Shown: positions 1 to 64,000 of the stretch, piece after piece
Layout: each line of letters starts with the position of its first letter
How positions within the stretch are numbered: position 1 is the first letter of the stretch
NCBI RefSeq assembly: GCF_032854445.1
Contig: NC_088295.1
Coordinates: 18,029,385-18,093,384 of the forward strand
DNA length: 64,000 bases
From: Liolophura sinensis
Lineage: Eukaryota > Mollusca > Polyplacophora > Chitonida > Chitonidae
Direction: 5' to 3'
Program-made: the position numbers and the translations under genes
The notes under the pieces: model-generated
What the model saw: only the letters and a program-made list of their open reading frames with translations
Told to the model about the DNA's origin: nothing
The model's database searches: none

Positions 1-5070
<5,070 letters not shown>

Positions 5071-5833
5071 CACAGCCACTCCCACCTCTGAGAGGATGTA
5101 TACCTTACCAGCGTTAAGTGTTATTGGGGGTGTCATCCAGCCCTAACTTCTGACGCCAGTTATCGCCTGTCCTGCTTAGGCTTGGTGCAAGCTTACCATG
5201 AGGGAATAGGCTAGATTATTGGCAGATTCTCATACAGATGGCAGGTCAGGTTTATATGCGTAGGCATTCAACAGATCAGATCGTGTGAAGACATTTGGGG
5301 GAAATAGGTTGTTGGAAGGGTAAACTTCGTACAGTTCTTCACAGTATGTCTTGGCAGTGAAGTAATATCATACTGCCCCAAGTGTATGAATGACAAACTA
5401 TGTAAGGATCTTGTACACAGTTAGGTAATTACTACCATTTTCTGCAATGAAAAGTACTAATATATTGCTTTAGAAAATATTTACCAAATGTAGACCCGTA
5501 AACCCAAATGAGGAGGAAGACTATTAGCTCTGTGAAAGAAGTTTTCACTACATCAATATTGTATTTGTTGACATGAACCAGAAGGCTGGCTGTATTGTAA
5601 AGTTTGGCGCATGGATTTGTCATAGGAAAACCTGGGTATCTCTTTAAATATATCTCTTCACCTAGAGTAGATAATCTTTAAGGTGTTTTAGCTGTGCCAA
5701 ATTCTCACTTTTACACTAAGCGGTCTTGTATAGTTGTATGATAGTCGACAAAGCAGTGATGTGCACTGTTGATTCAGTGAAGGGAATTTTATGCTCAACA
5801 GGTTGATACATGTATAGTGTTTATCTTAATAAA
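5071..5833 (+). other. USP7 3' UTR with likely poly(A) signal
   Basis: This is non-coding sequence after the USP7 stop. A canonical AATAAA lies at 5828-5833, about 760 nt past the stop, and is the first convincing poly(A) signal. A second AATAAA near 7682 could serve a longer transcript. The end of the transcript is inferred. Confidence 0.5.
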
Positions 5834-7748
5834 ACCTGATTCTTTGTAGCCATCTGGAATCCTCTGCATTGTGTTCAGGGTGTCTGTTGACTGAGTTGGC
5901 CATGGCTTTTCACTATTGTGTTCGCACTGTTTTAAAGTTCAAATGTTTGCTGTGTGCTTTGATCAAGACGCAGGAAGTTGTCTATTGTTCTTCATGACTG
6001 TGATACACATAGATTCGCATATCTGTGGAGCTCCCCTCTACCCATATGAGTATAGTGCATGTATGTCCTGATTCAGTAGCAAATGAAGTACTCCCAGCTC
6101 AGCAGAAGAGTTGGAATTCTTCAGTGATCACAGACACAGAGATATCCTCTGTGTCGTAAGATCACATTGTTTTTTCAAAAGGGTTTTTAACGTGTTACAG
6201 CATGTGCATGATATGAACCGTTGTATAAAACAAACTGAAATTAATCAGAATTCCACTGAATAATTTTCAGAACAAAGCGAATGAATCAGTGAGTGACCAG
6301 AGGCATAATGGTTATGGTGTTTCCCTGTGAATAATAACTTTGGTGTAAGCAAGCTGGCATGGTGTTGATGAAACAGTGGAAGAATTAAGCTCAGTTAATG
6401 CCTAGAATCTAAGCACTTGATGTATTGGTGTTATCTGATCAAGTATGCATAAATGAAATCAAGTTCTGCACTGGCATATTTTTACCACTAACATTAGAAC
6501 CTAGCGATATCTAATGTCATGTAAGCTAGGGGAGTTACAATTACTTCATTGTATGTGGTATGTATTTTATTTAGACGTTCTCCCACTATACTTCAGTAGG
6601 TCCAGCGTTAACACTGCATATAGAAAGTGCTGTTTATGGGCTCTTTGGTGTGTCTGTATTCTTAAGGGCATCCGCAAAGAAAATCAGACTGTTTTTCTGA
6701 TTATCGGTAACTGTTTATCAGTGATTTTCCAATTTATATACAAACATGAGACTGACATACTGATTGTAGACAAAACGTGACGTAAGGCACAGAATTTATT
6801 CTTCAATGCTGTGGCTGAAAAGATAAATTCTGCAGCAGTGATCTCACCATGGACAGTTTATTATTAATGGTAAAAAGATCGATTTCTGTGTTAAAAACTT
6901 CATTGATTTCTTTTTACTCTTGATTTGGTAAACTAGAACATGTACATATATACAAGTGTATAGCCACCTGCTTGACCTTGTTATTATGTATCATCTTATT
7001 TATTTCGTCCTATTTTAAATGGAACTTTTCATTCCATCCATCCATGCCATTTTGTTAGCCGCTATAGTGACATTCTTTGCAGGTGTTGTAATATATGACT
7101 GTCACCTTTTTTGCCTATCATCTTTGTTGTTGACCATGCACAGTAAATTCCTCAACTTTGTTTCAGAGCAGTTTACATTACCAGAACTTCAATTACATGT
7201 AGTAGTAGCCAGTTCCACTATGTTAACCGTGTTAACCGTATGTTAACTCAGACCATTTGAAGAGCCAGGTAATTTGTACATAGCAGTCTCTCTTGGTTGT
7301 GTTCTTCATGTTTTATAAATTACTTGGATGTATAAGCTGAGCTGATTTTGCTGCAAGCTTTTACATAAATATCCTACGAGTCTGTATAAAGTTGTCCAAA
7401 GCAGAACTGTCCCACTGGTAAAGGAGCTCACTGTAAATTTATGTTATCTGTTCCTCTTTTTACTGGAATTAAAATGTATCAAACTACGCCCACTGCAAGT
7501 ACCTTGTACATTGTGTACTTTGTAACCTTCTCTTTTCTTCAGTTTGTTTTCTGCCACTTGTTCCACATGTTGTTGTTGCCAAGTTTTACAGGTGATGTTA
7601 CGGGCGGATTGTGACGTTAGCTAGTAGTAAACTGTACATCAGACGTCATTATTCCTCTTATGCATTGTGTGATGCTAATGACAATAAAACAGGTATCCAC
7701 ATGACAATATTGTGTTGCTTGAGTCATGTCCCTCCTTCGTGTGTTACT
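5834..7748. other. Intergenic stretch, no gene seen
   Basis: The sequence is AT-rich. Short open frames (6514-6780 and 7019-7246, +) show no recognisable domain, no splice-supported continuation and no family match. No tandem array was seen. Confidence 0.5.
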
Positions 7749-8178
7749 GGCCCGGATAGCACAGTTGGTAGAGCGCTCGCTTTGCGAGCGGTAGGTCTGG
7801 GATCAATCCAGGGTCGAGTCACACCTAAAACTTTAAAAGAGGAAGTTGAAATTTCCTCGCTTGGTGTTCAACATCAAGGGGATAGTGCAACAACTGGTTG
7901 ACCTGTATGAGTATAATGGCTCGGGCAGGTCGACTTACTTACCTTCAGTAAGTCGTCTCAGTGAAGCAGCACTAGATGAAAGAGCGATGGAAATCAGCCC
8001 TGCAACAAGGAGGCACGTCACATGACTGAAAAATTGTTGGGCACGACGTTAAACCCCAGGCACTCACTCCTTCGTGTGTTTCCTCCGGGCTCTGCTTGGT
8101 TTCCTCCCACCATATTGCCGGGCGCCGTCCTATAAGTGAAATATTCTTGAGTACGGTGTAAAACACAGATCAAACAAA
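7749..8178 (+). mobile_element. SINE-A copy joined to a SINE-B 3' half
   Basis: SINE-A starts at 7749 with a tRNA-like head: box A-like TAGCACAGTTGGTAGAGCG and box B-like GGGATCAATCC. Its body matches the inverted copy at 50105-50476 along its length, and it ends near 8070 with ACGACGTTAAACCCC and CACTCACTCC. From about 8075 the sequence becomes the 3' half of SINE-B: TTTCCTCCCACCATATTGCC, then GTGAAATATTCTTGAGTACG, ending near 8178. This could be two adjacent or nested insertions, or a chimeric element. Confidence 0.8.
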
Positions 8179-9211
8179 GAAGTTATGATGTGAACATTGT
8201 AAAATTCGTCCCAGACCTCACCGCTCTGTTTTGTGTATGTTAATTAATCATATGTTTGATGGAACAGCCAGTCTCTAAAATGGCTTATGTACAAGAGATA
8301 AGGAATTTGTTCATATTTAATACTTCCTTACGCTTCTATTGCATACATGGACTTACGCTGTATGCCTCAAAGTTCAGTTGAATAACAGGTGAGGTGAGCG
8401 GTTCAGAATGGTCTCCCACATAAACCTGAGACAATAGTTTATCAGAGTAAAGCATGTTGTCTTTGTACTAGAAATGAGAACATTGTATCCAAATAAAACT
8501 TCATGACCCTATCTGGCATGCAGAAAGTAGGTAGAAAATGATGAGGCTAATATAAAGTAGACACACAGACAGGTCTATGAATCAAGAACAAGTAGGTCTG
8601 CACATAACACCATTTGTCCTGTCTCCCCGTTTTCAGAGGCATTACTTGCAATAATTAGTGCTTCTAGTGTAGTTTAGGTGGGCTAACATGGAGTTCACTG
8701 GAGATCATTTTCCACCCAATAATATGGTATGTAGGGGCCTACACATTGAGCTTAATTGTGCTTTGGGTGAGAGGTTGGACATTATATGGACACTTCTTTT
8801 TTCACATGAATATGCCAAAGGCTTGTGGTTTACACTGAGCACGGTTTCCCCACCCGTGGAAATGACTGCTGTCATAAAGTGAAATAGTAGGTCTACTGAT
8901 TTTAACGCTACCAGTTAACATTAATCAGTTGGTAATGGTTTGCTGTTATTTATTCCTATGACAATCTATTAGAGAGAAGCCAAAATATACAACAAAACCT
9001 CATGTGGTCTCCATATATATACCTGACAAAAGACACTCTTGTTCATGTAGTAAATGTAGGGAAATTGACCATCTGGGTACAGTGGCAACGACAGAAAGGC
9101 GCAAAACATCATGAACTATCACCTCTGTAATGTATTTCCATCTAATATTAAAACTGCACATGCAAGACAATTACATCAGTAGCCTGCACTTAAAGCCATA
9201 AATTGTAGTCG
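8179..9211. other. Intergenic stretch, no gene seen
   Basis: This is unique-looking AT-rich DNA. The only open frame of note (8688-8882, 64 residues, +) has no family resemblance. Confidence 0.45.
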
Positions 9212-9360
9212 TCACAGTGAAGCAGCACTAGATAAAAGAGCTGGGGAAATCCGTCCTGCAACAATGAGGCACATTACATGCACTCTGAGGATTCCTTCGT
9301 CGTCATATAACTAAAAAATTGTGAAGTACGACGTTAAACCCCAAGAACTCACTCACTCCA
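9212..9360 (+). mobile_element. SINE-A, 5'-truncated copy
   Basis: The segment matches the 3' half of the full SINE-A copies: CAGTGAAGCAGCACTAGAT, ATCCGTCCTGCAACAA, TTCCTTCGTCGTCATAT and the end TACGACGTTAAACCCCAAG with ACTCACTCACTC. The tRNA-like head is absent. Confidence 0.75.
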
Positions 9361-9542
9361 GCTAAAGTAAAATTTCGCGTACATAACAACTGGAGTTGAA
9401 GCATGGACACAGATATATATGCCTACAGACAATTAACAGACAAACCCATGATACCATGATAATACAATTCACCTGCCTAACATTTTCGGCTATAGCTTCT
9501 GTGGATGAGTAGGCTATTTCTGTATGGTCAACTCCAGTTTTG

Positions 9543-9547
<5 letters not shown>

Positions 9548-9601
<54 letters not shown>

Positions 9602-9643
9602 CGGTATATCAAAAAAAAAAAAAAAAGCCAAAAAAAAAACTTT
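9548..9643. repeat. (TA)n microsatellite followed by A-rich run
   Basis: About 25 TA dinucleotides run to about 9598. They are followed by ACCGGTATATC and two A runs. The reverse-strand open frame across it is an artefact of the repeat. Confidence 0.9.
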
Positions 9644-9662
9644 TCAGTGAAAGTTCATCCTT

Positions 9663-10037
9663 TTGACTAGCAGTACCCCATACATGACACTTGGATCTGA
9701 CGTTCAAGAAGAAGAAACTAAAATATGGAGTAAGGTTCATCAAACAGACAACGAAAACTATGCCTCAAACTACTTTCATTTACATTTCTACATTTTTTTG
9801 AAGAGTGTTACAGGCAATGAAACGTATGGATTGTGGTGGGCTTTATTGGCCATAGTGACGATGTTTAAGAATGACTGTACACCGTATTTTCCGGTTGTTC
9901 ACCCTAAGAGAGAAATGTTTGAGAACATGATTTCAGTAATCTTCTACCCTTGGGTGAAAAGAGTTATTCGAACAGTCAGTGCCGTGTTTAGAGTTGCGGA
10001 AAACTCCTTGACGCCAGAGTTCATAAAACACCGGTAG
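9663..10037 (+). CDS. Unrecognised 124-residue open frame
   Basis: I do not recognise this frame. It starts at an ATG just after an A-rich run and ends at a TAG about 670 bases before the BAIAP2 start. The composition is not repetitive and is balanced, with a hydrophobic aromatic patch (YGLWWALLAIVTMF, about residues 56-69) and a basic C-terminus. There is no obvious signal peptide or domain. Among the frames not explained by repeats, by a known exon or by the LINE it is one of the longest. It could be chance, a 5' exon of a lineage-specific gene, or a retroelement remnant. Confidence 0.2.
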   Translation: MTSSTPYMTLGSDVQEEETKIWSKVHQTDNENYASNYFHLHFYIFLKSVTGNETYGLWWALLAIVTMFKNDCTPYFPVVHPKREMFENMISVIFYPWVKRVIRTVSAVFRVAENSLTPEFIKHR

Positions 10038-10230
10038 TATATGTTACATATTAAAAGTTCACCTTGGAATTTTAATTGAACGTTTTAATTTCTCTCTTCA
10101 CAAAAATAAAAGAAAATAAATGAAATTATTTTAATGCATAGTTTTAAGTGCCTACTTTGATTTTAAGTGGTGATTTAACTTAAATTCAAATGTTGAAATA
10201 ATCATCAAGCAGTCCTCTCTTTCTGCATGC

Positions 10231-10308
10231 ACCATAATGCTGGCCACCGTCGTATAAGTGAAATATTCTTGAGTACGGCGTAAAACACCAATCAAATAAA
10301 TAAATAAA
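10231..10308 (+). mobile_element. SINE-B tail fragment
   Basis: The fragment runs from CCATAATGCTGGCCACCGTC through GTGAAATATTCTTGAGTACG to CAAATAAATAAATAAAT. It is a short 3' end only, about 400 bases upstream of BAIAP2 exon 1. Confidence 0.8.
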
Positions 10309-10706
10309 TCTTTCTGCATGCTGAGTATACTTTATACAAACCGTGCTTAATTTTATTAAAATGTAAAGCCAGTCAGTATTTGTGCTCTACGTATACACAT
10401 CATATCAATGATTCTAAACAGCAGATATATTATAGTTAATAACGAAAAAATTGAAGCAAGTCTTGCGTTTATTCATTTGGGTTCATTAGCTCAGTCAAGC
10501 GTGCACACGGAAAACACACATGCACTAAACATGTTTACACTTTTCCCGCCATAGCCAGAGAAGTCATTTGTGTTTGGAGGAAGGAAAGGGTATGGGTGAC
10601 CCTTGACCCCATGACGTTCATATGGAACTAGGGAGGGAGGTACATTACAGGTGCGAAAAAGTGCGGTGGGATTGCTGTCAAACGTCTTTTTCATTCTACC
10701 GCAAGC

Positions 10707-13700
10707 ATGAGGGGTAGCGAGGATTTACACAAACTGACCGATTCAATATACAAGGTAAGTGGACGCCAGTAGAATAACTGTGACAGATGACCAACAGGTT
10801 GGTGTTTGGCTGAGCTCCGTGGAGCTGCCCTGGCTGAATTTCCCGTCACTGTGGAGGATAGATGGGTGTGTACAGGTAAACAATACGTAGAGTAGATTGT
10901 CACTGACAGGCGCATGAGTCGAGTGTAAGGCCGACCCGACCTCTCTGCCATTGTGGCAATCATTCATAATAGCGTCTCCCCCAGCCTAGTATCATGGACA
11001 TTCGAACGAATGAATGTTTCTCAGTGCCGGTTTAAATTTAAAATTGTGCGAAAATACTACATAATAATGCTGTGCTTTAAATCATACATGTATTGATTTA
11101 ATAAACCAGATCCAGTCACATAAGCGATAGGGCGTGTACATTTCATGTTGAAGTTATATATTTTGTTTTTACCACCCCAAATTCTGCTTGTATGTGTATA
11201 GGCGGTACATATGTTTTGTTAGTTTTCGTTTTTTCGTTAGGCTTGCCATGTACCAGTTGGCCTACCTAACTGCATGATGCATACGCATATAGGTGTAGGT
11301 ATAGCATCTAGGTATATGCTATGCACTCAGGAATGTAGTTTTCCACTGCAATAGGTAAACACATTTAGTAAAGCCGTTGTTTGTTATTAATTTGCATATG
11401 TTTACGTGACGGCATATTGGGATGGGCATCCAAAGCAACAGATATGTATTGTGCAAAATAATTTTAAGTGACTAGTATAGGCCAAAATTATATCATCATA
11501 TTTGTTTAAATAAAAACAATGACAGGATTTGAACCAAGGAGCTGTGTTCAACATGAATTCAAGTCATCATCAGTCATAAACATAATAAAAATTATATGAG
11601 CCATAGACCTACATGTTACATGCATGGTTTTTAAATCAACTGCAATTCACGAAAGCTACAAAATCACAAATAATGTATAAAATTTGTAAGTATTTAATGG
11701 GCATGTAATTTAACAGAATAGTCTAAATTATTATTAATGTCTAACTCTTCAGTGAGCAGGAACAGGTTTTAATTAGCCAAAGAAGTATTTATAATTTTAT
11801 TTTATAAATAAAAAATATCCCGAGCATCAGTTAAGATTGATGTATTATGGGATGTTCATATGCATATACTTGCTTTTGTTTCACTTGCAGGATAGAGAAT
11901 AGCAACTGTTATCCTCTGACCATAATGCTGGCTGCACTCTTATATGTGAAATATTCTTGAGTTCGGAGTAAAACACCAATCAAATAAATAAATAAATAAA
12001 TAGCAACTGTTATGTTTTGATCAAATAAGTGAAGAGGTTTGTCTGCCTGTGGTTCAAGTTGGAAAAATTTGGAAAAATAACCTTTATTTATTTGCCCAGA
12101 TTTCATCTCTCCTATTTCTTTTTCTTGTTGTGGAGGTAGCACCATCTAAAATTCCACCCATATAACAGTTTAAATTGGTAGGGCCTTACTGATTATATGG
12201 ATGGATAACATCGATATTCTACTGCCAGTAGTGCATAAATCCATCTGAATGTCCCAAAAAACATTGATTTCGTAGAAACAATGAAGTATATTACTGGTAA
12301 ATTGATTTTGTGTCACATGACCATATCAGTGTGGATGTCCCAAAGTGTTTTTGAAAAGGGTCAAGTTTTATTCATGTACATTTATAAAAATTTAACATCT
12401 TTCACTAAAGTACATCTGTTTGTTTTCCCTGCTGACATAATTTTACTTGTCAAAGTGTTGCTTGTACCTCTTAGTAAAATGTCATGAAGTGCACAGGACT
12501 GTCACTGTGCTGAGGGGAAAAAAGGATTTGTTTAATGTCAGCTTTACAGTGGGCCGGTTGTCTGCAAGAGTCAAGTACACCCATAGACAGAAGATCTCCT
12601 ACAGCATTTAATTGTTGATTTTTAAGGTGATCAATAGCCCTAGAGGAAAGATGGGCCTTGGAGAGAGAAGCCCTTGCAATGAAGTTTGTGGCTTGTGTAC
12701 ACTTTAATAGCACAAGTCTTAATATAGAAAGTCCAAGAGGGTGTAGATGTGGTCTTTGGCGGAGAGATTGTTTGTCGTTGGCCTCCTCTCATATCAAAGG
12801 TGTTACATCACTGAGGCTTTACAACAGTGCTGGGACAATCCCAATTGTGTCTTGTCAGAAAGGTGAAGACTGACCTAGATAAGCTCCTCCTGTCAGCTCC
12901 TCATCTAGACCAAGGAATTCCTCTCCCAGTAACAGCAAACAAACTGGATTGTTGACAGGAGAGACTGGTCCACAAGCCTTTTTTACCAACTCTAACTGGG
13001 TCACTGAAATGTGTGGATGAAGACAATGCTATGTGAAATATGGCGAGGTGGCCTGGAGCCGGTTGATGTCTGTGTCAATTGATTGTTAATATGCAGCCAG
13101 GCCACCTGGGGCTTATCAGCTGTTCATTGCTACACTTAGAGCGGACATATGATTGACAGCTGCAGCATCAGGAAATGTTGATTTCACAATTGACTACCCA
13201 GAAAACTGAAACTATGAGCAACAGACAAGCTATTAATGTATACCTTACAGGTTTATTTGCATGTAATTTACTGCAGCTTGAGGTTGTTTCAAAATTATGA
13301 CCAATGAATGCTTATCCTTTGATGAATTGGATTTGAATTAATTACATGTACATTGGATTTACCAGACAATCCTATATGTCTGAGGTTCAGACTGCACAGC
13401 CATGTGATAATTAGTGTATATTAATTAACCTGGCTTGTAACGTGTCTACTTATGTATTTGTAGCACCTGACAGAAAGCTTCAACCCAGGTGTGCGGAACC
13501 TTATAGTCTGTGGCAGAGCATATCACAAAGCCTTGACAGGTAAAATGTCAGCTCGAAACCTGATCACCCTAAGATAGACTGTTGACACTTCAGTGACCAG
13601 ATTACATCCTGACTACCAGATTACACCCATACCACCGATTACACCCAAACTGCCAGATTACATCCTCACTACCAGATTACACCCACACCACCGTATTACA

Positions 13701-16700
13701 TCCAAACTGCCAGATTACATCCTCACTACCAGATTACACCCACACCACCGTATTATATCCAAACTGCCAGATTACACCCACACCACCGTATTACATCCAA
13801 ACTGCCAGATTACATCCTCACTACCAGATTACACCCACACCACCGTATTATATCCAAACTGCCAGATTACACCCACACCACCATATTACATCCAAACTGC
13901 CAGATTACATCCTCACTACCAGATTACACCACCACTACCAGATTACACCCAAATAGACTCATTTATAGACTCATTATGGCCTAATGGCTAGAGAGTACGC
14001 CTCAAAGTCTGAATACTGGGATCAAACCTGTGTCAGGTCATAACAGACTTTAAAGAATAGTACGTGTTGCTGCCTTGCTGGGTGCTCACCACTAAGAGGT
14101 TAGAGCAAGGAAACAGGACTGGTTGATCCAGTGCCTATAATGTGACTGGGTGGGGTGTCATGCCTGGCGTTTACAGCACAATTCTTCAGTGGCGGTCGCC
14201 CTGCCACAAGAAGACACAGTATATGTACACACACCTAATGACTCCTTGTCATCATATGACTAAATTTTTTTTTAAAAAGTAAGATGATAAACCCCAAGCA
14301 TATGTATATACAGTTTGCTCTCAGTCCAACAGATTACACCTGCATTACCAGACTGCTTCTGCATTACCAAATTACACCCAGACTACCAGATTACACCCAC
14401 ACTACAAGATTGTCTTCAGTTTACCAGATTACACCCATACTACAAGATTACCCTCAGTCTACCAGACTACACCCACATTACGAGAGTATACCCACATTAC
14501 CAGATTATACACACTCTACCAGACTACACCCACATTACCAGAGTATACCCACATTACCAGATTTCACACACTCTACCAGACTACACCCACATTACCAGAC
14601 TATACCCACATTATCAGACTTCACACACTCTACCAGACTACACCTACATTACCAGACTATACCCACATTATCAGACTTCACACACTCTACCAGACTACAC
14701 CCACATTACCAGACTATACCCACATTACTAGATCACACTTTACTAGTTTCTTAAATGATGTTGGGTATCTCCATATTTCAACTACATATACTAACTTAAG
14801 GGATCTCAAAATTTCAAATTAAAGTGGATTAAATGAATTAAATTCAGCACTGACTTCCATAAAATTAACTTCTAAAATGTGGGTTTTTTTAACTTATTAA
14901 TTTTCTGTTACATCACAGTAGTTACTTTATAGTACATAAATAATAAAGTTTGATATCGTCATAGAAAATGTAAACCTTTCCTTCACTTTTCCCTAATGTG
15001 GAGCTGTTATATTTGTAGGGGCATCTGTCATGGCCAAATCGTACATAGATGCTATATCTAAACTAGGCCACAACTGTCGGGCAAACTGTAAAGGAGCTAC
15101 AAGAGAACTAGGTGAGTAAATTATCTCCTGCCATTAGTGCGTTGTTAAACCAGGTCTGTTCTGCTTTATATCCTTTCAGTGCTGTACAGTGAACAGTAGC
15201 TTGCCTCATGGTATAAAAATTCTGATGTTTATTGACTGGGTTATAAACAACCAGAAGCTGTGGTGTGTGGCCCATGTATTACGGTTAGCCTTAATTTAGA
15301 TTTATGTATTTACTTGATAGATGTTTTGCGGTGTAGTCAGATTTTTTATACAGTGAAGTTCAGGCAGATTATGTTATGGGTGTCGCAGTTTTATCTGCCC
15401 GTCCGTCTGTATCTTTGTCCGTCCTAGGGATTGTGTACATGCACATCATTAGTATCAGTTTCATGTGATATGTCATGACAGACATTTGTCCATTTCCATA
15501 GTTTCTGTGGTAATCGGTTTGCCAATTGCCCCTTACACGTAATATATAAATAGATAAGATTCACTAGTTGTTTTTCGTGTGCTGTTTTAATTTTTTATGG
15601 ATACATCGCTACAAAGGTGATGGTGTTTCATAGCTGTACAGAATTGCCATGGCAACCAGATTGCCAATTTATCTGTATAGTAAATAAATACGGCAAATAT
15701 TGAGTTCACCTGACATGCCTGAACTCGTTTTACTCATATGATGGTGGGGCCATGACTTAGTGGTTAGCGCAACACAGTGACCCAGGAGCCTCTCACAAAT
15801 GTGATGGCCGTGAGTCTAACTCATACTGACCTCCTCTCCTGTCAAATGTTGCAAGGTCTGGCATCAATCTGCGGATGATCATGATTTTTGCCTGGGCTCT
15901 GTCTGCCCGGTTTTCTCCCGTCATAATGCTGTTAGCCGTCATATAAGTGAAGTATTCTTAAAACTCTAATCAAATAAGTAAGTAAATGAATATGACGCTG
16001 TTGTTGGTTTCTGAGTGGTTGAAATGGAAGTAAAGCATCTCCATTAGCCCGGTACCTAACAGATGTCTTGACTTAGCTGTGTCTAAAGCAGCAACAGCTA
16101 GGTTCAAATCTGTGATTTCATTGGTCAAGTGCCTGAGGTAAGCCAGGTACGTGGATATTTAGACAAGGAAGTTGATGTATGACCCCCCAACAGATAACCT
16201 AATTGGTGTGTCAGCTGCCGGTATTCTCCCCACTCTACTGTCTGTCACACTCAAATGTCATGTCTTAAATTTTTTTTAAAATAAATTATCCATTTGTTAA
16301 AATTTATTTGTGCCTTTAATTTAATTTTTGTATCATATGACACAAGAGAGGCTTTTTATCTTCAGATTTAAATCGTTTTGCTGCAGAAATTGTCTGTCAT
16401 TTTATGTACTTTTTTTATGCCTTCCTGGGTCTGTAAGTGGAGACATATGATATGCTGAAAATGTTACCTTAACTTTTGTAGTTTTCAGCAAATGAATCCT
16501 TTGATCGCATATTTGGTCTCAGCATAAATGTACACTCCTTTCTAGAATACATCTGATCTAGTATTATTTATTTGGTATGGAGTAAGGCACGTGTCATGTG
16601 ACATTTCCCTGGCTTCTTATGTCAATTAAACTGACGTCAGTCACATGAATAACATACCCTTGAGTACATATGTAACATAAGACCAGTCACACTTTATCCT

Positions 16701-19700
16701 TAGTGTTCCCCTGAAGGAAGTCATTATTTCAGTTTTTACCAGAAATTCTCACAAGAAGTGAAATTATTATAGAAATTAGCCAAAATAATGATAAGGAAAA
16801 ATGAAAATTAATCTGCTGCCCACACCATTTTTATAAATTATACTGAAACAAGGACTCAAGTGACATCGTCCCAAAACTCTATTTATATAGTTTTTATTAA
16901 GTGTTTGCTGCACTTAAGGATCAATAAGAACCATATTGTTTCTCAGTGACCTTGACCTATTATTGATTTAAGAAGGTATGCTTCTATTACCTGGTTAACA
17001 CATAATATCCTGCAATTTTGTTTATTATAGCAGAAGAGTATGTAGTGCACCGAAGGGTATTATTATCATATTTTATTTAACAGTATATAAAAAAATAAGG
17101 CATGCATACAACGGGAGCAAAAAATAACCGTGTCATTAAATATTGTTAGAAAAGACCACTGTAAAACAGCATAATGTAAGATTGCTTTTAATTGAAATCT
17201 ACATACTTGAACACGAGCAGTCAACATATTTAGCGAATCTCTTCAGGTCAGACAATGTATATTATGTCATGGTCGTGAAATTTCAGGCTATATATATGTT
17301 GTCACTTTATGATGTCAAGGCTATTGATGAACAGTGGTCGATGGACCAGATATCATTGTACTTATAGCTGAAACTATACTTGTACACTCGTGACTGAACA
17401 TTCGTATTACCTTAAGCCACACGGAGCGTCTGATATCAGATATAATAAAGTTCACAAAGGACCATTGTAAATCTATGATAATATGAAGGTATGTTAGTCT
17501 ATACATATGCATGTCAGACATTTTCCCAATTTTGATACAGTGTACATTATGTTCTTACTGTACTTGACATGATTGATACAGGATGCTTTTTTCACCTGTC
17601 AACTGTTTGAACATTGCAAAAAAGTGTTTAACGTCATGGTAATTTATGACACCAGTGATGCTACATGTATGGAGGGAGGCTGAGTGGGAGTTGGACAGTT
17701 GCACAAATCCATCATTTAATTATATGCAGAAAATACAACAATATCTCTGAATTATTTCATAAGTTTATGGATGAAAACTGATATTGATGCCATTGGGTTT
17801 ATAGTATCATGGATAAAACTGTCTGCTGTGGGATGAAACAGGTGGAAGAAGATCTCCTGCCCTCAAGCCTTCTCTTTTTAAAGCAGATGTAACAAAAATA
17901 ATATCATACCTGGTATTTCGGAACAGAACTGTCATTTAAATTGCATGTGAACTGCCTGTGGGTGAAATACTGCAGATAGTTACTGTGCAATGACTGTGCA
18001 GGTTTTCATCATTTTGTATCTGTACGGGATGAAGCTTTACGTTTTAACATGTTACAGTTTGTCATAAAATTAATGCGTATTTGGGTTGGTGTTTTTTGTT
18101 AAAAAAATTTTTTTTCCGTTTGTTATTAACATAACAGTAAACGTTTGGTCTAATGTAAATGGTGCTGGGAAAAAGATCAACCTCAGTGCATGTAGTGCTG
18201 ACATTGTGTACTCACTGCATGCAGGACTTAAGAAAAAAAAATTGTTTTAGGTGTTCTTGTTCACAGTTAATAAAACATTTGTCCTCGTTCACAGCCAGCT
18301 ATACCCCTCAGGCTTGTACATCAAGTCATTTTGTGTCTTGTTTAAGGCCAGGTAAAAATGGATTAATTAAGAGTTGACTATGGATTTGTCATGAGTTTGT
18401 ATGAGGCAAAATTGTTTGGGAATGGAGTGAAATGCAAGTTTGTGGCCAGGGCTTATGGTTGGGAACTGTCGGGGGTCAAGTGTGGGGGGTTCTGGAGACT
18501 GAGAGGTTTGTGGGATGGGAATTACAGCGGCCCAAAACCGCACTCATGGGAAGTTCACGTCAGGCTTGACATCCTTTACCTGGCTGAAGTATTTACCTGG
18601 CGGATTGTCTGCCAAGTCGGCCGGCTTAGTGAGATTCTGCCGGGTACTTAACCCCATACCTGGTCAGTCTTATTGTGCCGAGGGGCGTTTGATGTTTGGG
18701 ACAGATCTGATTCCTGCAAATGGCAGTGGCTGCCTTCAGCATCGCTGACAAACCCACCCGACATCCCACATTACCCTCCTCTACCTCAGATTTAGATGTC
18801 ACTGTTAAGGGTTTAACATTCATACCTCCATATATCCCCTGTCATGTTCAGCAGATTTTCTCCTCTCCTGTAAAGATATTACTGCTGCCAAGGGAAGCTG
18901 ATCGGAGCTGTCTTGTGGGAATTGCTCCTTTACATTTAGGCGTCTTTAAGCTATTAATATTTGTTGACGCAGAGTGGCCCAATTGGCCAATGTACAATGT
19001 ATTGTATGAACAATCAGAGTGTCAATTCAGCCTAATTCTGTTATGCGCAGGATTTTATCACACTTCTCTGTTGTGAATTATGGATTGAACTTGTTTTATT
19101 AAACATGGATGTCCTCTTTGTTGTCCTCCTTACACACAAGAGGCTGAATCCTATATTACTCGTCCTTGAGACATCTAATGCCCTTTTTTACACCAGCTTA
19201 ACCCGATTAAATCCCAAGAAATTGTTTTGCTGTCACACTTCAACCCCACTCCCAGACTCACCCTGCACACATATAGCTGCTGACTCTGTACTTAGGGATG
19301 GGGATATAAGGTTCTGTTCTACAATCACTGATCCATTCTCTAGCAGGCTCACCATACACACATATAGCTGCTGACTCTGTACTTAGGGATGGGGATATAA
19401 GGTTCTGTTCTACAATCACTGATCCATTCTCTAGCAGGTTCACCATACACACATATAGCTGCTGACTCTGTACTTAGGGATGGGGATATAAGGTTCTGTT
19501 CTACAATCACTGATCCATCCTCTAGCAGGCTCACCATACACACATATAGCTGCTGACTCTGTACCTGAGTATGGGGATATAAGATTCTATTCTACAATCA
19601 CTGATCCATTCTCTAGCAGGCTCACCATACACACTTATAGCAGCTCACTCTGTACCTGAGTATGGGGATATAATTCTGTTCTGCAATCACTGATCCATTC

Positions 19701-22700
19701 TCTAGCAGGCTCACCATACACACATATAGCTGCTGACTCTGTACCTGAGTATGGGGATATAATTCTGTTCTACAATCACTGATCCATCCTCTAGCAGGCT
19801 CACCATACACACATATAGCTGCTGACTCTGTACCTGAGTATGGGGATATAAGATTCTATTCTACAATCACTGATCCATTCTCTAGCAGGCTCACCATACA
19901 CACTTATAGCAGCTCACTCTGTACCTTAGTATGGGGATATAATTCTGTTCTACAATCACTGATCCATTCTCCAGGAGGTTCACCATACACACATATAGCT
20001 GCTGACTCTGTACCTGAGTTTGGGGATATAAGATTCTGTTCTTCAATTACTGATCCATTCTCTAGCAGGCTCACCATACACACATATAGCTGCTGACTCT
20101 GTACCTGAGTATGGGGATATAAGATTCTGTTCTACAATCACTGAACCATTCTCTAGCAGGTTCACCATACACACATATAGCTGCTGACTCTGTACCTGAG
20201 TATGGGGATATAATTCTGTTCTACAATCACTGGTCCATTCTCTAGCAGGCTCACCATACACACATATAGCTGCTGACTCTGTACCTGAGTATGGGGATAT
20301 AATTCTGTTCTACAATCACTGATCCATTCTCTAGCAGGCTCACCATACACACATATAGTTGCTGACTCTGTATCTGAGTATGGGGATATAAGATTCTGTT
20401 CTACAATCACTGATCCATTCTCTAGCAGGCTCACCATACACACATATAGTTGCTGACTCTGTACCTGAGTATGGGGATATAAGATTCTGTTCTACAATCA
20501 CTGATCCACTCTCTATCAAGCTCACCATACACACATATAGTTGCTGACTCTGTACCTGAGTATGGGGATATAAGATTCTGTTCTACAATCACTGATCCAC
20601 TCTCTATCAAGCTCACCATACACACATATAGTTGCTGACTCTGTACCTGAGTATGGGGATATAAGATTCTGTTCTACAATCACTGATCCACTCTCTATCA
20701 AGCTCACCATACACACATATAGTTGCTGACTCTGTACCTGAGTATGGGGATATAAGATTCTGTTCTACAATCACTGATCCATTCTCTAGCAGGCTCACCA
20801 TACACACATATAGCTGCTGACTCTGTATCTGAGTATGGGGATATAATTCTGTTCGACAATCACTGATCCATTCTCTAGCAGGCTCACCATACACACATAT
20901 AGCAGCTCACCCTGTATCTGAGTATGGGGATATAATTCTGTTCTACAATCACTGATCCATTCTCAAGCAGGTTCACCATACACACATATAGTTGCTGACT
21001 CTGTACCTGAGTATGGGGATATAAGATTCTGTTCTACAATCACTGATCCATTCTCTAGCAGAATCACCATACACACATATAGCTGCTGACTCTGTACCTG
21101 AGTATGGGGATATAACTCTGTTCTACAATCACTGATCCATTCTCTAGCAGGTTCACCATACACACATATAGCTGCTGACTCTGTACCTGAGTATGGGGAT
21201 ATAAGATTCTGTTCTACAATCACTGATCCATTCTCTAGCAGGCTCACCATACACACATATAGCTGCTCACTCTGTATCTGAGTATGGGGATATAAGATTC
21301 TGTTCTACAATCACTGATCCATTCTCTAGCAGGTTCACCAAACACACATATAGCTGCTGACTCTGTACCTGAGTATGGGGATATAACTCTGTTCTACAAT
21401 CACTGATCCATTCTCTAGCAGGCTCACCATACACACATATAGCAGCTCACCCTGTATCTGAGTATGGGGATATAATTCTGTTCTACAATCACTGATCCAT
21501 TCTCAAGCAGGTTCACCATACACACATATAGTTGCTAACTCTGTATCTGAGTTTGGGGATATAAGATTCTGTTCTACAATCACTGATCCATTCTCTATCA
21601 AGCTCACCATACACACATATAGCTGCTGACTCTGTACCTGAGTATGGGGATATAACTCTGTTCTACAATCACTGATCCATTCTCTAGCAGGCTCACCATA
21701 CACACATATAGCTGCTGACTCTGTACCTGAGTATGGGGATATAAGATTCTGTTCTACAATCACTGATCCATTCTCTAGCAGGCTCACCATACACACATAT
21801 AGCTGCTGACTCTGTACCTGAGTATGGGGATATAAGATTCTGTTCTACAATCACTGATCCATTCTCTATCAAGCTCACCATACACACATATAGCTGCTGA
21901 CTCTGTACCTGAGTATGGGGATATAACTCTGTTCTACAATCACTGATCCATTCTCTAGCAGGCTCACCATACACACATATAGCTGCTGACTCTGTACCTG
22001 AGTATGGGGATATAAGATTCTGTTCTACAATCACTGATCCATCCTCTAGCAGGCTCACCATACACACATATAGCTGCTGACTCTGTACCTGAGTATGGGG
22101 ATATAACTCTGTTCTACAATCACTGATCTATTCTCTAGCAAGCTCACCATACACACATATAGCTGCTGACTCTGTATCTGAGTATGGGGATATAATTCTG
22201 TTCTACAATCACTGATCCATTCTCCAGTAGGCTCACCATACACACATGATGTAGCTGCACACTCTGTGCCTCAGAATGGGAATTTAGCGGATATTGCACA
22301 GTGATGGTTGAATACCATGAATATTGTTCGAGCGAGAGGTAGAAATGATAACCCACAAGACCTGACTTTTTCTCTACATGTATATAAATGTGTATCAGTT
22401 TATCTGTTCCATACGTCAAAAAAATAAGCAGTATGCCATCTTTGTTGTATTTCCGATTCTATGCGCTGCAATTTTGTTCACATCCGTGCTGACAGAACCT
22501 TTTTACAGTTTTAAACGCTATCTGTAAGTAATTATACATTCTGCAAAGATGCTTAATGCTAATACAATATAGGTATTTACATAAATTAAGCACATGAAGA
22601 ATTTCCAGCTCTTTTTAGGTGAAATATATATTGTGCAGAAGTGCACAGCTGTGGGTCATGGGTCACACTCTGTGCCTGAGTATGGAGATATAAGATTCTG

Positions 22701-25700
22701 TTCTACAATCACTGATCCATCCTCTAGCAAGCTCACCATACACACATATAGCTGCTCACTCTGTATCTGAGTATGGGGATATAAGATTCTGTTCTACAAT
22801 CACTGAACCATTCTCTAGCAGGCTCACCATACACACATATAGCTGCTGACTCTGTACCTGAGTATGGGGATATAAGATTCTGTTCTACAATTACTGATCC
22901 ATTCTCTAGCAGGCTCACCATACACACATATAGCTGCTCACTCTGTATCTGAGTATGGGGATATAAGATTCTGTTCTACAAACACTGATCCATTCTCTAT
23001 CAAGCTCACCATACACACATATAGCTGCTCACTCTGTATCTGAGTATGGGGATATAAGATTCTGTTCTACAATCACTGATCCATTCTCTATCAAGCTCAC
23101 CATACACACATATAGCTGCTCACTCTGTATCTGAGTATGGGGATATAAGATTCTGTTCTACAATCACTGATCCATTGTCTATCAGGCTTGCCTTTAGCTA
23201 CCTGGTAAAATGCATTGGGTTATTTCTGTTTTCCTCCACTCATAATTGGTGCGTTATGATGTGAAAATCTCTTCAGAACAATGTAAAACAACACTCTTGC
23301 AAGCGGTTTTTCAAAACAGTATGCCGATATTTGGTTTCATTCCACATAATAAAAGACTTACAGCATTGAGAGTAAAAGCAGTGCAGCGACTACAGTGGGA
23401 TAATTGGTAAAGAGTCATACCTAACCGATGAAATATGACTTCTTGACGATTTACCTCTGTAACGATTAGGTTTTTATTCTAACTAAATAGTGGCAACTTA
23501 AACACCCCCTGGCACCATGGCTTAGTCAGAAGGTGGGGTGGTGCTAATTGCAGTTAAGCAGTGATGTTAATCGTGTCTACATTGAGCTGTATACCTTTAC
23601 ATATCCTCAGTTTTTACTCCACCACAGACCACAAACGTACATACTCTAATTTCTCAACTTTTGCACATATGAAAGAGCAACTTTCAGTGCTACTTATGCA
23701 CATATATTTATACATATATGCTCCACCAGAGATTCGCCTCAATATGGCTGTAAAATTGCTGATGTTGCCCTAAGGCATAATCATTCACTCCACCAGAGGC
23801 CCCAAGCATACATGTATATATACTCCACCAGAGACCCCAAGCAGACATACGCACATATATGCTCCACCAGAGACCCCAAGCTTACATACACATGTACATA
23901 CATACATATATACTTAAATGCATACATACATATATACTCCACCTGAGACCCCAAGCATACATGCATACATACTTCACCCGAGACCTCAAGCATACATACA
24001 TACGTACATATATACTCCATCAAAGATACAGTAATAAAGTGAAGAAAAAGATGACCGGAAATAGTATGAACCGTGCAGCCATGCTGTTATGCATCATAAC
24101 AAGCCTTGCGCTGGTCCATGTGTTTGCCTCACTATGTTTGACCACCGCGCTTCACTCTGGGAATTAATTGAGAAAGGAATGCTGCACATCTGAGTGATAG
24201 TCAGACCTGGATGCCATAGAGTGTTTGTTATTTGTTCCGCAGATATAACATATGTTGCTGGCCAAAGCTAGTTTGTTTTTTTAATCTCACTTGTCAAAAC
24301 CTGTATGTGGTTTGGGTGACAGAGACACGTATCATCATATCAGATTATATCTCTGGAATTTCTACATTTTCTAGATCTCTCCAGTTTCCTTCCACCCATG
24401 CAACTGACCATCATATAAAACAAAAAAGTATTGTATATGGCATTTAAACAACAATGAATCAAATCAAATTATCATTCACACTGTGGTATGATATGAGGGT
24501 GAATTTTTAGCCCATGTTGTGTGTTCGTTGATAAGAATGTTTGTCTTCCAGCAGTGCAGTGCAACCAGTTGGTCAGTGCAATAAATATTTGTAACCAAGA
24601 GACATAGTAATGGATTCCCAAAATACCATAATAGTCGTGGTAATGGTAATTTGCAATCTTCACAGGGATGTCCCAGTTTTCTCTGAGTTTGCCATGATAA
24701 TTTCATAATCTTATGTAACTGTGTTTTAGGTAGTTGAAATAGAAAATTATCATAATGAGGTGTAATATATGTATAGTTACATTTATGATTTGTCTCATTG
24801 TCTTACATGCAGATTCTTTGTTCTGTTTTCAGGTGAGGCTTTGTTCCAAGTAGCAGATGCATACAGACATATTCAGCTACAGATAGATGAGGCAGTAAGT
24901 ACTGTGCATAGGTTTAGCCAAAGGTGTCTCAGTCTCTTTGAAACACCCTATTCTGACAAAATTAACTTAGGTTCTAATTTGCCAACTCAAACGAACTTTT
25001 TACGTAGACTTTATTAGCTTGAGGAATAACCAGGGCCTGCCATGCGTCCCTCCTGGCATGCATGCATGCATGTGTAAGACAACAACAAAATGGTATGGTC
25101 ACAAGAAAAAAAAAGTGCCTTGCATAGATATCGGATGGCGCCTGGGTAAAACCAGAGATAAAACCTCGAAAGGAAAACTCTGGAACCAAGTTACCAAACA
25201 TCTCCAGTCTGGATGGCGGAATTCATCCAGTATAACAGTTGTTTTCAGAATGTATCAGACACTAGGTTATCCCAGATCCACTACTTAACCATAATACAGG
25301 CCATCCATGAACAAGCCTTGCATTCACCAATGCTACAAAGAAAAGAAGAAAACAACATGTATACCCCAAAAACACACAAAACCCCAAAATGACCATGCAT
25401 GCCAAGAGTTTGGCCACTGATTGTCGATGGCTATACACACCACTATCCCATTATATAGCCAAAGCATGAGCATATTAATGCTGCCTCAAAGTGCTTCAAA
25501 CCACACACAATGGACATTCAAACAGCCATTTCATATGAATAATTGTAACCGCTTCAGCACAGGTAAGCTTTGGCAAACCACAAATATCAGGCACAAATCA
25601 ATTCAGCTGACCACATAGTTTGAATGTTTGTAAAGACTCCTGTACCAATAACAAATGTATATGGGGGAGATTCGGAAAATAGGAGAAGATTGGAAATGAG

Positions 25701-28700
25701 ACGGCCTTATTTCAAATTGTGGCCAAAATGTATGGTACAAAGACATCTGCAAATCCACATTTTTGATCTGTAGTGTCCTGTCTACAAGTTACATGTATAC
25801 ACTCATAATGAGACCCTGATGTGCAGACAAAATCAAAAATTGACAAAGGCTTATTGTAACAGGACGCCCAACAACGAGGCACACTTTTTTATACTGCAGA
25901 TTCAGTCCTAGCTTTGGACAGGGAAGGTGTATATTCCCCTACTCTGCCTGTGCTTGAGGCGCTGTCATTAGGCTACCAAGCTCATCTTCCTGGTTCATGT
26001 AACACCTGGACCTCACCGGTGTCATATCTATCACTTCAGTAATCCTGAAGATGGTGAAACTTATCAGTGATCTACATTTGAATTGAATTTCCTCTTAATA
26101 TATTTCCTGTTGATTATTTTGCAGACCAAAGGTTTACTTACAGATTTCCTCACGCCTCTGGAAAACAAATTAGAAAATGAATTCAGGATTGAATCAGTAG
26201 TAAGTATATATATTCCTTCCAATCTACCAAGTCTACCATATTTGTTACTTAACCTCACCAGAATGGAATAAGTGATGTATTTTGGTTTCAATGAAACAAA
26301 GAAATTCTGGTCTGTAGTCACTGATCCATCCTCTCCCAGCCTCACCATAGATACATGTAGCTGCACATCCTGTACCTGAGTATCGGGATATAGAATTATG
26401 GTCTGTAGTCACTTAACTTTCTGCTATCAGGCTCACCATACACACATATAGCTGCTGACTCTGTACCTGGGTATGGGGATACAAGATTCTGTTCTGTAGT
26501 CACTGATCCATCCTCTCCCAGGTTCACCATACATATGTGTAGCTGCACACTCTTTACCTGAGTATGGGGATACAAGATTCTGTTCTGTAGTCACTTAACT
26601 CTCCATTATCAGGCTCACCGTACACAAATATAGTTGCTCACCCTCCACCTGAGTATGATGATATAAGATTCTTTTCTGTAGCCACTAAAGAATCACTCAC
26701 CTCTCCACTTCCAGGCTCACCATAAACGTTACCTCAATGGACACAAGACCATGTTGGCACCATATGAAAAGTCACAACGAACATTAAATAAAGTGAGAAA
26801 GAAGAGTAAAAGCAAATCTGTGGTGGATGATTCACAGGTATGTAGATAAAAATAACATACTTTGAGTTGCATGTCCATACCTTGTTATTATTAGGCAATT
26901 ATGCGTGTATGTGAGGTGCCAAAATGATAAATTTTGAAAAGGTATTGAGGTTAATGTAATTAGCTGAGTAATATTTGATGTAAATTTAGAATGAATGTTT
27001 CGATTTTTCACATTAAAGTAAGAGCGTTGTAATAATTTGTCGAGAAATGTATTTTACAAAAATTTTGATGGGTACAACTGTTTTTTCAGAAGCACATGTA
27101 GGCTCTGAAATAAGTCCTATATGGTGTATGAATCAATGAGAATCAAGGAAAATGTGTCATTGGACAAATGCTAAATTTTAGTTGAATTATAGTACATGTA
27201 ATTGTATTATTGGACAGTTTGCTACAAAAGTTACCATCTCTAAAGACAAGTTGGACAGGTTCAGACAGCAGGGATTGAAATTAGTGAGTATACATGTACC
27301 TTTATTCTTTATTAAATGGTAAAGACAGAATGTTTGACAGAATGGATATGTACAGTTAGCCTTTGTATATAGAACCTCCTAAGCATCGATTTGTTTATTT
27401 ATTTATTTCATTGGTGGTTTACGCTGTACTCAAGAATATTTCACTTTTACGACGGCGGCCAGCATTATGGTGGGTGGAAACGGGCAGAACCCTGGGGAAA
27501 CCCACGACCATCCACAGGTTGCTGACAGGCCAGCCCACTTACAGCTGGAGAGGAAGCCAGCATGAGCTGGACTTGAACTCACAGCAACTGCATTGGTGAG
27601 AGACTCCTGGGTCATTACGCTGCGCTAGCGCGCTAACCAACTGAGCCACGGAGGCCCCCCTAAGCATCGAGGTGACTCACTCATTGCTTAGTTTTCAGTT
27701 ATGGAAGATGAAATTATCACATATTTGTCTTAGATAACATTTGTGAGACGGTTACAATTTTTAAATGTTTCGAAAATTAGCTTAAAACATACTTCATATT
27801 TTGACTCCAGTCAGTAACGGTTTCGAGGAATCAGAATTGATAAACACAAGATTGGTATCTGATGAATTTTATGGTCTGTTCAAATTAATGTGTGTGAGAA
27901 CTACATTACGTTGTAGTGAGCAGTAGAAGTATTGCTTGTCATTGAAACCTACCTGCATCAGTGGATAAATTGTGACTACTTTAAGTGCTAGTGAATGATC
28001 TGAAAATAAAATACACATTGGAGCCAAAATGGTGTCTTATAGTTTTTATGCTTGATGACATCATTCATTCATCCATGAAAGCTTGTAAAAGTTTGGTATT
28101 TTATGTACATATTTCCTTCACAGGCTTTACTGGATGAAAGGAAGTATTATTGTTATGTCCTGGACAAGTGTATATTTATGGCCAAAAAATACTCGGACTA
28201 CCACAGAAGAGTGAGTATACATACATATTTGTACAGAATGATAACTTTCTGTATGTTTCAGTATTGTAGTAATCTATATGATATTTATGGGATTCAAGCC
28301 TAAGTCACCTTATTGTAGTGTGGTTACTTTTTCTTTTTATCGCTTTAATTAATGGTAAGCAGAAACATCAAAATACCGCATGAAGTTGTACCTAAATTGT
28401 AATAAAATGTGGATATTTATCCATTGGGAAATTTTGGTTTGTTATGGAAATCGTGTTAATTTATCTTACCTTAAAATGATGTCAAACTAACCAGTTTTCA
28501 TGGGAAGGTTTACCAGCAACCTGCAGATAGTCTTGAGTTTCCCCTCGGCCTCTGTCAGGGCTTGCCTCCCACCATAATGTTGTCTGTCATCACCTCGGCC
28601 TCTATCAGGGCTTGCCTCCCACCATAATGCTGTCTGTCATCACCTCGGCCTCTGTCAGGGCTTGCCTCCCACCATAATGCTGTCTGTCATCACCTCAGCC

Positions 28701-31700
28701 TCTGTCAGGGCTTGCCTCCCACCATAATGCTGTCTGTCATCCCCTCGGCCTCTGTCAGGGCTTGCCTCCCACCATAATGCTGTCTGTCATCCCCTCGGCC
28801 TCTGTCAGGGCTTGCCTCCCACCATAATGCTGTCTGTCATCTCCTCGGCCTCTGTCAGGGCTTGCCTCCCACCATAATGCTGTCTGTCATCCCCTCGGCC
28901 TCTGTCAGGGCTTGCCTCCCACCATAATGCTGTCTGTCATCCCCTCGGCCTCTGTCAGGGCTTGCCTCCCACCATAATGCTGTCTGTCATCACCTCGGCC
29001 TCTGTCAGGGCTTGCCTCCCACCATAATGCTGTCTGTCATCATATAAGGGAATTATCCTTTAGTATAAAAAGGATAATAAAATAACTGAATAGATAACCA
29101 GATATGAAAATGCATCTTTGAACGTAAACTGTATGTTTGCTTATGTTGAAAGAACGAGAGGTGATAGTGTATTTGAGAAAATGTATTTACCACTTCTGAT
29201 TGAATGTGAGTTTTTCATTTTGTAAATGAATGTTCTTTATACAAATATTATATGTTATATTTGTATTAGGGCTATGAACTTATTGCCAGTCGGATGAGAG
29301 ACTGGGAGAAGACAACTTTCCAACCTGATACTCTGCCAGAATCCTCGGAATGCTTACTTGAAATTTCTCATACGGTAACACACATTTTCAGAAACATTAA
29401 TATTGATTTATAAAACAACTTTTACCATCAAATGACATTTTCATGAAGTTTGAAAGAGAGCATATTATCAGTTTAATAATTTTCCGGGGTTTACATTGAC
29501 TGTATCTGGGCATGTTTTAAGAGATATGTTCTAGTCAGAATTATTAAATTATACTTATGTTTTCAAATTCACCAGCCCAGTCAAAGTATTCTTACTTATG
29601 AATTCTAGCCATTGCTATGCGTGCAAAAATATTTCCAATTTTATTTGGTTGAAGCATACATTGAAGAATCTCCCCTGTGTGCCCATCATTTGACATGAAA
29701 CATTATCACTATGCATGCTGACATTAGTAGGTTTCTGAAACTGAAAAATGATAACAGTTTTCAATAGATGGTTCCAAAAATGAAAGTTGTAATGAAGAGG
29801 TTGTACTGACAGTGAAGAAAGCTAAAACATGAGGACTTACCAAATATAAGGTTCCACATTTTATGTGTGTCTTCATATAGCCTGCTTCATAGTACATGCA
29901 GAACTCTCTGTTTCTCTATTTTTCTGTTTCTCTTACCCTGCATGGATATATTTCTGCTTCTGTTACCCTGCATGGATATTTTCATGTTTGTGTTATACAG
30001 GGTAATGGTTATGGCCCTCCTCAAGCCAGGGGAGACTACTCTATGATGTATGATGACCCCTACAGACGAGCCGCTGTGGATTACATGAGACAGATGCCTG
30101 ATCGCTTTCCTCCAAGCGATTCCTTCAGGGACAGTATGTGCATGTCTATTGCGTTTGTACAGTTCTGAAGACCTTATACTACAGAACAGTTCCTATACTG
30201 TTTAGTTCACGTTTCTGTGGTATTCTTCATGTATGATGTTACATGTATTAAAGTTTACGCTCACAATATTCTCCCAGTTACTGACAAAGTCACTGTCAGT
30301 GGCATTTATTCAGAGTCACTGTAGATTTCCTTCAGTGATCAGATCAAATCAATGTCGGGAACATAATCCTAAGTAGTGTTGTAGTGAAACCCAGTAACTC
30401 ACTAGTCAATCAATCAATCAACCATCTGACTGGTAACAGTCATACATAAGTAAAGACGTATAGCATGTATGGGGGGCCTCAGTGACCTAGTGGTTAGCAT
30501 GCTAGTGGGATACAATGACTTAGGAGCCTCTCGCTAATGCAGTGGCTGTGAATTCAAGCCCAGCTCATGCTGGCCCAACTTATCTGCGGTCTGTCTGGAA
30601 CCTGTGCATGGTTGTGGGTTTCCCCGGGCTCTGGTCGATTTCCTCTTACCACAATGCTTGCTGCTGTTGTAGAAGTGAAATATTCTTCTGTAAGGTATAA
30701 AACACCAATCAAGTAAATAAATAAACATACCATGTGTCTTTTTTGCTTTTATCCAGCCACATTGCTGACACGATCAATCACAGTCCCTCCTGCCCCTAAC
30801 CAGGGCATTCTGGTGAGGGCTGTGTACAACCATAGTGCTGAGGGGGAAAGTCAGTTGAACTTTGTGGAGGGGGACGTGATCAGTTTGCTTGGGGACAAAT
30901 CTGATGGCTGGCACTATGGACACAACTCCAGGACCAGCAAGTATGTCTCTGCCACGGCTGTTACGTTGATGCATGTCTTCTTTAAAGTCTCTCACTTCAT
31001 TTCCAGACTTACATATGCATCTGAAAACTAAGCACACAAGAGATATTGTTTATGCAGATAGATGTACACATTAGGTTAAAGCAAAGAGTGTATTGCAAAA
31101 AAGGTGATAGCAATAGAGTGATAGACAGTAGCTGAAGGTTTTCTCATTGGGGTGACCTTTGTTGGCTTTATTTGGGGTTTTTCCTTTGTCTTTCCAAGTT
31201 ACATGATGTGCTAAGTGTAATACCAAGAGATGTTTGAAGCTTTCAGAGGTTATCCAATTTGTTCTCCAAAGAGACAAACAGTTAAATGAAGGTACAACAG
31301 GCTTTATCCCAAGCTTTATGATATTAACTTTTGCTCATGTGACTGTTACTGGATACATATGATATGCGAGTACCTTTTTGGCTCACTTATGAAACTACAG
31401 ATAACAATTGTCTCACCACTAGTATGGCAGTTGACATCACAGGTCAGATAAAATATGCTTGTGCTGTCTTTCACCAGTTTTTCTCACACTTACCTGTATG
31501 GAAAGAAACATTGTATTCCACAGTTTTTATCAAACACACAATCCATCACACAAGAAGAAAGATATTTTCACTGATTTTACACATTATGCTGAAACACACT
31601 GTAAACTTCTCTTGTCAAATTTTTTGCATGCACCACCCATTGTACCAGGATGATTATAGATTTTATTTCAACTTTTTTTTCTTAAAACTCAGGTATGGAT

Positions 31701-34700
31701 GGTTTCCCTTGTCATTTACAGAACCATTGGAGAGAGGAACGTAAGTGAATATTTATATAAAATCTTTGGTTTAATTTATCAACATATTAAATGATTTATT
31801 CACGGTAGTTTGATTTTCTCTTTGATACTTGCTTCAAAAACATTTACAAATGATTTTAGCTCTGTGAGGAAGTCTTTCCTCCTCTCTATATCGAAGTATC
31901 AGTTGCCATTTTGTGGGGTATATTATTCAGTTATTCTTGTTTTTGTTTTTTCTCTGCAGGTTGCAGATGAGTCAGAGATTCCGTAGTACTGGTGATCTAT
32001 TGGACAGTCACTCTGTGTCAGACCATGGCTCCTTAGAACAGGAGGCCCTGGGGCTTGTCAGACGCCCACGATCTCTCTATGACCCCTCTCAAAGTCGACA
32101 GACAAATGGCCCTAGTCAGGTGAGCCTTGATCTCTTAACTCTCCAGGAAAGCTTCACCAGATATTTTACACTGATATTATTTATTATAACTTCTAACAGG
32201 ATGTGAATGGTTAATCTGATTGACTGTGTAGTACTATCCTTTTCTACTTACAAATGAAATGTAATGAATCAGAGAGTATTGAAATCAAATATTACTGTGC
32301 TCAGGTATTCTGTATTTTTTGAGTATATATTCTAATTTCAGCAGTCATTCTCAGACTGGACCCTTAGACCAGTCTCTCCCTCTGTAGGGGGATACTCACA
32401 AAGGGATCTAACTCTACCACGGCCATCTGCCCTTCACTGCCAGACCCCGTCATCATATAGCACCATGTCCACACCTAACCATACCCCACAGGTACTACCT
32501 TAAGCTGTAGGCTGTTGTAGGTACAACTTCATGGACCATGGAGCATGTGCATGTTGTTGTCAGTTATCATGTTATCTTATACTTGTACACCTGTTGTCCC
32601 CATGACATTTGCCTGGCCTATTACCTAGGATATACATGTACCTGTCAGGATTAGGTAAGACTCTTGTTAAGTCTTCCACCTTGTTAATGTGTCTTCCTTG
32701 GCATGTCTGCTCCTTTTTCCAATTGTTATTGATCACCCTTGACACAGTAATGATGATGTTACCTGTCTGCTGTATATAACTGCTTCATCTGCTGATTATA
32801 CTTGATGCATTAGCATTTCCCAGGTGACTCAGTGATGTTGTTCCACACCAACCCACCCATCCAACCAAACAAACCCACCCACCCACCCACCCACTGCAGT
32901 CCCCTGCAGTACTGTATGCGTAAGTCTCCCTTCACCGGTATGTTGTGTTGTGCTGAATGTTGCTGGTGTTATATGACATTGTGCTGGACATTGCTCTGTG
33001 AAGCTGTTTTGTGGTTTTTGTTCTGGGCATTGCTCTGTAAAGCGGTCCTGTGCTTTTGTTTTGGACATTGCTCTGTGAAGGTGTTCTGTGGTTTATATGC
33101 TGGACAATGCTCTGTGAAGCTGTTCTGTGGTTTTGTGCTGGACAATGCCCTGTGAAGGTGTTCTTTGTTTTTTGTGCTGGACATTGAAATGTGAAGCTGT
33201 TATGTAGCCTTGTGCTAGAAAATCCTCTGTGAAACAGTTCTTTGGTTTTATGCTGGACATTGGACTGTGGAGCTGTTTTGTGGTTTTGTGCTGGACATTG
33301 CACTGTGAAGCTGTTCTGTGGTTTTGTGCTGGACATTGCTGTGCGAAACTGATACATGTACATGTATATTATCTCAGATATTGTCATTGCTGTACTTTAA
33401 GGTCACATTTGCTCATTCAGTACAAACAAGAGTAAGACTCATCTGAGTTGTTATATTAAAGCGTGCTTTCATTCGTTGAAGTAGATTTTGTTGACTGTTA
33501 CAGACAAGAAACAACAGTGTGAACATATTTGTGTAGCAGTTCATTTATTCATCTTCTGAGATTCTAAATATGGTCTCTTCAGTTCTGCCAGTCATGTGTA
33601 TTGGTTTCATCATGTCAGGGTCAACATTGATTTCTATTCTCTGCCTTGGGGATTATATTCTAACCATCCATGCGGTCATCCATTTCTTTTCTTATTTTTT
33701 AGCAGTATGAGTCAGAGATATATTCCACTAGCTTGTATGGGAGCATGGCACCATGGCAACATCAGCATACCGGTCCCCCTTCACCACCCCTCCCCCCACC
33801 TCCACCTCCACCTCCCCCAGAGAATCCCCCCACCATGCTCAGCAGTTTAAGACGAGGGCCCAGTATTTTGTCTCGGTCCAGTGGCCGCTTTTACTCTGAA
33901 CCTCCAACACCAGCCAGGTCAGTCATGTCTGTCCCCGCCCCACCTGCCCCACCTCTAAAGGCCACACCACAACCCAAATCAGCCCCTGGAACACCCATGA
34001 ATACTCCACGCCTTAAAAAGAACGTTTCTTCATCTTCTAACACCGGTATATCTCAGTTGGAAGAGACGTCCCCAGGGTACAGCATGGACTACCAGGTGCC
34101 TCCTGCCCCCCAACCCATAGGTTCTGCCCAACCAGGTAATGGATATGCCGACCAAAACACCTCTCACGGGTACCACAATCAGGGCCCGTACCCCAATGGA
34201 GGGGCCACACTGCCCAGTCCTGGTAGCCCAGTGGAGGAAACCAGCGGGTGAGCTATCAAGCTATTAACCTGGCCTCAGGATCAAAGCTGCCTGAAGTTAA
34301 GCAAGAAGCTAGTCTTAACATTTTATCTTAATACTTTTCTGATCGTTTAATGTAAGGAGATTGGGGAGACAGTCAACTCTCACGTTGATAGTTCAAATTT
34401 GTGTTTCAATGTTACAATGCTATTTATACTGTAAGTAAAGAACCTTGAGCTTAAAATCATATCCAGTGATGATCCTGGGGCCAGTTGTACTAATACTGAA
34501 GTGTAGTGTGATACTGACCAGAGTCACACAGACAATGTACTGACTGCTCTCATTGTTTCTGTGCAGCTCTTAGACTGTATTTGAACAGAATTTGTGGTGG
34601 TACCAAGTAGTCAGTCACCCTAAAAAAGTTTTAATTAACATCAAATCTTTACCCAAGTGAATAATATTAACGCATGTTTTGTAACACACCAATCAAAAAA

Positions 34701-36784
34701 GGTACTGAATAAAATAGACTTAGGTACAGTTTAATGGCTGTAGGCACTTACTCCTAAACTCCTCAGTTCCAAGTTTTTCACAGATTAGTCCTGTATTGTC
34801 TAAATTCTTCAGTAATTATTAAAAAATGCTGTAGACTTTATCCTGTTGGCATTGTAATCTGTCCCTGAAGATAGATCATGAATCTTTTTGAACTAATGTT
34901 AACACAGAGTGTCATCTTTGGGCCTGATATGGTAAACTTTGGCCTTTTGATGGGTTAAATTATTTTTGTTTAAGATTTCGCTTTCATGATCGACCACGAC
35001 AACTGCACCCATACTGAAGAGGGGTGAGTTTAAGGGAGGCTACTCATGAATGGTATTTGGGCGGATCTCACTTTGCTTCCCTGTGGCTAGGTTTATATAA
35101 TGAGCAATTGCATCCTGGAAAGAACAAGTACACTTTTTAAACCCTAGTATGAAAATCTGTTTGAATAAATAGTCCCTTTGTAAAGAAAAGTTTTTGTTTT
35201 GTAGTTTTCAAATTTGTATACCAGCTATTAACTGATATATATGTAATAGCTTTAATGGTCCTTTTCCTGTGAACATGATCTGTACTTGTAGTGTTGAAAT
35301 GTCATGCCAACAATTGAAAAATTAAATAACTGTCTGCTGCAAAATAACATGTGAACCATATTCTCACAGACAATTCCCACTGTACTTCTTACCTCTATGC
35401 TATTAATGAATAGTAGAAATCTGGCTTTAGCTTTCTGACTACTAATATCCTACTCTTGGTCCCATTATTGAATATTATGGTGAAACAGGGATTATATGTT
35501 TCTGGATCAATCTCTGTGAATTACAGGTGTACCTCAGGTATATTATCAGTTTTAGGTAGGCATGTTTTAATTGCTGTGGTTTAAAAGGAGTTAAAATTCA
35601 CTTCCTTAGTTACATTTGAACCCTAAATAAGCCAGCTGTTTTTCAATGGACACTTGTATTACTTGTTATCCCTACGTCAAATTGACACATAAAAAGTGTC
35701 TTATATGTAAATAAGTTTTAAAAAATCAGTTAAATTTCCCCAACCATCACTAACTGGACAGAAGCAAGACAGAGCTAATACATGTATCCCTAAGTTCACC
35801 CACTTGGCTGGCTTTCTAATCATTTACTTCTGGGGTAGTTTGGTACTATTCACCAAAAACCACATTCTAACATCCCATCCCTGGTGATGGATACTTTTCT
35901 GGATGTTTTACTCATATTGTGTTTGGTTCAGTAAACTCCTCAATGTTCATTTACAAGGCTATGGATTTATTCTTGTGTATAATTTCTGTTCCTAGAATAC
36001 CAGAAATTAGACTTCGTTTTTAAATTGTAAATGTCATTAAAGAGGATAGACTGTAGATTTGGAAAAGTGCTTATCAATGCAAATTCAATTTTTGCTATTA
36101 TTTTTAAAATAGCCCAATTGATTACTTTTCACAAAGTATCAGCCTTGTGTCTGATAACCAGCATGAAATCAGTAACAGCGTGCCTAAAACTTTAGAATCA
36201 TTGTAGGACTGAAAATAGCAGGGGTAAGAGTGTTATATTTACTGTAAGGCATTAATTGGAGCTGTTGTTGTTAAACACAAATTTGTTTAGATTAACAAGT
36301 ATAGATTTTTTGTCAAAAATCACTAGTATAACCTCTTTAAGCATCTATTCCAGTATTTCAGCTAAAATGTGTGAAAGAATGTCGGTACTAAAATCGCCAA
36401 CCATCACCCAGTCAGTTGGATTGTGTTGGATACATATGCACTTGAGATTTCCATATCACGTGGAAAGCAGCATGGAGATTTTACTGGGCCATGATCCATT
36501 TCACTGCCTTCCTGCTTGCTGGAAATATTACGGCGTTTTAGTACTGTTTTTTTTTTAAATATTATCACGTTTAAATGAGTTAATACATATTTTTATTGTA
36601 AATTATTGTAATAAAAAATAAGACATATCAAAGTCATCACTGCCTAGATTTTTGTGGGAAAATGGAACTTGCTAAGCACCTCTGAAAATTATTTTTCAGG
36701 CACTCGAACAGCAAGAACTTGATGTTGGCAGGAGTTCGCTTAAGGAGTACAGTAACAAATGACAGATCTGCCCCAAGAATTTGA
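10707..36784 (+). CDS. BAIAP2: BAIAP2/IRSp53-family I-BAR and SH3 protein (complete, 16 coding exons)
   Basis: The IRSp53 family links Rac/Cdc42 to actin regulators and bends membranes outward in filopodia. Exons: 10707-10754, 13464-13539, 15019-15111, 24833-24894, 26125-26199, 26715-26837, 27218-27283, 28124-28210, 29270-29374, 30001-30133, 30757-30940, 31693-31740, 31960-32119, 32342-32491, 33703-34247, 36700-36784. They total 2040 nt, 679 residues, and every phase matches. Residues 1 to ~245 form the I-BAR (IMD) domain, with anchors HKLTDSIY, FNPGVRNLIVCGRAYHKAL and KVRKKSKSKS. The SH3 domain is at ~304-360 (VRAVYNHSA, DGWHYG, YGWFPLSF). Exon 15 is rich in Ser/Pro and carries a run of nine prolines. 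Exon 16 ends with a WH2-like tail (VRLRSTVTNDRSAPRI), which resembles the C-terminus of human BAIAP2/BAIAP2L1. I saw no clear CRIB motif. Whether it equals BAIAP2 or is ancestral to the BAIAP2L genes is not resolved. Confidence 0.93.
11921..12003 (+). mobile_element. SINE-B tail fragment in BAIAP2 intron 1
   Basis: The fragment runs CCATAATGCTGGCTGCACTC, GTGAAATATTCTTGAGTTCG, AAAACACCAATCAAATAAAT. Only the 3' end is present. Confidence 0.8.
12540..13190. promoter_or_regulatory. Candidate regulatory block in BAIAP2 intron 1
   Basis: This is a unique stretch less AT-rich than its surroundings, about 300-900 bases before exon 2. It has dense motif-like content (GATAAG, TTATCAG, E-box-like CACCTG and CAGCTG) and a perfect 11-bp inverted repeat, AGGTGGCCTGG at 13046-13056 and CCAGGCCACCT at 13097-13107. 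The regulatory role is inferred from composition only. Confidence 0.25.
13599..13950. repeat. 19-bp minisatellite with 57-bp higher-order unit (first half)
   Basis: The monomer is close to AGATTACACCCACACTACC. Three monomer types recur in order (AGATTACATCCTCACTACC, AGATTACACCCACACCACC, GTATTACATCCAAACTGCC), giving a 57-bp higher-order unit. Because 57 is a multiple of three, the array stays open in a long frame, which is not a gene. It lies 59 bases downstream of BAIAP2 exon 2. Confidence 0.93.
13965..14300 (+). mobile_element. tRNA-derived SINE between the two 19-bp arrays
   Basis: A tRNA-like head is visible (GGCCTAATGGCTAGAGAG, then box B-like GGGATCAAACC). It has a body, and a 3' end related to SINE-A (CTCCTTGTCATCATATGAC, GATAAACCCCAAGCAT). 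The body differs from the 7749 and 50105 copies, so this is an old copy or a sister family. Confidence 0.6.
14331..14748. repeat. 19-bp minisatellite with 57-bp higher-order unit (second half)
   Basis: The 19-bp period is the same as at 13599-13950. The main higher-order unit is AGACTACACCCACATTACC, AGACTATACCCACATTATC, AGACTTCACACACTCTACC. Forward open frames of 138-156 codons here are products of the 57-bp period. Confidence 0.93.
15745..15992 (+). mobile_element. SINE-B, full-length copy
   Basis: The tRNA-like head reads GGGGCCATGACTTAGTGGTT with a box B-like GTGAGTCTAACTC. The body (CTGCGGATGATCATGATTTT, CATAATGCTGTTAGCCGTC) is followed by a tail ending CTCTAATCAAATAAGTAAGT. It lies in BAIAP2 intron 3. 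Confidence 0.8.
15993..19256. other. BAIAP2 intron 3, first part, no gene seen
   Basis: The DNA is AT-rich and unique. A less AT-rich patch lies at about 18390-18880. Open frames at 17143-17367, 18391-18651 and 18720-19076 have no family match or splice support. Confidence 0.5.
19257..22250 (+). repeat. 91-bp minisatellite, about 33 copies, carrying splice-acceptor-like motifs
   Basis: The unit reads on the gene strand GCTCACCATACACACATATA, GCTGCTGACTCTGTACCTGA, GTATGGGGATATAAGATTCT, GTTCTACAATCACTGATCCA, TTCTCTAGCAG. The period is 91 bp, with common 89-bp variants lacking AG in ATAAGATT. Every unit holds CTGAT followed by a pyrimidine-rich stretch and CAG|GCTCACC, which resembles a branch point plus 3' splice site. 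The minus-strand frames full of MCMVSLLENGSVIVEQN are repeat artefacts. It lies in BAIAP2 intron 3. Confidence 0.95.
22251..22659. other. Unique spacer between two blocks of the 91-bp array
   Basis: The first ~40 bases decay out of the repeat. The rest is unique AT-rich DNA with no gene. Confidence 0.6.
22660..23188 (+). repeat. 91-bp minisatellite, second block, about 6 copies
   Basis: The unit and orientation are the same as at 19257-22250, ending at TCTATCAGGCTTGCC. Several neighbouring units share TCTATCAAGCTCACC, which suggests recent local duplication. Confidence 0.93.
23189..24832. other. BAIAP2 intron 3, last part, with a short minisatellite
   Basis: No exon was recognised before 24833. 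At 23725-23810 there is a SINE-like 3' end (CAATATGGCTGTAAAATTGC, ATAATCATTCACTCC). At 23786-24030 a loose tandem repeat carries CTCCACCAGAGACCCCAAGC followed by CATACATA steps. A 38-codon frame at 24051-24167 begins with a signal-peptide-like stretch but has nothing else to support it. Confidence 0.5.
23786..24030. repeat. Irregular minisatellite (CTCCACCAGAGACCCCAAGC plus CATA steps)
   Basis: About six imperfect copies of CTCCACCAGAGACCCCAAGC are separated by variable CATACATA or ATATATA runs. The short frames on both strands here are repeat artefacts. Confidence 0.8.
26297..26714 (+). repeat. 91-bp minisatellite in BAIAP2 intron 5, in register with the exon 6 acceptor
   Basis: These are diverged copies of the intron 3 unit. 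The boundary G of AG|GCTCACC falls at 26339, 26430, 26521 and 26612, exactly 91 bp apart. The next instance, at 26714 (102 bp later because of a short insertion), is the real acceptor of exon 6: CTCTCCACTTCCAG|GCTCACCATAAACGT. Compare the preceding unit CTCTCCATTATCAG|GCTCACCGTACAC. Confidence 0.9.
27394..27658 (-). mobile_element. SINE-B, full-length inverted copy in BAIAP2 intron 7
   Basis: Read on the minus strand it has a tRNA-like head with GGCCTCCGTGGCTCAGTTGG, the middle GGTCGTGGGTTTCCCCAGGG and CACCATAATGCTGGCC, and a tail ending in TTGAGTACAGCGTAAACCAC and AATAAATAAATA. Confidence 0.85.
28501..29095 (+). mobile_element. SINE-B copy expanded from inside
   Basis: The left flank (ACCTGCAGATAGTCTTGAGT) and right flank (CATATAAGGGAATTATCCTT, AAAATAACTGAATAG) are degraded SINE-B 5'-middle and tail sequence. 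The 50-bp array at 28541-29040 replaces one copy of the family's middle segment. Confidence 0.65.
28541..29040. repeat. 50-bp minisatellite, exactly 10 copies
   Basis: The unit is CTCGGCCTCTGTCAGGGCTT, GCCTCCCACCATAATGCTGT, CTGTCATCAC. The ten units are of equal length and nearly identical; most differences fall in CACCTCGG versus CCCCTCGG. It lies in BAIAP2 intron 8, between exons at 28124-28210 and 29270-29374. Confidence 0.95.
30473..30725 (+). mobile_element. SINE-B, full-length copy next to BAIAP2 exon 11
   Basis: The head GGGGGGCCTCAGTGACCTAG contains box A-like TAGTGGTTAGC, with box B-like GTGAATTCAAGCC. The middle is GGTTTCCCCGGGCTCTGGTC (one base different in the copy) and CACAATGCTTGC. 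The tail ends CACCAATCAAGTAAATAAAT. It stops about 30 bases before the acceptor of the SH3-coding exon. Confidence 0.85.
32979..33348. repeat. 38-bp minisatellite in BAIAP2 intron 14
   Basis: The unit is GCTGTTCTGTGGTTTTGTGC, TGGACATTGCACTGTGAA. Three consecutive GCTGGACATTG starts at 33252, 33290 and 33328 fix the period at 38 bp. There are about ten copies, more diverged on the left. The 107- and 151-codon frames across it are artefacts. A (CCCA)n-like run precedes it at about 32855-32895. Confidence 0.92.
34248..35017 (+). CDS. BAIAP2: Alternative 3' ends of BAIAP2 (exon 15 read-through or alternative terminal exon)
   Basis: Exon 15 ends AGC GG|GTGAGC. If the donor is not used, the next codon pair is GGG TGA and the protein stops at 34251. 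A second option is an exon at 34975, after TTTTTGTTTAAG. Joined in the same phase it gives GFRFHDRPRQLHPY and a TGA at 35015-35017. A poly(A) signal AATAAA at 36610-36615, before exon 16, could end such a short transcript. The BAIAP2 family is known for alternative C-termini. The 34975 exon rests on phase and splice signal only. Confidence 0.4.
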
Positions 36785-37593
36785 TGAGATCACGGCACAC
36801 TTGATGATTTAATGAGTAAATTTGCCTGTCAGACATCCCATCCCATTATATACATTAATCCTTAAATGTAATAGCTTATCAACTTGATTGTGGAATCTTC
36901 AGTGGCGTTCCTGTCAGTGGATACGATAAAGGGCCTGAAAGTCGATCCATTACTAGGTTGAACATGTCCCCTGATTCTGAAAGTTCTGTTCATCTTTGAA
37001 TATTGTTTTGAGATTTTTTTGCAAGATGGAATGGTATCCTTAGTTTCAGGAATAATTTGTGGCATTTATTTGCCTCTGAAAATGCAATCTATTTGCGCTT
37101 AAAAGAACTGCTATAAAGAGTTTGTATTCCTGGTTATTTAAACTGATTTTGTGTTGCTGATATGAAGTTACATTTTGTCTTTAAAGATTTAAGCCAGAAC
37201 CCAGCAATTCAACTCAGTTCAGAAGTTGAATGTGCCAGTACATTTGTGTGTAGTAAATTTTTGTTATTATTTAATTAAGCAGTGGAGTAGGGGCTAAGCC
37301 AAATATTTAAGACTGTAGTGAAGGCCAAGTTTGAATTGTTCTTTTACGGGCGGAGTAAATATTTTTTCAGTGTTTTTGGAGGGTTTAAAAGAAAAATTTA
37401 AAAATTATCTAAATTGTGGAACGTGTGTTCTATCTTTGGCAATTTTTGCCCTTAAGATACATTAACATGACTGGAAAGCCTTGAAAAAGAGGGAAATCAT
37501 AAAAAAAAACATCAGACTATTTAAAATGGATTTTGCATTTCATCTTTATTCCCTTTTTGGATTTATTTAGTGTTGGCTAGCCCGTAAAATAAA
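36785..37593 (+). other. BAIAP2 3' UTR with likely poly(A) signal
   Basis: Non-coding sequence follows the long-isoform stop (36782-36784). AATAAA at 37588-37593 is a plausible end signal. The UTR could be longer. Confidence 0.45.
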
Positions 37594-38423
37594 ATTGCTT
37601 TTGCCTACAGTGTGAAAAACTGTGCTGAGATGCCCCTTTAAGATTAGATACACCAAGCCCTAAAGTGGCATAGGATCCAATATGAGGTGTAGCACCAGGA
37701 AAGATATCACAAAAGCTGTATTTGCCACAACTCACAAATCTGTGTATTTATATATGTTAACAGTGTGCATATCTGTCTGTAACTGTATAGTGAATTCCTG
37801 CTGTAAATGCATGAATTTTGTTTTTGTTACATCATACCTGAATCTAGATGACCCTGGCAGCTGCACATGTATACCACTGTGTATGTACAATCTTCATTGT
37901 GATCCAGTCTTCATGCAGTAGTCACCTGTATATCCAGCATATGCCAAATTTCACCCCTGCCTCAAATATGCTCTACCCCCGGCCTGGAATTCTTAGCCAT
38001 GGCCATTTGGATGACTTGTATATTATTGGTATTTTGAATACTATAATTATTGTGTTTGAAAAGACCTGATGTTGCCAGTGTGATCTTGTGTGTATAATTA
38101 TGATTAAGGTGTACATTGCAGATATGTTGTGTTAAATATGAACTTCAACCAATACATCGTAGTTTAAATGTATACATATAATTTTGTGAAATGTATTTCA
38201 TGTGACTGTCTATAACTAAGGCATATAACGTATATGGTATTTTATCTATATAGATGTACATTCCTACCAAAAACTTTGGCATGTGAGAACTGTTCTAATT
38301 TTTTAAAACTTATTAGTTTTTCTTACACCTGTTGTATATGTGTGAGTGGTATTATCTAAACAGTAAATCAATAATTGTATATTTTACTTTTTTTTTTTCA
38401 ATATGTGACCTCTTCAGCTTGGC

Positions 38424-38866
38424 AAATCAAACATGTAGATTCATAGCAACTGTATATCAAACATGTGGATTCACAGCAACTGCATATCAAACCTGCGGAT
38501 TCACAGCAACTGCATGTCAAACGTGGATTCACAGCAACTGCATATCAATCGTGTGGATTCACAGCAACTGCATATCAAACATGTGGATTCACAGCAACTG
38601 CATATCAAACATGTGGATTCACAGCAACTGCATATCAAACGTGGATTCACAGCAACTGCATATCAGTCATGTGGATTCACAGCAACTGCATATCAATCAT
38701 GTGGATTCACAGCAACTGCATATCAAACGTGGATTCACAGCAACTGCATATCAAACCTGCGGATTCACAGCAACTGCATATCAATCATATGGATTCACAG
38801 CAACTGCATATCAATCATGTGGATTCACCGCAACTGCATATCAATCATGTGGATTCACAGCAACTG
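38424..38866. repeat. 30-bp minisatellite, about 15 copies
   Basis: The unit is CATATCAAACATGTGGATTC, ACAGCAACTG, with 28-bp variants (CAAACGTGG). No stop occurs in the unit in the forward frames, and the 28-bp variants switch frame, so all three forward frames stay open for 140-180 codons. No promoter or splice context marks it as a gene. Confidence 0.93.
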
Positions 38867-41800
38867 CAGATTACCCTCTGTGATATCTAGCCTCATGTGG
38901 ATATATTTCTGGTAGAAATGGCACTGCCAGCTTGATGAAACTTAAATTAAAAAAAAGAAAAGCAAGTAATTTACAAATCTAAATTTCATTGTTATCGTGT
39001 ATCATTGAGTTGGAGGCACAGTCAACTGTAAATGCACTTCACATTTTCATGCACAGTGTTAAGAGAGAGTACTCATATAAACATGCCCTGGAGGTGTTTT
39101 TCCAGTGTCCTGTTTAAAAAGCTACATGTATGTTACTGTCTATATTAGGTAAGTCATTAGTGCTATATTACCAGATGACTAATCCAACAGCCTTGTTTGT
39201 TGTAAAGACATTAAGCAGGGGAAAAAAGGAAGTGTGCATCAGTTATGAATAATTTGATCTTGCCTCATTTTCAACAGTTTACCCTTGCACACATTGAACA
39301 TTGTGATATGATGTATATTTTGCATATCTTGTACAAATATTTTCAGTGGTCCTTTTCTTTATCAATCTTATATCGAAACTTGTCCATTTTCATACCTGGT
39401 CAAATAATGTATACCAATTACCTACATTTTTCTAAATACATACATGCATATATTTATATACTTATGTAAACAGTCGTTTTTGTTCCATTAAAATAGATGT
39501 AATTTATAAACCAATTTACAGGTATATAATGATACTCAGCTATACATATTTGCATATGGTACTTGTAATTTATGATATTTCTATTAGAATCTGACACTGT
39601 GACCTATGCACCAGAGATTTTACATATCATTTGATCTGTGACATTTGTAGATAGAAAGTATTACTGAAATGGCTAGTCACGTCTTTTATTTTCTTTAAAC
39701 TTCCAACTTCATGAAAACTATACTCGCAATATATCTGTATTGAAGACAGGTTTGACAGGTTGGAATTCACTCCGCCTGCCATATATAACACATGATATTT
39801 CTGTAAGTTGATCCATATTTGCACTTAGGACTGAGGCAATCAGTCTTAAAAATGTTTAGAAACAGTTCACAAGCATTAAAGTCTATAAGTGATGAGGTTT
39901 TAAGAATTCTCTTGAGCTAACATTTGTTTTTTGTGAACAGCAATAGGTGTCTTCACCTCTGACAACTTTACCAAATGTATATGCCACACAGCATAGGAAT
40001 TTAAGACACTGCTGATTATGTTTCAGTTTGTAAGCTAATGTACAAACAAGTAAGTGAAATATTCTGGAACGGAGTAAAATACCAGTCAAATAAATAAAAT
40101 ACATTTTGCAAACGTTGATCGAATTATATCTGATAAGATCATACATATATGATGTTAATACTATTATGTACAGTGACCTTCCCACAGTTGTCCTACAACC
40201 ATTCTGTGACCTTCACACAAACACACATTCTAATTTTTTTAGCCCATTCTTTGTAAGTCAGGAAAGTAGATTCGTCATTAAGGTCAATTTTTAAGGGGCT
40301 TAAGTTAAAGCCGGAGCTCACAAATAGTTACATTGTTCCTTTATGCTTTATGTTGGAGATATCTTATGATGAGGGTTACTCATCCTATATAGCCATACTG
40401 TCACAAGGAATGTTTTGAGATGGAATACGGACTACAAAGAACAAGCATAGTCGATCATAGGTGCCCATATTGTGTTTTCTCTACAGTGACCTTGCATTCC
40501 AGAAGGTGTCGAACTATCACTAAAAACTGGTTATTTCTAGGCAAATTATAATCATACATGAGGATAGTATAAAGTAACAGAACAAAATCTGTCTTCAAAT
40601 TTTGATCCAATGAGAAAATGAAGGAGGTTCTGTCTGATTTTTTTACATTTTTCATTTGACACATTTTGCTTCTTTCTGATTGATTCATTCACTTTATAGG
40701 GCCACTTTTTGTGAAATTCAATTCATTTCTCATCATAAGAAACTTGAGGGTTGGCATCAAAAATACTACTTTAAAGCCTTTATTTGCTTTATTTTATTTG
40801 GATTTTTACATACCAAACTTTGGGACAAACACAGTCAGTGAGATAATGCAGATTACACTTGGGCAGGATGTACTGTGGCTGCAGCTCAGTAATGAAAGTG
40901 TTTTGTATGTTGTTGGTACCAAGGCCTTTTATACACGTATACCATGGTTCTGCTTTACTGAGTCAGGTGTATGGTTAAGAATAGTGTAGACTTTATGATG
41001 ACCATCTCCTGCATTGCTAGCCTCACATTTATGTAGTTGTAATTCCAAGTTTTTGTTACATTTTGCAGAATGTGTTATGGTCTCCGTGGTTACAAAACCA
41101 TACTGTTGTGCAGCACATTTTCAGCATTATTGAAATTACAGTTCATTTTTTTGTCAAAGAAGCAAACTTCCGTTTGCTAGCAGAGGTCATACTGACACGA
41201 TGCCTTGTACCAGTTTCATTGGGAACATTTATTGTATTCATAAAACTAAAGGCCTGAAATATATTTCTTGAAGTGCGAATTTGGCCAAACATGCCTAAAG
41301 GTATTTCCATTATGATAAACTGACACTTTACAGTGATACATATGACTGAGTTACATTAGAAATTAAAAATTTGGTAATTTATGTCTTTAGTTAGTTTAGG
41401 AAGACATTGATATGGTGTAATGAATACTTTTTTAACTGTGTTACATGTATTTGGTGTGTCAACCTCAAACTTAATTTGATAATTTTTTTGGGTAGATTGT
41501 TATTAAACTGGTGAACTGAAATTGTGTGTTTCTTTAGATAGACGATTTTAAAGATAAACCACAACATACATTGCACCTGTGTCCAGCCAATATTCTCTTG
41601 TGCTGGAAAGTTTCCTCTTATAATAAGGCTTCATGGTATAGAACCTTAAAGTGACTTTCTCCATAAGGCAGAAGCAGTCTACACTTCTGTATGAAATGAC
41701 CTAAAATTTTGTCTTTGGGGAAGTTATTCAGGTTTCCAGATTCTTTGTTGATCTTAGGAAAGGTGTTTTGAGGTTTGTTTGGAAGGTAAGGTGATATGGA

Positions 41801-43372
41801 TAAAATGTAAGCTTCAAGACCAAAAGGAAACTTTTATTGCATTTATTTGCATCTGAAAATAGTCTAATGTAGGCAGTTGTTTTTTTTTTGTCATTTACAG
41901 TGAGTGTTTTCCAGTGCTTGGGAACATCATCAACTGAGGCAATAGATAATAAGAATTTTCAGAGAATTACCAGTTTGATATTTTTCCTTTGATTGCAGTG
42001 TCATTTGTCAGTTAAGGCGAGTTCTTTGTATTAGGAATTTGAAACTGCGGAAATCTATAGGCTTATAAATTTTACCGGGTTATGGATCTTCTAACTAAGT
42101 TACCCTAAATCTTCAACAGATTCAACCACATAATGCATGATATGGCAAAGTGGAGGAATACCTACTAGCTAATGTCAACAGTTTATTATATAATTCTGTA
42201 CCCTTACCTGAATGATACATTTTCGCTCATCTTATGAATTATGCTTTCATTTTTTTTTAGCATCTAAATTTATATGTACTGGACCTGTTGGTTGAGGATT
42301 TAAGGTGATGCATTGTGTTGGATGGCTTATTCCTTCATTTATTGTTGGTGACGTTTTAATGCACCTGTAGATTCTTGTGTCTGTTTTCAAACGATTGATA
42401 AGTGGCTTGAAAGGGATGTTAGATGTAATATTGAAACACCCGCAGGAATAAATTGAGAAGTGTGTTATCCAAAAGTAAAGTGTTATTAACTTAGTTCATG
42501 GAACAGCTCCTAAATGCCACTTCAAACTTGTATGCCATTTTTCTCCATATATTTGGGGAGATATGAAATGTTAGCAAACATCTAAAGAAAGTATACAACA
42601 CTTTTATGTCTTGGTTGTTTCAACATTTTGGTTTATTGGCAACTTTGACTGTAGTTTTGTTATTGTCAGTCACATTCTGTATGAAATGGATGAATTTTTC
42701 TTGTGATTAAAATGGTTAAGCTCAGCATCTTTATTGGAAAAGTTCCAGATGATTTTCTGACCAGAGGCATTCCAGTCAGGTACAACCAGGATATTATAAG
42801 TGTCAAATAAAACACCGAATAAATATATGTACAGACAAAGCACAAAGTCTATGCCAGGTTAGTGTTATAAAGTTGTGACTTCATACCACCATGTGAGTTT
42901 CTATTAATAAATATATTTGTCAGTTAAACTTCATCTGATATGATTCTTGTCTCCATTAATTACTGTAATTCTTTAAACTTTTCGCATGTTTGCAAGATGT
43001 TCTTGTAGACATATTGGAAGGGCTTTAGTTTGTGTAGACTGATAAAATTGTGCTTGTGAAGCCCTGACATCGGCCAATCCAACCAATGTAGTTCTGTCTC
43101 CAAAATCAATTATAAATGTGCGGAAATTGCACCGAAAGTTGGTCTTTCAAATGCGAAAAGGTTGATTAATTACATTGTTGATTAGACACATTGTGATGGT
43201 GTACGTCAAATTCACAGTGTTGTGTATATATATGTATGCCAATCTGAGATAATTTCCATCATCTGGTGGATTTCTGATGAATTCTCTAGTAATTTCATAA
43301 TGTATATTTAGATGTCAACAGTAACAAACTATAAAGTCTGTAGTTAACAGACTTAGATGATTTGATGTATTG
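38867..43372. other. Intergenic stretch, no gene seen
   Basis: This is AT-rich DNA. A SINE-B tail remnant is at 40053-40101 (GTGAAATATTCTGGAACGGA, CAGTCAAATAAATAAA). Frames at 40711-40989 and 41063-41257 show no family resemblance. Part of this could be extended BAIAP2 3' UTR. Confidence 0.5.
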
Positions 43373-44245
43373 TCAGCATTGACTCCTTGATCAGGATGAT
43401 GTGACGTGATGTCAGGATAGTCGGGGCTGTTGGTAAGGTGTTTGCATTATCTGACACCTTGATGAGGATGATGTGATGTGATGTCAGGATAGTCGGGGCT
43501 GTTGGTAAGGTGTTTGCATTATCTGACACCTTGATGAGGATGATATGATGTGATGTCAGGATAGTCGGGGCTGTTGGTAGGTGTCGGCATTATCTGACAT
43601 CTTGATGAGGATGATGTGATGTGATGTCAGGATGGTGTGTCCAATTGGTAAGGTATTTGCATTATCTGACACCTTGATGAGGATGATGTGATGTCAGGAT
43701 GTTGTGTCCAATTGGTAAGGTGTTTGCATTATCTGACACCTTGATGAGGATGATGTGATGTGATGTCAGGATGGTGTGTCCAATTGGTAAGGTGTTTGCA
43801 TTATCTGACACCTTGATCAGGATGATGTGATGTGATGTCAGGATGGTGTGTCCAATTGGTAAGGTGTTTGCATTGTCTGACACCTTGATCAGGATGATGT
43901 GATGTGATGTCAGGATGGTGTGTCCAGTTGGTAAGGTGTTTACGTTATCTGACATCTTGATCAGGATGATGTGATGTGATGTCAGGATGGTGTGTCCAGC
44001 TGGTAAAGTGTTTGCGTTATCTGACATCTTGATCAAGATGATGTGATGTGATGTCAGGATGATGTGGCCAGTTGGTCAGTTTTTTTCATTATCTGACACC
44101 TTGATCAGGATGATGTAACGTGATGTGAGGTCAGGATGGTCTGGCCACTTTGTAAGGTGTCGGCATTATCTGCCACCTAGATCAGGATGATGTAATGTCA
44201 GGATTGTGTGGTCATTTGGACGGCATTATCTGACACCTTGGTCTG
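43373..44245. repeat. 72-bp minisatellite, about 12 copies
   Basis: The unit is GACACCTTGATCAGGATGAT, GTGATGTGATGTCAGGATGG, TGTGTCCAATTGGTAAGGTG, TTTGCATTATCT. GACACC at 43807 and 43879 gives 72 bp. The left copies carry GTCGGGGCTGTTGG instead of TGTGTCCAATTGG. A 124-codon minus-strand frame follows from the 72-bp period. Confidence 0.92.
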
Positions 44246-44321
44246 GTGTCGGGGGGGAAAATGTGATTTATTATGTACACATGGTGTCAGACGTCCACTC
44301 TGTGACACTGTACTCATAATA

Positions 44322-45262
44322 ATGTGATTAATATGCCATTGTCTGGATTAAGTGATTGATCAGGTCAATGTCAGGATATTGTGATTGATCAGGTCAATGT
44401 CTGGATTAAGTGATTGATCAGGTCAATATTCAGTTTAAGTGATTGGTCAGGTCAATGTCAGTGCAATGTGATTAACCAGGACATTATCAAGGTAATGTAA
44501 TTGATCAGGTCAATGTCAGGATAATGTGATTGATCAGATCAATGTCAGAACAAGGTGATTGATCAAATCAATGTCAGCGTCATGTGACTGATCAGGTCAA
44601 TGTCGGGATTAAGTGATTGATCAGGATAATGTGACTGATCAGGTCAATGTCAGAATAATGTGATTGATCAGGACAATGTCAGAGTAATGTGACTGATCAG
44701 GTCAATGCCCAGACTAAGTTATTGATCAGGTTGATATCCAGATTGTCATTGATGAGGTCAAGGTCAGGATAATGTGATTAATCAGGACAATGTCAAGATA
44801 ATGAAATTGATCAGGATAATGGGATTGATCGGGTCAATGTCAGGATAATGGGATTGATCAGGTCAATGTCCGGATTAAGTGATTGATTAGGTCAATATTC
44901 AGCTTAAGTGATTGTTCAGGTCAATGTCAGTGCAATGTGATTAACCAGGACATTATCAAGGTAATGTAATTGATCAGGTCAATGTCAGGATAATGTGATT
45001 AATCAGGACAATGTCAAGATAATGTAATTGATCAGGATAATGGGATTGATCAGGTCAAAGTCAGGATAATGGAATTTGTCAGGTCAATGTCAGGATGATG
45101 TTATCGATCAGGATAATGTGATTGATCAGGATGATGTTATTGATCAGGTCAATGTCTAGATTAAGTGATTGATCAGGTCGATATCCAGATTAAGTGGTTG
45201 GTCAGGTCAGTGTCAGGATAATGTGATTGATCAGGCCAGTATCACGATAATGTGATTGGTCA
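44322..45262. repeat. Minisatellite of about 29 bp built on TGATCAGGTCAATGTCAGGA
   Basis: More than 25 variable units of GATTGATCAGGTCAATGTCA plus GGATAATGT occur, many interrupted. It directly follows the 72-bp array and shares with it the core TTGATCAGGATgATGT, so the two may have a common origin. Confidence 0.9.
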
Positions 45263-45873
45263 GGGCAAAGAAGGTGAATGGTGTGATGCCTGGACAACTT
45301 GTCTTACCTTAATTCTTCTAAAATTTCGAAGACCTGGTCTGTTCATTTTAATATATATGTAGTTCTAGCAGAAATATTGAGTTTCTTTTTTTCTCTAGTG
45401 GTTAGACCATCTATTGGAAGACATACTCTTATCTTTACTTTCCACAGGGCTGGTAAAGAAATGTAATATTTTACTTCCAACACTACTAACAGCTGTCCCA
45501 AATTTTAGAAGAATTAGGGTAGTCAGGTCTAAGCTTGAACTGGTATCAGGTTCCTGTAATTGTCCCTTATATGATCATGGGATGTGATAAGGTGTTACGA
45601 CACATAAATCTACTGTTGAGAGATATCTGTCCTGCACACGAAACTTGGAATGGTAAACAGTTATACATTCCCTTGCATATGTATCTGTATATTCAATATG
45701 GCTCAATATTATTTATTACACCATCAGCACACGTCAGCACAGAAGTCTATCAAACATCATAGCAATACCTGTCCCACTTGTATTGCTCAGAGGACATTGT
45801 GAACACTGGAGTTCGTAGCTCACTAGTCTGTTCTCATCCATTGCTCTAGTCTCTTTCGGAAGTCACCTTTGTG

Positions 45874-46093
45874 CTAGGACGTCTGCTTGTTTTTAGCACC
45901 ATCACTATGAACCACAATTGCCACCAGCACTACAATTGTTGGAACTACAACCACAGCCAGTTTGCAGAGACATCCCCGCACTGACTGCCATCTTTTTTGT
46001 TTCCTCAGCTTGTTAGATTGTTTCCGGTATTCCGTGGTCTGAAATATCAATAGTTGATTTGATTGGTGTTTTACACCGTACTGAAGAATAAAA

Positions 46094-46175
<82 letters not shown>

Positions 46176-49057
46176 TATGTAATAATATACATGTGTCAAA
46201 TGATCTATGGAATGAACGATTTCCAAGCTACAGCAAAACCCTGTGGACGATTTCCAAGCTAATGAAATAACCCCGTGAATAATTTTCAAAGCTAGGGCAA
46301 TAACCCCGTGAACGATTTCAAGCTAGAGCAATAATCTCGTGGACTAATTCCAAGCTAGAGCAATAACCCCGTGAATAATTTCCACGTTAGGGGCAATAAC
46401 GAAGTGGACGATTTCAAGCTAGAGCAATAATCCAGCGTTGTAAGCTGGAATAATAACCCTGTGGACCATTTCCAAGACGAATCTCCAAGATGCTGGGAAC
46501 GAAATAACTGAGAAAAAAAAGGAACTAAATTGTATCCTGCTGATAAATCACCAGACTGAACATTGCTATCATCATGTCTACACTTGCAATTAAATACACA
46601 TTTAAGGCAAAATAGATTTATGAATTACCTCTATGATAACTGTGTTTTTTTATTTATTTGTTTGGAGTGTAACGGTATTACCCGTGTACCCCACTAACCC
46701 TCCACATACTTACAAATCTAACCTCATGTCAGACCTATAGGTGGGCCTATACTACTCATGAGGTGGCATTCCCAGTCCATTTTTAGGACCCATAGCCAAA
46801 ACATTCTATAACGCCAGTTCCAGAGGAATATGTAAGAAGTTAATGTATTTAGACAAAAAACGCTGGTATCATGTAAGGGAGAAACAGTTTTCAGTGATGC
46901 AGAAATATAGTGGATATTCTAGGCATAACATCAAATTCTAGTAAGGTCGAACACTAATATAACTATCTAAGTCGCGCTTGGTAGCATCTAATGATTCCTA
47001 GTCGACATAGGAGTGAAAAATTGCCTAGTGCGACGTAAAACCTCAAGCATAGGCGTACATACTTAAATCGCACACATTTACCGATATACATCTTATGTAC
47101 ATGTAGGACATATTTTTACTCCGGAAGCCACTCTGACAGGAGATCATTGTCATTGATCATGGGACCAAAAACATGTACCATTTTAAGTGTGTGTACAGTT
47201 TTTTTTAGCAGAACGAATCTTAGCGGACAAACGGCTTTCATCGCCATGTGTAGGGTATGTTGTAGAGTGGTATAGCTATAAACGCCAATCGATATCCGCT
47301 TAATAAAAAGATTATGCTTATAAAAAACAACATATACGCATATTAGTCATATGTGCATATTAGTCATTTCTATATTTACTAGTACTTATAGAACGGTTTC
47401 CTCCCTTAAACTGCAGTCATTCGTTGGTGAAACATTTTTGAATACATCAAACATATCTTGGTTGACTGTGTAGACTTTGCTCATGTTCGGCAAAGGTTCT
47501 ACACGGTCACCTCTATATACGATTTATTTGATAGCATCGCTGGCGATGTGATCATAAATTATTTGAAGGCCATTGGCCTATATCATAAAATATAAATTTT
47601 AATTGTCATAAATATCTATAGATAAACAGTTATATACATATATATTTATACGTGTACTATAACCCTGGTTTTCGAGTTTTAACTCTTATTTTTCTTTTAT
47701 ACGATTTTAAACATGTCTACTTTTTGTTTTACTTTTGGTGTTCATATTATCATATCGAAAACCTTAACGGTCTCACTTTTTCACCTTGTTCTCGCCACGA
47801 TATGGCTGAAATATTGCCGATGTGGCGTTAAGCCATATTCATTCATCCATTCATTCATTCATTTTTTGAATATATACAGCGTTAAACAACACACAAGCAA
47901 ACACATAAATATGATACGGCTGTTCATCTTAGAATAACCTAATAAATATTAAAATATAATCTTGCTATTCATAAATCTATAACCAAAACTAGTGTGATGT
48001 ATACTCGATCCCAGCCGAAACAGTTTGTTAGTTTGTCACAGCAATGTGATTTCATTAGGTTTCATTTCAAGCGTAAACCCTATTATTTAAACCTGACAAA
48101 CTTGCATGATACGACAATTCTTCATTTCACCGTTACATTGTGTGCATAGTAATGATTCAATCGCACACATGTTGGTATGAGAGGTAAAGAGCTGGGCGTC
48201 GGCAACGTCACTTCTGCCCCGGGCACTAAGCGTTCTTACTGGTTAGTTACAGAGCCGTCTCCCTCTCTGTATATGTACTTATGCGTGTGTCTGAATGAAC
48301 TCGACACCATCTATAGCCTACACAACACTCAGGATATGTTTTTTTATCGACGAAATCTCATTCATCACTGTACAAATAAACGGTCACCCCCACCCAAATA
48401 AAACTGCCACATACAATATCTGAATTACGTACACTCTTTTGGAAGTAGACAATAATGATTTTCACTGCCTCCACCATGCGTGGATTTTTCTTAATGCTAG
48501 ATACTCGTCAGAGTGTTCTCATCAAATGGTGAATAGATAGGACCATTCTTGTGAAAAGTTTTGACAACATGTCAGTGCGGGACTCTTGATGGCGCATGGC
48601 TCTAACGTGTCCTTTCCACGAGGACCACCGGAATTCTTGACTAGCAATGTCGAGTGCTCCTGCTCCTACGTTTTCACCTGCAGTTTTATACAATACACAG
48701 GTTTAGACACTTCCTAGATATGCACACTTTAGGAAGTGTGGTCGTTTCCTTCGAGTTTCTCTTCTACCTATAGATTTGACCACTGCCATATACGTACATG
48801 TACCAGTAATATATTCTTGATCACATCAGACTAAGATACGCTGTACTTTTTCGTACGTGCATATGTAAACGGAGCCATACCTTGGCGAGTAGATATTCCG
48901 ATTTCTCTTGGAGTGCCTCTAGTTTGTGTCCTCTCTGCTGAACTTTCTCGATGTTTTCTTTAGACAGCTCAGTGAGTTCATGTACCTCGTCGTCCAGAAG
49001 TATGATTTTGTGTAAGACAAGGTCTGAATCATTTGTCATAACTGCATGTTGGGCCAT
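45874..49057 (-). CDS. VAMP-like R-SNARE (two exons, complete), copy a
   Basis: R-SNAREs of the synaptobrevin/VAMP family sit in vesicle membranes by a C-terminal anchor and drive fusion with Q-SNAREs. Exon 1 is 48881-49057 and exon 2 is 45874-46038 (minus strand), phase 0, with GT-AG borders and 113 residues. The SNARE helix starts near residue 22. The zero-layer arginine is R42 in QQRGHKLEAL, the position filled by ERGEKLEDL in classic VAMPs. Exon 2 continues the helix (TTEYRKQSNKLRKQKRW), then a membrane segment at about residues 86-102 (LAVVVVPTIVVLVAIVV) and a 10-residue luminal tail. Size and layout resemble vertebrate VAMP5/VAMP8; orthology is not settled. An AATAAA on this strand lies at 45717-45712, 157 bases past the stop. 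Confidence 0.85.
46048..46176 (-). mobile_element. SINE-B tail with (TA)n(TG)n microsatellite grown in it
   Basis: Read on the minus strand a long TA run (preceded by CA steps) is followed by CTTTTATTCTTCAGTACGGT and GTAAAACACCAATCAAATC. The TA run sits where intact copies have GTATAAGTG. Confidence 0.75.
46212..46478. repeat. Minisatellite of about 32 bp (AAGCTAGAGCAATAACCCCG)
   Basis: About eight imperfect units of AAGCTAGAGCAATAACCCCG plus TGGACGATTTCC occur, inside the intron of the VAMP-like copy a. Confidence 0.85.
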
Positions 49058-50104
49058 GGCCGCGTTATACAGGTACGCTGCTCAGTACAGACTATAGCAT
49101 TTCTGGGCACGTATGTGCATACTCAAGATGTCACCCAGCCCGAAGGCCTATATACCAGGTGTACATGACTGGCAGGTTTACCATATATAATTCAGTCCCA
49201 TATTTCCGCTTTATATAGGTAGTGTGCAACAGAAAAAGCACAGAGGTATGAACTGACATGCAATTATGCGTGTATATAATACGAGTGGCAAATTCCTCTA
49301 AGCCTTTAAAAGACATTCCCAGCTGTATAATGAAAACGAAACCACATAAATCTTGTGTAAAACATGAGAACTCGGCTTACATAGGCTGCCAAGTTTAGCG
49401 TCGTTTTACTTTGAGACGGCTGTGATCTTCAGTGATCGCTATGTATCCGCGAACATTATGTACTAGGTCTCTCAACTACACTCGCCATGCATTTACTATA
49501 TGTGCATGTATATGTACTTTACAGTTCATATGCAGGCACCATCTCATATTCGACGTGGCAGATTATGCACACTAACTGTGTTCTTGTTCAAACTACCAAA
49601 CTATGGGTGTCTTCCCATGTCATTCATATGATCCTTAGACGATATCGTTATAACATTTACTCGGCTTTGTCTTGTTTTCCTACGGCTCAAAAGTCTACTA
49701 GGATGAAATGTCCGCCTAGGGACTCCGTAGTTGGGCTACATTAGCCTATGACCTGTAAGACGATACAAACGCCTAACCTACTTAGCCGCCATATTGGACA
49801 TATAAGAAAATCTGAAAGGTTTTCTTCCACTTATTCGATTGCCTTGCAATTTAATATGAATGTGCATATCTGATGGAGCTACAAAGTGTGATGGAACTAC
49901 AAATTTGTTCAAATCCACTGAAACTTGTAGAGGCTCGCAATCACACTCCTTCTACAGCACATGTACCGCTCACTACACCCGCTTTACATCGCTGCCACAA
50001 TTAGAAAAGGTTGACCTTTGAAGTCTGTGCGACGCACGTAGGCTCGCTTGCACGGTTTTAGCCTCACCACTGATGTCCTCGCGCGAAGCTATGATCAGCC
50101 ATAT
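49058..50104. other. Intergenic stretch upstream of VAMP copy a, no gene seen
   Basis: It should contain the promoter of the minus-strand VAMP gene, but no core element can be named. A 12-bp direct pair (GTGTGATGGAACTAC-like) near 49885 is minor. Confidence 0.4.
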
Positions 50105-50476
50105 AAAATGAGTGAGTGAGTGAGTGCTTGGGTTTAACGTCGTACTCAACAATTTTTCAGTCATATGACGACGAAGGAATCTTTAGGGTGCATGTACGTG
50201 TAACTTGCCTCCTTGTAGCAGGACGGATTTCCACCGCTCTTTTATTTAGTGCTGCTTCACTGAGACGACTTACCGAAGGCAAGTAAGCCGCCCCGCTCGA
50301 GCCATTATACTGATACGGGTCAACCAGTCGTTGCACTATCCCCTTCATGCTGAACGCCAAGCGAGGAAGTTACAACTTCCTCTTTTAAAGTCTTAGGTGT
50401 GACTCGATCAAGGATTGATCCTGGATCTACCGGTCCCGAAGAGGACGCTCTACCAACTGTGCTATCCGGGCCGGTG
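50105..50476 (-). mobile_element. SINE-A, full-length inverted copy
   Basis: On the minus strand it starts GGCCCGGATAGCACAGTTGG with TAGAGCG (box A-like), then box B-like GGATCAATCC, a body matching 7749-8070 and 9212-9360, and the 3' end TTGAGTACGACGTTAAACCC followed by CACTCACTCACTC. Its good match to the 7749 copy suggests a fairly young family. Confidence 0.88.
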
Positions 50477-50847
50477 CCCATATAAAATGAGAATACATGG
50501 ATGTTCACAATCAGCAAAGCGGCTGATATCGCACATAGGCCTACTTTATACCTTGCATAATACACCGAGGGTTGCCGTGTTTTATAAATAAAAAACAAAA
50601 CAAACACGTTACAGATTTTTTTTCGTTTAGGCCTATACTGGTTGTTACCAAATCCCCTTGTTGGTATATAAAACTTTTACACACCTCTGACATAGTTATG
50701 TACTCCATGCTGGAGACATACTGACTTATCCGTACTTAAATCAACTTCTTTTCCAGAACCGCCTAAGTGATTGCTTTGAAATTTAATAAGCATGATCACT
50801 GTACGTGGTCTTCCCTTCATCTGAAAATTGTGCGGCTCTAGAAATAA

Positions 50848-51043
50848 GTTCACAACATCTGGCGGTCTAAAGTCAGCAAAAATTAACATAAATATCTACA
50901 TGTGCATGTAGTGCATATAGGAGCCCACTCATGCAATGGAGAATGAATTCCAGTTCTCTGCTGCAGCTGCTTTTATATATCGAGCTCCAGAACAATGAGA
51001 CTTTTGACTTGATACTACAGGTTTTAGGATTGGAATGGTTAGA
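50848..51043 (+). repeat. Direct repeat, left copy (pairs with 51901-52103)
   Basis: Shared blocks in order are CATCTGGCGGTCTAAAGTCA, GAATGAATTCCAGTTCTCTG, CTGCAGCTGCTTTTATATA (copy 2 has one change) and GGATTGGAATGGTTAGAA. The two copies are about 200 bp long, with about 860 bp between them. Confidence 0.85.
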
Positions 51044-51900
51044 ATGGAGGAGGTGTTGTAACCTTTGTTATATGCTTGTCTAGACGTCAAAACAGACATT
51101 AGTATATACCAGCGTCAACCAAAATGAACGTTCCATGTCATTTATCGGAAGGCTAATTTCAAAACATTCAACAAAAACCACCAAAGAACTAAGAAAGTAT
51201 ATCAAATACGAAATTAAGTCGGATTCATATAATAGAAGCAGTCAACAGTTTTCATCGGACTTCTAGGGGAATCAGTGAAATCAGTATTCAAATCGATGCT
51301 AGTTTATAAGTTGTGGATAATCCAAATATGTATCTCAGTTGCGCTTTGATTGCAACTGTTCTGATATCCAGAGTGGCGATCTAATTCAACACAAAGTGTA
51401 CCAGAGATTCTGCCAGAAATTCTGCCGGAGATTCTTTATACTGTTCATATTTACTTATAAGAGAATTATACTCTAAAAAAACTAAGTAAACTTGGAGTGA
51501 AGGCGGTTGACACACCCGTGACTTGTGACGTTGATTAAAATTGTGACATAACACAGAAGATCTAAGAAATACAATAAGGTGAAATATGTACAAACCATAT
51601 GTAGGGCCCTTCGGTCTATGGACATCAAAATAAGGATACCTTACGATACAAAAATTGAAAACTATCCCTCTTGTCGTAAAATCGGCGCGACAGGAACCGT
51701 TTTGGTCTTTGTACAGATAGGCCTACAAGTCCAGAAAATATGCACGATGCATCTGGAGAGTTTGTGGTTCCCTTTAACACCAGCAAAGGTGGAAATATAT
51801 CTTTGACAGCCATTACTGTATACGGTTTCATTCAACACAGAAATATATTACCCCAACATAAACATGTGTTTAATAAATGTGAAGTACACATGTTTGTGTA

Positions 51901-52103
51901 GTTCACATCTGGCGGTCTAAAGTCAGCAAAAATTTACATTACCACATATCTACATGTACATGTAGTGTTTAATGCATATAAGAGATTCATGCAATTGAGA
52001 ATGAATTCCAGTTCTCTGCTGCAGTTGCTTTTATATAGAGAGCTCGAGAATAATGAGATTTTTGACTCGATATTACAGATTTTAGGATTGGAATGGTTAG
52101 AAA
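51901..52103 (+). repeat. Direct repeat, right copy (pairs with 50848-51043)
   Basis: The blocks are in the same order as in the left copy, with scattered substitutions and small indels. No coding sequence was found between the copies, so an LTR pair is possible but unproven. Confidence 0.85.
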
Positions 52104-53283
52104 AATTGGATTAAATGAGAAGTATGCATGTTTGTGTTACAAAATGATTAAACACAAACAAGATCTTGTGTTAATTCAACCCAAGATAGAGTTGTTCAAA
52201 TATGACACAAGACTTTCGAAGTGTTTTTGAGTGTACTTTGTAATTTCTGCACATAGTGAACAAGTATATAGGTCAGCACAGTTTGTGCCTATCAGAATAC
52301 TAATATCTATGCATTAATGGCATATGGTTTCCCGAATTTCACATTGATGTTATTGATAAGAAATTCATGCAAGACTTTGTTGCCTCTGACGTTCATATAG
52401 AGGTGACCCGTTTTGTTAAACACTGGAAAAATAGTGATGAAATGCTATAAATTAAGTGTTTGTGGCTAACAATAGTCTAGAGAGTAGAGAAATCCCAAGT
52501 GGATATGTCCTCATATGGTGCGTGTATTTGAGCTTCTAGTTATTCATTGAGACTTTTGGAGTTTTCCGGAATCAAAATGCATTTGACGCCTGAATTCTTT
52601 TCAATTGCACAGCAGCACATTCCAAAATGACTGCACCTCTTGCAGTGCAGATGTTAAGAGAGCAGATGCAAGTTCGGTAATACCACTGCTTGACCCCACC
52701 ATGAAGCAAGCTTTGTATGGGGATTTATACCATCCAGTAAAGCTGAGGGCTATCGGCGTGACGGGAAGGTACAGATAAACTCATTCCTTTGAGAAAGGAC
52801 TGATGTTTTTAACATAGTTCCTCCAGAATGTGGGTCCTCACACAGTAGGTTGACGTTGCGGTAGTCGCAGTAATATATAGCTCCTCACAAGAATTTAATA
52901 GTAATATTTCTTAGGAGCTTTGTTCACAGTAACAATACGCATTTTCTCTGAAGTTCATCAAGTATACCTGTGCAGGGTAGGGTCATTCAGAAAGAATGAC
53001 TGAAGGTATGTCCACACTTAAAAACAGTAAATTTGATGTATGTGTTAAAATACCAGCATCACTGTTTATTCGCATCAGCTACGAACATGACCCGAAACTG
53101 ACGAGTAGGCCTACTAACACTTCCTTTAGCACTTCCTATATATGGAATATTATTACATTATGGGTAGTAAATGACGCCTATAATGTAACATTATTATATT
53201 ATGGGTAGCAAATATTACACACGGTGTAATAATTATGACATGATGCATGTATGTAATTATTGCATTTCTGGACTTTATTCCAC
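52104..53283. other. Intergenic stretch, no gene seen
   Basis: This is AT-rich unique DNA. A short local duplication (ATTATTACATTATGGGTAGT and ATTATATTATGGGTAGC) lies at 53149-53210. There is no recognisable exon. Confidence 0.45.
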
Positions 53284-53445
53284 TGCGCTCTTAGGCCATA
53301 CATTGGAAGGTCTGTTAGCAGCCTGTGCATGGTCGTGGGTTTCCCCCGGGCTTTACCCGGATTCCCCTCATCATATTACTGGCTGTGGTCGTATAATTAA
53401 GTGAAATATCTTGAGTACGGCGTAAAACACCAATCAAGTAAACAC
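53284..53445 (+). mobile_element. SINE-B, 5'-truncated copy upstream of VAMP copy b
   Basis: The copy has GCATGGTCGTGGGTTTCCCC, TCATCATATTACTGGCTGTG, TTGAGTACGGCGTAAAACAC and CAATCAAGTAAACAC. The tRNA-like head is missing or degraded. Confidence 0.8.
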
Positions 53446-53971
53446 ATGAATATTACATTTTAGGCACTTAAAGGTCAACCGTATGGACGGCCATGTGATG
53501 AACAACAGGCATAGCTTTGCCCACAGTTTATGTGTTGGGTATAGAAGAATTACGGCCAAAACATGCATCAGGGGGCCGAAGGTATCTCCACCATGAAATT
53601 TAATTACGTGTATATACATACATCACTGAGGAAGAAGGCTCATTGTATGTGTTGGTAGGATGTAGGTAGCCCAACCGTGCTATTATAGCTGTATAACTAC
53701 TACACCCTTCTTGCTCGCCGTTCAAAGTGAAAATGAAAGTTTACAGAGATTTATCAGAATCGGTACACTAGAAAAACGCGGATATTCGATGAACTTATAG
53801 GATTCAGTTTGTTCTGTCAGTAACATTGTGGAGAGGCAAACAAGTGAATATTGCAGCTATATATAGGTACACATTTTTGTTGGACATAAAAGTCTTTCTC
53901 ATTCACTGTGTATTGTGACCTATATCGTACAAATTTGCGTCTGGTAGCAGAACCCCGTAGGCTTATGTACA

Positions 53972-54964
53972 ATGGCCTGCAATGTGCTGGTTGATGAGAA
54001 TATAAGGGTTACAGATGAGGCGTTGGGAGATGCCATTGATGGAGGATCAATTAGAGTGCCTGAGCTGATATCCCAGGTTGATGAGTTAACGGAAATCCTT
54101 AGATCTAACACCCAGCGTCTTATGGAAAGAGAGGGTCGCTTGGAAGACTTGCAAATTCTAGCGGATGACTTGTCAGATAAGGTACATGTATACCTATTTA
54201 ATTTTCTTACGTAACATAGGCCTACCAGCACCCATCTAGTTGGGTCACGGCGATGTCTATTGATATCAGTTTGCATAGTACATAGGTCACATAATACAGT
54301 TTAGGCTTAAAACTGATATGTTTAACAACTTTATATACATTGAAAGAACGCTTAAACGTCTAAACCTAGTTGCCAATATGTATTTCTGAATCGTGTGTGC
54401 ACACCCATGACAGTCACAATGCGAAATGTGTCGTGAGATATTTTGGACCACCTCTCAGCTTTGGTACCTTACCTTGAAAATGTCCGCTCTTCGGTGCGAT
54501 TTTTGTTAGCGGCAAGTGTTCAAAGACAATATACAACTAACACTGACGTTTGTGGACGAAGCGGTTTCTTTTATTTGTAGAAATTGTGCTCAGAAAAGCC
54601 TTGGGAAGAACAACTCATCTGAGCTCGTTTCGCATGGTGCACTCGAACTGGAATTGCATTTTCGCAACTGATTCAGAACATTCACTGACAAAAATAACCA
54701 GTGGTGAGTGAACCGGGCTGAACTGAGCTCTGTCCTCATGTTGATGTGGAGAGGGTTCATGCAGCTTACTATATAGTGTATAGATCTGTAAGATGGGTAT
54801 TTTGGTTTCAGGCGCATCAGTTTCAAACTGTGACAAAAAGAGCACGTCGGAAGATCTGGTGGCGAAGGAATAAGTACAGAGCCCTGACAGTGTTGTTTAT
54901 CATCATCGTCATCGTTGTTATCATCACAGTGGTCATCCTGGTTGTAGCTCTGAGGGTTGTATGA
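53972..54964 (+). CDS. VAMP-like R-SNARE (two exons, complete), copy b
   Basis: This is a vesicle-membrane R-SNARE of the synaptobrevin family. Exon 1 is 53972-54181 and exon 2 is 54812-54964, phase 0, 120 residues. Residues 1-30 form an acidic N-terminal extension. The SNARE helix runs from about 31, with zero-layer R53 in LMEREGRLEDL. It continues in exon 2 as AHQFQTVTKRARRKIWW, the basic and tryptophan-rich juxtamembrane motif typical of VAMPs (compare RKMWW/RKYWW). The membrane anchor is about residues 95-120 (valine/isoleucine-rich), ending at VV with almost no luminal tail. A poly(A) signal AATAAA is at 55071-55076. The intron falls at the same codon as in copies a and c, so the three share an ancestor. 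Copies a and b are divergently transcribed, their starts 4.9 kb apart. Confidence 0.87.
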
Positions 54965-55070
54965 ATCAAAGTGGAATTCTCTTTGTACTCGGTTGTATAA
55001 CTTGATTAGTATACATAACATTGTATTCTGTGTAAATTATTCTCCGAGGATTCATACGAAAAGAATATAA

Positions 55071-55076
55071 AATAAA
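55071..55076 (+). other. Poly(A) signal of VAMP-like copy b
   Basis: AATAAA lies 107 bases after the stop codon. Confidence 0.6.
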
Positions 55077-55089
55077 ATCTGACAGCACT

Positions 55090-55090
55090 T

Positions 55091-55154
<64 letters not shown>

Positions 55155-55200
55155 AGTGAAATATTCTTCAGTACGGCGTAAAACACAAATTAACTAAGTA
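55090..55200 (+). mobile_element. (TA)n microsatellite running into a SINE-B tail
   Basis: About 60 bases of TA repeat are followed directly by CAAGTGAAATATTCTTCAGT, ACGGCGTAAAACACAAATTA and AAGTAAATAAA. The same arrangement is seen inverted at 46048-46176. Confidence 0.8.
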
Positions 55201-56514
55201 AATAAATTACTATGCCTATATACATGTAGAAAATTGTTCATCAAGTTCATCGACTTAATTCTCTTTGAGTTTGTTTCATTTTGTAAATTTGAGTTTGATT
55301 TTGTTTGTGTAATCCTTTTGATATTATATATGTGTCAGTCCCGGTGAGCTAATTCCCAGATTTTCCTTATTCTCAGTGAGCTGTGCTGTTAGACATTACA
55401 CATTTTGTACAGGACAGAATAAGTCTTTCATATGAACTTCATAATTATAAATGATTATTTTGTGTTACTTTTATTTATTTATACTGGGCCTATTTTGAAA
55501 AGTCTCATCAGAAGCGGAATCGTATATGTTTTCACTCATGGTTTTAGTATAAGTATATAGAGCGGAATGTAGCTCATTGAGTATATCCTGTAAGGTGCGC
55601 GAATCCTAAACATTAGGCCTTTATTTAGATAAACATAGCCACATGCATACAGCCACTGTGTAACATGAACGATCGACGGTATTTTGTATAAGGTCCATAA
55701 GTGCATCTGTTTGAAATGAATTAAATGTTTAGGTTCATGCAAATTATTGAAGCCGGACGTATATAGAATCTATATTATATACATTGCGGAAGTACTATTC
55801 ATGTACATCTATGTTCAACCGGAACATATCTCTCTATTTTTGCAAGTTGTACATGTACATTTACATATAAACGTATTGCACAAGTTGCTATTAAGTGGAC
55901 TTGAACCAAATGAATAAACATCAGGATATGACGCTATAAACAAAGCAGTTTCAGTTAGAATTATAAAAACCCGTCTTAGTCATTGATTTTAGTGTTTTCA
56001 ACAACTTCACTCAGAGATCCCGAAGTTTAAATAAATATTTGAATGAATGACCGCCGTTATATAAGTAAAAATTCTTTAGTATGATACGTTAAACAATACT
56101 CAAATAAAAAAAAAATAAATAAATAGAGATCTGATTGACGCTCAAGAAGTAGATAGGTAGCTTTAACTCGTCGGCACATGCAGGTGTGGTATAGTGTCCA
56201 CCTCAGGCTCTGTCAGGTTTGTTTGGTTAGTAAACCCGATCGCCGTCTTATAACAGAGGTATACATGGACCTCGATGGTCATATGTACAGTATTCTCCAT
56301 TATAGCTAATTACCATGGTTCCAAGACTTTCTATCACCATATGCATGTCGGAAAGTTTGTCAGTTACCGTGAATGTGCTATTCGAGCACTCCTAATTCCT
56401 CAACTCATATATGACCGTCATTGTGTTGAAATAAAATGTTCTTGGGTATACCGCGTTAAACACCAGCGAAGTAAAACTTGATTATGATGTAAATACACAA
56501 TTAATATCATCGCT
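55201..56514. other. Intergenic stretch with SINE remnants, no gene seen
   Basis: SINE-B tail remnants are at 56047-56126 (GCCGTTATATAAGTAAAAAT, CTTTAGTATGATACGTTAAA, AAATAAATAAATAG) and about 56415-56475 (TGTTCTTGGGTATACCGCGT, TAAACACCAGCGAAG). No coding exon is evident. Confidence 0.5.
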
Positions 56515-56790
56515 GTCAATCTATCAACCAATCAATCAGTGGTACAACAACCAACGAACCAATCAGTCAATCAGTCAGCGATACAACCATCCAATTAATC
56601 AACTATACAACCAACCAACCAATCAGTGATACAACCATCCAACCAATCAGTGATACATCCAACCAATCAATCAATCCATCAATCAGTGATACAACCATCC
56701 AACCAGTCAGTTATACAACCAATCAATCCATCAATCGGTGATACAACCAATCAATCAATCAATCAATCAAGCCGTCAATCATTTAATCAA
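56515..56790. repeat. CAAT-rich minisatellite (CAATCAGTGATACAACCATC)
   Basis: Variable units mix CCAACCAATCAATCAGTGAT and ACAACCATCCAACCAATCAG, and end in a pure CAAT run near 56750-56785. The 97-codon frame across it is an artefact. Confidence 0.85.
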
Positions 56791-57196
56791 ATTTTACAAA
56801 GCAACGGAAATTTGAAGAGTCGAGGAAACAACGGCAACTATGCAGCAACGTATTTTTCGAATCATTCACATGGATTGTTCACTGGCAGAGCATGGACAAA
56901 TATTCTTTATCTAGTATGACGATATATCCAATCTAAACCGAATGTAAATACCACACCTGTCAGATTTATCAATGTCTTTTATCAACTTTGGATGAAGATG
57001 AGTTTCTTCTCTCTAGGTTCTCTGTGCAGGAATTGATGGTCTAATTTAATCTGTGGTGTTATTTGTGTTTAATTTTAGATCCTCATAGTAAATTATGCCA
57101 TACTTTAGGTATTCACCTAACTCATGCTGTGTATAGTATTACGTTTTTAGTGCATGTGCTTTTACTCGCTATCTCTTTGTTTATTACCGGTATATC

Positions 57197-57960
57197 ATGG
57201 ATAACATAAGTCAATACAGAGTGGCAATTGGGGCATGGCATACTTGTATTTGTTACAAAGTGAGTCTTCATCTTCGAAAATTATTTACATTATTTGAAAA
57301 CTTGCGAATTATATTCCTGGGAATTGAATATCTTACTGGTATATTTATTTTTTCTGTTCTGAGTACATTATGCAGTCTGCATTACTCATTAGTTATACAT
57401 ATGGCAATCTTAATGAGGTGTGGCGATGAACATAGAAACCCGGGAACCCCAGATCAGCACAATTTATCTTTTAATGCCAGGAGTTTATTAGCTCAAGGTG
57501 ATGATCAGCTGTCGTCTTATTTTAAGTTAGATGAAAGGAAAATAATTATGATGTTATATGTGTGAGCGAAACCTGGCTTAGTGGTGATATTCCTGATGAT
57601 ACTGTTAATCTAGATGGGTTTGGTCTAGAAAGAAAGGACAGAGACAGACACGGAGGAGGGGTGGCAATTTATTGCAAGAAATCTCTTAATGTTACTAGAG
57701 GATTTAGAGAATGGCATTGAGATGTTATGGATAATGGTGGAACAGAATAACAAAAGCGTGCTGACTACATCATGTTACCGCCCATCTAACCAACCGGCTC
57801 ATTTATGTGAGCTTTTTTTTTTTTAAGTAATCTGGAAGAAAATTTAACTTCGGTCTTAACAGAAAATCCCGATGCCATGTTAATAATGGGTGATTTTAAT
57901 GATAGATGTCTAAACTGGGGAAAATACCACGATATGAGTGAATGGCTAATCTCGACCATT
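57197..57960 (+). pseudogene. LINE 5' region: 2A-like relic and endonuclease domain, broken
   Basis: The first frame (57197-57565) reads QYRVAIGAWH, then a hydrophobic stretch, then CGDEHRNPGTPDQ and LSFNARSLL. The GDxExNPGP-type motif recalls 2A-like peptides of some CR1-related LINEs, but here it is degenerate (NPGT). A frame change near 57545 leads to VICVSETWLSGD, GFGLERKDRD and RHGGGVAIYCKKSL, followed by a stop. A further frame gives LIMGDFNDRCLNWG. These are the landmarks of a LINE AP-type endonuclease. The product is not functional. Confidence 0.75.
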
Positions 57961-58200
57961 GTACTATTTATTGTACTATAAACATCAAGCCAAAGGCTTT
58001 TGTAAGACGTGTGTGGGACTTCAAATGTGCCGATTTGTATGGTCTGCGCAATCTTCTCTCTATTACACCATTTGGTCTCGTTGGTAATATTTTCTCTCAT
58101 GTTAATGGCAAATTATTTGTCTGGAACAGTTTATTTTTGTCATGTTGCAATGGATGTATTCCGAATAAAAAAGTCACTATTAGACTACGTGACGCCTTAG

Positions 58201-58611
58201 ATGACCAACGATGTTCGGTACAAGATACGAGTGAGGAATTGTTTTAAAAAATATAAACGGAGTAAGTCCGATTGGGATAAGTTTCGATATTATATATCTA
58301 GAAGGAAGGCCAATAATGCTAAACGTCAAACAATACTGCGTTACTCCACATATTTAAAAGGTAAACTCTGCAACCCCCAGCTGGATACAAAGACATACTG
58401 GTCGATAATGAAATCTCTACTAGGATCGAAAGCAAAATCACCTATTCATCCTCTTGCTGTGAATGGAAAAAACGTTTCGAATGACGTTGAAAAGGCGAAT
58501 GAATTCTGTAAATTTTTCGCATCTCAATCGGCCCCTCACCACACAGTAGGCCTACCTGTCTTACCACCTTTTACGTATGTTACAGAATCACATCTCAGTA
58601 CAGACCTGTGA
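58201..58611 (+). pseudogene. LINE linker between endonuclease and reverse transcriptase
   Basis: A basic stretch (FKKYKRSKSDWDKFRYYISR) is followed by YWSIMKSLLGSK and ANEFCKFFASQS, a layout typical of the segment just before the RT in CR1/Jockey-type elements. After the frame ends at 58611, the continuation (LETLNTRKASGTDGINNFML) lies in another frame. Confidence 0.75.
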
Positions 58612-58841
58612 AAATGAGATTAAACATTTCCTTGAGACTCTGAATACACGGAAAGCCTCAGGTACTGATGGTATAAACAACTTCATGCTTAAAAATTCTG
58701 CCGATTGTATTGCAGCTTCCGTAACGAATCTTATTTAATTGTTCCTTACGGACAGCTGCCTTTCCAGCAGCATGTAAGCTCTCTTAAGTCTGCCGTGTAT
58801 TCAAAAAAGGAGATAGACATGACGTTTCTAATTATCGACCA

Positions 58842-59771
58842 GTGTCCCTTCAACCCCCTGTTTCTAAGGTCTTGGAGAAGGTCGTCAATAAACACATAAA
58901 CAACATGTATGAGTGTTGTATGTCAAATAATCTTCTTATACCACAGAACTCTGGATTTAAACATGGGGATTCGACAGTATGCCAGCTTACAAAAAGTGTT
59001 CATGACATATACAAAAGTCTTGACAGTGGAAATGACACCTGTATACTATTTTTAGATGTCAGTAAGGCATTTGATAAAGTCTGGCATGATGGTCTCCTGT
59101 TTAAGTTAGAGCATTTGGGTATTGAAGATCCTCTACTTGCGTGGTTAAAAGATTATTTGTGTGACAGAAAAATTAAGGTTTGCCTTAACGGCACTGAGTC
59201 CGAAACTTATCCAGTATATGCCAGTGTCCCACAAGGCTCTGTATTGGGTCCACTTCTCTTCTTAATTTTTCTCAATGATGTTAGTATGAATACTGAATGT
59301 AATATTAACATATTTGCAGATGACACATCCTTGTCTGAAGAAATCTTAGATTTAGCAACATCTGAGGCTAAACTTAATCGTGATCTTGAACGTCTATCCA
59401 ACTGGGCTAGTCAATGGCTTGTGTCATTTAATGCTACCAAAACTGTTTATCTGTTAATATCATTGAAAAATAATCCCTCACATCCGAGATTGTATTTAGA
59501 TGGCGTAGATGTGAATAGCGTTCCGTCCCATAAACATCTCGGAATTATTCTGCAACTCAATGATAAATGGAATGAGCATGTAAGAGCTATAGTTCAGAAA
59601 AGTAATATGAAACTGAGTATGATTAGTCGGGCCAGGCGAATACTTACTAGAAAATGTATGACCACACTGTACTTTGGCTTGATAAGGTCTTCTATTGAAT
59701 ATGGAGATTTTCTATTCGACAACTGCAACGTTTCAATATCCAACTCACTGGAAAATGTCCAGGAGGCTTAA
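58842..59771 (+). pseudogene. LINE reverse transcriptase domain
   Basis: Recognisable RT blocks: NYRPVSLQPPVSKVLEKVV (beginning just upstream of the first ATG), FLDVSKAFDKVWHDGLLFKL, VPQGSVLGPLLFLIFLND, and the catalytic FADD at 59313-59324 (IFADDTSL). The thumb region follows (HKHLGIILQLNDKWNEHV). This frame is uninterrupted for 309 codons and is the best preserved piece of the element. Frame changes lie on both sides, including one near a T run at 59850-59862. Confidence 0.92.
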
Positions 59772-60039
59772 GTCGAACTTCATATAAATCTCTTGTAAAT
59801 GAACTAAAATGGGAACCCTTATACAGTCAACGTAGATCCAAACGCATTCTGTTTTTTTTTTTCATAAAATCGTCAATGGGCTCTCTCTTCCATACCTAAA
59901 GACCTTACTACCACAAAGGTATAACAGCGAAACAAATGCCTACAATCTTAGAAATAGACATCACTTTCGATTATTTAAATGCCGAACTCAGATTTTCTCT
60001 TCATCCTTCTTTCCCAAGACTACCAAAGAATAGAATTCA

Positions 60040-60516
60040 TTGCCTGTTCATATCCAAAAGTCTTCACTGGAAACAGTTAAGAACTTTTTGTGCTCTCAAG
60101 ACAGTATTAACCGTGATCTAACATCTGTGTATAATTCATTTTACACCTTTCCCTATATTGTGCTCTGTAGAATGAGAATGGGACTGAGCGCTCTTCGCGG
60201 TGACCTCTTTAAATATAACATTATCGACGATCAGTCATGTAGTAAATGTAAACATAAATGTGAAAATGCATCTCATTATTCCCTTGACTGCCCTGCCTAT
60301 GTCGCTCATAGAAAGCACTTGCTAAAAAGCATCTTTAGAATTATATCTCCTGGAGTCCACCCTTCTGCATTTTTGACTAGTTGTTCTAAACGCATTTGTA
60401 CTTTGCTCTTATTTGGTTCACCTGAACTAAGCGTGAATAATAATCAATTGATCTTAAAATCTGTACATAATTTTATAATCATGTCCAGTAGATTCACCAC
60501 CCAAGCCCAGCAGTAA
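60040..60516 (+). pseudogene. LINE C-terminal domain with Cys/His cluster
   Basis: The frame ends the element's ORF. It contains MRMGLSALRGDLF and CSKCKHKCENASHYSLDCPA, a CxxC...HxxxxC arrangement found after the RT in many CR1/Jockey-group LINEs. It joins the RT part only through frame changes. Confidence 0.8.
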
Positions 60517-60702
60517 TATGATTTGATTTTGTTCTTTCTTTGTTCCCATCACTTTCTTCTGTACATGTACATGTCATTTGCTCTCTTTGTTTTCTATGTT
60601 GTTTTATGTATATACTTTGATTTTATGTTGAGGCCATCCCCTCGTGACTACAGAGCTGTGGGAAATCCTCAATAAACAAATAAAGAATTACAATTACAAT
60701 CC

Positions 60703-62681
60703 AAGGCTACATGCATCACCAAGTACATTTCATGATCGAAATGACCGCTATCCTCTCATTACATGTGACGTTAAGGTTTGTCATGTGAATGTCGCTACAT
60801 GAGTTTCATCGTAATTTTCTTGACCTTGTGAATGTCGCTGCATAACTTTCATCGGGCCAGGTCTTCAGCTGCCGTCACACAAAGTGAATCACTATATCAA
60901 ACTCTACACAGAAAACACGAAAGGATATACAAATCCTGTTGAACAAAGCTTCTGATCAAACTGTTTTTCTATAAAAGCAACCATAGTTTCCTGAAGTTAA
61001 GCATTCTACGTCCGTTTAGGTTAGGAACTTAAAATGCAAAATCATATTTTTTTAAAATTAAAAACACAAACGTTTTACATAAGAGTTGTCATCGCTGTAT
61101 ACAGTTCTATGCACATTATTCTGCGGTACTCGTTATATGCATGGATTTCAAATCCTGCTCCCATAATAAACCAAATATAATATAGTAAAAAAGTTTAAAA
61201 ATCCTGAAACAAAGGCCGCACTAATGGTAATGGCAATTTATAAGACATCACTGGTCTAGAATTGGTCGAAGTAATGTGTTGTATTCTTACTTCATAAACG
61301 TTTATAAGAAAACAATGCAAACTGACAAGATGTGCAATAACATAAGGCTAGGCCCAATTGATGCACACATACGATACATTATACAAATCAACAGCATACA
61401 GAGTAAAATCAGATCAGTGGTGACAGTGTGATAGCTGGCAAATGCGGAAATCAGGTCCTTTATCATTTTACCTCCGGGTTTTATTCTAACTGATCATGTA
61501 TATTCTAAAAAGTAGCAACTTAACACCATGGCTTTAGCACCTTTACATCTAGACAGGCCCATATTAAGGAGAAAATGAACCACAGATGTTCATGGCAAAT
61601 TTATTCTGCATCTCTGGTCTAGAGTTAGTCAAAATGAGGCGTTGTCATCTCATTTAATTAGGGTAACATGAGAGTAATGTACAAGGACCAGGCCATGGTG
61701 GATGATTTCTCCACCGGCTGTTCATGCAGGTATGACTACAGTATGGACCAAAACACAAGAGCATTGGTCACACCTAATCAGTGAAATCCGCCCTTCTGTT
61801 AATTTACATCAGTTATGGTATTATTCTAACTGCTCAAGTAGATGCCGAAAAATATAGTAACGTAGCAATTAACACACGCGCGCCCGAGCATCTTGAGTAA
61901 GGCAGAGTTATACAGCATGCATTTCCCAAAGTACCGTCCCCGAAGACAGCTATATGCCTATACAGGCCTTGTTACATACGTCTTGATTCGTTTTCTACTA
62001 GTTACACTAGGGTTCAACAGGTTACTCAAGAGATTATCCATGATATAATTAACGGCAATCAGATTTACATGTATTAGAGTGAAGGAAAACGAGACAGAGA
62101 CCAGAGAAAAACTGTCGGGAGTTGAGATCGAACATTCAAACTCACTGTTTAAGAGGAGATTATAACTGCGGTTATAACAAAGATTTAACCGAATGTGGTA
62201 TGGTGACCCGGTCATACCACTGCAATAGAATTTATACTCAGTTAAGACCAATCAACCACTGGGACAAACACCTTATGATTCTGCATAAAATAAATATTCC
62301 ATAAACTAAGGTCAGGGGATATAACTTATATCCATAAAAAAAAACACATCTTAACATTTTGCAGAAAATAAGGGATTCCATAAACTTGGGTCACTCAATG
62401 ACACAGCGTCACACATCATATACAGTAGAGTTACATTACCAGAATCGACAGGCTCTGGCAGTGGAGACAGTGAGCTTATCTCGTATCTGGTTCCAAATGA
62501 TGACTGCTTTGTGTCCATATATCTTCCATAATTTCAGCTACCAGTTGATCTCAATGATTGAATATAGACCATCATTTTACATAGCTGTCTTGTTTCTCCG
62601 CTCCCGATATAAGTATACCCTACACAGACTTTCACCTTGGTGTGGAAGTGGGGGACGGTATATATGATAGGCCTACACAAA
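60703..62681. other. Intergenic stretch with a diverged duplication, no gene seen
   Basis: Two related segments (about 61222-61555 and 61590-61890) lie in tandem. Apart from them the DNA looks unique and has no recognisable exon. Confidence 0.45.
61222..61890. repeat. Diverged tandem duplication, two copies of about 300 bp
   Basis: Shared blocks: ATGGCAATTTATAAGACATC against ATGGCAAATTTATTCTGCAT, CTGGTCTAGAATTGGTC against CTGGTCTAGAGTTAGTC, and TTTTATTCTAACTGATCA against TATTATTCTAACTGCTCA, each followed by a GTAGCAA-TTAACAC block. A third partial copy lies in BAIAP2 intron 3 at about 23450-23530. Confidence 0.65.
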
Positions 62682-63788
62682 ATGGTAATAGGTGATAGCG
62701 GTGAAGGAATCCCCAGCCGAGATTTGGAAGGTGTTCGTGATGGAGCCGGTAAAGTTTCTGTGCCGATTTCTCAGGGTAACCATTTAATGGATATTGCGCG
62801 ATCTAACACCCAGACACTTGCGGATAGACAGGCTAGCTTCGAGGACTTACAGAGTGTAGCGGAAGACTTGAAGAAACAGGTACCTATTTCATTTTCTGCA
62901 CCGATGTGTCCCACGGGGTATGGAGTCTATGCATCATATACATGTATAAAACTGTTTTCACGTATACTGTTGCATAGTCTGTGTACCAATGTATACGCTG
63001 CATTAGAAGAGCCGTGTATGTTCACATTATACATGTACAATTCTATACCACCCCCGTAATTCCGTGGCACTGTAATGGCGATACATTGTACTTTGGAAAC
63101 AGATGAAGCGCCGTACTATATGGCATTAACTTACTTTGCAAGTCTTTAAACAAATCTTATAAAACTAAGATGTTTGCGACATGTTACATACATATATGGT
63201 TCACGCTAAATGTGTATGTTTTCAATTGCTCATATTGTGGACTCAACTGAGGTAACCCACAAACTGAAGTGTTTTAGCAAATATACAAGAAGACACAGTC
63301 GTTATATGACGGAAATGTAGTTTGACGTAAGGTCCTACACAAACAAACAAGAAAAAGAAATGAAGAATGAGATACGACCGTAAATGGGACGATCGCTTCC
63401 AAAGCTTCAACCAACTAACCACCGCACCAATATAAAGCAAACTCACAGCTGAACGGAGCTTTACTGCATGACTGTTAATTTTTATAATGATTTGTTCTGA
63501 TTTTAGGCATATTAATTTCAAACGATGTCGAAGGCGGCCTATAGGAAACTACGGTGGAGAATGTATAAGCGCAAAGCCCTGATAGCGTTGCTTGTGATCG
63601 CCATTGTCATCATTGTCACCATCACCATACTGTGTTGTGGGTTTGAAGGGTTTGCTAAGAAAGTAGATTTTACAAATTCAGTAATTGTTACACGAAACTT
63701 TCTGGTCACTGTAAAATATTGTAAATGGTCTCCTGTTTTTTCTTCTTCTGAAATTTATATTAATGTTTTTGCAATATGCTTATCTTAG
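62682..63788 (+). pseudogene. VAMP-like R-SNARE, copy c, with in-frame stop in exon 2
   Basis: Exon 1 (62682-62879, 66 codons) is a clear paralogue of copy b: RSNTQ, then the zero-layer R49 in LADRQASFEDL, ending at the same phase-0 donor. Exon 2 begins at 63507 after TTCTGATTTTAG. Where copy b reads GCG CAT CAG TTT CAA, this copy reads GCA TAT TAA TTT CAA, so the third codon (63513-63515) is a stop. Beyond it the frame stays open and still codes YRKLRWRMYKRKALIALLV and a good membrane anchor, with a longer tail ending at 63788. As read, the protein would lose its anchor after 68 residues. Alternatives are a downstream acceptor (AAG|GCG at 63530-63533, which keeps frame), a sequencing error, or a recent loss. 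The start codon could also lie further upstream. Confidence 0.7.
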
Positions 63789-64000
63789 ATCTGTGCTTAG
63801 TGTATACATGGGATTTGTTCTCTAGAGAAACATTCTGTTCATATTGTGCAGTTTGTTATGATGTTGTGACGTCCACCGGAAGTCCGAGCCATTGGGTAAC
63901 CGTAGTATGTTTGGCAGTTTAATTGTGTTGCCCAAGTGAAATGAACCTTCTTGCTCGAGCGCATGATGCGATGTCAACGTACTTAATGCTTGACGAAATT
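63789..64000. other. Right edge, no gene seen
   Basis: There is no open frame, repeat or splice-supported exon. Confidence 0.4.

What the first reader, a model, noticed from the sequence alone, without database searches (positions are those of the whole stretch)
26297..26837. A 91-bp minisatellite is in register with the exon 6 splice acceptor of BAIAP2
Seen directly: AG|GCTCACC recurs at 26339, 26430, 26521 and 26612, each 91 bp apart, and the next occurrence (26714) is the real 3' splice site of exon 6. The last 14 intron bases and first ~13 exon bases match the repeat unit closely (CTCTCCACTTCCAG|GCTCACCATAAAC against CTCTCCATTATCAG|GCTCACCGTACAC). Each unit also keeps a branch-point-like CTGAT or TTAAC. 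Inference: the minisatellite was seeded by duplication of an intron-exon junction, or the exon edge has been rewritten by the repeat. The result is a ladder of decoy acceptors ahead of a coding exon of the I-BAR domain.
Basis: partly seen in the sequence, partly recalled or inferred. Interest (0 to 1): 0.75.

Follow-up and report, generated by a model that had tools for sequence, protein, structure and literature searches.

The report
Minisatellite that contains a splice acceptor
In what is probably a chiton gene for a membrane-bending protein, a 91-base tandem repeat runs up to and into a coding exon, so that the exon's own splice site looks like the last copy of the repeat; this resembles the "mirage" repeats known from amphioxus and may show how satellites arise from, or take over, splice sites.

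Summary
A 91-bp tandem repeat fills most of intron 5 of a BAIAP2/IRSp53-like gene, and the exon 6 acceptor with about 13 coding bases is homologous to it: 26691-26727 matches the other 43 units at 23-29 of 37 bases, against at most 21 among 118,710 background 37-mers. Corrections: exact AGGCTCACC occurs in only 2 of the 4 upstream units, and the last spacing is 102, not 91. The assembly's statistics match Liolophura sinensis, a chiton. Best explanation: a mirage-type duplication of the intron 5/exon 6 junction, later copied to intron 3 and amplified. The reverse (repeat captured the exon edge) is not excluded; no related species could be compared. Two of four decoy acceptors score like the real one under a small home-made matrix; splicing to any of the four gives TAG at codon 7. 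Use in RNA was not testable. Mirages are known in amphioxus; seven searches of an open-licence library gave no molluscan case.

The parts
26291..26727 (+). intron-5 91-bp minisatellite: partial left unit, four units, 11 extra bases, and a last partial unit that holds the exon 6 acceptor and about 13 exon bases
   Evidence: TRF core 26302-26686; left edge by alignment to the left edge of the intron-3 array; right extension by alignment
26691..26727 (+). last partial unit = intron tail, AG at 26713-26714, first 13 bases of exon 6
   Evidence: 23-29 of 37 matches to the 43 other units; background maximum 21
26125..26199 (+). exon 5 of BAIAP2-like gene (75 nt)
   Evidence: translation TKGLLTDFLTPLENKLENEFRIESV; IMD match
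26715..26837 (+). exon 6 (123 nt), part of the I-BAR/IMD domain
   Evidence: translation AHHKRYLNGHK...; joined exons 4-7 match human IRSp53, PDB 1y2o, E 5.8e-10, and Pfam IMD, E 1.9e-10
26338..26339 (+). decoy AG of unit 1
   Evidence: score -3.74 against 2.44 for the real acceptor; TAG at codon 7
26429..26430 (+). decoy AG of unit 2
   Evidence: score 2.37; TAG at codon 7
26520..26521 (+). decoy AG of unit 3
   Evidence: score -2.25; TAG at codon 7
26611..26612 (+). decoy AG of unit 4
   Evidence: score 3.77; TAG at codon 7
19206..22287 (+). intron-3 array of the same 91-bp unit, main block
   Evidence: TRF 19253-22280, 33.5 copies, 94%; edges by alignment
22665..23188 (+). intron-3 array, second block, after about 377 bp of other sequence
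   Evidence: TRF 22666-23188, 5.7 copies, 95%
24833..24894 (+). exon 4 (62 nt)
   Evidence: GEALFQVADAYRHIQLQIDEA, IMD
15019..15111 (+). exon 3, probable (it makes the intron of the large array intron 3)
   Evidence: GASVMAKSYIDAISKLGHNCRANCKGATREL: of 73 open, phase-compatible AG...GT stretches, one of 4 that passed a motif filter of mine, chosen for its likeness to the IMD as recalled; not confirmed by a profile search

Best explanation
A mirage-type minisatellite. Shown: the intron-5 array and the exon 6 acceptor are one homologous series, the acceptor being its last, partial copy. Inferred: the seed was the intron 5/exon 6 junction itself (tail of intron, AG, about 13 coding bases). A tandem duplication joined a copy of this junction to about 37 bp of filler of unknown origin, giving a 91-bp unit; slippage or unequal exchange made further copies. 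The array (or a copy of it) also came to lie in intron 3, where it was amplified and homogenised to about 39 units. In the RNA the array is most likely passive: the spliceosome uses the last acceptor. Two upstream copies look as good as the real site, and any use of a decoy would put a stop codon six codons into the added sequence, so such transcripts would be expected to go to nonsense-mediated decay.
For: Similarity of acceptor and units and its absence at the other splice sites tested, 30001 being marginal. The unit was found in no other place of the 609-Mb genome: 40 of 40 pattern matches and 12 of 12 and 14 of 14 DNA matches lie in this locus (the tool calls its counts lower bounds), so it does not look like a dispersed satellite that happened to land here. 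Intron-5 units are diverse (p-distance 0.13-0.30 among the four over the 54-nt core; acceptor 0.15-0.25 from them), while the intron-3 units compared are mostly similar (0.02-0.11 among three, 0.17-0.22 to the right-edge unit; 94% matches by TRF), which fits an older intron-5 array and a later amplification. The left edges of both arrays align with each other (1 of 1000 shuffles reaches the score), as expected of copies of one array. Within the shared 13 coding bases the residues A and K match human IRSp53 in the phmmer alignment, where the intron-5 units would give T or R instead of K, so these bases look like old exon rather than imported repeat. The same architecture is described for amphioxus globin, Adh, TnC and PGBD5 genes (passages of PMC3087553, and PMC3902484).
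Against: Only about 14 exon-side bases are shared; the remainder of the unit has no counterpart in exon 6 and no long match elsewhere in the window. The exon 6 acceptor is the most C-rich of the gene's 11 (10 C of 18, others at most 5), more like the repeat than like its sister sites, which fits capture by the repeat; but one of four acceptors of the MTSS-like gene has 11 C. The His-His region carries one residue more than human IRSp53, though the stretch matched to the Pfam profile has the same length as the profile stretch. The intron-3 left edge aligns with the intron-5 left edge but not with the intron-3 consensus (score 7). Homogenisation can make an older array look younger.
Confidence: 0.58

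Rival explanations
1. Capture: the 91-bp array arose in intron 3 from other DNA; a piece was copied into intron 5 with its right end at exon 6, and replaced the native acceptor and the first coding bases by repeat sequence.
For: The C-rich tract of the exon 6 acceptor is unlike the other 10 acceptors of the gene; the extra residue against human IRSp53 lies at the exon edge; the intron-3 array is far larger.
Against: Intron-5 units are more diverse than the intron-3 units compared; a conserved A and K fall within the shared 13 bases, and the units would encode T or R instead of K. The intron-3 right flank gives no clear sign of either direction (122/1000 and 50/1000 shuffles reach the anchored score against exon 6).
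Confidence: 0.32
2. Decoy ladder with a function: the repeated acceptors compete with the true site and tune BAIAP2 output through unproductive splicing, with repeat number as the dial.
For: Two of four decoys score like the real acceptor; four of four lead to TAG at codon 7; all four keep a YTNAY pentamer 18-19 bases upstream, as the real site does.
Against: A 14-site matrix is crude; no RNA data; amphioxus mirages are reported not to disturb splicing; copies of one unit would keep their AGs without selection for a while.
Confidence: 0.08
3. Coincidence: a pyrimidine-rich acceptor resembles a pyrimidine-rich repeat by chance.
For: The intron-side 22 bases alone match only moderately (12-16 of 22); the intron tail alone is reached by 125, 227, 8 and 112 of 500 shuffles for four unit versions, and the exon part alone by 36, 2, 60 and 2 of 500.
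Against: Background maximum 21/37 against 23-29/37; intron tail and exon part together give 1, 0, 0 and 0 of 500; the match sits at the array's end.
Confidence: 0.02

Closest known systems
Mirages of amphioxus (Adh3, globins BflGb6 and BflGb9, TnC, PGBD5)
   Same: Minisatellite-like tandem duplication that includes an intron-exon boundary; many units carry AG/GT signals; edge units escape homogenisation (passages of PMC3087553 and PMC3902484; the Adh paper of Canestro et al. 2002 is not held, and is cited second-hand).
   Different: Here in a mollusc; only about 13 exon bases are in the unit; the unit has about 37 bp of filler; a second, larger array of the same unit lies in another intron of the same gene.
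Internal tandem repeats of human genes in segmental duplications (PMC2812944, passages)
   Same: Repeats at exon-intron boundaries can alter splicing and form novel introns.
   Different: There units average 30 bp, in primate-specific paralogues, half of them within coding exons; here a 91-bp intronic array ending in an exon.
Human IFI6 (6-16) minisatellite that offers several splice donors
   Same: A minisatellite that carries splice signals beside a coding exon.
   Different: Donors, not acceptors, and a shorter unit.

Membership tests
mirage minisatellite | tandem units that span an intron-exon boundary, the last being the real boundary | tested here: met
   26691-26727 homologous to the units
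mirage minisatellite | units include exon sequence | tested here: met
   about 13 exon bases only; beyond that no similarity above shuffles
mirage minisatellite | many units keep splice signals | tested here: met
   AG in 4 of 4 upstream intron-5 units; 2 of 4 score like the real site
mirage minisatellite | internal homogenisation, divergent edge units | tested here: met
   intron 3: 0.02-0.11 among three units compared, 0.33-0.48 between the left-edge unit and the nine others compared
mirage minisatellite | duplication arose from the boundary, not the reverse | tested here: inconclusive
   searches point both ways
mirage minisatellite | normal splicing is kept | not testable with these tools
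   no RNA reads available
mirage minisatellite | length instability between haplotypes | not testable with these tools
   one haplotype available
dispersed satellite or transposon-borne repeat | copies at many loci | tested here: not met
   the matches (12, 40, 14) all lie in this locus; the tool states that counts are lower bounds

The most novel reading that the evidence does not exclude
An exon edge has become a satellite: a splice-acceptor junction seeded a minisatellite that then moved to another intron of the same gene and grew to 39 copies, while the parent array left equally strong acceptors in front of a coding exon, so that repeat number could set the share of unproductive BAIAP2 transcripts. 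Mirages would then be a general animal mechanism rather than an amphioxus peculiarity.
Probability: 0.12. Interest if true: 0.7.

Novelty: new member of a known kind. Interest (0 to 1): 0.42.

Why it matters
Boundary-spanning minisatellites have been proposed as a route to new introns (PMC3087553, passages). A case in a mollusc, with a unit found at one locus only and a second array in another intron, would extend the phenomenon beyond cephalochordates and offers a testable example, since other chiton genomes are published. It also supplies a natural series of similar competing acceptors for studying splice-site choice.

Tried and rejected
Related species: scans of viral contigs and genome contigs with a 59-aa exon 5-6 peptide gave no relative (11 and 92 pattern stretches, none confirmed). 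The own paralogue (MTSS-like, L001) was read by eye for its intron positions; its nearest intron is not at the same place, and a first hand alignment of mine that suggested a 13-nt shift was wrong and was dropped. Note that the IMD family search rang at L001 only and not at the window's own exons, so such searches miss exons. Idea that the intron-3 right flank carries more of exon 6: not significant (122/1000 and 50/1000). Idea that the rest of the unit derives from exon 6: not significant. Source of the filler: no long match in the part of the window outside the arrays (best 10 exact bases in the part of the list that was printed). Claim that the exon 6 acceptor is the weakest of the gene: seen with a matrix trained on the other sites, gone with leave-one-out (rank 39 of 1007 AGs, the other 14 sites 2 to 709). 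Crude genome control: of 31 loci from this genome (L001 and 30 kinase loci), 6 hold a TRF array of at least 2.5 copies and period 20 or more, and 0 have one within 100 bp of the matched stretch; match ends are not always exon edges, so this is weak. One search (motif search for further exons) found exon 2 only.

Full report
What is there. The window holds a BAIAP2/IRSp53-like gene on the + strand: exons 4 to 7 joined match human IRSp53 in the PDB (1y2o, E 5.8e-10) and Pfam IMD (E 1.9e-10), and an SH3 domain follows (E 1.3e-9). Exon 5 is 26125-26199, exon 6 26715-26837. The assembly has 609,464,459 bases in 632 contigs. A published chiton assembly has 609,495,693 bases in 632 scaffolds (passages of PMC11068029), and a correction renames its species Liolophura sinensis (whole text of PMC12441733). 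The identity is inferred from these numbers only, and the totals differ slightly.

The observation. Intron 5 carries a 91-bp repeat (TRF 26302-26686, 4.2 copies, 77% matches; a 182-bp period scores higher, so units alternate). The AGs of the four units lie 91 bp apart. Exact AGGCTCACC is present in two of the four (26429, 26611) and at the real acceptor (26713); the other two units differ by one base. The distance from the fourth unit to the real acceptor is 102, with 11 additional bases. A YTNAY pentamer lies 18-19 bases upstream in all five.

More than chance. The 37-nt segment ending 13 bases inside exon 6 matches the other units at 23-29 of 37; of 118,710 background 37-mers the best is 21. 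Of 45 places that passed the first filter, 39 lie in intron 3, 5 in intron 5 including the acceptor itself, and one, at 43269, matches the acceptor at only 16/37. Shuffles of 26687-26740 reach the score in 1, 0, 0 and 0 of 500 for four unit versions; exon 6 alone gives 36, 2, 60 and 2, and the intron tail alone 125, 227, 8 and 112 of 500, so the case rests on the two halves together. Of 15 splice sites tested, 26715 alone has a clear neighbouring copy (29/40); 30001 is marginal (22/40, reached by 1 of 45 background places). For 26715 one of 45 background places also reached 29, and it lies in the intron-3 array at 19321; the next is 21. The splice sites of exon 3 were found later and not tested.

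The same unit forms a 39-unit array in intron 3 (19206-22287 and 22665-23188). Genome searches with an intron-5 query (12 matches), an intron-3 query (14 matches) and a 23-base pattern with up to 3 mismatches (40 matches, forward strand; the reversed control pattern gave 3) found nothing outside this locus. The tool states that counts are lower bounds. So the repeat appears private to this gene.

Direction. For the junction as seed: diversity of the intron-5 units against similarity of the intron-3 units compared; conserved A and K inside the shared 13 bases; left edges of the two arrays that align, although the intron-3 left edge did not align with the intron-3 consensus. For capture: the C-rich acceptor (10 C of 18, others of this gene at most 5; one of four of the MTSS-like gene has 11) and an additional residue relative to human IRSp53 at the exon edge, which the Pfam profile does not show. 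The intron-3 right flank is uninformative. I put about 0.58 on seeding and 0.32 on capture; these are judgements, not computed.

Function. With a matrix from 14 other acceptors (10 of this gene, 4 of the MTSS-like gene), the real site scores 2.44 and the decoys -3.74, 2.37, -2.25 and 3.77; in 500 bootstraps the decoys at 26613 and 26431 reach the real site in 427 and 256, the other two (26340, 26522) in 1 and 3. Each decoy joined to exon 5 runs into TAG at codon 7. Whether decoys are used is unknown. Reports on amphioxus say that mirages leave splicing intact, so passive carriage is the default.

Known or new. Boundary-spanning minisatellites called mirages are described for amphioxus genes (passages of PMC3087553 and PMC3902484). 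Of eight searches of the open-licence library, the seven on such repeats gave these papers and no molluscan case that I recognised in the listings. Of molluscan papers listed, an abalone gene has an ordinary intronic minisatellite (passages of PMC6905558) and a Conus intron paper names minisatellites only in a reference (passages of PMC3862624). The library lacks most subscription papers, including the original mirage paper, so absence there is weak evidence.

Noticed in passing
29922-29999: A 30-bp repeat (2.6 copies) runs into the pyrimidine tract of the acceptor of the exon from 30001: a possible second, small mirage-like case in the same gene, marginal against background.
   Followed up: partly
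22288-22664: About 377 bp of other sequence splits the intron-3 array; both sides share about 30 similar bases (CACTCTGTGCCT...), as after an insertion or a break repair.
   Followed up: partly
13596-13951 and 14362-14738: Two arrays of the same 19-bp unit (ACCAGATTACACCCACAC) in intron 2, the first starting some 56 bp after the exon 2 donor.
   Followed up: no
28543-29042: A 50-bp repeat, 10 copies, 98% matches, between exon 7 and the exon at 30001: probably a young array.
   Followed up: no
19206-26727: The two 91-bp arrays are direct repeats flanking exons 4 and 5 (62 + 75 nt); unequal recombination between them would delete both exons and shift the frame (inference).
   Followed up: no
43380-45268: Long complex minisatellites (72-bp and 29-bp units) further downstream in the window.
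   Followed up: no
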